A stretch of 49,310 nt of DNA from Planctomycetota bacterium. GTDB lineage: Bacteria; Planctomycetota; UBA1135; GCA-002686595. Within the stretch, counting starts at the first letter, position 1. Each line of letters starts with the position of its first letter. Of the stretch, positions 1-49,310 are shown in pieces. The stretch lies in the NCBI GenBank assembly GCA_028823395.1, contig JAPKBO010000005.1, positions 1 to 49,310 on the forward strand, in the 5' to 3' direction. The position numbers and the translations under genes are program-made. Under the pieces are notes generated by a model, which was given only the letters and a program-made list of their open reading frames with translations, was not told the origin of the DNA and did not search any database.

Positions 1-1
1 T

Positions 2-199
2 CTGTGCGCCGCCCTGACTCGCGCGGCAGACCAAACGGACAGGTGGCGAAGACCCAATATGCGGGCAAGCCGCCGTGAACTAGTGCAATCCCACGCGGCC
101 CAGCAAACGGCCCTCCAGTTGGACGCCGCCTGCGAGGCCCTGCAGGCCAGCTCAGGGGACAAGCAAGTGGCCCGCGCCGGCCCCCCCAGCGGTCTCTAG
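2..199 (+). CDS. C-terminal fragment of an unidentified protein (5' end outside window)
   Basis: Frame open from position 2 to TAG at 197-199 (..LQLDAACEALQASSGDKQVARAGPPSGL*); no domain recognised. Confidence 0.4.
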   Translation: MCAALTRAADQTDRWRRPNMRASRRELVQSHAAQQTALQLDAACEALQASSGDKQVARAGPPSGL

Positions 200-246
200 C
201 AATCTTCCTTTTCCGATTCCAACGGGTTTCCCCTACCCTGGCAAGC

Positions 247-915
247 ATGGTCGTAATTCCTACCAGCCGTACGCTGATTGCCGCCGCGACCGTTCTGATT
301 ATCGCCGGGTTCGGAATCAGCACCCTTGTGAACGATCGCGCTCTCAATGAAGAGCGCGGCACAAGTATGGCGAAGCAACTCCCCTTCTACCCCATGTACA
401 CCTGCGTGGTCAGTGGTGAGGGTTTGAGCTTGGCCACGCTCGCGATCGAATTCTACGAGGGTCACCTAGTCCTGCTCGCCAACGAACCTGCACGGCAAAT
501 CTTCCTGAGCGACCCGCGCACCTACTGGGACATCCTCCGTCAGGAGACAATCCGGTCCCAACAAGAGACCTACCCCACATCCAACTGCGTGGTGAGCCAA
601 GAGCCCCTTGGCTCAATGGGCGCGACGATTCATCACCTACACGGCATGCAACTCGTGGAACTTTGCTGTAGCCGTTGTGTCTCTACCCTGAACAAGACTC
701 CGGAACGTTACTTGGAGACCTTGAACAAAGGCTACCTAGATGCTGGCCGAGAGGTGCTTGACGGCATGGCCGTGTTCTGCCCCGTGACCCAAGTCCCCCT
801 GGGGGGAAAGGCCTTGGAATTGCTGTGGGGCACGCGGCTCGTGCGGCTCGCCGATGAGAGTGCCAAGCGCGTCTTCCTCAGGGATCCCTGGCGGTACGCG
901 CTCGACCTTCGCTAA
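247..915 (+). CDS. Hypothetical exported/membrane-anchored protein with three YHS-like repeats
   Basis: N-terminal hydrophobic segment (TLIAAATVLIIAGFGISTLV); three related units beginning YPMYTCVVSGEGL, YPTSNCVVSQEPLG and CPVTQVPLGG, two ending in ARQIFLSDPRTY and AKRVFLRDPWRY. Confidence 0.7.
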   Translation: MVVIPTSRTLIAAATVLIIAGFGISTLVNDRALNEERGTSMAKQLPFYPMYTCVVSGEGLSLATLAIEFYEGHLVLLANEPARQIFLSDPRTYWDILRQETIRSQQETYPTSNCVVSQEPLGSMGATIHHLHGMQLVELCCSRCVSTLNKTPERYLETLNKGYLDAGREVLDGMAVFCPVTQVPLGGKALELLWGTRLVRLADESAKRVFLRDPWRYALDLR

Positions 916-918
916 GCG

Positions 919-1989
919 TCAGGAGTTGACCGTCAGCGCCCTGAGTTCCGCGAGGACCATGTCGCCCACTTCGCCCGTGGCGTGCATGCCCGTTCCCACG
1001 CCCGTCAAGCGGCGCGAGCAAAGGAGGTTTGAGACGGAAGTCTCGATGGCCTTCTCCGCCTCGAGCTGCCCCAGATAGCCGAGCATCATTCCGGCCGCCA
1101 GGATTGCGGCCACGGGAGAGGCTACCCCTTGGCCCGCGTACTTGGGAGCGGAGCCGTGGATGGGCTCAAACAGGCTCACGCGACCCGGATGGATGTTGCC
1201 CGAAGCTGCAATACCCATTCCACCCTGCACCATGGCCCCTAGGTCGGTGATGATGTCCCCGAACAAGTTGGGGGTCACTGCGACGTCGAACCACTCGGGA
1301 TTCTTGACCATCCACATGCAGGCCGCGTCGATATACGCGTGCTCGGTGGAGATATCGGGATACTCCGTCGCCACCTCCGCGAACACGCGCGTCCACAGAT
1401 CGTGGGCGCGTACGGCGTTGGCTTTGTCAATCAAGGTGACCGTCTTGCGCTTGTTGCGCATTCTGGCCGTCTCGAAGGCGTAGCGAACGGCCCGCTCCAC
1501 ACCCATGCGGGTATAGACCATGGTCTGAGTGGAAACCTCATGGGGCTGCCCCTTGTGAGCAAAACCATGCATGCCCGTGTACGCACCCTCGGTATTCTCG
1601 CGGACGATCACCATGTCCACATCCTCTGGTCCCTTATCCTTGAGAGGGCATAGATCGGCGTGGAGCAGCTTGATGGGTCGGAGGTTGATGTACAGATCGA
1701 GGTCAAAGCGACACTTGGCAATGATCCCGTATTCCACTTTCCCAGGCTCTAGGCGCGGATCACCGATGGCCCCGAGGAAGATGGCACCCTGTTGCTTGAC
1801 CTCTTCGAACGCGGCATCCGGAAACATCTCGCCTGTGTCGAGGAAATGCTGGCTGCCGAAGGGGTAGATGGTTTTACGCATGCTGAAGCCGAAGATCTCG
1901 GCAGCAGCATCTGTTACTCGCATGGCCTCGGCGGTGACTTCCGGACCGATACCATCTCCGCCGATAATTGCAATGTCGTATGAATTCAT
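919..1989 (-). CDS. 3-isopropylmalate/isocitrate dehydrogenase family protein
   Basis: MNSYDIAIIGGDGIGPEVTAEAMRV; LRPIKLL..PLKDKGPEDVDMVIVRENTEG; NLFGDIITDLGAMVQGGMGIAASGNI; FEPIHGSAPKYAG. Start set at ATG 1989 rather than the longer ORF. Confidence 0.9.
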   Translation of the reverse strand: MNSYDIAIIGGDGIGPEVTAEAMRVTDAAAEIFGFSMRKTIYPFGSQHFLDTGEMFPDAAFEEVKQQGAIFLGAIGDPRLEPGKVEYGIIAKCRFDLDLYINLRPIKLLHADLCPLKDKGPEDVDMVIVRENTEGAYTGMHGFAHKGQPHEVSTQTMVYTRMGVERAVRYAFETARMRNKRKTVTLIDKANAVRAHDLWTRVFAEVATEYPDISTEHAYIDAACMWMVKNPEWFDVAVTPNLFGDIITDLGAMVQGGMGIAASGNIHPGRVSLFEPIHGSAPKYAGQGVASPVAAILAAGMMLGYLGQLEAEKAIETSVSNLLCSRRLTGVGTGMHATGEVGDMVLAELRALTVNS

Positions 1990-2014
1990 GAGTGAGATCA
2001 GATGGGTGAGCGCT

Positions 2015-4024
2015 TCAGACGCTCGTCGGAGTACGGAACATACCTGGAGTGTAGGCCACGATGCGGCCCTCGACCGCACTGGCGGCCACGCTGAGTGGAG
2101 AGCCTAGGTACAGACGCCCTGGCCCACTGCGTCCATTGAAATTTCGATTGATGGCGCTGATGGTGACCTGCTCTCGGTCATCAGAAACCCCTGGTCCGCA
2201 ACCGATGCACGCACCACAACCGGGATCGATGACCTGGACACCGGCGCGCTCGAACACATCTAGGTATCCCATGCGCTTGGCGTAGCCGGCCACAGCCTCT
2301 GAACCGAATTGTATCAGCATTTGAGTTCCCGCAGCGACCTGGCGGCCCGCATCGAGAGCCTCTGCCAAGACGAGAGCGTAGAAGTCCATGTCGTGCTCTT
2401 TACCCGCAGTGCACGAACCGCCGTAGGCAATATCGATGGACACCTCTTCCAATTCCTCGATGGCCCGGCCGTAGGTGGGGTCACCAGGCTCGGCCACCAT
2501 AGGCACCAGAGAGGACATGTCGATCTGGTAGACGCCGCCGGAGTACTCCGCTCCCTCATCCGGGGCCACAAAGCGGGCACGGAACATATCCGGGGTGGTA
2601 CCTTCGCGCCGCTCGGCCATCCACTCAGCAGTAAGGTCGTCGCCTTCGCAGATACCCGAACGTGCAGAACACTCGGTGGCCATGTTGCACAGAGTCGCTC
2701 GCTCATCCATCGAAATGGACGCGAGCCCTGGCCCACCAAACTCCATGACGCGATCAAGAGTCTCTTCGCGTTTCGCGTAGGTGTCCAGGATGTGAAGCAT
2801 CAGGTCCTTGGCCGTCATGCCAGGATTCAACTCGCCCACAAGCTCAAACCGAATGGATTCCGGCACACGCACAATGGTGAAGCCCGACGAAATCAGGCCG
2901 GCGTACTCCGTGGAGCCCACGCCGTAGGCCAGGGCATTGCTACCCCCACCCATGCAGGTGTGCGAGTCCGTCGCCTGAATGAAGTCTCCCGGATCCACGA
3001 ACATCTCGCGGGCCACCTGATGGCAGATCCCTGGCGAGACGCCGTCTTGGGCGGAGTAATCCCGAACACCCGTATGGAGTTGAAACTCTTTTTGTAGATC
3101 ACGGAGCGTCTGGATCTTGTCGCTGAACGGCGCCATGCGCTCAACACCATCGGCATACAGGAGGTGATCCTCGAAGACGGCGAACTTTGCCGGATTCTGG
3201 ACCACGTAGTCCTCGCCGTATTCCTGGCTAAGGAAGTGGTGTACCTGGGCGGTGGTAAACTCGTGACTGTAGCCACCATCCACCTTGACTAAGCAGACAT
3301 CGCCCGGCTGAACGCAAGTCACTCCCCCGTCCTCCGCAGAGTCAGAGACGAGCTTGGCCGCGATGATCTTCTCGGACATGTTCATGGGCCTGGGAGCCGT
3401 CGTCAGCTCCGGAACCGAAGCAGCACCACTGGCGTACAAAGCGGCGAACTGAAAGAGTCCGCCGGCCTCAACGATGGCCCCGCTGATTGCATCGAGCCGC
3501 GAAGTGAACTCCTCCAGCGCGATTTCCTCTCCAGCCTGGAGACGTTGCAACTGGTCATGATCCCCCATCAACTGGCCGAGGTTGACGTTGTTACGCCCGT
3601 GGATGGGTGCAAAGGAGGAAGCGATAACTAGGTGTACGCCACACCAGCGCTCGGCCTGGGGCGCCGTCTCCCGGCTCGAGCCCGTGCCCTTGCGTTGGCC
3701 AGAGACGATCACCTCAAAGCCACCGTCCAAAAGCGCGCGTGATTCGAATACCCGCTGTCCTTGTTCATCGAGCAGGCCCGCATAGGCATCGAGAGCGATG
3801 TCCTCAGGCCGATGCCTGAAGCAAACCCAAGCCGGGGTCATGGTGTCCGTGTTGATGTCGTCGAGCAGCTCGGCCGGATCCACATCCTGCATGCGCAACT
3901 CGGCCTCGCCCCGCAATTGTGCGCCGATGCGAGCTAGGTCCTTGGTCAGGAATAACGCGCGCTTTCCAGGAGTCAAACGCACGACCCTGCGGCCGTCGGC
4001 CGCTATGTGAATCAATGGGTTCAT
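2015..4024 (-). CDS. Aconitase-superfamily protein; fused isopropylmalate isomerase-like with swivel (LeuD-like) domain N-terminal to catalytic (LeuC-like) domain
   Basis: LeuD-like GTGSSRETAPQAERW..VIASSFAPIHGRNNVNLGQL near the N-terminus; LeuC-like DSHTCMGGGSNALAYGVGSTEYA; putative 4Fe-4S cysteines in GGSCTAGKEHD and DPGCGACIGCGPG. Confidence 0.88.
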   Translation of the reverse strand: MNPLIHIAADGRRVVRLTPGKRALFLTKDLARIGAQLRGEAELRMQDVDPAELLDDINTDTMTPAWVCFRHRPEDIALDAYAGLLDEQGQRVFESRALLDGGFEVIVSGQRKGTGSSRETAPQAERWCGVHLVIASSFAPIHGRNNVNLGQLMGDHDQLQRLQAGEEIALEEFTSRLDAISGAIVEAGGLFQFAALYASGAASVPELTTAPRPMNMSEKIIAAKLVSDSAEDGGVTCVQPGDVCLVKVDGGYSHEFTTAQVHHFLSQEYGEDYVVQNPAKFAVFEDHLLYADGVERMAPFSDKIQTLRDLQKEFQLHTGVRDYSAQDGVSPGICHQVAREMFVDPGDFIQATDSHTCMGGGSNALAYGVGSTEYAGLISSGFTIVRVPESIRFELVGELNPGMTAKDLMLHILDTYAKREETLDRVMEFGGPGLASISMDERATLCNMATECSARSGICEGDDLTAEWMAERREGTTPDMFRARFVAPDEGAEYSGGVYQIDMSSLVPMVAEPGDPTYGRAIEELEEVSIDIAYGGSCTAGKEHDMDFYALVLAEALDAGRQVAAGTQMLIQFGSEAVAGYAKRMGYLDVFERAGVQVIDPGCGACIGCGPGVSDDREQVTISAINRNFNGRSGPGRLYLGSPLSVAASAVEGRIVAYTPGMFRTPTSV

Positions 4025-4031
4025 GATTGCT

Positions 4032-5237
4032 CTAGCCCGCCGTATTCTCGATCAACATGGCGATGCCCTGTCCGCCACCGATACAGGCCGAACCCACGCC
4101 GTAGCGCTTGCCGCTGCGACGTAATTGATAGCAAAGGGTCAAGATCAAGCGCGTACCCGTGGCACCGAGTGGATGTCCAAGGCTGATCGCGCCGCCGTTC
4201 ACGTTGCACCGATCGCGATTGAGGCCCAACTCCTTCTCGCAGCCCAGATACTGAGCACTGAAGGCCTCGTTGATTTCGAAGTAGTCCACATCGTCGGTGC
4301 TCAAGGAGGCTTTCTCCAAGAGTGACCGGATGGCGGGCACGGGGCCAATGCCCATCTCCTTGGGATCCACACCCACGTAGCTCCAGCCGCGGATGGTTGC
4401 CATCACATCCAGACCATCGGCCCTGGCGCGCTCAGCGGTGGTCACCACGACAGACGCCGCACCGTCGACGATCCCGCTGGCGTTGCCCGCGGTCACAGTG
4501 CCTTCCTTTCCGAAGGCGGCGCGCAGTCCGCTAAGGACTTCGATGGTGGTCTCGGGCTTGATGTGATCATCGGTATCGATCAAGCGCTCGCCCTTACGGG
4601 TCTTGAGAGTCACCGGCGCGATCTCCTCGGCGAAGAGTCCCTCACTGACAGCCTTGGCCCCCAGTTGGTGGCTGCGCAGGGCGTACTCGTCCTGGGCTTC
4701 ACGGCCGATATCGAGGCGCTTGGCCAAACGCTCTGCGGTCTGCGCCATGTAAGTGTCGGCGTAGGGGTCGTAGAGGCTGGCGAACAAGAGGTCCTGCATC
4801 TCGGGCGCCTTGCCAAATGGAAAGCCACGCCGCGCGCCGTACAGCACAAAGGGCGCCTGGCTCATATTCTCCATCCCGCCAGCGAGCACGGTCGTCGCTT
4901 CACCCAGTTGGATCAGCTGAGCTGCGCTGACGATGGACTGGATGCCGGAACCACATAGTCGGTTAACGGTCAGCGCCGGAGCGTGCTCAGGAACTCCCGA
5001 CCGCAAGGCCACGTGACGGGCACCGTAGATCGCATCCGTGGAGGTCTGAAGCGCATTGCCCATGACCACGTGATCGACGCTGGCCGGGTCCACCTTCGAT
5101 CGCTCGAGGGCTGCCGTGGATGCGTGCACGCCAAGATCGATGGCGGACAGATCCTTGAACGCTCCGTAGCCGGGTGTGCCCACGTATTCGGCCATGGGAG
5201 TGCGTGCTCCACCGACGATGACGACTTCTTGACTCAT
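4032..5237 (-). CDS. Thiolase (acetyl-CoA C-acetyltransferase family)
   Basis: VNRLCGSGIQSIV active Cys; NEAFSAQ; GGAISLGHPLGATGTR; SACIGGGQG. Confidence 0.95.
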   Translation of the reverse strand: MSQEVVIVGGARTPMAEYVGTPGYGAFKDLSAIDLGVHASTAALERSKVDPASVDHVVMGNALQTSTDAIYGARHVALRSGVPEHAPALTVNRLCGSGIQSIVSAAQLIQLGEATTVLAGGMENMSQAPFVLYGARRGFPFGKAPEMQDLLFASLYDPYADTYMAQTAERLAKRLDIGREAQDEYALRSHQLGAKAVSEGLFAEEIAPVTLKTRKGERLIDTDDHIKPETTIEVLSGLRAAFGKEGTVTAGNASGIVDGAASVVVTTAERARADGLDVMATIRGWSYVGVDPKEMGIGPVPAIRSLLEKASLSTDDVDYFEINEAFSAQYLGCEKELGLNRDRCNVNGGAISLGHPLGATGTRLILTLCYQLRRSGKRYGVGSACIGGGQGIAMLIENTAG

Positions 5238-5270
5238 GATTGCTTGTTTCCTGCCTGTTGAATGAACGGC

Positions 5271-6059
5271 CTACTTGCCTTGGAACGACGCCTTACGCTT
5301 TTCGAGGAACGCAGCCATGCCCTCGGCCATGTCTTCGGTGACCGAAGCCTTGCCGAAGAACTCGGTCTCCATCTGCTCACCCTCGGCCTGGGTCACATCC
5401 CAGCCACGAAGGATGGCCTGCATCCCGAATCCGATGGCCTGGGGGCCCTTGCTGAGCATGGACTTGACCAGCTTGGCCGTGCCTTCTTCCAAATCCTCGG
5501 GCGCGAACAAGCGATTGATCACACCCACACGGTGAGCCTCTTCAGCGGAGACCATGTCGCCCGTCAGGATCCACTCCCGAGCCACGCCGGGACCGGCGAT
5601 GCGCGAGAGGCGTTGGCTGCCGCCATAGCCCGGGATAATGCCCAGGCTCACCTCGGGCAACCCCATGCGTGCGGTATTGGAGGCCGTGCGCAGGGTGCAG
5701 GCGAGGGCCAATTCGCAACCGCCACCGAGAGCGAAACCATTCACCATGGCCACCGAAGGCTTGCCCAGCTCGTCAAGCTTGCGAAGGACGGACTGACCGA
5801 AGCCAGCCAGCTTGGCCGCCTCTTCGGACTGGCCCGCCACCTCAAGCAACTCGCCGATGTCAGCGCCGGCCACAAAAGCCTTTTCCCCGGCGCCCGTGAT
5901 CACGAGCGCACGGATGTCCGCGTCCCCCTTGACGTCATCAAACGCCTCACCCAACTCCAACAGAGTCTGATGGTTGAGCGCGTTCATCTTGTCGGGCCGG
6001 TTGATCGTCACGCGAGCGACGGCGCCGTCCTTCTCGAGGAGAATGTTCTCAAATGTCAC
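5271..6059 (-). CDS. Enoyl-CoA hydratase/isomerase (crotonase) family protein
   Basis: ARVTINRPDKMNALN; AFVAGADIGEL; MVNGFALGGGCELALACT; PEVSLGIIPGYGGSQRLSR. Confidence 0.95.
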   Translation of the reverse strand: MTFENILLEKDGAVARVTINRPDKMNALNHQTLLELGEAFDDVKGDADIRALVITGAGEKAFVAGADIGELLEVAGQSEEAAKLAGFGQSVLRKLDELGKPSVAMVNGFALGGGCELALACTLRTASNTARMGLPEVSLGIIPGYGGSQRLSRIAGPGVAREWILTGDMVSAEEAHRVGVINRLFAPEDLEEGTAKLVKSMLSKGPQAIGFGMQAILRGWDVTQAEGEQMETEFFGKASVTEDMAEGMAAFLEKRKASFQGK

Positions 6060-6098
6060 GGGTAGGTCCTGGATGGAGGTTGGATGAGGAACGAAGAC

Positions 6099-6611
6099 TC
6101 AGTCGTTCTCAACGACGGTCATGCGCACGACTTGTACCGGCTCAACCGGGGAGGAACCCTCGCCACCCGGGGTGCAAGCCCCGCCGACAATGGCATCCAA
6201 CACTTCAAGGCCTTCGGTCAGACGACCAAAAGCTGTGTATTGGTTGTCCAGGAATCCGGCCTCGCCGTGGCAGACGAAAAACTGACTGCCTGCCGAGTTG
6301 GGATCTTGGGAGCGGGCCATGGAGAGCACGCCACGCTCGTGGTGCACATCGTTGAATTCAGCGTCGATCTGGTAGCCCGGACCGCCGGTGCCTGCAGGGC
6401 CACTGCCACCGTCTTTGGTGTTGGGGCAGCCACCCTGGATCATGAACCCGGGGATGATGCGGTGAAAGCGAGTGCCGTCATAGAAGCCCTCGCGGGCCAG
6501 CTTCACGAAGTTCTCCACGTGGCCCGGGGCCAGGTCGGTGAAAAACTCGGCGGTCATATCGCCGGCTTCGGTCTCGATCTTCACGGTCACGTTTGCAGTC
6601 GTCTTAGGCAT
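6099..6611 (-). CDS. Cyclophilin-type peptidyl-prolyl cis-trans isomerase
   Basis: HVENFVKLAREGFYDGTRFHRIIPGFMIQGGCPNTKDGGSG..GVLSMARSQDPNSAGSQFFVCHG. Confidence 0.95.
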   Translation of the reverse strand: MPKTTANVTVKIETEAGDMTAEFFTDLAPGHVENFVKLAREGFYDGTRFHRIIPGFMIQGGCPNTKDGGSGPAGTGGPGYQIDAEFNDVHHERGVLSMARSQDPNSAGSQFFVCHGEAGFLDNQYTAFGRLTEGLEVLDAIVGGACTPGGEGSSPVEPVQVVRMTVVEND

Positions 6612-6626
6612 CGGTATGGGTATTTC

Positions 6627-7622
6627 TTAGAGGTCAGAGTTATCAGGATTGCCCTCGGGGGCGGTTACGACGATGGCTCGCCGAATGATCTGCCGCGTGG
6701 GCGGCCTGTGCGTTGCCGGATTGCGAGGGTTGAACCCCGCCTTGACACTATCCACCACCGCTTCCACGGCGGGCATACCCGTCAGCACCTGGCCAAAACC
6801 CGTGTACTTACCGTCAAGGCTGGGGTACACGGCGTGCATGACGAAGAACTCGCTGCTGGCCGAGTCAAAGGCGGGAATGGTCTGCCCGTTCTTGTCCTTA
6901 CTGTCGACGCCAAAGCGCGCCATGGAGAGCACACCAGGCACGTGGCGCTTGGCATTGAACTCGTTCTTCAGAGTTCGAGGCGCAGGGCGCTCGGGTCGAG
7001 CACTGCCTGCCTGGACCATAAAGCCGGGCACGACTCGGTGAAACTGGTTGTCGTCGTAGAAACCGGTGTAGACCAGATCGAGGAAGTTACGCACGTGATT
7101 GGGTGCCACATCAGGCCACATCTCGGCGCGCAGGGGACCGTGCAGCGTGAGCAGCACGACCTGATAGCCGGAGAGCTGCTCGGCAGACATGGACATGAAG
7201 TCCAGCCCTTCCGGCACACCTCGTAGGATGGGGACGCGAACCTCCTGCCCCTCTCCCAGATTCAGGTTCAGTACCAGCTCCGAATCGTCCGCTAGCTTGG
7301 CGGTCGCCAGAGCGGGCCCGATGTTGAGGCTAGTCGTGATTCTTTGCTCCGCAGCCAGCGTCAGGTTTGCCCTGACCCTGCGACTTCCCAGAGCCTTGCC
7401 CCCCACCGAAAATGCCGCCGGCGACAGCGCCCATGCGGGGACCTCAGTCGCAGCTCCCGCCGCCTGGATGCTCAATTCAACCTCGAAGCTCTCGCCCTCG
7501 ATGTAGACCTCGGGCACGGATAGCGCATAGCTAACTTCTGCTGCCTCGGGCTCCTGAATACAGAAGGCCCCCGCAGCGAGCGCGAGAGAGCCGAGACCGG
7601 AAACGACGTAAGTAGTGCTCAT
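6627..7622 (-). CDS. Secreted cyclophilin-type PPIase with N-terminal extension
   Basis: C-terminal cyclophilin motifs (HVRNFLDLVYTGFYDDNQFHRVVPGFMVQAGS..GVLSMARFG..ASSEFFVMHA); hydrophobic N-terminus; about 160 aa non-cyclophilin N-terminal region. Confidence 0.88.
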   Translation of the reverse strand: MSTTYVVSGLGSLALAAGAFCIQEPEAAEVSYALSVPEVYIEGESFEVELSIQAAGAATEVPAWALSPAAFSVGGKALGSRRVRANLTLAAEQRITTSLNIGPALATAKLADDSELVLNLNLGEGQEVRVPILRGVPEGLDFMSMSAEQLSGYQVVLLTLHGPLRAEMWPDVAPNHVRNFLDLVYTGFYDDNQFHRVVPGFMVQAGSARPERPAPRTLKNEFNAKRHVPGVLSMARFGVDSKDKNGQTIPAFDSASSEFFVMHAVYPSLDGKYTGFGQVLTGMPAVEAVVDSVKAGFNPRNPATHRPPTRQIIRRAIVVTAPEGNPDNSDL

Positions 7623-8512
7623 GATTTTTTGTCCCCTTCCCAGCTGTAGTACCCCTCGCCCGTCTTGCGGCCCAACTTGCCCTCGGCCACCTTGCTGCGC
7701 AGGCTGGCGGGCACCGAGAAGGCGGGCTCATCGGGATAGCGCTCGGTCCAGCCCTCAAGAATGAAGAGGGTGGTGTCGAGCCCCACGTAGTCGGTCAAGG
7801 TCAGGGGCCCCATCGGGTGGCCGCAACCAAACTGCATGGCCGCGTCAATATCTTCCTTGCTGGCGTCGCCGCGATCGAGCATCTCGATGGCCTGCACCAT
7901 GTAGGGCACGAGCAATCGGTTGACCACGAAGCCCGGAGTATCCTTGCAGGAGACGGGGGTCTTCCCGCAGGCGCTCCCGAAGGCGCGCGCGGCCTCATGG
8001 ACATCCGCATCGGTCTCGTCGGTGCGTACGACCTCGACCAGACGCATGAGCTGCACGGGATTGAAAAAGTGTAGGCCAACGAAGCGTTCAGGACGGCCCG
8101 AGGCAATCGCCATCTCCCCGATGGGGAACGAAGACGTGTTGGAAGCGAAAATGGTCTCGGGCTTGCAGGTGCCGCCCAACTCGCTGAAGAGGCTCTTCTT
8201 CGCGTCCAGGTTCTCGACGATGGCCTCCACAACCAGGTCACAGTCGGCAAGGCTGGCCTTCTCTGTACTGGAAGTGATGCGCCCGCGTGTCTCCGCCACC
8301 CAGGCCTGAGCCTCGTCCTCGCTCATCTTGCCCTTCTCGACTTTCTTGGAAGCCAGCTTGGCGAGGCTCTTCTCGATACGCGCCATACCTTTGGCCAGGG
8401 CGCCCTCGTCCATCTCAAAGGCAACGACGTCGCAGCCACCCTGGGCAGCGACCTGAACAATGCCGTGGCCCATGAGGCCACATCCGACGACTCCGACTTT
8501 CTTGATTTCCAT
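7619..8512 (-). CDS. 3-hydroxyacyl-CoA (3-hydroxybutyryl-CoA) dehydrogenase
   Basis: MEIKKVGVVGCGLMGHGIVQVAAQGG Rossmann motif; ASNTSSFPIGEMA; GLHFFNPVQLMRLVEVV; DTPGFVVNRLL; start set at ATG 8512; 4-nt overlap with the next gene. Confidence 0.94.
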   Translation of the reverse strand: MEIKKVGVVGCGLMGHGIVQVAAQGGCDVVAFEMDEGALAKGMARIEKSLAKLASKKVEKGKMSEDEAQAWVAETRGRITSSTEKASLADCDLVVEAIVENLDAKKSLFSELGGTCKPETIFASNTSSFPIGEMAIASGRPERFVGLHFFNPVQLMRLVEVVRTDETDADVHEAARAFGSACGKTPVSCKDTPGFVVNRLLVPYMVQAIEMLDRGDASKEDIDAAMQFGCGHPMGPLTLTDYVGLDTTLFILEGWTERYPDEPAFSVPASLRSKVAEGKLGRKTGEGYYSWEGDKKS

Positions 8513-8576
8513 GGGTGCGTTCTGGTGGTTGGTCCGGAGCAAGGGGTGCGTCCGAAGGGAGGTGAAGGGTCGAGCG

Positions 8577-9812
8577 TCAGCCCGGTGTATTCGAGGGGTC
8601 CTCGCGGTGGAAAGCGGCGGCCAGACCCATGCCGCCTGAAATGCACAGGCTGGCCAGTCCGTGGGTCCCTCCACGGCGCGCCAGTTCGTGCAGGAGCGTG
8701 ACGACGATGCGGGCACCTGTCGCCCCAATCGGGTGGCCCAGGGCGATGGCCCCGCCATTGACGTTGAGTTTTCCCGCGTCGAAGCCCATCTCGCTCTGGC
8801 AGGCCAAGACCTGCGCAGCAAAGGCCTCATTCAACTCGATCAGATCGTAGTCGCCCAAGGCCAGCTCATTCTGACGCTGTAACTGTTCGAAGGCCGGGAC
8901 CGGGCCTAGGCCCATAATGGTGGGATCCACCCCTCCCGCAGCAATCTCGCCCACGTAAGCGAGGGGCTCAAGGCCCATCTCGCGGGCCGTGTCTTCGCCC
9001 ATGAGTAGCACCGCGGCCGCACCATCAGTGATGCCCGAGGCGTTGCCCGGGGTGACGGTGCCCTCGTCCGCAAAGACGGCCGGTAGTTTTGCAAGCCGCG
9101 CCATATCCGTGTCGGGCCGCAGGTGTTCATCAGCGCTAACGGTGACCGTCTCCTTACGCCCCACGACCTCTACGGGGCTCAACTCCGCATCGAAGCGCCC
9201 GGCCTCAACGGCCGCACCGGCCTTGTGCTGGCTATCCAAGGCGAAGGCGTCCTGCTGCTCGCGCGTGATCGAGTACTGCCCGGCCAACTTCTCAGCGGTC
9301 GCACCCATGAGCATGTCCGCTAGGGGGCAATGAAAGCCGTCCTGATACATCGAGTCGACGACCTTGCTGTGGCCCAAGCGATAACCGCGCCGCATCTTGG
9401 GGAGGAAGTAAGGCAGGCCGCTCATGCTCTCCACGCCACCCGCCACAACCACGTCAGCGCGGCCCAGGCGAATCGAGTCCGTGCCGAATTGAATGGCCTT
9501 CAAGCCGCTGCCGCAGGCCATGTTGACGGTGGTCGCGGTTGTGGTCTCAGGGATTCCTGCCCGCACGGAGATCTGACGTGCCACATTCGGACCGCCTCCT
9601 GCCTGGCGGCCATTCCCCATGAAGACCTCTCCCACGCGCTCGGGGTCGACCGTGGAGCGCGCGAGCAGGTCTGTCACCAGTGACGTCCCCAAGTCCGCAG
9701 CGGACAGGTCGGCAAAAGAACCCAGGTAGCGCCCAATGGGCGTTCGCAAGGCATGGGTGATCACCACGCCGCGGCCAGCCGGGTTCGATGCTGTGGTGGA
9801 GTGTGTGCCCAT
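8577..9812 (-). CDS. Thiolase (acetyl-CoA acyl/acetyltransferase)
   Basis: [44 protein letters not shown]. Confidence 0.95.
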
Positions 9813-10098
9813 GGGTAGTCCCTGCAGATCTCAGGTGCCGCGAGCGGCCTCGCCAAGTGCGAAGGAAGCTGGTGCGGCCGGGTCTGGGCGGGCTCTCGCC
9901 TGCTCAAAACGCGACATCCGCGACCGTGCCACGCCCGCGCGTCCCTAAGATTTGGGCCAACCAGGGTAGTGCCCCCTCGTTTGACCTTCAAGACGTCCTG
10001 GCAGTCCTTGTGAGGGCTAGGCTCCGCCTCGGGAGGGCAGTACCAGGGAGATTCTGCCCCCCAGGTTCTTCCCGTGGCATACTGGGAGCCTGCCCCAC

Positions 10099-10989
10099 AT
10101 GCCTTCCCCCACCCACGCGACCCCCAGGCTGGCCAGATCCAGCGCGCCAGGCTCCAAGGCGCACATCGAGACCCTCATCAGTCTCCTGGAGGACGACAGC
10201 CCCGTCGTGCAGGCCGAGGTGAGGGGGGAGTTCTCGCGCTTGGGCAAGACCGCCTACCCAGCGCTTGAGCGAGCCGCCCGTAGCGGCCCGGCCCGTCGAC
10301 GGGCACGAGCCCGCCAATTCCTGTTGAGCATCGCACGCCGCCGGCAGGTGCGCCGCTTGATTCGCTACGCCGCTCGATCCAAGCACGACCTGGAGACAGG
10401 CCTCTTCCTGCTCGATAGGCATGCCAACCCTGCGGCCGACACCCGTGCCCATCGCCGCGTCCTCGACATCTACGGGAACAAACTGCACAAGCGGATTCAG
10501 GTTCTGACTCCGGGAGAAGCCAGGGTCGAAGCCTTCGTGCAGTTTATGGCCGAAGAGATGGGCTTCGCAGGCGCCTTGGATGACTACCACCATCCCTCGA
10601 ACATCTACCTCTCCAGCGCCATTGAGCGACGCACCGGGATGCCGCTGACCCTCTGCGCCATCTACTCCTTTGCGGGTCGCCGTGCAGGTCTGCAAGTAGG
10701 CCTACTACCCTTCCCGGGCCATGTCCTGCTCGCCGTTCACGAGGCAGGCCGACTGTTCATTCTTGATCCATTCGGGGGCGGAAAGCTAGTCGACAAACAG
10801 CATTGCGCCCGCTACCTAGCCGCACATGAGGTGCCCTACTCAGACGAGTACCTGCGCGATGCCAGTGACACGCACATGCTTCTCCGCCACGTGAGCAATC
10901 TTGTACACAGCTGCAAGCTGCGAGGTCGCTGGAGGGATGCGCGAGATCTGGCTCAGGTTCAAACAGTACTCCGCCTAGCCGAAGCGTAG
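10099..10989 (+). CDS. SirB1/transglutaminase-like family protein
   Basis: Architecture resembles SirB1: helical N-terminus, then YHHPSNIYLSSAIERRTGMPLTLCAIYSFAGRRAGLQVGLLPFPGHVLL. Confidence 0.8.
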   Translation: MPSPTHATPRLARSSAPGSKAHIETLISLLEDDSPVVQAEVRGEFSRLGKTAYPALERAARSGPARRRARARQFLLSIARRRQVRRLIRYAARSKHDLETGLFLLDRHANPAADTRAHRRVLDIYGNKLHKRIQVLTPGEARVEAFVQFMAEEMGFAGALDDYHHPSNIYLSSAIERRTGMPLTLCAIYSFAGRRAGLQVGLLPFPGHVLLAVHEAGRLFILDPFGGGKLVDKQHCARYLAAHEVPYSDEYLRDASDTHMLLRHVSNLVHSCKLRGRWRDARDLAQVQTVLRLAEA

Positions 10990-11154
10990 GGCGGCCCCAA
11001 TCGGGATGCGCGCGGTGTGCTCGAACATGCATCGCACAACGTATTGATGGATTAGACGTCCCGTGATCCCAATCTGACCCTACGCTCTTGTAATCCACCG
11101 TTTCGGGTAAACAGGTGAGTGCACCAATTTTCTTTTGTCGGACCAATAGAAGCA

Positions 11155-13113
11155 ATGAAGAACCCTCTCAGTTCGCCCCTTTCGCCAGGATGCGCCGGCC
11201 CCGCGTTATTCTCCAAATTTTTGGTGGCGATGACCCTCGCCATTCATTGCGTGGTCGGCACAGAAGCAGCATCGGCTCAGTACAACGAACGACCGGACCT
11301 GGTGGGTTCGGGGAGCAAGGCGGTTGATTCGAGTGGCCGCTCGATTAAAAATAAACGTATTCGCGCCATCCACCACACCGACCCCACAGCACTGGGGGGC
11401 ACGGCGGCACTGATTCAGCGCGACCCTTTCCTCGCTTACCAGTTGGGTCGCAATCTCAATTTCAGGGAGTTCCGCACCCGCGACGGAGTATTCTCCGCGA
11501 TTGGCAACCTCGGCGGCGGCATGCCCGACGGGACAACGGCCAAGATCACGGCTAACAATCAATTGAGCTGCGCAGGCTGCCATAACCTCCCGCAGGGAAA
11601 CCCGGGAGGGGGGGTTAGCTTTCATAAGGAAAGCGGCTTCTCCCGCAATTCCCCTCACTACTACGGGGCGGGAGTAGTCGAAATGCTCAGCCTGCAGATC
11701 CGTTCCCAAATTCTGTTGGACGCCGACACCAATGGTGATGGTTGGATCAACATCGCCGAGGCCAGCTCCGCTCCACCCGTGACGGTGGAAACGTATTCCG
11801 GAGGGCCTGTTGTCAATTACGGGTCACTGGCACTGTCTAACGGCCTTACCGGCAGCCCAAGCCTCAACAACATATTCCGCGTCTGGTATGTCGACTCAAC
11901 CGGTAGTCCGGTCAGTGGCGCACAAGGTGTCGACGGAATAGCCACAGCAGGTTTCAATTTCAGCATGATCGTCTGGGGTTGGGGGCAGGGCAAAGGCCGT
12001 AGTGCGCTGAACCCCACCAATAGGGTGTTCTTCTGGGACCCAGCCACCGCACACAGCGGGCTTGATGCATTTGACCCTTCAACGACAAATGACCCAGACG
12101 GCAATGGAGTCAGCCTACCGACAATTCCAGGCGCGATTCAGTTCCCGGCAACGCACCGCCCACCTGACGATGGTTCCGTTTTGGACCCGCTCGGATTCAG
12201 TCGCGTCGATCCGGACGGCGACCAGTACTTGAACGAGATCAGTGAAGGGGACCTTGATCTCGCGGAGTGGTTCATGCTCAACCTGCCCCGGCCCACTTTC
12301 GCTGGATCGAAGAAGGACTTCCATATGGGCTTGAGGCTCATGGAACACATGAAATGCACGACCTGCCACAAGGCTCGTTGGGACATCAAGCCGCAAGACG
12401 CGACCTTTGATGGAGATCGTCGCCTCTTCGATCTCGACGTGGTTTGGAACACATCTACCGAGCAGATTGAAGGCTCCTTGGATCCGCTCTACACCAAGGC
12501 CGGCTTGGACTACATACCCAATCGTGACGGATTTACGGTCACGGGTATTTTCTCTGATTTCAAGCACCACAACATGGGTAAAGGATTCAAGGAGAGGGAC
12601 TTCGGTGGAATCGAAAACACCATCTGGAGAACTCCGTTCCTTTGGGGTGTGGGAAGTGGTTTCCCTTGGGGTCACGACGGTCAATCCCTAACTATCGAAC
12701 ACGCAATCCTCCGCCATGGCGGCGAGGGAACGGGTTCAAAAATGGCCTACAAGAACGCAACACCTACAGAGCAGGCACGATTGCTAGAGTTCCTTTCGAA
12801 CTTGGTGCTCTACGATATTGAGAGCTTGCCGGCCGACATCGACGGTGACGGCCTGATTTCATCATCCTTCATGGTGGCGGGAATGAACACTGAACTGGAG
12901 CGGTTCAATGCGGAGTGGTTGTTCAATACACCGCTTCAGATCCAGGGACCCGTAACCGTTGCTGGTAAAGTGATCAACTCCTTTGCAGGCATCAACATCG
13001 ATCAGGCCTATCAGCAACTGGCCCCCTATCGCATCGACCCAGACAATGATGGCTGGCCGACGGTCTGGGATGCTGCTCCGGGGATACTGGGCTATAAAGA
13101 CGGCGTGAACTGA
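11155..13113 (+). CDS. Secreted di-heme c-type oxidoreductase (DUF1111/cytochrome c peroxidase-like) with EF-hand-like loops
   Basis: Signal peptide from ATG 11155; CAGCH and CTTCH heme motifs; RTPFLWGVGSGFPWGHDGQSLTIEHAILRHGGEG..LLEFLSNL; DTNGDGWINIAE loop. Confidence 0.82.
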   Translation: MKNPLSSPLSPGCAGPALFSKFLVAMTLAIHCVVGTEAASAQYNERPDLVGSGSKAVDSSGRSIKNKRIRAIHHTDPTALGGTAALIQRDPFLAYQLGRNLNFREFRTRDGVFSAIGNLGGGMPDGTTAKITANNQLSCAGCHNLPQGNPGGGVSFHKESGFSRNSPHYYGAGVVEMLSLQIRSQILLDADTNGDGWINIAEASSAPPVTVETYSGGPVVNYGSLALSNGLTGSPSLNNIFRVWYVDSTGSPVSGAQGVDGIATAGFNFSMIVWGWGQGKGRSALNPTNRVFFWDPATAHSGLDAFDPSTTNDPDGNGVSLPTIPGAIQFPATHRPPDDGSVLDPLGFSRVDPDGDQYLNEISEGDLDLAEWFMLNLPRPTFAGSKKDFHMGLRLMEHMKCTTCHKARWDIKPQDATFDGDRRLFDLDVVWNTSTEQIEGSLDPLYTKAGLDYIPNRDGFTVTGIFSDFKHHNMGKGFKERDFGGIENTIWRTPFLWGVGSGFPWGHDGQSLTIEHAILRHGGEGTGSKMAYKNATPTEQARLLEFLSNLVLYDIESLPADIDGDGLISSSFMVAGMNTELERFNAEWLFNTPLQIQGPVTVAGKVINSFAGINIDQAYQQLAPYRIDPDNDGWPTVWDAAPGILGYKDGVN

Positions 13114-13216
13114 CCGGTCCGAGCCAGAAGCAAGAGCCATAGCACTCCGAGGGAAATCGATGGTTCTTCCTCCCACTTAGCGGGCAGGAGAGCCTCCCTT
13201 GGAGCGAGAGCCGGCT

Positions 13217-14830
13217 CTACTTGAAAGCGACCGACACGGCCTCGCTGAACCCCGAAGGAGCGCCAGCGGGATTGCGGTGCCAATACTGGAAGTTCCATGT
13301 TTCACCGGGCTGAATGGAGGCTCCGCCCGAGGAAGGGATCCCGAACCCCGGACCGCCTGAGGCCGAGCTAGAGATGTCGGTGGTGAAGGTCCCGGCCGCC
13401 GAGATCGCACCCAGATCCAAGCGATAGCGGCTCAGGAGCCCACCCACCACGCACAGATCCCCCACAGCTCCCGCCGGGTTCGTGACAACAGAAGAGCCGG
13501 CTCCAATCAATAGGTAGGTGAATTGGCTTGGTGGGCCGTTACTCAGATCAATGCTTATCGGGCTCAGGAGATCGCAGCCCGACACGCCGATACCCGTGAC
13601 ATTGCTAGAGCTACCACCACCGACGGTGCAATAGAGGTTGGTACATGCCAACAGGTCGTACTGGTAGGCAGAGCCGGCATCATTGATGGCGCCAAGGTCA
13701 TCAGCGACCGCGCCCACGAACAGAATGTCGTTGAGGAGGCGTACGCTACCCCCGAATCGGTCGCCAGCTGCGCCGTCGCCTGCCACGATCTTCGATTCAA
13801 GCGCACCGGTTGCCACGTCAAGAACGTAGGCCGCTCCGGAATCTATTCCCAATGAATTGCTGTAAGCCGCGCCGACTGCAACCCGCGTACCACCCAAGTC
13901 CAAGCCATAGCCAAACTCATCATTCGCAGCTCCGTCTGGCGCCCTGTACTTGGCCAGTTGGCTTCCCGAGGCCACGTCAAACACATAGATGGCACCGGAA
14001 TCCACCGCGCCCAAGAAATCGCGCTTATGGGCGCCAACAACAGCCAGCCCCCCCTCCATGTCCAGCTTCCAACCGAATTGATCGCCTGTTGACGTGTCAT
14101 TACCGAGAAGCTTGTGAACCTGAGCGCCTGTTGCAGCGTCAAAAATGTAAGCAGACCCCGCATCCGTGCCGCGATCATCATCGTAGTGCGCTCCGACCAA
14201 AACGAGACCATTGTCGATGGCGACAGTCCAGCCCATCCGGTCCATCGTTGTCGCATCATTCTGTACAAGCGAATGCAACTGAACACCCGTCGTCCAATCG
14301 AAGACGAAGGCCTCTCCACTGTCGACAGCCGCTCCATCCCGCGTGTGGCCTCCGACCGCGGCGAGGTTTCCTTCTGCAGCCACCCCGATTCCAAAGTGTC
14401 CTTTCACGTCCAGAGTCCCTGGCACCAGTCGACCAACTTCCAACCCACTGGAAAGATCGTAGACATACACACATCCCACCATGGACACCCCACCAATACT
14501 GTGATGCGGGCACCCGATGAGTACGTGGCCATTCTCGATGGCAACGCTGAAGCCGAACTTGTCGTTCGAAGCTCCATCGGCCGGGACAATCTTGTAGAGC
14601 TCCTGCCCCGTTGTTGTGTCAAAGACGTAGGCCGCTCCCATGTCCACTCCGTTCACGACAGCATTACGCGACCCGACTACCGCATACGCTCCCTCGGCGT
14701 CCACAGCATGCCCAAAGGCCTCAGCCGGCCCGGCATCCGAGGCCACGTATTTGAACGATTGGGTTTGAGCCTCGAGATCTGCAGCGAGAAAGAGCAGCGC
14801 TGCGAGCAGCAGATATGTGTGGTTCAACAT
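13217..14830 (-). CDS. Secreted FG-GAP-like repeat (beta-propeller) protein with a distinct C-terminal domain
   Basis: Signal peptide MLNHTYLLLAALLFLAADLEAQ; about seven repeats of the form GDxFGxxVxxxxxxxxVGAxxxxxxGxDSGAAYVFDxxTG; C-terminal domain ending GETWNFQYWHRNPAGAPSGFSEAVSVAFK. Confidence 0.85.
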   Translation of the reverse strand: MLNHTYLLLAALLFLAADLEAQTQSFKYVASDAGPAEAFGHAVDAEGAYAVVGSRNAVVNGVDMGAAYVFDTTTGQELYKIVPADGASNDKFGFSVAIENGHVLIGCPHHSIGGVSMVGCVYVYDLSSGLEVGRLVPGTLDVKGHFGIGVAAEGNLAAVGGHTRDGAAVDSGEAFVFDWTTGVQLHSLVQNDATTMDRMGWTVAIDNGLVLVGAHYDDDRGTDAGSAYIFDAATGAQVHKLLGNDTSTGDQFGWKLDMEGGLAVVGAHKRDFLGAVDSGAIYVFDVASGSQLAKYRAPDGAANDEFGYGLDLGGTRVAVGAAYSNSLGIDSGAAYVLDVATGALESKIVAGDGAAGDRFGGSVRLLNDILFVGAVADDLGAINDAGSAYQYDLLACTNLYCTVGGGSSSNVTGIGVSGCDLLSPISIDLSNGPPSQFTYLLIGAGSSVVTNPAGAVGDLCVVGGLLSRYRLDLGAISAAGTFTTDISSSASGGPGFGIPSSGGASIQPGETWNFQYWHRNPAGAPSGFSEAVSVAFK

Positions 14831-15059
14831 GCGAAATACAAACGGGCGGGGGAATGGGCTCGGGCCAGCAATCCACCGAAGCGGATCGCCATTGCGCAGA
14901 TGTGATCCAATATAGAGTACCCCACCAAAGACGAAATAAATCGTGCAAGACTAGCCAGCGGCTCCTGCCTCATGGCGGGGACGGAATTCGACGCATGGGG
15001 CCGGAAAAAGTTCCCATTTTGGGCCGCACTGCGCCAGTGCTACGCGCGACCAGATGAAC

Positions 15060-15854
15060 CTAGACCATGCGGGCCACTACCGGAGCATGGTCGGAAGGCT
15101 TCGGCCCATCGCGGGCTTCTAGTGCCACGTGAACCGAGGTGCACGCATCGAGAGCGGGGGGCGACATGAGGAAGTGGTCGATGCGCATGCCCGCCTTGCG
15201 CTGCCAGCCACGGCTTCGGAAATCCCACCAAGTGTACTGGCCCGGCTCCTCGTTATGCTTGCGGAACGCATCAGAGAAGCCGCAGCCCATTATCCGCGCC
15301 AGGGCGTCCCGCTCGGGTTCCGAACACAGCACCTTGTCGCGCCAGGCATCTGGATCGTGAACGTCGCGATCGTCAAAGGTGATATTGAAGTCACCCGTCA
15401 GGACGACCTTCTCGCTCATGTCGTAGCGCTCATCCACCAGGTCGTGCAGCTGTTCTAGCCACTTGAGCTTGTAGGCATATTTGGGATCCCCCACCTCACG
15501 GCCGTTGACCACGTACAAGTTCAAGAGCATCACGTCTCCACCCACGATGGCCCCCAAGACCCGCGCTTCGGCTCCCGGTTCATCGTCGGGGAATCCTGTA
15601 AAGATGTCCTCAATGCCAACCTTGGAAAGTATGGCTACGCCGTTGTAGGTCTTCTGACCATGAGTCACGACCTGGTACCCCAAGTCCTCAAATGGCTCGC
15701 GCGGGAAAAGCCCATCCACGACCTTGGTTTCCTGGAAGCAGACGACGTCGGGCTGCTCGGCTTCCAGCCAGGGCAACACCCGCGGCAGGCGAGCGCGCAG
15801 GGAATTCACGTTCCAGGTAACTATGTCCACCTGCGGATCGTAACTTCTGGCCAT
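15060..15854 (-). CDS. xth: Exodeoxyribonuclease III
   Basis: VDIVTWNVNSLRARLPRVLPWLEAEQPDVVCFQETK; LTGDFNI; YTWWDFRSRGWQRKAGMRIDHFLMS; SDHAPV. An internal GTG (..VDIVTW) is an alternative start. Confidence 0.93.
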   Translation of the reverse strand: MARSYDPQVDIVTWNVNSLRARLPRVLPWLEAEQPDVVCFQETKVVDGLFPREPFEDLGYQVVTHGQKTYNGVAILSKVGIEDIFTGFPDDEPGAEARVLGAIVGGDVMLLNLYVVNGREVGDPKYAYKLKWLEQLHDLVDERYDMSEKVVLTGDFNITFDDRDVHDPDAWRDKVLCSEPERDALARIMGCGFSDAFRKHNEEPGQYTWWDFRSRGWQRKAGMRIDHFLMSPPALDACTSVHVALEARDGPKPSDHAPVVARMV

Positions 15855-17157
15855 GGCTACTCCCAGTCACAAACGCCTCCTGTGGGTGGCCGTCCTACTC
15901 TCCATCGCCACGGCCATCGGAGCTAACCACCGCGCGAGCAAGGGCCAAAGCGCCTTGCTGAAATGGGAGGCCGACTTTGTGAGGCTGGAATCTGGTCAGA
16001 CCCTCTACGGTCGGGGGCCAGCCTTCGGCGACGGGCCCACAGCCGAGGGCTACCCAACTCTTCCCTTTAGCCTGCTTCTGCTCAGCCCCTTCCGAGCTCT
16101 GGGCCCCAGCTTGGGCCCCCTGGCCTGGGCCCTGTTCAAGATCGGATTGGCCTAGTGGATTATCCTACGTGCTTACGAGCTTGCGGCAGGGAGTGCTAGC
16201 CGCTTTCCACCCTGGGCAGCGTGGGTGGTGTTGCTGCTGAGCGTGCGGGTGCTGCACTCCGACGTGCAGCACGGCAACGTCAATATCCTAGTGGGCGCAA
16301 TCGTGCTAGCTGCGTTCAGCACCTGGGAGAAGGGCTGGGACTTGCGGTCGGGCCTGCTATTCGGAGTAGCGGCGGTGCTCAAAGTGACCCCGCTACTAGG
16401 TCTGCTGTACCTGGCCCGCAAGGGAAGCGTTCGCGGGCTAGTGGGTGTTGCTCTAGGGGTATTCCTGTGTACCTGGGTCATTCCCGCGCTTTGGCTTGGA
16501 TGGGAGATCAACCTGCAGCTCTCGCGTGAATGGTGGCACCAGATGGTTGGCCCATACCTGGCGGGCGCCCCCCTCACGATTGTTCAGACCGAGCAGATCA
16601 ACCAGTCCATGTTGGGTGTTGGCGCACGCTGGTTGACGGACTGCATAGCCATCGTCGCTCGCCCGCCCATTCATCCGAGCGATACATCCATCCACCTTCT
16701 GAGCCTCTCACCCGAGGTCTTTCGGTGGGTGCATCGCGTCGGCTGCGCCTTGGTTCTCCTCCTGCTCTGGCGCTCCATCCGCCCGCGAATGGAGCGTGGC
16801 AGGTCCATTGTCCTGGGCGAGGCCGCCATGGTGGCGCTGTCCATGCTGATCCTCTCCGAACGGAGCTGGAAGCAACACTACGTCCTCCTGCCGTTGGCCC
16901 TTACTTTCCTTACCTGGACCCTAGATCAGGACTTGCTCACGCCGGGCCTGCGGCGCCTGGGCTGGACGGCACTGGCGTGGGTCGCTCTCCTCATCGGGCT
17001 GAGTGGGGATGCGGTGCTGGGAGACCGGGGCGCGGACCTGGCTGAGGCCTATGGGGTGTGGTTTTGGGCCGCGGCGCTCCTGCTTGGGACGCTGAGCGCC
17101 CTATTGAGGCACAGAAGCCGGGAATGCGAGCCTTTGGGCTCCCCCCGGTCCCCTTAG
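15853..17157 (+). pseudogene. Glycosyltransferase family 87 (DUF2029)-like membrane protein interrupted by one in-frame TAG
   Basis: ORFs 15853-16155 and 16225-17157 are in the same frame; reading through TAG at 16153-16155 gives continuous sequence ..PLAWALFKIGLA*WIILRAYELA..DVQHGNVNILVGAIVLAAF..GVAAVLKVTPLLGLLYLARKG. Confidence 0.8.
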
Positions 17158-17252
17158 CGCCGTCGAGTCACTATCCTACTCGCCCTTCAACTCTGCGCCG
17201 CCGGATCAATTACCCCGCGCAGACCTCCCCTGACGAATCCGAATACAAACAC

Positions 17253-18815
17253 TTGAGTCAAACTAGTCGAGACAACCGTGGCCCGCGGCGGGCAGCAGGT
17301 AACAACCGAGGCGGTCCCCGCAGTGGCAAAGCAGGCGGTGCGGGCAAGCCCCGCAACAGTTCAGCCAACGCTGAACCCCTGCAGCCCGTCCTGGACGTCC
17401 CCCCCATCGAAACCTTTTCCGAGTGGGACCTGGGACCGGAAGTCCAGGCCGCCATCGCTGGCATGGGCATTGTCAAACCGACTCCCATCCAAGCACTGAC
17501 GATCGGTCCAGTACTTGATGGTAAAGACGCCATCGCTAAAGCGGAGACCGGAACAGGCAAGACCCTCGCCTTCGGGGCCCCCATGATTGCCAAGGTGGAT
17601 GCCGGCCGCACCACGGTGCTTGGCCTGGTCCTCTCCCCCACCCGCGAACTTTCCGAACAGGTGCACGAGGTACTCAAGGAACTTGGTGCCGCGCGTGGCA
17701 TCAAGACGGCATTGATCGTGGGCGGTGAGCCCATGCGGCCTCAGGTGCTCGCCCTCCAAAATGGGGCGCAAGTTGTAGTCGGGACGCCCGGCCGCGTGCT
17801 TGACCTTATGAATCAAGGCTTCTTGTCATTTCCGTGGACGGAGTTCGCCGTACTCGATGAAGCCGACAAGATGCTAGAGATCGGGTTCATTGACGACATC
17901 GCCAAAATCCTCGCCGCCTGCAATGAAGATCGCCAGACCCTGCTCTTCTCAGCGACCTTCCCACCGGCGCTCCTGAAGCTGGCACGGACCTACACCAAGG
18001 ACCCCATCGAAGTCGCTACAGCCTCTGGCATGGCGACGGTGGACAACATCGCCCAATTCCACCTGAAGGTCACCGATGAGAACCGCGTACGCGGGCTGTC
18101 GATGATGATTAACTCCAGTGCGGAGAGTGATGTGTTCCTGGTGTTCTGCGAGCGGCGGACCGACGTAGACCGACTCATGCGTCGCCTCGAGCGTGAGCGC
18201 TTCTCCGTGAAGGCCCTACATGGTGGCTACGATCAGGCTTCGCGCTTTCGAGTTATGACGGCATTTCGCACAGGCGATGTGAAAGTCCTGCTCGCCACCG
18301 ATGTCGCCTCTCGAGGGTTGGACGTGTTGCACGTCACCCACGTGGTCAACTTCGGGGTCCCACGCGACATCGCCGATTACACCCACCGCATCGGCCGCAC
18401 CGGCCGTGCCGGTAGAAACGGTACGGCTGTAACCATGGTTAGTCCCGAGGACGACCGTCGCTGGTCGTCCCTTTGTGACCAGGCCACCTACGAAATCCCC
18501 GAGGCAGACAGCCCGCGCTCCGTGCACCCCAAGCGCGAGCCAGGCGAGAAGAAGTCAACGGAGAAACCCAAGCCACAAGCCAGCACTCCCGAGCCGGAAC
18601 CGGCGGCGGATATGAGCTTGGAGCAAGCGCCCGACTCCAGCAGCGCCCCCGCCGCAGGATTCGGTCTTGGCATCATGGAATCGGAGCCCCCTGTCGCAGA
18701 TTCCCAGCCGGAGACTCCAGCAATCCCTGAGCCGCAACCCGAGCCCGAAATGGCTCCCATCGCAGAGCCCGAAGCTGAAACCGACCATGGGTCGGGATTC
18801 GGCGCGGGCTTGTAG
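17253..18815 (+). CDS. DEAD-box RNA helicase with basic N-terminal and acidic Pro/Glu-rich C-terminal tails
   Basis: PTPIQALTIGP; AETGTGKT; LVLSPTRELSEQ; VLDEADKML; FSATFP; DVASRGLDVLHVTHVVNFGVP; HRIGRTGRAGRNG. Start uncertain (TTG 17253 proposed; ORF open from 17058). Confidence 0.92.
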   Translation: MSQTSRDNRGPRRAAGNNRGGPRSGKAGGAGKPRNSSANAEPLQPVLDVPPIETFSEWDLGPEVQAAIAGMGIVKPTPIQALTIGPVLDGKDAIAKAETGTGKTLAFGAPMIAKVDAGRTTVLGLVLSPTRELSEQVHEVLKELGAARGIKTALIVGGEPMRPQVLALQNGAQVVVGTPGRVLDLMNQGFLSFPWTEFAVLDEADKMLEIGFIDDIAKILAACNEDRQTLLFSATFPPALLKLARTYTKDPIEVATASGMATVDNIAQFHLKVTDENRVRGLSMMINSSAESDVFLVFCERRTDVDRLMRRLERERFSVKALHGGYDQASRFRVMTAFRTGDVKVLLATDVASRGLDVLHVTHVVNFGVPRDIADYTHRIGRTGRAGRNGTAVTMVSPEDDRRWSSLCDQATYEIPEADSPRSVHPKREPGEKKSTEKPKPQASTPEPEPAADMSLEQAPDSSSAPAAGFGLGIMESEPPVADSQPETPAIPEPQPEPEMAPIAEPEAETDHGSGFGAGL

Positions 18816-18831
18816 GAACAGGAACGGATCG

Positions 18832-19242
18832 ATGTCTGGCACAAACCCCTACCAAACGGGCACCTCTACGAAGCTGCCGCAGAAGCCCTACCGCCTCACG
18901 TTCATGCCCATGGACGTGACGCTGGAGGTCCACCCGGACCAGCTGCCCGCCTCGGGTGAAGGTCTTCCAGGGTCCATTCTCGACATCGCGTTGGCCAACG
19001 GGATCGATGTGGACCACGCCTGCGGTGGAGTATGCGCCTGCTCCACATGTCACGTCATTATTCGCGAGGGAGAGGGTTCTTGCCCCGAGCCCACAGAAGA
19101 CGAAGAGGACATGCTCGACAACGCGCCGGGTCTTGAGCTGGGCTCGCGTCTAGCTTGTCAGGCCGTGCCCAATGGCAGCAGTCAGGTGACGGTCGAGATT
19201 CCCAACTGGAACCGCAACCATGCCCAGGAAGCGAGCCACTAG
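18832..19242 (+). CDS. 2Fe-2S ferredoxin (adrenodoxin/ISC type)
   Basis: CGGVCACSTCHVII..LACQA cysteine pattern; DIALANGIDVDHACGG; start ATG 18832. Confidence 0.92.
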   Translation: MSGTNPYQTGTSTKLPQKPYRLTFMPMDVTLEVHPDQLPASGEGLPGSILDIALANGIDVDHACGGVCACSTCHVIIREGEGSCPEPTEDEEDMLDNAPGLELGSRLACQAVPNGSSQVTVEIPNWNRNHAQEASH

Positions 19243-19244
19243 GA

Positions 19245-20165
19245 ATGGACGCGCACCTCGCCAACCCTCGCGGCTTCTGTGCGGGGGTCGACCGTGCCAT
19301 CGAGATTGTCAAGCGTGCCCTGGAGAGATACGGCGCCCCCGTGTACGTGCTGCACGAAATCGTTCACAACAAGCATGTGCTTCAAGACCTGGAGTCACGC
19401 GGCACCGTCTTCGTCCGGTCCCTCGATGAGATCCCCAGCGGTGGGGTCACGATCTTCAGCGCACATGGGGTCTCCGATGCCATCGTGCGCGAGGGCCGCG
19501 AGAGAGGCCTGCAGGTCATCGACGCCACCTGTCCGCTGGTAACCAAGGTCCACAACCAGGCCATCCACTACGCCAACAATGGCCGGGAAGTCATCCTGAT
19601 CGGGCATCCGGGCCATCCCGAGATGGAAGGCACCCAGGGCCGCATCCCCGGCAAGGTGCACATCCTCTCCACCGTTGCGGAAGTCGAGGCCCTAGAAGTG
19701 GCAGACCCGGCAAGGCTGGCCTACGTCACGCAGACAACCCTCTCCGTCGATGACACCCGCGATGCCATTGAAGCCCTCACCCAGCGCTTCCCCACCATCC
19801 AGGGCCCCGACGTAACGGACATTTGCTACGCCACGCAGAACCGACAGAACGCGGTCAAGGGACTGCTTCCCAACGTGCAGTTGCTGCTCGTGGTGGGCTC
19901 ATCCAACTCATCCAATTCCAACCGACTGCGCGAGCTGGGAGAGCGTCACGGCGTGCCCTCCTACCTCGTCGACCATCCCGATCAGATTCAATCGGAGTGG
20001 GTCGATGGTGTCACAGAAGTCGGTGTCACGGCCGGCGCCTCGGCGCCCGAATCTCTAGTCAAGCTGGTGTTAGGTCGCCTGACGGAGTTGGGCGTTTCGG
20101 CGTGCCACGAAATGCCTGGCAAGCTGGAGACGGTCGTTTTCCAGATGCCGGCTGAGTTGAACTGA
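19245..20165 (+). CDS. ispH: 4-hydroxy-3-methylbut-2-enyl diphosphate reductase
   Basis: ANPRGFCAGVDRAIEIVKRALERYGAPVYVLHEIVHNKHV; FSAHGVS; DATCPLVTKVHNQ; GHPGHPEMEGT; VGSSNSSNSNRL; VTAGASAPE. Confidence 0.97.
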   Translation: MDAHLANPRGFCAGVDRAIEIVKRALERYGAPVYVLHEIVHNKHVLQDLESRGTVFVRSLDEIPSGGVTIFSAHGVSDAIVREGRERGLQVIDATCPLVTKVHNQAIHYANNGREVILIGHPGHPEMEGTQGRIPGKVHILSTVAEVEALEVADPARLAYVTQTTLSVDDTRDAIEALTQRFPTIQGPDVTDICYATQNRQNAVKGLLPNVQLLLVVGSSNSSNSNRLRELGERHGVPSYLVDHPDQIQSEWVDGVTEVGVTAGASAPESLVKLVLGRLTELGVSACHEMPGKLETVVFQMPAELN

Positions 20166-20188
20166 TCTCTGGAATTCAAATATGCTCA

Positions 20189-20605
20189 GTGCCGAGTATG
20201 CGTGAGATCCTCTTCAAGGGACTGATGTCCGGGCTTGCCTGGACCCTCTTCCCACTCCTTGTGTTCAGCCAGTCGTTCGGCCGCTACCCCACATGGTGGA
20301 TGCTGATCTGCGGCTGCCTAACCGGCGTTCTGGTAACGCTGCTCCTGCGATCCACAGGCCGCGGTCTCGGCCCCCGCTCCCGGCTCCTGCTGTGTATTCC
20401 CACCGTCTTCTTGGGGGAGGCGCTTTGGGCTCTGCTCTTGACGCTCCCCATCGTTAGCGAGGGGAAGTGGCCCGAGCGGTGGTATGAGTTGACCCTGGGG
20501 ATTTACTACACCAACGTCCTGAGCCTCTTCATTCTCCTGTTCGCCCCGCTGGCATACCTGAATGCCTGGTGGGTGCTGGACTCCGATGGCGCGGACAACG
20601 GCTAA
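20189..20605 (+). CDS. Small multi-pass membrane protein, function unknown
   Basis: 138 aa with about four hydrophobic segments; co-directional, 23 nt after ispH. Confidence 0.65.
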   Translation: MPSMREILFKGLMSGLAWTLFPLLVFSQSFGRYPTWWMLICGCLTGVLVTLLLRSTGRGLGPRSRLLLCIPTVFLGEALWALLLTLPIVSEGKWPERWYELTLGIYYTNVLSLFILLFAPLAYLNAWWVLDSDGADNG

Positions 20606-20618
20606 GGACGCGGGACTC

Positions 20619-21323
20619 CTAGAACTTCCAGCCGACAGTCAGGAGATAGAGGCTGTCCACTCGATCAGCGCCGGAAGCGGGAGTATTGTCCCAGTCCATG
20701 ACCCACTGCACCTGTGCGAACATGTTGTCGCCGAGGGTAGCCTTCGCGCGCGTGTCGAGCTTTGAGTACACGTCTGCGGTATCCCCCACACTGGGATAGA
20801 CCTCTGCACTCTGCAGGAATTCCCAGCGGTCGTTCGGCTTCCACCCCAGGTTGTAAGCCATTCGAGCGGCCATGTAGCTTTGGGATTCGGATGCGGCTTC
20901 TTCTTGATTGAACCAGGTCAGGCCCAACTCAGCGGAGGCATCCCATTTGTCCGTAGCGAGGAACTGACGCCCGGCACCCGCGCCAAGCGTTGTCCGCAGA
21001 TCGACACCGGCCTGTGCGTCAGCTTCCGCACTGGACTGAGCTAGCCAATAAGTCTTCTCCGTGAAGAATCGGTCGTACTGGGCCTTCCCGAACGACTTGC
21101 GCTGGGTGATGAGATCCGATTCCTGCGAGAAGTTCCAGGAGAGCCCGAAGGTATAGCGCGACTCGGCGAGCTCTTTCTTTGCATCAGCCGTGGCGGAGGC
21201 CTTCTTGAGATCGGTATTACCCTCGGTCGCACTGAGGCCTGCAGTCACGGCTCCCGTCCATACGGGTTTGGGTTCGACGTCTTGAGAGGCCGCGAGGGCC
21301 GTGAGGAGCAGGGGGAGAAGCAT
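20619..21323 (-). CDS. DUF481-like outer-membrane protein
   Basis: Signal peptide; WTGAVTAGLSATEGNTDLKKASATADAKKE; alternating beta-strand character; C-terminal aromatic LTVGWKF. Confidence 0.8.
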   Translation of the reverse strand: MLLPLLLTALAASQDVEPKPVWTGAVTAGLSATEGNTDLKKASATADAKKELAESRYTFGLSWNFSQESDLITQRKSFGKAQYDRFFTEKTYWLAQSSAEADAQAGVDLRTTLGAGAGRQFLATDKWDASAELGLTWFNQEEAASESQSYMAARMAYNLGWKPNDRWEFLQSAEVYPSVGDTADVYSKLDTRAKATLGDNMFAQVQWVMDWDNTPASGADRVDSLYLLTVGWKF

Positions 21324-21467
21324 GGGAGGCTGGGTTGGTGGAAAATGGAGAGGAGTGTTTACCCGGGAAGGCGACGGGAGGGGAAGAACACGGTGAGATT
21401 TTTTTGGAAGCGCCGGAGGGAGTAGATGACCCTCAAAAGCGAGGCGCGCAGCCCACCATCCACCAGG

Positions 21468-22376
21468 TCAACTAGCTTCGATCAGCGCCACTTCCTCTAA
21501 CCCGAACCGTCGACCATCCCTGACGATACGGGCGAACGAGCGATCCGCGTCGTGATAGAACATCCCGATCCACCCTTCGCGAGCCGCCTCCTCAAGCAGA
21601 ACCGAGCGCTGCTCATAGGAGAGGCCGGCGTTCACGTCGTACGCCATGATGTACGGGGGCTGAATGTGATGGGTCGTAGGCACGATGTCCGCCCAGAATA
21701 CAGCCGTTTCGCCGGCGGCCTTCTCGTTGACAGTCACCAAGCAAACCCCATCTGAATGACCACCGACGTGACGCACTTGCACCCCGTCAAAGAGCTCCAG
21801 GCTCTCGACATCACGCGCATCAAACACCTCGACTAGGCCAGCGGCCTCCAAGGGAATGGCATCCTCGGGCCGGTAGGATCCTCGCCTGATAGGGTCAGGG
21901 TTCTTGGCCATCTCGAACTCCACAAGCGGCATGAAGTGGCGCGCATTGGGAAACAGCGGAGTGGGCACGCCATCCCTCTCTTCCACGAAGCTGCCAATGT
22001 GATCCCAATGGCAGTGGGAAGCCACCACCTCGGTGATCTCTTCGGGCTCGACGCCGCAAGCGGTCACCGTCTCCCTGAGGCTCGTGCTGCGGTCGATGTG
22101 GTAGATCGCGCGCAACTTGTCCGACCACCGATCTCCCACCCCTCCCTCCACCACAATCTTCTGGCTGCCCCGTTCGAGCAGGTAAGGGCGTAGGGCCAAT
22201 CGAATCGTGTTGTCTTCTGCGGGAGGCGTCATGGGCCGCCAGATCGTGGCGGGAACAACGCCCCACATAGCTCCTCCATCTAGGCGGAAGAACCCATCGG
22301 AGAGGGCCGTTACGCGCCACTCCCCTACCATCACACTCTCTCGGGTCCAGGGAGCGGAATTGGAGGGGGCGGTCAT
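21468..22376 (-). CDS. MBL-fold metallo-hydrolase
   Basis: VVASHCHWDHIGSF (HxHxDH); VRHVGGHSDGVCLV; FWADIVPTTHH. Confidence 0.9.
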   Translation of the reverse strand: MTAPSNSAPWTRESVMVGEWRVTALSDGFFRLDGGAMWGVVPATIWRPMTPPAEDNTIRLALRPYLLERGSQKIVVEGGVGDRWSDKLRAIYHIDRSTSLRETVTACGVEPEEITEVVASHCHWDHIGSFVEERDGVPTPLFPNARHFMPLVEFEMAKNPDPIRRGSYRPEDAIPLEAAGLVEVFDARDVESLELFDGVQVRHVGGHSDGVCLVTVNEKAAGETAVFWADIVPTTHHIQPPYIMAYDVNAGLSYEQRSVLLEEAAREGWIGMFYHDADRSFARIVRDGRRFGLEEVALIEAS

Positions 22377-22386
22377 GGGATCGGCC

Positions 22387-23586
22387 TTAGCCTACGCTCT
22401 TGGCTTCCCGCAGAATCAGGCGTGAGATTACTAGACGTTGAATCTCACTCGTGCCCTCACCGATGGTGCACAGCTTGGCATCACGCCACATGCGCTCCAC
22501 AGGGTAGTCGCGGGTGTAGCCGTAGCCACCGTGGATCTGGATTGCGTCGTAGGTCACTTTCATCGCGACCTCTGAGCTCATCAGCTTCGCCATAGCGCCC
22601 TGCTTGGAGAAAGGCAGGCCCGCGTCCTTGAGTCGCGCGGCGTGGTAGACGAGATGGCGCGCGGCCTCAATCTGCATCGCCATATCCGCCAGCTTGAATT
22701 GCACGGCCTGTTGGTCTGCGAGGGTCTTGCCGAAGGCCTCCCGCTCGGTGGCGTAGCGCAACGACTCACGGTAGGCGCCTTCGGCAATGCCAAGGGCGAG
22801 GGCGCCAATGGAGATGCGTCCCCCATCGAGAGTTTTCATGAAGGTTTTGAAGCCGTCTTTCTGGGAACCCAGCAGGTGACCGGCCGGAATACGCGCATCC
22901 TCGAACACTAGGCTGGCCCAATCCGACCCCCGCATGCCGAGCTTGACCTCACCCTTCTCAAGGCTGAAGCCGTCCACATCACGGGGCACGACGAAGGCAC
23001 TAATACCCTTGGCTCCAAGCGACTTGTCGGTCACGGCGGTGCAAATGAAAACGCCCGCATGGTTGGCGTTCGTAATGAAACACTTCCGTCCGTTGAGGAC
23101 GTACTCGTCCCCATCCAACACAGCTGTAGTCTGAGTGCCTCCAGAATCGGAGCCGGCACCGGGCTCGGTAAGTCCATAGGCCCCCATGTACTCCCCCGAG
23201 ATCAGGCGGGGTACGTACTCAGCCGCGAGGTCCGCGGTCCCCCACCGGAAAATGGGATAGGTCCCAAGGCTGACGTGGGCAGCAAAGGTTAAGCCCGTCG
23301 AACCACAGACTTTGGAGAGCTCCTCCACCGCTAGGACGTAGGCCAAGGTGCTCGAACCCGACCCGCCCAACTCCTCAGGAAACGGAATGCCCGGGAGCCC
23401 TAACTTGACGATCTTATCCCACAGCTCTTTCGGGAAGCGGTGGTTCTCGTCGATCTCTGCGGCGATGGGAGCCACTTCGTTCTGGGCGAAGTCGGCGACC
23501 ATTTCCTGGATCATGCGCTCGTCCTCGGTGAGGTCGAAGGCGTGCTGAATACCGGGCAATTCGTTCATGGATTCTTTCTGTGTCAT
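22387..23586 (-). CDS. Acyl-CoA dehydrogenase
   Basis: [83 protein letters not shown]; start ATG 23586 or 23568. Confidence 0.95.
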
Positions 23587-23600
23587 GGCTGGGCGCGACG

Positions 23601-23885
23601 TCAGTCGAGTTCGATTTGCCAACCCGCCGAACGGCGAGCTGCTGTTTCATGTTTCTCCCGGCCAGAGGCTGAGGAACTCTCCCCGTTCTCACGGTAGAAT
23701 TCGGTCGAAGTCCCAGCGCCCACCCACTCGATCAATGCACGCCGCGAGAATTTCCATTCGCGACCGATCTTGCGCGCGGGAAGGGCTTCGGCGTGGAGAA
23801 CCTTGTTGAAGGTTTTCACGCTTACGCCAAGGAGTTCGGCAGCTTCGTCGATGTTAAGGATGTCGCGATCGGAACTTGTGCTCAT
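23601..23885 (-). CDS. Excisionase/MerR-type helix-turn-helix DNA-binding protein
   Basis: [47 protein letters not shown], the classic excisionase-family HTH-wing pattern. Confidence 0.85.
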
Positions 23886-23932
23886 TGCTGTTGCCTCGGC
23901 AGGGCGATTAATGGTCTGAGGAGGGGGCAGGG

Positions 23933-25075
23933 TTACTTCAGAAGTTGGCGGGCGATAACGAGTCTTTGGATGTCAGTGGCGCCTTCGTAGATCTCCGTAA
24001 TGCGCGCATCACGGAACAGGCGTTCCACGTGGAATTCGTCGGTGTAGCCCGCGCCGCCGTGAATCTGCAGGCATTCATCTGCGCAGAAGTTCGCGGTCGT
24101 CGAAGCGGCAAGCTTTGCTTGCGCCGCTTGCATTCCGCAGGGCTTACCTTGGTCGCGCAACCATGCCGCGCGTTGGGTCAGGAGGCGGGCAGCATCGAGG
24201 CGCGTGGCCATGTCCGCTAGTTTCCACTGCACGGCCTGGAACCGCCCAATGGGCTTGCCGAACTGCTCGCGCTCTTGGGCGTAGCTCACGGAAGCCTCCA
24301 AGCACGCTCGGCCGATCCCCAGTGCCTGGGCAGCGATGCCGATACGCCCACCGTCGAGGGTATCCATGGCAATCGGAAAACCCCGATGGAGTTCACCCAA
24401 CAGAGCCTCTGCGGGCACACGACAATTCTCAAAGATCAGCTCCGTCGTCGACGAGCCACGCAGGCCCGTCTTCTTCTCTTTCTTGCCGACCTTATAGCCG
24501 GGCGTCTTGGCATCGACCAAGAAGGCGCTGATCCCGCGCGCCTTGGGCGCATCAGGGTCCGTGCGGAAGTATCCGATCACCAACCCCGCCTGTTCTCCTG
24601 TTGTGACAAATAGCTTGGTGCCATTAAGCACCCACTCATCGCCGTCTCGCACCGCAGTGCTACTCAAGGCCGCGGCATCGGATCCTGCCCCAGCCTCCGT
24701 TAGGGAGTAGGCGCCGATCACCTCACCGGTTGCGAGCTTGGGCAGCCAATGAGCCTTTTGCTCGTCTGTCCCGAACTTAACAATGGGTGTGCAGACCAGG
24801 CTGGCGTGAACCGAGACGGTCACCCCCGTTGAGGCACAAGCGTGATTGAGCTCTTCAAGGACGAGAACAAGACCCAGGCTACCCGCGTCAAATCCCCCGT
24901 ACTGCTCGGGAATGCTCAGACCGAAGAGGCCCAACTCACCCATCATTCCAAACAAATCAGGATCGATCTGCTCTTCACGGTCATGGCGAGTGGCTCTCGG
25001 CGCCAGTTCATTGGCGGCAAAATCACGCGCCATGTCGCGAATGAGGCGGTGGTCTTCTTGAAGATCAAATTCCAT
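23933..25075 (-). CDS. Acyl-CoA dehydrogenase
   Basis: YSLTEAGAGSDAAALSSTA; LNGTKLFVTTG; LRGSSTTELIFENCRVP; QIHGGAGYTDEFHVERLFRDARITEIYEGATDIQRLVIARQ. Confidence 0.95.
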   Translation of the reverse strand: MEFDLQEDHRLIRDMARDFAANELAPRATRHDREEQIDPDLFGMMGELGLFGLSIPEQYGGFDAGSLGLVLVLEELNHACASTGVTVSVHASLVCTPIVKFGTDEQKAHWLPKLATGEVIGAYSLTEAGAGSDAAALSSTAVRDGDEWVLNGTKLFVTTGEQAGLVIGYFRTDPDAPKARGISAFLVDAKTPGYKVGKKEKKTGLRGSSTTELIFENCRVPAEALLGELHRGFPIAMDTLDGGRIGIAAQALGIGRACLEASVSYAQEREQFGKPIGRFQAVQWKLADMATRLDAARLLTQRAAWLRDQGKPCGMQAAQAKLAASTTANFCADECLQIHGGAGYTDEFHVERLFRDARITEIYEGATDIQRLVIARQLLK

Positions 25076-25102
25076 GTTGGATCAGTGGTTTGGAGTGCAG
25101 AT

Positions 25103-25963
25103 CTACGCGTAGTCGTAGAAGCCCTTACCTGTCTTTCGGCCGAGGTGTCCATCAGCGACCATGCGCTCTAGCAACGGGCAGGGAAGGTATTTGCTGTCCC
25201 CGAAACCCTGGTGCAGGACATTCATGATGTCCAGGCAGACATCAAGGCCGATCAGGTCCGCCAAGCTCAGCGGTCCCATGGGGTGCGCCATGCCCAACTT
25301 CATGACCGTGTCAATCCCGTCGCAATCCGCCACGCCTTCCATCAGGCAGAAGGCAGCCTCGTTGATCATGGGCATCAAGATGCGGTTGGAGACGAAGCCC
25401 GGAGAGTCGTTGACCTCCACGGGGGTTTTGCCCAGGGCAGCGGAGCTCTCCATCACCTTGCGCGTCACCTCATCGCTGGTGGCCTGACCGCGGATGACCT
25501 CGACAAGTTTCATCAAGGGCACCGGGTTCATGAAGTGCATCCCGATGACCTGCTTGGGACGCTTGGTGGCCGAGGCAATCGTGGTGATCGAGATAGACGA
25601 TGTGTTTGAGGCTAGGACAGCATCGGGGAGGGTGATTGAATCCAATTCGGCGAACACCGCCGTCTTGACATCCTCGCGCTCCACAATGGCCTCTACCACC
25701 AGACTCTGGTCGGTGATGGCCGTCAATGCGGTCGCCCCCTGCAGTCGTCCAAGAGCTGCCTCAGCATCCTCTTTTGCCATGCGTCCCTTGGAGACCATGC
25801 GGCCCAAGTTCTTCTCAATGGTTGCCTGACCACTAGCAAGCGCGTCGGCGTTTGTGTCCACGAGCAGCACCTGTGAGCCGCCGCTGGCGAACACCTGGGC
25901 GATGCCATTACCCATGGTGCCGGCACCGATCACGGCTACTTTTGGAAAGTGGAGTTCAGACAT
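25103..25963 (-). CDS. 3-hydroxybutyryl-CoA dehydrogenase
   Basis: [77 protein letters not shown]; start ATG 25963. Confidence 0.95.
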
Positions 25964-25973
25964 GTTCGGAGGA

Positions 25974-27155
25974 TCAGGCGCGCTCAACAGCCATGGAGAC
26001 TGCGTTGCCACCGCCAAGGCAAAGGGAGGCCATGCCGGTCTGCGCGTCGCGCTGTTGCATGGCATGCAAGAGGGTCACGAGGATACGCGCCCCCGAAGCT
26101 CCGATCGGATGTCCAAGGGCCACGGCGCCCCCGTTCACATTGATTCGTTCTGGATCGAGATCCAACTGCCGTTGCAAGGCGATAGCCGCGACGGAGAAGG
26201 CCTCATTGATTTCGTGCAGATCGTAGTCGCCTGGCGCCTTCCCGTCCTTCAGCGCGCAACCCTGAATCGACTGTTGAGGCGCCATCATTACCCATTCGGG
26301 CGCACACCCGCCGGTACCGTAGGCTCTAATCGTGGCCAAGGGCGTCACACCGAGAGCTTGTGCGCGCTCGGCGCTCATCACGAGCAGGGCCGCCGCACCA
26401 TCATTGATGGAGGAGGCGTTTCCGGCGGTGACGCTGCCGTCTTTCTTGAAAGCGGCGCGCAGGCCAGCAAGCTTGTCCGCAGTCATGCCGGCCCGAATGG
26501 ACTCGTCAGTGGTGAATGCGATGGGATCACCCTTGCGTTGTGGGACGTCGATCGCAAAGCGCTCCGCATCAAACCGTCCGGCCTCGGTCGCCGCTTCGGC
26601 TCGATTGTGACTGGTCGCGGCAAAGGCGTCCTGTTCCTCGCGCGTGATCTCGTACTTTTCCGCCACGAGCTCGCCCGTGATTCCCATGTGGAAATCGTTG
26701 TACACGTCCCATAGACCGTCGTGGACCATGGAGTCGATCAGCTCAGCATGCCCCAGTCGCGCACCGGTCCGCGCGGCGGGCATCAGGTAGGGTGCTCCGG
26801 ACATGCTCTCCATCCCGCCCGCCAGGACGCAGTCCGCATCACCGGCACGAATGGCCTGGGCGGCGAGCATGACGGCCTTGAGACCTGAACCGCAGACCTT
26901 GTTGATCGTCAGAGAGCCCACCTGATCGGGAATGCCTGCCGCCCGCGCCACCTGTCGGGCAGGGTTCTGCCCCGCACCCGCGGTCAGCACATTGCCGAAA
27001 ATGACTTCCTCAACGACGTCGGCCTCCACGCCAGCTCGCCGCAGAGCTTCCCCAGCCGCCAAGGCGCCTAGCTGTGGAGCCGTAAATTTGGCCAGGCTTC
27101 CCTGAAAGCTGCCGATGGGCGTTCGGCAGGCACTGGCAATGACAACGTCGCGCAT
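25974..27155 (-). CDS. Thiolase (acetyl-CoA C-acetyltransferase)
   Basis: [64 protein letters not shown]; start ATG 27155. Confidence 0.95.
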
Positions 27156-27605
27156 GGGTTTCGGGGGTGGGGTTGGGCGCCGGGAAGCGGAGAGGGTTAG
27201 GCCTCTGCAGCCTGACCTCCTGGCCTCTCTTTGGGCCTGTCTTTGAGCCTGTTTCCAAAGCTGCTCTCGGCACCGAATTCGGGGCAACACACTACCGCGC
27301 AACGGGACGCGAAGACAGATCGCCAGGGTGTAAATTTGGTCTAAGTTCGTCCCTATTGGGGGTCAGATTCGGGCTCATCGAAATACACCGCGAGAATGCA
27401 CCCGTGCCGTATTTCATGCCCTCTAAGCCCCTTAGACAAGGACATTGAGAGGCTTTGCAAGGTAATACAGCCCGAGGGCCATACCCTCCACCCTTTCCCC
27501 ACCCCGTATGGGGAATGCGATGCACAAAACGCCGAGTTGCATCCCCACCCTTAAATCCCTATCCCAGTCTCATGGATTCGGTGTCTCAGCCGGTCCAAGG
27601 GGGAA

Positions 27606-28190
27606 TTGACGGTGGAAGAGCATCTAATCGTACAAGGACTGCGTGACCGCGAAGAGGAAGCCGTAAAGGTCTTTCTCGAGCGGTACCGTTCACTGTTCTA
27701 CCACTGCATAGGCCACTTCGAGTCGGATCCCGGCGCAAGGGAAGATCTCTACCAGGACCTGGTGGTCTACGCCCTTGAAAGGCTGGACCGTGGCACCTTC
27801 GATCCCGAGAAGGGCTCTTTCGGGACTTGGCTGTACCGCGTGGCTTGGTGCCGCTCTGTCGACCTCAAGCGCCGCCAAAGTGCGCGCAATCGGCCGGGCC
27901 CTGCCAGCGGGGGAGACGAGGTTCCCGATAGAGCAGATGAAACTCCTGGCCCGGATGAGCGCGCAGGGACCGGTGAAATCGGGGACATGGTGCGCTCCGC
28001 CATGGGCCAGCTCGCCCCAGAGGAACAAGACCTCTTGAATCTGAGGTTCGTGGATGCCCAGACCATGGGCTCCATTTCCCGCAGCCTTGGAATCTCACTG
28101 GAGCAGACCAAGTACCGGCTGCGAAAGGCCGTCGTAAGCATGCGCAAGGTGCTCTTGAACCAATACGCATATGAGGAGGTCACGGAGTGA
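27606..28190 (+). CDS. ECF-type RNA polymerase sigma factor
   Basis: Region 2-like EDLYQDLVVYALERLDRGTFDPEKGSFGTWLYRVAWCRSVDLKRRQ; region 4-like LAPEEQDLLNLRFVDAQTMGSISRSLGISLEQTKYRLRKA; TTG start in track, GTG at 27612 is an alternative. Confidence 0.9.
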   Translation: MTVEEHLIVQGLRDREEEAVKVFLERYRSLFYHCIGHFESDPGAREDLYQDLVVYALERLDRGTFDPEKGSFGTWLYRVAWCRSVDLKRRQSARNRPGPASGGDEVPDRADETPGPDERAGTGEIGDMVRSAMGQLAPEEQDLLNLRFVDAQTMGSISRSLGISLEQTKYRLRKAVVSMRKVLLNQYAYEEVTE

Positions 28191-29323
28191 AGGCCTCAGA
28201 TCACCTGCCCAACAGCCCATTTCCCAAGATTGGGAAGAAATCTGCCCCCCAGGACGGCTGGGCTGCGGAAACGAGGTCAGCTATGGACTCTCTAAACCAA
28301 GGAAGAGGACCCCTGCCTGACGGGCGGGATGATCCCAACGTCACCGAATTGCTTGCCCATTGGGATGAACTCCCCGAAGAGGGCCTCGCCAACATCACGG
28401 CACATCCGGTACACGGAGCGCGGCTGGAGTTGCTCCGTGCGGTAGACGATTGGCTTGATGGCCGGACCGCCAGCTCCGGCAGTTGTCCCTCAGCAGAGAC
28501 TCTCTACGACTTCTCCAAAGGCCCCGGCTATGCGCTGCTCGACCGCGAGCACCAGGGTGCGGTACTCGACCATCTGACCGAGTGCGCCGAGTGCGCAGAC
28601 CTCGTGGGTTCATTGGAGTCTTCCCCACCGGTCCCCTTGGACTGGTCCCCGCCGGGGCATTCAGATGCGAGCGACACCGATCCGAGTCTCTTCTCTCGGC
28701 CAAAGCCTTGGGGGATGCCGCAGCGTCCGCACCGGCCGGTCCCCATCCAGCTCCTGCGCCGCCTGACCCCCATCGCCGCCGCCATGGCAGCCCTCGTCGG
28801 TGGCTTGATGCTCTTCCAGGGAGGAGAGGGCCAATCAAATCTGCCGGCCTACCCGCTTCTGCGCGGCAGCGCCCAGGGCAGCCTCCTCTTCCCGCGCGGA
28901 CCCGTACTGCTCGCATCGGAGGATCAGGGTCTCCTCTTCGAAGTGAATCCAGTTGCCGAAGCACAGGGCTATACGATCATCTTGCGCGCCCATGCGGGTG
29001 GCGCCTTTGCCGAGGGCAGCCGCGTAACGCAGCTCAGCGGCGACACACCTGATTTGGCGCTCGGCCAGGTACTGCCCGTAGGTCACTACACCTGGGAAGC
29101 CCACGCCACGGTGAACGGCCTGGAACAGCCCCTAGGCGAGCGAGATTTCGAAGTACTTCATAACGACTCCTACCTGCAAGCTCTCAATGAGGAGCAGGAC
29201 GTGCTTGAGCGCGTCAGGTCTCTGCACGAGGCCGGTTATTGGACCGATGCCCGTGCGGCAGCTCGCCGCTTGCCTCCCAGTAGCGAACGTGATTCGTACC
29301 TGGGTTCCAACCCGGGGCGCTAG
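28187..29323 (+). CDS. Putative membrane-anchored zinc-finger anti-sigma factor
   Basis: GTG start overlaps the sigma stop by 4 nt; C100..H129xxxC133xxC136 (VLDHLTECAECADLV); single TM segment about residues 193-211 (TPIAAAMAALVGGLMLF); about 165-residue C-terminal domain. Confidence 0.75.
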   Translation: MKASDHLPNSPFPKIGKKSAPQDGWAAETRSAMDSLNQGRGPLPDGRDDPNVTELLAHWDELPEEGLANITAHPVHGARLELLRAVDDWLDGRTASSGSCPSAETLYDFSKGPGYALLDREHQGAVLDHLTECAECADLVGSLESSPPVPLDWSPPGHSDASDTDPSLFSRPKPWGMPQRPHRPVPIQLLRRLTPIAAAMAALVGGLMLFQGGEGQSNLPAYPLLRGSAQGSLLFPRGPVLLASEDQGLLFEVNPVAEAQGYTIILRAHAGGAFAEGSRVTQLSGDTPDLALGQVLPVGHYTWEAHATVNGLEQPLGERDFEVLHNDSYLQALNEEQDVLERVRSLHEAGYWTDARAAARRLPPSSERDSYLGSNPGR

Positions 29324-29328
29324 CTCAC

Positions 29329-31860
29329 GTGTCCACTCAGCAGTTGTCCACCCGGCTCCACCAGGGAGCACCCGGTAGGCCGCTGCGAGCCAGGCTCAGT
29401 CGCGGAACGGGCTTGGGTGTTTTGCCGCTGCTGACGGCCCTCGGCCTATTTGCGTGGGCACCCTTTGGTTTCGCCCAGCAAGCGAACCCGGCACAAGCGG
29501 AATTGACCGCGTTCGTCCGTACACTTTCGGCATTACGCGCCGGGGAAGGGGTTGAAGACGATCACGCCGGTCGACTGCTCCAGCAGGCGGAGAGCCTGTG
29601 TGTGGACTTCGCGCGCTGCGATACGTTGGCTGTAGCCCGGTACTACTTGCGCCTCACTCCGGGCCAGCGAGCTCAAGGGTTGGAAGCCGAACAGACCTTC
29701 TTGACGCTCCGTAAGACCTTCCAGACCCTACGCACCCGGTACGAGCAGTCGAATCAAGAGCTCCCGGGAACGAACCCCGACTGGCAAGAGGAGGTCCGCA
29801 CCCTGTGTGCCGGATTGGAACACCTGGCCGCCCAAGTCGAGAACCGTCAGGACGTAGTTCCAGCTGCCCAGAGCTACGCTCTTCTAGCACGCGTAGAACT
29901 CCACGAATTAGAACAGGCGCTCGATCTATCTGACGCCCGGCGACAGGCACTGCCCGGCCTTATCTCAGACCACATCGAACGCAGTCTGCTGCTCTTCGAA
30001 CGCGCCGGGCAGGTCACCCCGCGACTCGAACCTCTTTGGCTCCGCGGCCGTCTGGCCCGAGCTCGCGCAGAGCACGAACGGGCGCGCGAGGTCTTCGAAG
30101 ATTGCCTGCGCCTCGCGCGAGACGTCGGCCGCTTCGAGTACCAGGAACGCGCGCTCTCCGGCCTGGTGGATCTGGCCAAGGATGCGGGCAACCTGAGGGA
30201 TGTTGACGAGCATCTGGCCACCTGGGCCAGCCTGACCTCTCCTAGTGAGAGCTGGCCCCTGGCACGAGAGCACGCCGCGCGCCTCCTGGCCGATGACCGC
30301 GCAGAGTCGGCCCTGGCATTTCTCGCAGGCCATAAGCCCAAGCACGCCGGCGATCAACCTCAGTGGCATGGCATGCTGGCAGTGACCTACCTGCGCACCG
30401 GCGACCTGACCTCCGCACGCCGCGAGGTTCAGGCCCTTGGTAGCGAAGCAAGCGAATTCAATGCTCTGGCCAGAGCGGCCCTGGCCATGGCCGAGGGCAC
30501 ACCCGACCAGGTGCGCACCCTGCTTGCCGATTCTGACCAGCGGGCGAAGTGGTCCCCCCAAGGCCAAGTAGAAGCAGCCTCCCTCATGGGCGAGAGTTGG
30601 CTCGCTTCTGGGCAGCCCGCCCTGGCGCTGCCCTACCTGGAGAGCGCCTTAGACGCGGCTCGTCGAAAGGCGAGCCAGGTGCAGGATCAAGCGGGCAGCA
30701 TTGTCGGCGAGTGGGTTGGCATTCACACCCTGACCCTTTTGGCCCGGGCACACGCCGAACTGGGAGACCCGCTCAACGCAGCACGGGTCATCGAGGACAA
30801 TCAATCCCGTCGGCTGCGGCCCACCGGCGCGCGGATCACGATCGAAGAGTTGCGCGCCTGGGCTGCCCGCTTCGATCTGGGCCTTGTGACGTTTGCCGTG
30901 GGAGCTGACTCCACGGTGGTGGTCTGGGTTGATGCCAACGGAAGAGCTGGGGCCAGCTCGCAGCCACTTGGCCGACGCAGCCTAGAAGGAGCCGTGCGCA
31001 GGTTGCGCGAGGCCGTTGTCGCTGGTGACCTGCCGCGGGCAGAGGTTCTGGGACAGGAGATAGGCGCGGCCTTGTTGCCTGTGGAGCTACGCGACCACCT
31101 CAGATCTGCGGGCGTGGGTGCTCGCGCTCTCTTCCTCTTGCACGGCCCCCTTGAGGCTCTACCCCTCAGCCTGCTCGGAGTGGATGGATCCTGGCTCGAC
31201 GATCTGCTGACCCCTCTGGTTCTCCCTGGCCTGCCCCTGGGGGAGGCGGCGGAACCGCTCGCGGTGGATACTCCCTGGACCTTGATGGGCAGCCCCCTCG
31301 GGAGTGAAGAGCGTGTTCCTCTCCTGCCCGGTGCAGCGCTTGAGCTTGCTCATCTTGGGCGCATGCACCCGACCGCCAACCTGCTAACCGGCACCGCATT
31401 TGTGCGCCCCGCCCTTGAGGCCGCCATGGCGAGCGGCCGGCCCCTTCACCTGGCAACGCACCTGGTACCGGCACCTGGCTGCTCGGAGGGTCGCCTGGCA
31501 CCTGTGGGACTGTTGCTCTCCGGGGGCGACGTGCTTTGCCCCGAACAGATCTTGAGCAGGGCCCCACGTCTGCCGCTTGTGGTCCTGGCTGCATGCGAAA
31601 CTGCTGGCGGCCGAACGATCGACGCTGAAGGGTCCCACGGTGTGGCGCGAGCATTCCTGGAAGCTGGCACTCGCAACCTCCTCGTGACGCTCTGGCCCAT
31701 TTCGGACTCCGCAGCCCAGACGTTTGCTCTGGCCTACCACGAGAGCCTAAGGGCAGGTGTCCCCCCGGCAGGAGCCGCTCAGGAAGCGCGCAAACATCTG
31801 CGCTCCTTGGGTCACGGCCCCCAGGACTGGGCTGCATTCCGCGCAATGGGCCGCGAATAG
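29329..31860 (+). CDS. Exported TPR-CHAT domain protein (putative caspase-like cysteine protease)
   Basis: CHAT motifs LHLATHLVP (His711), LVVLAACETAGG (Cys756), GVARAFLEAGTRNLLVTLWPISD; helical TPR-like middle; N-terminal hydrophobic segment LGVLPLLTALGLFAWAPFGFAQQA. Confidence 0.9.
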   Translation: MSTQQLSTRLHQGAPGRPLRARLSRGTGLGVLPLLTALGLFAWAPFGFAQQANPAQAELTAFVRTLSALRAGEGVEDDHAGRLLQQAESLCVDFARCDTLAVARYYLRLTPGQRAQGLEAEQTFLTLRKTFQTLRTRYEQSNQELPGTNPDWQEEVRTLCAGLEHLAAQVENRQDVVPAAQSYALLARVELHELEQALDLSDARRQALPGLISDHIERSLLLFERAGQVTPRLEPLWLRGRLARARAEHERAREVFEDCLRLARDVGRFEYQERALSGLVDLAKDAGNLRDVDEHLATWASLTSPSESWPLAREHAARLLADDRAESALAFLAGHKPKHAGDQPQWHGMLAVTYLRTGDLTSARREVQALGSEASEFNALARAALAMAEGTPDQVRTLLADSDQRAKWSPQGQVEAASLMGESWLASGQPALALPYLESALDAARRKASQVQDQAGSIVGEWVGIHTLTLLARAHAELGDPLNAARVIEDNQSRRLRPTGARITIEELRAWAARFDLGLVTFAVGADSTVVVWVDANGRAGASSQPLGRRSLEGAVRRLREAVVAGDLPRAEVLGQEIGAALLPVELRDHLRSAGVGARALFLLHGPLEALPLSLLGVDGSWLDDLLTPLVLPGLPLGEAAEPLAVDTPWTLMGSPLGSEERVPLLPGAALELAHLGRMHPTANLLTGTAFVRPALEAAMASGRPLHLATHLVPAPGCSEGRLAPVGLLLSGGDVLCPEQILSRAPRLPLVVLAACETAGGRTIDAEGSHGVARAFLEAGTRNLLVTLWPISDSAAQTFALAYHESLRAGVPPAGAAQEARKHLRSLGHGPQDWAAFRAMGRE

Positions 31861-31981
31861 TCCCTCTGGGGGGCAGTGTGGAATGATTTTCCGTTTCTAG
31901 GCCCTGGGGACTAAAGCTAGCCCCACGCCGGATCCGATAGAGGGGGGGTCAACGGACAACAACCGCTGACAGGAGTGAGAC

Positions 31982-32560
31982 ATGTTCACAACCGCCCTCT
32001 GCGCCGCCCTCTTCATCCAAATCCCCACCCCCTGCGACTTGCCCGAAGGTCTCGAGCAGGCCCAAGTGGAGATGCTGATCCAGGTAAACGAGAACCACTT
32101 CGCCATTCACAACCTCTCCTCCCTACCCCAGGTCCTGGTGGTTGGAGAAGAGGAGCTAGGTGCCACGGGCGCTGCACGGGTCGAGCCCGGCGAGTCCTTG
32201 ATCTACCCCTTCCCGCGCGGCGCTGCCGATGCCCTTTTGTTCGACGTCATCGCCTTGGCATCGGACACCTGGCGCAACACCGGCGCCCTGGAAGTCGCTC
32301 GTGTCCGCCAAGCCGATGGAGGATCCCTTTGGATCCAAAACGCCCAGAGCTTCTCCCTGGGTTGGACGAGTGAACGAGGAGAACTGAAACACGAGCGGCC
32401 CGTAACGGGCCTCTTGCCAGCGGCCTTGATTGCCGCCCATTCCGGACTGCAGGACTATGAGGCATTGGCCAGCGCGCACGTGCCTGTCCCTATCCCGGTG
32501 GACGACAAGAAAGGTGGCGGACCTCCCGTTGTGGAGGACGAAGTGTTGCCTCCGGTGTGA
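31982..32560 (+). CDS. Hypothetical protein downstream of the CHAT gene
   Basis: 192-aa ORF, ATG 31982, co-directional with 27606-31860; short hydrophobic N-terminus (TTALCAALFIQI). Confidence 0.65.
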   Translation: MFTTALCAALFIQIPTPCDLPEGLEQAQVEMLIQVNENHFAIHNLSSLPQVLVVGEEELGATGAARVEPGESLIYPFPRGAADALLFDVIALASDTWRNTGALEVARVRQADGGSLWIQNAQSFSLGWTSERGELKHERPVTGLLPAALIAAHSGLQDYEALASAHVPVPIPVDDKKGGGPPVVEDEVLPPV

Positions 32561-32607
32561 GGACCGGAGAGCGACTAAAAGAAGAAGTATCGCCAGAAGA
32601 GAGACGG

Positions 32608-32643
32608 AAAGAGAGGACGCTTTGGCGGCCTCTCTTTTCGTTT
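32608..32643 (+). terminator. Putative intrinsic terminator
   Basis: Perfect 9-bp stem AAAGAGAGG..CCTCTCTTT (32608-32616 / 32629-32637) followed by TCGTTT, after the 32560 stop. Confidence 0.6.
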
Positions 32644-32804
32644 GTATGGAACTCGACTCTGGACACGGGCCCCTGAAAGCTTGAACCACAGTCGACACCC
32701 ACCTCCGGGCCCCCGGCCACCCAGGGGATACACCCCAAGAAGACCCCCCACACCCGCACCGGTTTCACGGATTCCGTGAGAAATAGGCTTCCAAGCGGAT
32801 CGGT

Positions 32805-34115
32805 CTAGAGCAGCGGGCGCAGGTCCTGCTTGCGCACCGGACCGGCAACCGACAGGCAGCACTTGTCGGGGTACAGGTGCTGATTGGCGACGCGCTGGAC
32901 GTCTTCAGCCGTCACGGTCGCAATCTCCTTGGGGAGAGTCTCGAGCACGTCGTCAGGCAGAGAGTGCAATTCCGAGGCCACCAGGAAGGCCGCCCGCCGA
33001 CTGGCCCGCTCAAATCCCAAGGCAAAGGAGCCCACGACGAAATCCTTGGCAACCTTCAGCTCTTCCTCCCCCACCACTTCATCCCGAATGCGATGAATTT
33101 CGCGCATGAATCCCTGCACCGCGGTCGGTAGATGCTGGGGCGAAGTGCCGATGTAGGCCCGGAAGATCCCCGGATAAGTGCCCGCGCTTGAGTGGATATC
33201 GGCCTCCACCGAATAGGCCAGTCCCAGCTCATCCCGTAGCCGACGCGTGATGCGATTGGTGAACCCGGGCCCCGTGCCCAACACGTGATCCATCACAGTC
33301 AAGGCAGCGTAGTCCGGGTCGGCACGCTTGATGCCCAAGTGGCCGAGGTATACGTGGACCTGCTCGCGCTTGCGGTGGAACGCGTCCACGCGCACCCCAC
33401 GCTTGGGAAACCGCAGGGGCTCGACCTTGAATGGTCTTCCCTTCTTCCAGGAACGCAGGAGGCGATTCAACTTCCGGCGTACCTTCTCGGGATCTACATC
33501 ACCGCACACGGCGATCAGCGCACGCTCGGGGCGCCAGTGCCGCTTTCGATGGCGGCGCAGATCGGCCGGAGTAATGGAGGACAGACTCTCCACGGTTCCG
33601 GACACGGACTGGCCCAGCCAGTTCTTGCCATAGACCAATGTCCTGAATCGACTCGCCGCTTGTGCGTGGGGATCTGCCGCATGGGCTTCCATGCGTGCGA
33701 GAATGCGCTGCTGCTGGCGCTTGACTGGCCCGGCTGGATAGGCCGCACCCAGCAAGACCTCCGCCATTGTGTCGAGGAGCAGTCCCCACGAGTCGCCCTG
33801 AATCGCGCCCGAGAGGCCCGACGCGTCTCCGCGAACCCCGCCGCCCGCAGGCTCGAGCAGCGAAGCCAGACCCATTTCGTCGTGCAGATCCGTCCCCTGA
33901 TCAGCCAGCGTCCCCGTGAGGAATGCCGTGCCCTCCTTGCCGAGCGCATCCTGGCTACGGCCTCCACGCACGTGCACGTGCACCGCAGTGATGGGAGCGC
34001 CCGGACGAGCCGAGACCACGAGTTTGGCCCCACAGTCGAGCTCGAAGCGAGCCCGGGGAAGGGTCACTACCGGGACCTGTCCCCTGCCCGCTGCCAGATC
34101 CGTGAAAGAGCTCAT
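32805..34115 (-). CDS. M16-family peptidase-like protein, apparently lacking the HxxEH zinc site
   Basis: M16-like C-terminal motifs (GTGPGFTNRITRRLRDELGLAYSVEADIHSSAGTYPGIFRAYIGTSPQH); the HxxEH position reads GKEGTAFLTGTLADQGT. Confidence 0.85.
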   Translation of the reverse strand: MSSFTDLAAGRGQVPVVTLPRARFELDCGAKLVVSARPGAPITAVHVHVRGGRSQDALGKEGTAFLTGTLADQGTDLHDEMGLASLLEPAGGGVRGDASGLSGAIQGDSWGLLLDTMAEVLLGAAYPAGPVKRQQQRILARMEAHAADPHAQAASRFRTLVYGKNWLGQSVSGTVESLSSITPADLRRHRKRHWRPERALIAVCGDVDPEKVRRKLNRLLRSWKKGRPFKVEPLRFPKRGVRVDAFHRKREQVHVYLGHLGIKRADPDYAALTVMDHVLGTGPGFTNRITRRLRDELGLAYSVEADIHSSAGTYPGIFRAYIGTSPQHLPTAVQGFMREIHRIRDEVVGEEELKVAKDFVVGSFALGFERASRRAAFLVASELHSLPDDVLETLPKEIATVTAEDVQRVANQHLYPDKCCLSVAGPVRKQDLRPLL

Positions 34116-35398
34116 GCCTTATTCTCCGCATCCGCGCCGCCGGGAAGGCTCCACCCCACAACCCGGCGCTGACTGCCGAGGTACTCCCGTACGACACTCC
34201 GCAGGGCATTGGCTGTGACCTTCTTACGCCGCTCGGAGAGTTCCAAGGTCAAGGTCCAGTCCGCATCCATGGCATAACCACCGATGTGCTCCGCCAGATC
34301 GCTGACCGTTTCCCCCTCGGCCGCTGCTCCAGCGATGAGGAGGGCCTTAGCACGCTTCATTTCCGCAGGGCGCACCAAGTGCTCATGCAGTTGGCCGAGT
34401 TCGGCATCGATCGCACTCTCCAAATCCGCAGGATTCACTCCCGGTGCGGCTTCGGCGTACAGCCAAAACGCGCCACCTTCCGCGCGTGTGTCATTGCTGG
34501 TGCTGATGGAGGTGGCGAGGCCCTTTTCTAACACCAGACTGCGGTACATGCGCGAGAGCCGGCCCGCGGTGAGGATGGTGGTCAGCACGTCGAATGCAAA
34601 ATCCACATCCGTTCCCACAGCCGTCGTGGGCCAGGCCATGATCATGCGGGCCGTGGGATCGTCCCAAGACAGCTGCACACGACACTCACCGTCCGGCTCG
34701 GGTGGTGCGGGCCGGTAGGGCGCGGCATCGGAATCAAAGTCGCCCTGCAGGCCACCCAGGTGCTTGCGCACCTGCTTCAGGGCAGAGCTCGGGTTCAAAT
34801 CACCGCAAAGTACGACGGTGGCATTGGCGGGTTGATAGAAGCGGGAGTAGTACTCGCGCATCTCGGCAGGACCGGCGCGATGCAGAATATCGGCGTACCC
34901 AATCACCGGTCGCCCGTAAGGATGGCGCCCAAAAAGGATCTCCTGCACGGCACGAGATAGGCGCCTCCAGGGGTCATCGAGACCCATGGCCAATTCCTCC
35001 AGCACGACAGCCTTCTCCGCTTCGAACTCAGCAGGATCCAACAGCAGGCCTTGCATGCGATCCGCTTCGATTTTCAGCGCACTCTCCCAACGATCGGAAG
35101 CCAACTCAAACCAATAGGCCGTGTGGTCCGGGGTGGTGAAGGCGTTGTTGGAGCCGCCGAGGCAAGTGGTGATGCGGTCCACCTCGCCCTTGCCGAGTTG
35201 CGCGGTGCCTTTGAACATCATGTGCTCGAGAAAGTGGGACAAGCCCGCTTCCTCCGGCTTCTCGTGACATGAGCCAACGCGATAAAAAATCATCGCGGCC
35301 ACAACTGGGTCCAGGTGGCGCTCCGCAATCAAAACCCGCAGGCCGTTGCGCAGTCGGTGCTCGGAAATCGTGGCACCACACAGGGAGCCCTTACTCAT
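34112..35398 (-). CDS. M16-family zinc metallopeptidase
   Basis: AGLSHFLEHMMFKGT (HxxEH); KAVVLEELAMGLDDP (downstream Glu); start ATG 35398; 4-nt overlap with the second M16 gene. Confidence 0.93.
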   Translation of the reverse strand: MSKGSLCGATISEHRLRNGLRVLIAERHLDPVVAAMIFYRVGSCHEKPEEAGLSHFLEHMMFKGTAQLGKGEVDRITTCLGGSNNAFTTPDHTAYWFELASDRWESALKIEADRMQGLLLDPAEFEAEKAVVLEELAMGLDDPWRRLSRAVQEILFGRHPYGRPVIGYADILHRAGPAEMREYYSRFYQPANATVVLCGDLNPSSALKQVRKHLGGLQGDFDSDAAPYRPAPPEPDGECRVQLSWDDPTARMIMAWPTTAVGTDVDFAFDVLTTILTAGRLSRMYRSLVLEKGLATSISTSNDTRAEGGAFWLYAEAAPGVNPADLESAIDAELGQLHEHLVRPAEMKRAKALLIAGAAAEGETVSDLAEHIGGYAMDADWTLTLELSERRKKVTANALRSVVREYLGSQRRVVGWSLPGGADAENKA

Positions 35399-35424
35399 TG
35401 TCTTGGTCTGGGCGCGGTTCAAGA

Positions 35425-36726
35425 TCAACGTCCCCTACGCCCGCGCTCACCGGACGCCCCACGCCGGGCTCCACCCCGGCCTCGGGGTCCACCACCACCT
35501 CGGGGGCCACCACGACCTCGTGGGCCGCCACGACCGCGGGGTCCACCACGACCTCGTAGACCGCCACCACCACGGCGTCTGGATCCACCCGTGCTGCGAC
35601 GTGAACTGCTGCTCCTACGGGATTCGCCCTCATCACGCCGGGGCTCGTCCTCGCTTACCGATTCCGTCCGAGGGCGGTAGCCGCGGGGTGATCCCCCTCG
35701 CGAGGGCCCCTCGGGGGTCCACTCATCCTCCAACTCCTCGGCTGATTCCAAACGTGCAACCTGCCGGCGGCGCGGTGTATCCAAAGGTTCAAGGGCCTGC
35801 TCCTCGTCTGCCAAGTCGAGCAACCCCTCCACCTCTTCCCGAGAGAGCGGACGCCACTTGCCGGCGCGCAGACCACGGGCACTCAAGGGCCCGATATCCA
35901 CCCTCGCCAGGCCCACAACCTTGAAGCCGACGTCCGCAAATACACGACGCACTTCCCGGTTGCGCCCTTCGCGCAGGGTCACGAGCAGTACGGAAGAAGA
36001 TGCGGACCGGCGACGAATCAAGATGCGCGCACCGCCGGTACGGCCATCTGAGAGGTACACGCCCTCGCGCACCTTCTGGATGGCTTCGTCGTGAATGCGT
36101 CCGTGCAAAGTAACGCGGTAGGTCTTGGGGACTCCGTAACGCGGGTGAGCCACGCGTTGGGCAAAATCACCATCGTTGGTGAGCAGGATCAGGCCCGTGC
36201 TCTCCTCGTCCAAGCGCCCCACGCTGTAGATGCGACCCTTATCGGGGTCGGTGATCAGATCAATGGCGCGCGGGCGGCTCTCACTGCGCTCGTTGGTGCA
36301 GAGCACCCCCGCAGGCTTGTTCAAAACGTAATAGCGACGCGAGGCCCCCTCCGGGCGCAGCGGCGTGCCATCCACTTCGACCGTCTGCTCGAAGGGATTG
36401 ACCTTTGTGCCCAACTCGGACACGGGCATGCCATCTACGGTGACCTTGCCCTGTTCGATCAGGACGTCACAGGCACGGCGTGAGGCCACGCCGTGATCGG
36501 CAAGATACTTGTTGAGCCGCACCAGCGGGTCGGCTGACGCCGACTCATGTGCAGAGGAAGAGCTGGCCGCCGGCCGGCGTACGCTCACCTTGCGGGGCCC
36601 GCCTCTGGCTCCACGCCCACGCCCTCGACCGCCACGAGCACCGCCGCTCGAGCGGCGCGAACTCGCACCACGGGTTCCCGATCCTGTTCTTGACGATCGT
36701 CGCGATCCTTCTCTTCGTCCACGCAC
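35425..36726 (-). CDS. Pseudouridine synthase (RluB/RsuA-like, S4 domain) with RG-rich N- and C-terminal tails
   Basis: S4: VRLNKYLADHGVASRRACDVLIEQGKVTVDG; YYVLNKPAGVLCTN; SVGRLDEESTGLILLTNDGDFAQRVAHPRYGVPKTYRV; GRNREVRRVFADVG; GTG start. Confidence 0.93.
   Translation of the reverse strand: MRGRREGSRRSSRTGSGTRGASSRRSSGGARGGRGRGRGARGGPRKVSVRRPAASSSSAHESASADPLVRLNKYLADHGVASRRACDVLIEQGKVTVDGMPVSELGTKVNPFEQTVEVDGTPLRPEGASRRYYVLNKPAGVLCTNERSESRPRAIDLITDPDKGRIYSVGRLDEESTGLILLTNDGDFAQRVAHPRYGVPKTYRVTLHGRIHDEAIQKVREGVYLSDGRTGGARILIRRRSASSSVLLVTLREGRNREVRRVFADVGFKVVGLARVDIGPLSARGLRAGKWRPLSREEVEGLLDLADEEQALEPLDTPRRRQVARLESAEELEDEWTPEGPSRGGSPRGYRPRTESVSEDEPRRDEGESRRSSSSRRSTGGSRRRGGGGLRGRGGPRGRGGPRGRGGPRGGGGPRGRGGARRGASGERGRRGR
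35440..35580. repeat. Low-complexity tandem repeat encoding the RGG tail of the pseudouridine synthase
   Basis: Iterated CCACGACCTCGGGGTCCACCACGACC-like units encoding RGGPRGRGGPRGRGGPRGGGGPRGRGG on the minus strand. Confidence 0.75.
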
Positions 36727-36743
36727 TCTGATGTACTCCTGGT

Positions 36744-37733
36744 TCAGGCGCGTGCCTCCACGCGCAGCAATTCCAAATCCCCATCGGATTCAGTGATCGA
36801 ATAATTTTCCGAATCCGCAGGGAGAAGCCAGGCATCGCCAGCTTCCATGCGGCAGGCCTCGTTCTTGCCCACCCGCAGAGCACCACTGCCTGCGAGGACA
36901 ACGTAGACCCATGCACGCCCCTGCGTATTGTTCTGGTAGTCCTCAAGGACCTGCAGCCACTGAACGCCGAAGGGGCCCTCTTCCAGGAGGGGCACTATGG
37001 GATTCACTGCGGCCTCATCCGTTGCACGAGCCCGTATGGGCCCCGATGCTTGGCGCCCGAAAGCGATGGCCTGCAAGGCCTCCTCACGATGCAGCTGCCG
37101 AGTCTTGCCGTCCAGACCCACTCGATCCCAGTCGTGAGCTCGATAGGTGGTGTCCGAATTCTGTTGGATTTCCACCAAGGTCAAGCCCGCACCGATTGAG
37201 TGGAGTGTCCCTGCGGGTACGTGAAAGAAGTCGCCGGGCTTTGGGCTAAAGCTCTGCAAGAGGTCAAGCACATCACCGTTCGCACTCGCGTCCGCAAAGG
37301 CTGCGGCATCCACGCCGTCTCGCAAACCCAGATACAGAACACTCCCCGGCTCAGCATCACAAATGTACCAGCACTCGGCCTTGGGTTCGGATCCCAGGCG
37401 TTTGGCCAGACCCTCACCGGGATGAACCTGCAAGGAAAGTAACTCCGCTGTATCAAGCCACTTGATGATGAGGGGGAAGCCACCGCTGGAGGACGGAGCA
37501 GACTCGCCCAACAGCGCAGCTTCCTCGGACAGCATGAGCCCGTTTAGCGTCCGGCCCGCCAGAGGCCCTTCGGCCACGGTAGAAGCCTGCTCGGGACGAT
37601 CACATAGCAACCAAGCCTCACCCGTTTGGGAAGGCCAAGTGAGCCCCCCACGCAATCGGTGTTGGAGGCGTTCGCCACCCCAGACGCGCCTAAAGGCCTG
37701 GGGCTCGAATCGAAGGGCTTGCTGCAGAGACAT
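36744..37733 (-). CDS. manA: Mannose-6-phosphate isomerase, class I
   Basis: RRVWGGERL; LSLQVHPGEG; KAECWYI; GDFFHVPAGTLHSIGAGLTLVEIQQNSDTTYRAHDWDRVG. Confidence 0.9.
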   Translation of the reverse strand: MSLQQALRFEPQAFRRVWGGERLQHRLRGGLTWPSQTGEAWLLCDRPEQASTVAEGPLAGRTLNGLMLSEEAALLGESAPSSSGGFPLIIKWLDTAELLSLQVHPGEGLAKRLGSEPKAECWYICDAEPGSVLYLGLRDGVDAAAFADASANGDVLDLLQSFSPKPGDFFHVPAGTLHSIGAGLTLVEIQQNSDTTYRAHDWDRVGLDGKTRQLHREEALQAIAFGRQASGPIRARATDEAAVNPIVPLLEEGPFGVQWLQVLEDYQNNTQGRAWVYVVLAGSGALRVGKNEACRMEAGDAWLLPADSENYSITESDGDLELLRVEARA

Positions 37734-37845
37734 GGGTCAAGGACGGACGGAACGGCCCAAGAGAATAGCGTCCCCTGCCGAGGGGCGACCCCTGGAGGCA
37801 GAAACCCGTGAATATGGTCGTAGAAAGAGAGGCCTAAACGCTCGC

Positions 37846-39627
37846 CTACTGCGCGGCAAGCAGCCGCCGGGCTTCCGCCAAGGCCGTTGCCTGATCCCGG
37901 CCCCCACTGATCATGTCAGCAACCTCGGCCGTGCGGTCGTCACCGGCAAGGGTCTGTACCCGGGTGCGTGTGCGACCGTCCTCGACACTCTTGGCAACGC
38001 GCAGGTGATGCGCGGCCCGGGCAGCAATGGGTGCCAGATGAGTGACACATAGGATCTGGTGTACGGCTCCAAGCCCCTGGAGATGGGCCGCCACCTGGGG
38101 ACCAAGTCGTCCCCCTACTCCGGCGTCCACTTCGTCAAAGATCAGGGTAGGCGTGGATTGCTTTACGGCCAGTGCCCCACGCAACGCCAACATGATGCGC
38201 GCAGCTTCACCCCCCGAGGCCACATCCCGAAGGGGGCTGGTGGGCTCGCCGGGGTTGGCAGCCAACAGGAACTGCACGTCCTCCGCACCGTGCTCCCCGA
38301 AGCACTTGCGATCCACCGAGAGGGGCAACGGGGTGTCAGCCTCAAGTCCATCCATTCGCGACAGGAGAGCCACGTCGAACTCCGCGTTGGGCAGGCCAAG
38401 CTCTTTTAGCCCACCGTGTACAGCCGCTTGAAGTCGCGGAAGGAGATCCGCACGCCCTTGACCGAGACGCACCGCCGCCTCCTCAACCCCGGCCCGCAGG
38501 AGAGCCACCTCGCCCGCCAGTTGATCGCGATCTTCCTGGGCCGACTCGAGGGCCTCCAACTCTTCACTGAGCGCGGCATGTTTTTGAGCCAATCCGTCTC
38601 CATCCGTTCGGAACTTGCGCATCAATCTCTCTAGGTTGCTGAGGCGCTCCTCCACCATCTCCAGTCGCGGGGGGTTGGCTTCAACTCCATCCGCGAAGGA
38701 CACCAGATTCGCAACGGCATCTTCAAGATGGGCACTCACCTCGCGCAGACTCGCCACCGCATCATCCAACCCCGGAATGCGCACCCGCCATTGCTCCAAT
38801 TGGCGCTCCGCCAATCGCACGCGATCCAAGGCCGCTCCATCATGTTCCGAGAGGCCCCCCAGAATCCCGCTCAGCTCTGTCGACAACTCGCCCGCATGCC
38901 GCAGCAGCTCCCGTTCCTCCTGCAAGCCGAGAACCTCCCCCGCTTGTGGGGCAAGATCGCTGAGCTCGCTGATTTGGAAGCGCAACAAATCAAGACGCTC
39001 CAGCCGCTCAATCTCCTGGGACTCGAATTCCTCCAAGCGCTGAGCACCCTCCAACCAGTTCGTGCGCCGCTCCTTGTAGCCAGCCAACGCGTCTTCCAAT
39101 CCGCCGAACGTGTCCAACAAGGCGCGCTGCTCGCCCGCCTCAAATAGGCGCTGGTGGTCGTTCTGTCCATGAATCTCCACCAGTTGCGAGGCCAGTTCGC
39201 GCATCACCTTCTGCGTCACGGGTCGATGATTGACATGTGCGCTGCTGCGTCCATCCTTGGAGAGGGTGCGGGTCAGAATCAATTCCAAATCCAATTCGGG
39301 ATCGCCATCCGCCCCCTGGAACTCGCGCTCCTCGCGCCACTCCTCCAAGATCTCTGGCAGTTGATTCGCAAGCCACTTTTCCACCTGAGCCCCGTAGCCC
39401 GCGCGCCCCAAACCCTGCACGACAAAGCGGCCTTCAACTCTCGCACGCTCGGCCCCGGCTCGAATCAGACCCGAACGCGCACGGCGTCCGAGCAGTAGTT
39501 CGAGCGCGTCGATGAGCAAACTCTTACCAGCTCCGGTTTCGCCGGTGATGACGTTCAAGGCTCCCTGAAAGGAGAGGGACGCGCTCTCAATCAGAGCCAG
39601 GTCGCGGATGGTGAGTTCGGTAAGCAT
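37846..39627 (-). CDS. recN: DNA repair protein RecN
   Basis: MLTELTIRDLALIESASLSFQGALNVITGETGAGKSLLIDAL; VEIHGQNDHQRLF; ASGGEAARIMLALRG; TLIFDEVDAGVGG; start ATG 39627. Confidence 0.96.
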   Translation of the reverse strand: MLTELTIRDLALIESASLSFQGALNVITGETGAGKSLLIDALELLLGRRARSGLIRAGAERARVEGRFVVQGLGRAGYGAQVEKWLANQLPEILEEWREEREFQGADGDPELDLELILTRTLSKDGRSSAHVNHRPVTQKVMRELASQLVEIHGQNDHQRLFEAGEQRALLDTFGGLEDALAGYKERRTNWLEGAQRLEEFESQEIERLERLDLLRFQISELSDLAPQAGEVLGLQEERELLRHAGELSTELSGILGGLSEHDGAALDRVRLAERQLEQWRVRIPGLDDAVASLREVSAHLEDAVANLVSFADGVEANPPRLEMVEERLSNLERLMRKFRTDGDGLAQKHAALSEELEALESAQEDRDQLAGEVALLRAGVEEAAVRLGQGRADLLPRLQAAVHGGLKELGLPNAEFDVALLSRMDGLEADTPLPLSVDRKCFGEHGAEDVQFLLAANPGEPTSPLRDVASGGEAARIMLALRGALAVKQSTPTLIFDEVDAGVGGRLGPQVAAHLQGLGAVHQILCVTHLAPIAARAAHHLRVAKSVEDGRTRTRVQTLAGDDRTAEVADMISGGRDQATALAEARRLLAAQ

Positions 39628-39637
39628 GGTCAAAAAC

Positions 39638-41179
39638 CTAGAAGTACTTCTTCTTGATCCATTCGGGCTGGTGCCTATCAGGTTTGCGAGTGCGACCGGA
39701 TAAGTCCACCTGTTTGGGCCCCAACTCCTTCGCGACCCAAGGGGTTTTGTCCGCGAGCTCGGATTGGTGGCCTAGGAGTAGGGCCTGCATTCGATCCAGG
39801 GTGGAAGCATGCTCCGTGTCGGCAGCTAGATCGTGGGTCTCCAGAGGGTCGGCCTCCAGGTCGAAGAGCAGGGTCACGTCGATCTTGGGGAAGCGGATCA
39901 GCTTCCAGCGCCCATCGCGCACAGCGAGCTGGCTGTGCTGGTAGACCGTGAATAATGACTCCCGGGTAGGAGGCCCCACACCCTTGGTGAGCGCCAGGAA
40001 GCTCCGACCCTCGACCGTCTCATTCAGCGGCACAGCCGCGACCTCGCACAAGGTCGGGTAGATGTCGAAGAGGTAGGTCAAAGCCTCTCGCACCTCTCCC
40101 ACTGGAATGCCCGGGCCCCGCAGGATGAGAGGACAACCCATCGAATGCTCGTAGAGATTCTGCTTGCCGAGTAATCCGTGGCTGCCCACAGCCAGGCCGT
40201 GGTCGGCGGAGTAGATCACAAGGGTGTTCTCATCCAGCTCTAAACGATCGAGGGTGTCGAGAATGCGACCCACCTGCTCATCCACGTGGGAGATCAGGCC
40301 GTAGTACTCTCCTAATTGCTCTCCGACGATCTTCGAATCCCTTGGCCAACCGGCGAGGACTTCGTCCCGAACAACCAGGGTGCCCGCATCGAAGGCCCAG
40401 GGGTGCTGGGGTAGAAAGTTGGCGGGCAGGGGCGGAAGGGCCGCGGCGTAATGCTCACGCCAGCGCAGAGGGGGATCGCGTGGATCATGGGGCGCAGTGA
40501 AAGCCACGTACGCGAAGAAGGGCTGATCGCGATCGGATGCGCCGTAACCCTCGAGGAAATCCACCGCAGCGTCTGCGAAGATGTCGGTGGAGTGCCCTTG
40601 GCCGGTCCGTTTCTCGGTGAAACCCGAGCCATCATCTGTCAGGTCCTGCAGCGGCACCCTGTTGTGATCGGACATCCCGCCAAAGAACACGCTCTTGCCC
40701 TCATGGAAGCTGCGCGCAAAAGACCCGGAACCGTTGTGCCACTTGCCCGTACCGAAAGTCCGGTACCCCCCTTTGCCCAGTGCCTCCCCCAGGGTAATTA
40801 CGCCCGCCAGATCAGTCTTGACCCGATGCAGGCTACGGCCGCTCATCACCATTGCCCTCGAGGGCAGGCAAACGGCCCCACTGGTGGAGCCCATACAGTG
40901 ATTGTTCAAGAAGCTCGTTCCCTCAGCCACCAATCTGTCGAGGCCTGGAGTCTCGATGAACTCGTTGCCAAGAGCACCGATCGTATCGGGACGTTGGTCA
41001 TCGGCGAACAGGAACAGGATGTTGGGCCTGGCCTCAGGCCCTGCCGAGTCCGATCCGGCTTCACTACGAGCGCCCGCGATAAGGGAAGCAGTCAGGACGG
41101 CAAGGGTCAGGCCTCCAGCCACGGACGCCGCGATACGAGGCGCTGGCCGGGCGGGGTTCCCCTCACCGAGGCCCTTCAC
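39638..41179 (-). CDS. Sulfatase (type I, formylglycine-dependent)
   Basis: NILFLFADDQRPDTIGALGN; sulfatase motif CLPSR; FGTGKWHNG; YSADHGLAVGSHGLLGKQNLYEHSMGCPLILRGPG. Confidence 0.93.
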   Translation of the reverse strand: MKGLGEGNPARPAPRIAASVAGGLTLAVLTASLIAGARSEAGSDSAGPEARPNILFLFADDQRPDTIGALGNEFIETPGLDRLVAEGTSFLNNHCMGSTSGAVCLPSRAMVMSGRSLHRVKTDLAGVITLGEALGKGGYRTFGTGKWHNGSGSFARSFHEGKSVFFGGMSDHNRVPLQDLTDDGSGFTEKRTGQGHSTDIFADAAVDFLEGYGASDRDQPFFAYVAFTAPHDPRDPPLRWREHYAAALPPLPANFLPQHPWAFDAGTLVVRDEVLAGWPRDSKIVGEQLGEYYGLISHVDEQVGRILDTLDRLELDENTLVIYSADHGLAVGSHGLLGKQNLYEHSMGCPLILRGPGIPVGEVREALTYLFDIYPTLCEVAAVPLNETVEGRSFLALTKGVGPPTRESLFTVYQHSQLAVRDGRWKLIRFPKIDVTLLFDLEADPLETHDLAADTEHASTLDRMQALLLGHQSELADKTPWVAKELGPKQVDLSGRTRKPDRHQPEWIKKKYF

Positions 41180-41682
41180 TCTGAACGGACGTAGACCGTG
41201 CTCGCGGCCACGCTCATGTTCCCCAGGTCATCGATGGTGAGCTTGCCCGTGACGACCACCTCGGAGAGGTTGTCCAGACCGTGAAATCCTTTGGCCGTTT
41301 CCTTGACGGGAGTTCCGTCTTCAATGAACTCAACCATCAAGGTGCCCAATTTGAGCGCCGCCGGATCCTCGCAGCAGTAGTCCCACGGTGTCGCACAGTG
41401 ATCGGGATCCTCCATGGCAGCGCAACTCACCAGCGCCATGTCCGCCAAGGTAAAGGCGGAGCGTTCGGAAATATCGCGCACTCGACCCTCGACAACAACG
41501 TCCGCTCCAGATTCAACACCAACCCGCAAGGATGCAACGGTCTTGGCTAGAGCCGGTTCCGTCGCGCTATAGAAGTGCTCAGAAAGGATGGGCCAGGAGG
41601 CAGACGGAACGGCCTCCTCGGAAGCACAACCTGCAAGCGCAAAGGTCGAAAGGAAAAGGAGGGAGCAAAGTGTGTTGCGCAT
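41176..41682 (-). CDS. Putative lipoprotein, function unknown
   Basis: MRNTLCSLLFLSTFALAGCASEE lipobox; start ATG 41682. Confidence 0.7.
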   Translation of the reverse strand: MRNTLCSLLFLSTFALAGCASEEAVPSASWPILSEHFYSATEPALAKTVASLRVGVESGADVVVEGRVRDISERSAFTLADMALVSCAAMEDPDHCATPWDYCCEDPAALKLGTLMVEFIEDGTPVKETAKGFHGLDNLSEVVVTGKLTIDDLGNMSVAASTVYVRSE

Positions 41683-41751
41683 CGATCTGAAGGGAAAGGG
41701 TGGAGTGGAGCTTCGAGACAATACCACGGGAGAGCGTTTTGAAGTGGGAGC

Positions 41752-42894
41752 TCAAGAGTCCTTGAGGGCTACGGCCACCGATATCCTGGAAGCACGGAAG
41801 GCCGCTGGCGCCACCCCCAGCACACCCAGCAGGAATGCCCCGGCAAAGCCGACCAGAATACTGACGGCATCCAGCTCAAGTGAAAAAGCACTCATGGCCA
41901 GACCCACAGAAGTGCCGGCCAGAGCGAAACGGGCGACGAGTACTCCTGCCAGGCCACCGGCACAGGCCAAGAGCACCGATTCCTGAGCCAAGGATTTGGC
42001 CAAGTGCCAACCGGAATAGCCCACAGCCCGCAGTGTCGCGAGCTCACGCATCCGGTCCTGAACCGCGGCCCCCATAGTGTTGGCCCCGCCGAACAGAGCG
42101 GCGCCGGCGATAATCACCGACAGGGCCCAAGCCATACTACGAATCGGACCGAAGTAATCGGTCAACTCACGGTAGTAGACGGCGGTCGGAATCATGACGA
42201 GCTCCAAGTCGAGCCTGCGAGCCGTAAAGAGACTGAGATCTGCGAAGTCACCAGAAGCCATGCGCACAAACAAGACCGAGTCGTCGTCGCGTTGGACAAT
42301 GCCCCGTAGTGGCGCCACCGGCGTCCACAGTTCCGCTTCGAGCGTGGTCCCCGGAGCCGAGAAAGTTCCCACGATTTCGAAGGGGCTACTCTCAATCCAG
42401 AGCACCTCCCCCAGGGGAAGAGCAGAAGGATCAACGCCCATCTGACTGGCTGCCAGCCGGCCCACAAGAACCTCACCCGTTCCCGGAATGCGTCCGGATG
42501 TCACGGTGACCGACTCGTGAATGGAGTAGGCATCGACGGAAACGCCGCGCACGAACCCGGGGTAGATCGGACCATCCTCAGCCCCGAGGCGCACGCTGGT
42601 GCCCATGTGGATCTCACCCGAGGTTGTCTGCACGCCTGGCACCGAAGCACTCACGAGCTCGCCAAGGCCAGCAGACACCGAAGAGCGCACCACGTCCCGT
42701 TGGGCAACGGCCGACAGGAGAATAGCCGTGTCGGGCTGGGCGGCTCCGGAGAAGGTCCCGTCCAGACCGCGCACAAAGGAAGTCGTAGCCACCAGGAGAG
42801 CAGTAACCAATGCACTAGCCCCCGCGGTCAAGAAGGTCCGCAAGGGATGACGCATCAGATTGCGGATCGCGTAGTCGAGGGGAAGGCCTCTCAT
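41752..42894 (-). CDS. ABC transporter permease (FtsX/MacB-like)
   Basis: FtsX-like C-terminus GGANTMGAAVQDRMRELATLRAVGYSGWHLAKSLAQESVLLACAGGLAGVL. Confidence 0.9.
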   Translation of the reverse strand: MRGLPLDYAIRNLMRHPLRTFLTAGASALVTALLVATTSFVRGLDGTFSGAAQPDTAILLSAVAQRDVVRSSVSAGLGELVSASVPGVQTTSGEIHMGTSVRLGAEDGPIYPGFVRGVSVDAYSIHESVTVTSGRIPGTGEVLVGRLAASQMGVDPSALPLGEVLWIESSPFEIVGTFSAPGTTLEAELWTPVAPLRGIVQRDDDSVLFVRMASGDFADLSLFTARRLDLELVMIPTAVYYRELTDYFGPIRSMAWALSVIIAGAALFGGANTMGAAVQDRMRELATLRAVGYSGWHLAKSLAQESVLLACAGGLAGVLVARFALAGTSVGLAMSAFSLELDAVSILVGFAGAFLLGVLGVAPAAFRASRISVAVALKDS

Positions 42895-44033
42895 GTCGCA
42901 CTCCTAAGAGAAGCCACAATGGGGGCCCGCGCGGAACGGATGGCCGGTGCGAGACCTGCCAATGCTCCAGTGACAAGGGCGATGCCAAGCCCGCGAGCAA
43001 AGAGGGCCGGTGAGGTGGCAAAATTCACAGGCACCCCCTCCGTACCGATGGATAGATGCATCCCGTTCAGAATCGCCAGGGATACTCCCAGGCCCACAAG
43101 TCCACCCAACAAGCTCAGAGCAAGGCTCTCCGCCAGGACAACCCAGCCAAGATGCTCCTCACGGAAACCGAGCGTTCTAAAAACACCGAACTCCCGCACC
43201 CTCTCCTGTACAGACATGAAGACGGTATTGGCCACTAGGGCCAGGACGACGATCACACAGGCAAATCCCAATAGGCGTCCGATACCGAGGATCTCCCGCA
43301 GGTCACGGGTCGCCCGCTCAAGGAATGCCACCTGGGCCCGGGTGTCCGTCGGCTCCTCGGCCGTTACGAACAAGCTGTCTATCTCGCGGGAAATCTCACG
43401 GGCCTTCGAAGCATCCGTCACCTTGACTTCGAATTGGGTGACAGTCCCCAGCCGGTTGACCGGACCTGCGCGCTGGAGAAACTCCAGGTGCGTCAAGATC
43501 AGCCCTTCCTCAATGGCGGCCTCGGACTCGAAGATACCACGTACTTTCACGTCGATATCGCCGAAGCGGAAGGTGTCACCCACACTCACACCTTTGCGTA
43601 AGGCGAAGTCCGACCCCACCAGGGCAGCGTCGTGCTCGGTTCGGAACTGCTCCATGTTGCCGTCGATCAACTGAATGGCACGGGCCTTGAGCAAGGTGTC
43701 CACCGGCGTCCCCTGGAAAGCCACAAGGTCCAGGCTTGCGCGGCAATTACTCAGGTAGACCTTCACCGGGAGTACGGATTCAACACCTGGCACATCGGCG
43801 ATGCGAGTGGTGTACCACTCGGGCAGGAACGAGGTTTGCGGACAGTAGCGGTTCTTGCGATAGACGATCAGCGTACGCGCCGATTCGTCGCCGGAGAGAG
43901 CCTCATTCATACCCATGCTCAGACTCTCGACGAGCATGAGCAGAGTCATGGCACAGGCAATCCCACAAACCGAAAGGAAGGTACGGCCGGGGCGACGGAA
44001 GAGGTTACGCCAGATCAACTTGGTGAGCTTCAT
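42891..44033 (-). CDS. ABC transporter permease (FtsX/MacB-like)
   Basis: LIWRNLFRRPGRTFLSVCGIA; ANTVFMSVQERVREFGVFRTLGFREEHLGWVVLAESLALSLLGGLVGL; overlaps neighbours by 4 nt. Confidence 0.92.
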   Translation of the reverse strand: MKLTKLIWRNLFRRPGRTFLSVCGIACAMTLLMLVESLSMGMNEALSGDESARTLIVYRKNRYCPQTSFLPEWYTTRIADVPGVESVLPVKVYLSNCRASLDLVAFQGTPVDTLLKARAIQLIDGNMEQFRTEHDAALVGSDFALRKGVSVGDTFRFGDIDVKVRGIFESEAAIEEGLILTHLEFLQRAGPVNRLGTVTQFEVKVTDASKAREISREIDSLFVTAEEPTDTRAQVAFLERATRDLREILGIGRLLGFACVIVVLALVANTVFMSVQERVREFGVFRTLGFREEHLGWVVLAESLALSLLGGLVGLGVSLAILNGMHLSIGTEGVPVNFATSPALFARGLGIALVTGALAGLAPAIRSARAPIVASLRSAT

Positions 44034-44734
44034 GCGCTTGTAGCCTCCGATTTGTCGGACGTGATTGCGTGTAATTGTCCCTTCTCAAGATGCATGATGC
44101 GCGTCCCATGGTCGGCTGCTCGCGGGTCGTGGGTGACCATCACGATCGTCTTGCCGCGCTCTGAATTCAATCGCTGCAGAAGGTGCAGAATCCCTGCGGC
44201 GGACTCCGCATCCAGGTTGCCCGTGGGTTCGTCGGCCAGGATCATGTCGGGGTCCGTCACTAGAGCGCGTGCGATAGCCACGCGCTGCTCTTGGCCGCCG
44301 GAAAGTTGACCAGGGCGGTGGTCCGCGCGGTCGCTGAGACCCACGGCCTCCAAGGCCAAGCTGACCCGCTGATGACGCTCAGCCCTTGAGAGAGGCAGGA
44401 GCCAGAGGGGCAAGTCCACGTTCTCATAGGCCGTCAGCACGGGAACGAGGTTGGCCTGCTGAAATACGTAGCCGATGTGATCCGAGCGCCAGCGGGCAAG
44501 CTCGCGGGACGAGGCCGCAGTCAGGTCGGTGCCGGCCACCTCGATACGACCTTCGTCGGCATCGTCGATACCGGCAAGGAGGTTCAAGAGGGTCGTCTTA
44601 CCGCTGCCCGACGGGCCCAGCAGCACGAAGAACTCACCAGCCTCGATTGTCAGGTCCACCCCCTCTAGAGGGGTCACCGCATGCCCGCCCTTGGTGTAGC
44701 GCCGCGTCACGTTCGTTAAATTGGCAAAGCTCAT
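44030..44734 (-). CDS. ABC transporter ATP-binding protein (LolD/MacB-like)
   Basis: Walker A GPSGSGKTTLL; LSGGQEQRVAIARAL; Walker B MILADEPTGNLD; H-loop VTHD. Confidence 0.97.
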   Translation of the reverse strand: MSFANLTNVTRRYTKGGHAVTPLEGVDLTIEAGEFFVLLGPSGSGKTTLLNLLAGIDDADEGRIEVAGTDLTAASSRELARWRSDHIGYVFQQANLVPVLTAYENVDLPLWLLPLSRAERHQRVSLALEAVGLSDRADHRPGQLSGGQEQRVAIARALVTDPDMILADEPTGNLDAESAAGILHLLQRLNSERGKTIVMVTHDPRAADHGTRIMHLEKGQLHAITSDKSEATSA

Positions 44735-46233
44735 TGTGTTGATTTCTCCCGGATCTCGATTCGATCCCCTTCTTCTAGTTGTTGACGTCCTTGGTCCACC
44801 ACCTTGTCACTGATATTCAATCCGGAGAGGACCTCGGTACGGTCGCCGAGGACCTGGCCCAGGGTGAGAGTACGCTTCGCGGCCAGCCCTGTGGTCCCAT
44901 CTACAACCCAGGCCGTCTCTCCCACCAGCACGCGGGTGGGAATGAGAACGCGATCCGAGGCCTCTGCGGACATGGAAGGATCGAGAGCGTCGCCCGTCCC
45001 AAAGAAACGGGCCTGGACGAGCATCTCGGGCTTCAATAGCACGTCCGCATCGTTCACGCGCACGTGTACCTGCAAGGTGACCTTTTGAATGTCCGCCCGC
45101 TGGACCAAGCGCAAGACCTCCCCCTCATAGGGCAGACCCTTGCGTGACTCCGCGAGGATTTCGACACGCTGGCCTATTTGCAGCCCGGACACGTTGGCCT
45201 GTGGCACGTCGACGCGTACGCGCAGTGAGGTCGGGTCGTAGAGGGTGCAGACCGACTGGTTGGCCAAGGTCATACCCGGCACGGCGAGTCTCGCCAGCAC
45301 CACCCCGTCTACGGGAGCCCGCACAATCATCCGCTCTACACGCAGAGCGGCTTCCTGGAGACGAGCCTGCGCCACCTGCACCTCTGCAGTCGCACGCTTG
45401 GATCGGGTCCGTGCTAGATCCAGACGGTCCTTGAACAACAAACGCACATCGGAGGCGGCACGGTCGTGCACGACCTGGGCTAAATCCACTGCGGCATTAG
45501 CCAAAGCGGTTTGAGCTTTCAGGCCCTCCAACTTGGCGCGGGCTTGCACAACGGCGGACTCGGCATTCTCTACCTGCCAATGGCTCGTTGCACCAGCGAC
45601 CTCAAGCTCCACCTGTACCAGCAGGGTAGTCTCAGCGAGGCTCAACTGCTCAGTGCCCTCCAATTCGGCTGCAGCCTGCTTATGAGCCGCAGCTTTGGCT
45701 CCATTGAGGCTGGCTTCGCTCGTGGCCACGGCCAGCCTTGTCTCGATGCCCTCCTCAAGTCGCTCCCGGCCGATGATCATGCCCGTCTCTACCAGCTCGG
45801 ACTGACGCACCTCCAACACGGCCTGCGCCTCGTCCTGGGCGATCAGCGCATCCTCGTCGACCAGTCGAGCGATCGGGTCCCCTGCGCTGACCTTGTCCGA
45901 TTCCTCGACGAGCATTTGTCTGACCGTACCGGGCGCGAGCGTCGGAACCTGAATGGGGAACGGATCGGGCTCGACCCAACCCGCAGCCTGCAGCACAACC
46001 TGCCCAACTGAGACTGCGCCGGCTTCACCGCCAGCAGTCGACTGGGGACGGATCACACTCACTTCCACCACGGGGGCAAAGTAGTCCTGCAGGGTCGTGG
46101 CCAAGACGCCAGCAAAACCCAGCAGTATCAATGTTGGAACCAACCAGCGGAGCACACTTCGCTTGGGAGGGTTGATGGAGGCCTTCGGTCGCGCCAAAGC
46201 CTCAAGATCAATGTCTGACTTTACTGAATCCAC
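44731..46233 (-). CDS. HlyD-family efflux periplasmic adaptor subunit
   Basis: Single N-terminal TM; GWVEPDPFPIQVPTLAPGTVRQMLVEESDKVSAGDPIARLVDED; long coiled coil; RAPVDGVVLARLAVPGM. Confidence 0.92.
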   Translation of the reverse strand: MDSVKSDIDLEALARPKASINPPKRSVLRWLVPTLILLGFAGVLATTLQDYFAPVVEVSVIRPQSTAGGEAGAVSVGQVVLQAAGWVEPDPFPIQVPTLAPGTVRQMLVEESDKVSAGDPIARLVDEDALIAQDEAQAVLEVRQSELVETGMIIGRERLEEGIETRLAVATSEASLNGAKAAAHKQAAAELEGTEQLSLAETTLLVQVELEVAGATSHWQVENAESAVVQARAKLEGLKAQTALANAAVDLAQVVHDRAASDVRLLFKDRLDLARTRSKRATAEVQVAQARLQEAALRVERMIVRAPVDGVVLARLAVPGMTLANQSVCTLYDPTSLRVRVDVPQANVSGLQIGQRVEILAESRKGLPYEGEVLRLVQRADIQKVTLQVHVRVNDADVLLKPEMLVQARFFGTGDALDPSMSAEASDRVLIPTRVLVGETAWVVDGTTGLAAKRTLTLGQVLGDRTEVLSGLNISDKVVDQGRQQLEEGDRIEIREKSTQ

Positions 46234-47678
46234 AGGGTCACCTCGTTAACGGGTTCGGATGATGGTGTTTGTCTGCCGCCGAGGCTGAGCGGGCCCAAGT
46301 GATCTTGCAGGTCGATCCTGGCAAGCTGCTCTTGCTCCCAGGCGTCGATGACCAGGTGGGACGAGCCCAAGCGTCTGTCGAAGAAATCGAACCACTCGGA
46401 CATGGGCTCCTCACCCTCATGCAGACGCGCACGGGAGGCGCCCCACATGGCGGCGGCGCCGCGCTCCATAGCGGAAGAGTGCAGGTCACGCTGCAGCAGA
46501 GCCTGTTCGTGGCTCGTGCGGGATCGCTCGATCCTAGCCAGTTGGTCCAGGTACGCTTCTTCAATGCGTTCGAGTTGGCGAGCGCGCCGGGCTTCCATGA
46601 CCTCCAGCTCTCCACGCCAACTCGACGGCCACGGCAGCTGAAGTTGGACAAAGCCGCCGAGTGTCGGCGAGTCAGTGATCAGACTCATGTGCGGACCGAT
46701 GCGCACCTCAGGCCAGGCCTTGGCAGCGACCCGACGCAGTTGCGCCTCGGCCACAGCCAGGGCAATGCGCTCTCGCCTGAGAAGCGGATGCCGATCGAGC
46801 AGGCCCCCCGCGTCTATGGTGTCCAGGTCCGCCGCTGGAATCTGAGCCTGGTTGGGAATGGCAAGCGAGGGATGCCCCATGGGCACACCACTCACCTCTG
46901 AAAGCAGCGCCTCGGCCCTCGCCTCTTGGACACGCAGGCGGGAGATCGCTGCTGCAAGTGAATGGGTGCGAGCCTCAACCCCTTCCCAGACAGCCGAGGG
47001 GAGGCGCCCGTGGGCCTGAAGAATCTCAAGGCGCACACGGTCTACCTGGAGATCCGATTGGAGCTGCTCAAGGGCCGTGTATCTGGCGCGGGCAGCCGCC
47101 AAGCTCACCCGCGAGCGCTCCACCTTGAAGCACGCGGACCACAGAGCCACTTCCAGCCCGACCGTGGCTTGCAGTACCTCGGTTCTCGCCAGCTCACGCT
47201 CGGCCTCGGCGGGTCCCAAACCCAGGAGGCGCGTCCATTCAATCGAGAGCTGGCCATCCACTAGGTCCTTGCCGTTCGGTACCTCGTGGAGCATGGACTG
47301 GAACCCCAGGGGGGCCGGAGCGCCGGCGGACCTGGCCAGACCCACGGCAGCCTGGAGTGCGCGGCGCGCCGCACGCACCTCGGGACTCCAGGTGTAGGCG
47401 CAGGCCTGCCAGTACCCCATTCGGCTGGCGTCGATCAAGTCCTCCGCACTGGGCTGAGGAAGATCGATCGCTTCAAGGCGTGCGATCTCGACAACCTCCG
47501 CTACGGGAGTACGAGAGACGTCGCGTTGATGCACGCTTCGGGCGATTTCACCCGGCTCGCTCTTCAGCGCCACGGGCGCGGCGCAGCTCGCAAGAAGAGC
47601 AACGGGAATCAGGATTCGGAGTTCGGGCCTTGGTAGAAACCTGGCCCATGAGTGACTCGGCATGGCATGGTTCCGCAT
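46221..47678 (-). CDS. TolC-family outer-membrane efflux lipoprotein
   Basis: LLASCAAP lipobox; long helical repeats with ARTEVLQATVGLEVALWSACFKVERSR; RHPLLRRERIALAVAEAQLRRVAAKAWPEVRIGPH. Confidence 0.85.
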   Translation of the reverse strand: MRNHAMPSHSWARFLPRPELRILIPVALLASCAAPVALKSEPGEIARSVHQRDVSRTPVAEVVEIARLEAIDLPQPSAEDLIDASRMGYWQACAYTWSPEVRAARRALQAAVGLARSAGAPAPLGFQSMLHEVPNGKDLVDGQLSIEWTRLLGLGPAEAERELARTEVLQATVGLEVALWSACFKVERSRVSLAAARARYTALEQLQSDLQVDRVRLEILQAHGRLPSAVWEGVEARTHSLAAAISRLRVQEARAEALLSEVSGVPMGHPSLAIPNQAQIPAADLDTIDAGGLLDRHPLLRRERIALAVAEAQLRRVAAKAWPEVRIGPHMSLITDSPTLGGFVQLQLPWPSSWRGELEVMEARRARQLERIEEAYLDQLARIERSRTSHEQALLQRDLHSSAMERGAAAMWGASRARLHEGEEPMSEWFDFFDRRLGSSHLVIDAWEQEQLARIDLQDHLGPLSLGGRQTPSSEPVNEVTLWIQ

Positions 47679-47747
47679 GGAAAGCGGAAGGGGGACTGGA
47701 ACGGCTGACGGGATTCACCCGCCGGAAAAAAAAGCCGACCAGCCGAG

Positions 47748-48164
47748 TCAGTTGCGCATAGGTGCCGTGCCGGGCAGCAGGCCCGATGGCGTCACCCCCA
47801 CCGGGGGTGGCCTCACGCAGCGTTCATTCGTTCGCTCCACAATCCGAAGAACCTCATTCTTAGAGAGGTTCGCAAACAGCGGCGTCGCGTCTTGATTCTG
47901 GGGAGCCGGACTCGAATCCAGGAACTGCTCGAAATCCGGTACGTCCACCGTGTGGCAGGAAGGACAATCGCTCTTGTCACAGCTCTTGCCGGTCTGAATC
48001 TCCATCAGCTCATCGCCCCCGTTTTGCTCCATCAGGCAGCAGGGCGAGCTATGTTCCGGAGCAATCACCGGGCATAGGCACCATCCCATCTCCACCCCGC
48101 GCGGCACCAAGAGTGCTGGCAGGCAGGCAAGAATCAGGAGTCGAACGTGGATGAGGGCGGACAT
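47748..48164 (-). CDS. Cys-rich putative exported protein, function unknown
   Basis: N-terminal hydrophobic segment; CLCP, CC and CDKSDCPSCH motifs; upstream of and co-directional with the efflux operon. Confidence 0.65.
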   Translation of the reverse strand: MSALIHVRLLILACLPALLVPRGVEMGWCLCPVIAPEHSSPCCLMEQNGGDELMEIQTGKSCDKSDCPSCHTVDVPDFEQFLDSSPAPQNQDATPLFANLSKNEVLRIVERTNERCVRPPPVGVTPSGLLPGTAPMRN

Positions 48165-48361
48165 TTGATGGTTTCTTATCGACTAGGCGCAGTACGCATC
48201 ACAATCCTACTTGTTTGAAACTACCCCGACGGGCCCAGGATGCCCCAGGGCCTGTGCCATGGACAAGAACCACCGATGAACGGCTCCTGGGGGGTGTTTT
48301 GCGCCCCTTGCCATGCCACCATGGACACATCCTGCGCCCTCTGTTTCCGCATTCCATCTTC

Positions 48362-49310
48362 ATGTCGGGTCAATTTTCTCCACTTCAGAGCCCCATAAGC
48401 GCAGTAGTCGCCGCGCTGGGCACCCTCGTCCTGGCCTCGTGCCTTTCGAGTTGCACCCCTCAAACGCACGGGAAGCCACCGGCCAGCGGCACAGCCGTGC
48501 CCTTCGCCTTCTGGAATCTGGAGAACCTCTTCGACGCCGATGACGATCCGAACAACGACGGCGACGATGAGTACCTGCCAGGAAAGGAATGGACCCAGGA
48601 ACGCTACACCCTGAAGGTCAGCCACCTCGCGGAGGCCATCGCCGCCCTGGACGTGGACGTCCTAGGTGTCTGCGAAGTGGAAAACCGACGGACCCTGGAA
48701 GACCTGGTGAGCCACGCAGCCATCGCGGCTCGGGGCTATCAGATCGCGCACCTGGACTCCCCCGACCTGCGCGGCATCGATCTTGCCCTCCTCGTCGCGA
48801 AGCCCCTGCGCATCACAGGTGACCCGGTCCTGCACCCCATCGACCTTGGTGAAGATGAGCGTCCGACTCGCGGGGTTCTTGAAGTCCAACTCCAGATTCA
48901 GTCTCGGCCTTTGACTGTGCTCGTCAACCACTGGCCCTCGCGCTACGGAGGGCGAGAAGAATCGACCCCTCGACGGGAGAAGGCGGCAAGGGTGGTGCGG
49001 GCCATAGTGAATGAGCGCATGCGTACCGCGGCACAGAACGGTAGCGAAGCCGAGGTGCTGATCATGGGTGATTTCAACGACGACCCCTGGGACGACTCGG
49101 TGAAGGGGATCCTGGGAGCCGCCAAGGAGCTACGCACGGTGACCCACCCCTACAACCTGTTCACCCAAAACGACAAGCAGACCGCTCCACGCCTCTACAA
49201 TCCCACGTGGTCTCTCTTGGCCAATGGAGACCAGGGCACCTACTACTACTGGACCGATTGGACCTGGAACGTCTTCGACCAGATCATGGTGAGCCCGGGC
49301 CTCTTGGACG
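48362..49310 (+). CDS. Endonuclease/exonuclease/phosphatase family protein, putative lipoprotein (3' end outside window)
   Basis: ATG 48362, frame open to the window edge; LVLASCLSSC lipobox; FAFWNLENLFD; DVLGVCEVENR; VNHWPSRYGG; VLIMGDFNDDPWDDSV. Confidence 0.88.
   Translation, partial: MSGQFSPLQSPISAVVAALGTLVLASCLSSCTPQTHGKPPASGTAVPFAFWNLENLFDADDDPNNDGDDEYLPGKEWTQERYTLKVSHLAEAIAALDVDVLGVCEVENRRTLEDLVSHAAIAARGYQIAHLDSPDLRGIDLALLVAKPLRITGDPVLHPIDLGEDERPTRGVLEVQLQIQSRPLTVLVNHWPSRYGGREESTPRREKAARVVRAIVNERMRTAAQNGSEAEVLIMGDFNDDPWDDSVKGILGAAKELRTVTHPYNLFTQNDKQTAPRLYNPTWSLLANGDQGTYYYWTDWTWNVFDQIMVSPGLLD

Follow-up and report, generated by a model that had tools for sequence, protein, structure and literature searches.

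The window, a 49,310-nt stretch from a Planctomycetota genome (contig JAPKBO010000005.1), carries an operon of three genes encoding an ECF sigma factor, a membrane anti-sigma factor and a predicted exported TPR-CHAT protein. As shown in Table 1, a fourth gene, encoding an Ig-like protein that is also predicted to be exported, lies 3' of this triad. The gene layout proposed by an earlier sequence-only reading, i.e., the coordinates, the frames, the 4-nt overlap between the sigma and anti-sigma genes and the 5-nt gap between the anti-sigma and CHAT genes, was rechecked and found to be correct. The fourth gene and both conserved promoters were absent from that reading. The immediate neighbours of the operon, named by reading their translations, are thiolase, 3-hydroxyacyl-CoA dehydrogenase and M16-like genes, and no CRISPR effector was seen among the neighbours named in this way.

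Table 1. Features of the sigma/anti-sigma/CHAT locus (positions in the window)
Feature	Position	Strand	Remarks
ECF-type promoter element TTGCAT-N16-CTATCC	27537..27564	+	5' of sigma gene; predicted autoregulation
ECF sigma factor (sigma2 + sigma4), 194 aa	27606..28190	+	TTG start; profile matches, orthologs
Membrane anti-sigma: zinc anti-sigma domain, TM, Fn3/Ig-like outer domain, helical C-terminal tail	28187..29323	+	
Zinc anti-sigma motif C100...H129xxxC133xxC136	28484..28594	+	Invariant or nearly so in the A2 set
Single transmembrane helix, residues 194-211	28766..28819	+	N-terminus predicted inside; AlphaFold2 helix
Outer juxtamembrane linker P220...LR226-G227	28844..28867	+	Candidate cleavage site at an invariant Arg
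Fn3/Ig-like outer domain, residues 233-324	28883..29158	+	pLDDT mostly >90; Foldseek Fn3/Ig matches
Helical C-terminal tail LHEAGYxxDARxxARxLPPSxERDxYL...PGR	29165..29320	+	Most conserved part of anti-sigma
TPR-CHAT protein, exported (predicted), 843 aa	29329..31860	+	GTG start
N-terminal export segment, signal-peptide-like, ...FGFA|QQ	29404..29475	+	
CHAT peptidase domain (predicted), residues 575-841 (PF12770 match)	31051..31851	+	Profile also matches solved CHAT protein 8rot
Catalytic His711 (predicted)	31459..31461	+	53/53 readable orthologs; aligns with His of 8rot
Catalytic Cys756 (predicted)	31594..31596	+	50/51 readable orthologs
Promoter-like element CT[CA]AAG-N16/17-CCGATA	31911..31939	+	Separate promoter of fourth gene
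Fourth gene: Ig-like protein, exported (predicted), 192 aa	31982..32560	+	3' of triad in most loci
Disordered conserved C-terminal tail of fourth protein, HVPVxxP...PPxIxxxxLPPV-COOH	32477-32557	+	HVP/HIP in 39/39

The sigma protein, previously read as an ECF sigma, matched Sigma70_r2 and r4 above the cut-off and TIGR02937 at E=1e-20; the sigma2 and sigma4 regions are present and sigma3 is absent. Its orthologs were 46-93% identical. Of 51 ortholog upstream regions, 27 contained the pattern TTG[CA]A-N16/17-[CGT]TA[TC], most often 45-85 nt 5' of the start, compared with a mean of 0.15 and a maximum of 3 in shuffled upstream regions. A wider regulon was sought in its own genome with the strict pattern; since the single occurrence was that at the operon, no sigma regulon could be listed.

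As a single sequence, the anti-sigma gave no match in Pfam or PADLOC. However, when a 21-sequence profile was compared with the whole PDB, zinc anti-sigmas only (RslA, RsiW and ChrR) were retrieved, with weak but uniform E values of 0.002-0.17. The zinc motif and the one membrane helix noticed earlier were both present, and the part beyond the helix comprises 167 aa. Class I zinc anti-sigmas (ASDI/ZAS) are recognized by Hx3Cx2C across helices 2-3 and by a gene adjoining the ECF gene (PMC7406223). The anti-sigma has this motif and this adjacency, and by its family it would bind and inhibit the sigma. Among the 61 orthologs, 57 of which were readable, C133 was kept in 48 and H129 in 51. The N-terminus was predicted to be inside in 53 of 58 orthologs by the positive-inside rule, and the modelled topology, a single TM with N-in/C-out orientation and an outer domain, is RseA-like. 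In the outer juxtamembrane linker, which has low model confidence (flexible) and a variable length among orthologs, R226 was found in 59 of 59 readable orthologs and P220 in 58 of 59. Arg226, just outside the membrane helix, is thus a candidate cleavage site; alternatively, its invariance could reflect a structural role.

The third protein matched PF12770 at E=5e-31 and contains TPRs, and the H711/C756 pair was in place, in agreement with the sequence-only reading. It is the sole CHAT in this genome. The only ortholog without Cys756, L159, has a pair of CHAT matches that overlap but lie in different frames, consistent with a frameshift; the dyad was therefore kept in all readable, unshifted orthologs. 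The fold and the His/Cys dyad place the protein among the CHAT peptidases (clan CD, PF12770), and proteolytic activity is predicted accordingly from sequence. An N-terminal hydrophobic segment was detected in 18 of 20 full-length orthologs and fell just below the threshold in the other two, so a cytoplasmic CHAT is not predicted and the export proposed earlier stands. A point against CHAT cleavage in that compartment is that a cysteine protease outside the cytoplasm needs to remain reduced. An anti-sigma-CHAT fusion was sought in long CHAT open frames and rejected, since the extra N-terminal length proved to be upstream non-coding frame.

An anti-sigma ortholog was found in nearly 60 genomes, all of one Planctomycetota family, and the three genes lay side by side in all loci whose contigs were long enough, as expected of the conserved neighbourhood that had been suggested. 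These numbers and the constant contiguity indicate that the operon is more than chance. The triad stays contiguous though the proteins diverge to 35-40% identity and the flanking genes differ. Furthermore, dN/dS was 0.07-0.24, and each of the four genes shows purifying selection. Part of the co-occurrence is owed to vertical inheritance within one family.

Other Planctomycetota families repeatedly show sigma/anti-sigma/CHAT triads in which the CHATs are unrelated and zinc-type proteins lie between. The count of six triads in the phylum sample is approximate because two sigma-like genes diverge: four sigmas passed the Pfam cut-off, that of L191 was sub-threshold and that of L193 had no Pfam match. 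ECF matches lay 5' of CHAT genes six times in 107 kb, compared with five in 766 strand-kb elsewhere (P=9e-4), an enrichment in favour of a CHAT-sigma link; a point against it is that approximately 85% of the sampled CHAT loci in the phylum had no adjacent sigma. When topologies were compared across 15 triads of different CHAT lineages, a small set whose loci are not fully independent, a TM anti-sigma was paired with an exported CHAT in 12 and a soluble anti-sigma with a cytoplasmic CHAT in three, with no mismatches (12:0:0:3). The recurrence of independent triads and this match support the view that the anti-sigma and the CHAT meet in one compartment.

The fourth gene is sometimes several kb away from the triad. 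Its product was modelled with a pLDDT of 83 overall and about 50-60 in the tail, and the Ig-like sandwich had no solved-structure match at E<=0.001. Its promoter-like element, recognized on visual inspection in most of the 16 upstream regions that were aligned, differs from the sigma-gene promoter. As a regulon marker this element was discarded, having six sites in its own genome without a clear common theme.

The always-joint coding of a sigma, an anti-sigma and an exported CHAT suggests that the protease cuts the anti-sigma outside the cytoplasm. Predicted localisation and co-conservation support this reading, and we infer from them a protease-to-sigma pathway. We favour the reading that the caspase-like CHAT would be a dedicated site-1 protease acting on the outer part of the anti-sigma in a membrane-spanning sigma switch, a proposal, argued from sequence, to which we give slightly less than an even chance. 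In such a switch, the zinc domain would hold the sigma in the cytoplasm, as its family implies, while the Fn3-like domain and the C-terminal helices would be on the far side of the inner membrane, in the compartment also predicted for the TPR-CHAT. The conserved C-terminal helices may be the docking site of the TPRs. The CHAT dyad would be switched on by a signal, possibly one conveyed by the conserved tail of the fourth protein. Cleavage of the anti-sigma by the CHAT would then occur close to the membrane, possibly after Arg226, and the sigma would be released by a site-2 (M50) protease together with proteolysis in the cytoplasm. The conserved TTGCA-N17-CTAT/CGTAT promoter is predicted to let the freed sigma transcribe the operon that encodes it. 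M50 protease genes are present in this genome; since M50 proteases occur almost universally, this is weak support for the site-2 step.

Instead of the anti-sigma, the substrate may be the fourth protein or something else in the envelope; the CHAT would then be one of the outputs of the sigma's regulon, or would process the fourth protein into a fragment that signals to the anti-sigma Fn3 domain. We consider this unlikely, albeit plausible: most loci have the fourth gene behind the triad, the disordered tail of its product is conserved, the gene was almost confined to triad genomes at E<=1e-3 in a 61-genome screen, and the last position in a sigma operon, held by the CHAT gene, is common for outputs. 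However, this gene can be several kb off under its own, different promoter, the triad without it is more tightly linked, and the topology match of anti-sigma and CHAT would be left unexplained. It is improbable that the pair is an ordinary ECF/anti-sigma one with an unrelated CHAT neighbour held by vertical inheritance. The close orthologs are indeed restricted to one family and often share one chromosomal site adjoining the thiolase gene, but contiguity outlasts the loss of the thiolase flank (e.g., L044, L046 and L050), and other families have triads with unrelated CHATs and zinc-type proteins, with matching topologies.

TPRs are binding modules, and RseB, a periplasmic protein controlling RseA (PMC8103513), offers a precedent for a non-cleaving sensor scaffold that would act on the anti-sigma allosterically or shield it against another site-1 protease, with the dyad of minor importance. 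This is quite improbable, since dispensable catalysis is hard to reconcile with a dyad invariant across a deeply diverged family and a dN/dS of 0.11 for the CHAT gene. Soluble regulation, in which the zinc anti-sigma would be a cytoplasmic redox or metal sensor, as cytoplasmic zinc anti-sigmas often sense redox (PMC7406223), and the outer domain and CHAT would modulate something else, appears very improbable: the outer domain and tail are conserved better than the zinc domain, and several orthologs have lost zinc ligands yet keep the outer part.

The proposed site-1 cleavage of the anti-sigma by the CHAT was compared with known systems. In type III-E CRISPR, Csx29 cleaves Csx30, the inhibitor of CASP-sigma (PMC10028731). 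That Craspase system likewise encodes a TPR-CHAT protease, an ECF sigma and a sigma inhibitor together, and relief of inhibition by cleavage is known there and proposed here; however, the inhibitor here is a zinc-type membrane protein rather than Csx30, and the protease is predicted to be exported. The Csx29 parallel drawn earlier holds as an analogy, and orthology is not supported, as the CHAT profile did not single out Csx29 among solved structures and PADLOC gave only a marginal BovA match. In DegS/RseP-RseA-RpoE and RasP/RsiP-SigP (PMC8103513, PMC8844934), an ECF sigma is also kept in check by an anti-sigma that has one TM and an outer domain, and an outside site-1 cut precedes site-2, the order proposed here. 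Their site-1 enzyme is a serine protease or signal peptidase, whereas here it would be an operon-encoded clan CD cysteine protease, a CHAT with TPRs and not a DegS-type HtrA/PDZ serine protease. CalpL/CalpT/CalpS of type III CRISPR (PMC11417357) is also a three-gene protease/anti-sigma/ECF sigma module, but its protease is a Lon, cA4-activated, cytoplasmic and CRISPR-dependent. A caspase-fold protease is likewise predicted to work with an ECF sigma in the EACC2-caspase neighbourhoods, which include an ECF sigma gene and a gene for a TPR protein (eLife 2021, PMC8195603); the parts of that report consulted describe fused EACC2-caspase proteins and not an exported TPR-CHAT with a membrane zinc anti-sigma.

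No earlier description of a sigma/anti-sigma/exported CHAT system was found in the literature searched, and the fourth exported protein, the conserved sigma promoter, the phylum-wide triads, the topology match and the invariant Arg226 were added to the sequence-only reading by this analysis. A broader version is rather doubtful, namely a widespread, CRISPR-independent envelope signalling class in Planctomycetota (cytoplasmic in the soluble subtype). In it, a zinc anti-sigma would have as its dedicated site-1 protease a TPR-CHAT that is encoded with the sigma, cuts at the invariant Arg next to the membrane and is switched by a partner protein whose C-terminal tail is conserved; the CRISPR Craspase could have been assembled from stand-alone modules of this kind. 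If the switch is real, the exported CHAT protease would have a testable substrate and candidate site (anti-sigma R226), and the system would be a stand-alone relative of CRISPR type III-E logic. Moreover, caspase-like proteases would form a new class for the site-1 step of anti-sigma proteolysis, and some of the Planctomycetota CHAT proteins that lack an assignment would be accounted for.

Among 61 relatives, strong orthologs of the ECF sigma, the anti-sigma, and the TPR-CHAT protein shared the same genomes, all of one family, and the co-occurrence mismatches that were checked (relative genomes G019, G024, and G030) lay at contig ends. The close relatives with names were Planctomycetota MAGs, and an order-wide search put the number of family genomes with an anti-sigma ortholog at nearly 60. 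The neighbourhoods of 23 loci, and then of 38 more, were compared. The three genes were adjacent and co-directional wherever the contig was long enough, also at loci without the thiolase/HCDH flank; the triad is kept as a neighbourhood. Ortholog identity dropped to about 35-40%, and the dN/dS against congeners was 0.07-0.24. The gene coordinates, overlap, and gap of the sequence-only reading all agreed with ours, and its observation was confirmed.

Features of the triad and the downstream gene in the window
Feature	Position	Description
ECF sigma gene	27606-28190	Sigma70 regions 2 and 4
Anti-sigma gene	28187-29323	4-nt overlap with the ECF sigma gene
TPR-CHAT gene	29329-31860	5-nt gap after the anti-sigma gene
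Promoter-like element of the fourth gene	31911-31939	CT[CA]AAG-N16/17-CCGATA, conserved also in related loci
Fourth gene	31982-32560	Predicted exported protein, 192 aa

The PF12770 CHAT domain covered residues 575-841 of the TPR-CHAT protein (E=5e-31), and the window's genome assembly (85% complete) contained no other CHAT match. The catalytic dyad was intact as proposed: His711 was present in 53/53 readable orthologs and Cys756 in 50/51, and both aligned with the His and Cys of the solved CHAT protein 8rot. The exception, at locus L159 (9174-11621; the same place as L075), looks frameshifted near the catalytic Cys because its CHAT matches fall in two frames; two further CHAT genes flank it, and an error and a real lesion are both possible. 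The export-like hydrophobic N-terminal segment was recovered in 18 of 20 orthologs, the other two being marginal, and export is predicted.

A Pfam search with the middle protein gave no hits. At E<1, a profile of 21 orthologs matched only zinc anti-sigmas in the PDB (RslA, RsiW, and ChrR), with scores individually weak and together uniform. AlphaFold2 predicted cytoplasmic helices with the zinc domain among them, the single TM helix proposed earlier (residues 194-211), a confident Fn3/Ig sandwich (233-324; also Fn3/Ig by Foldseek), and C-terminal helices (327-373). The positive-inside rule held in 53/58 orthologs, and the outer parts were the best conserved. In some orthologs (loci L040, L045, L046, L049, L052, and L054), the main finger was preceded on its N-terminal side by a second HxxxCxxC finger, of which the window's genus has a degenerate form. 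C136 was replaced by Glu in 9/57 readable orthologs, and in several wider-set orthologs zinc ligands had been lost although the outer domain and the adjacent CHAT gene remained.

Non-orthologous CHATs were also found behind an ECF sigma and a zinc-type or membrane protein. The triad search across Planctomycetota, which the sequence-only reading had proposed, drew on 39 CHAT loci, a biased draw of high-scoring CHATs; a sigma-like gene lay within 3 kb upstream at six, each with an HxxxCxxC protein in between. Pfam matched 4/6 of these sigma-like genes above cut-off, and zf-HC2 matched 3/4 zinc proteins tested (E<=3e-4; one of the three below its cut-off). Sigma hits were enriched upstream of CHAT, with 6 in 107 kb compared with 5 in the other 766 strand-kb (P=9e-4). 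At locus L193, an ECF-like gene (oriented 3937-4542) adjoining a zf-HC2 protein and CHAT had no Pfam hits and matched only a broadened ECF profile; it may be a very divergent sigma.

Over 15 distinct triads, with the window's family counted once, a TM anti-sigma accompanied a CHAT with predicted export in 12, and a soluble anti-sigma accompanied a non-exported CHAT in three. The Fisher P of 0.002 is indicative only, since there is some relatedness among the triads, HxxxCxxC is missing from several of the 12 TM proteins, and the export calls were made from hydropathy and by eye. The three triads (loci L091, L102, and L205), with zinc-type or zinc-like soluble anti-sigmas and CHATs without export signals, possibly form a cytoplasmic subtype. 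The L205 anti-sigma had a sub-cut-off match to a carboxypeptidase-regulatory-like domain.

The fourth gene followed the triad in most loci, sometimes at several kb. Its product had an Ig-like fold with no close match among solved structures, and a disordered tail, HVPV..P...LPPV, in 39/39. Its promoter-like element resembles sigma-28 promoters, although its spacer is longer. A different element, TTG[CA]A-N16/17-[CGT]TA[TC], preceded the sigma gene at 27/51 loci (shuffle mean 0.15). Some copies resemble TGAAAC-N16-CGTA ECF promoters, and this predicted promoter suggests that the sigma autoregulates.

The best reading is site-1 proteolysis: in response to a signal, CHAT would dock on the anti-sigma and cut it, leading to release of the sigma presumably bound to it. 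The low-confidence linker between TM and Fn3 varies in length among orthologs and retains P220 (58/59) and R226 (59/59), making it a candidate cleavage site for a clan CD protease; the same two conserved residues may instead have a structural role. For the step after site-1 proteolysis, M50 site-2 protease candidates are encoded in the window's genome; to our knowledge, M50 proteases are near-universal. No earlier description of the exported triad was found in the open-access literature searched. Craspase (PMC10028731) and CalpL/T/S (PMC11417357) are precedents for the proposed mechanism. Although unproven, the interpretation that an exported CHAT protease would act on the anti-sigma in a CRISPR-independent protease-to-sigma pathway is strengthened and plausible.
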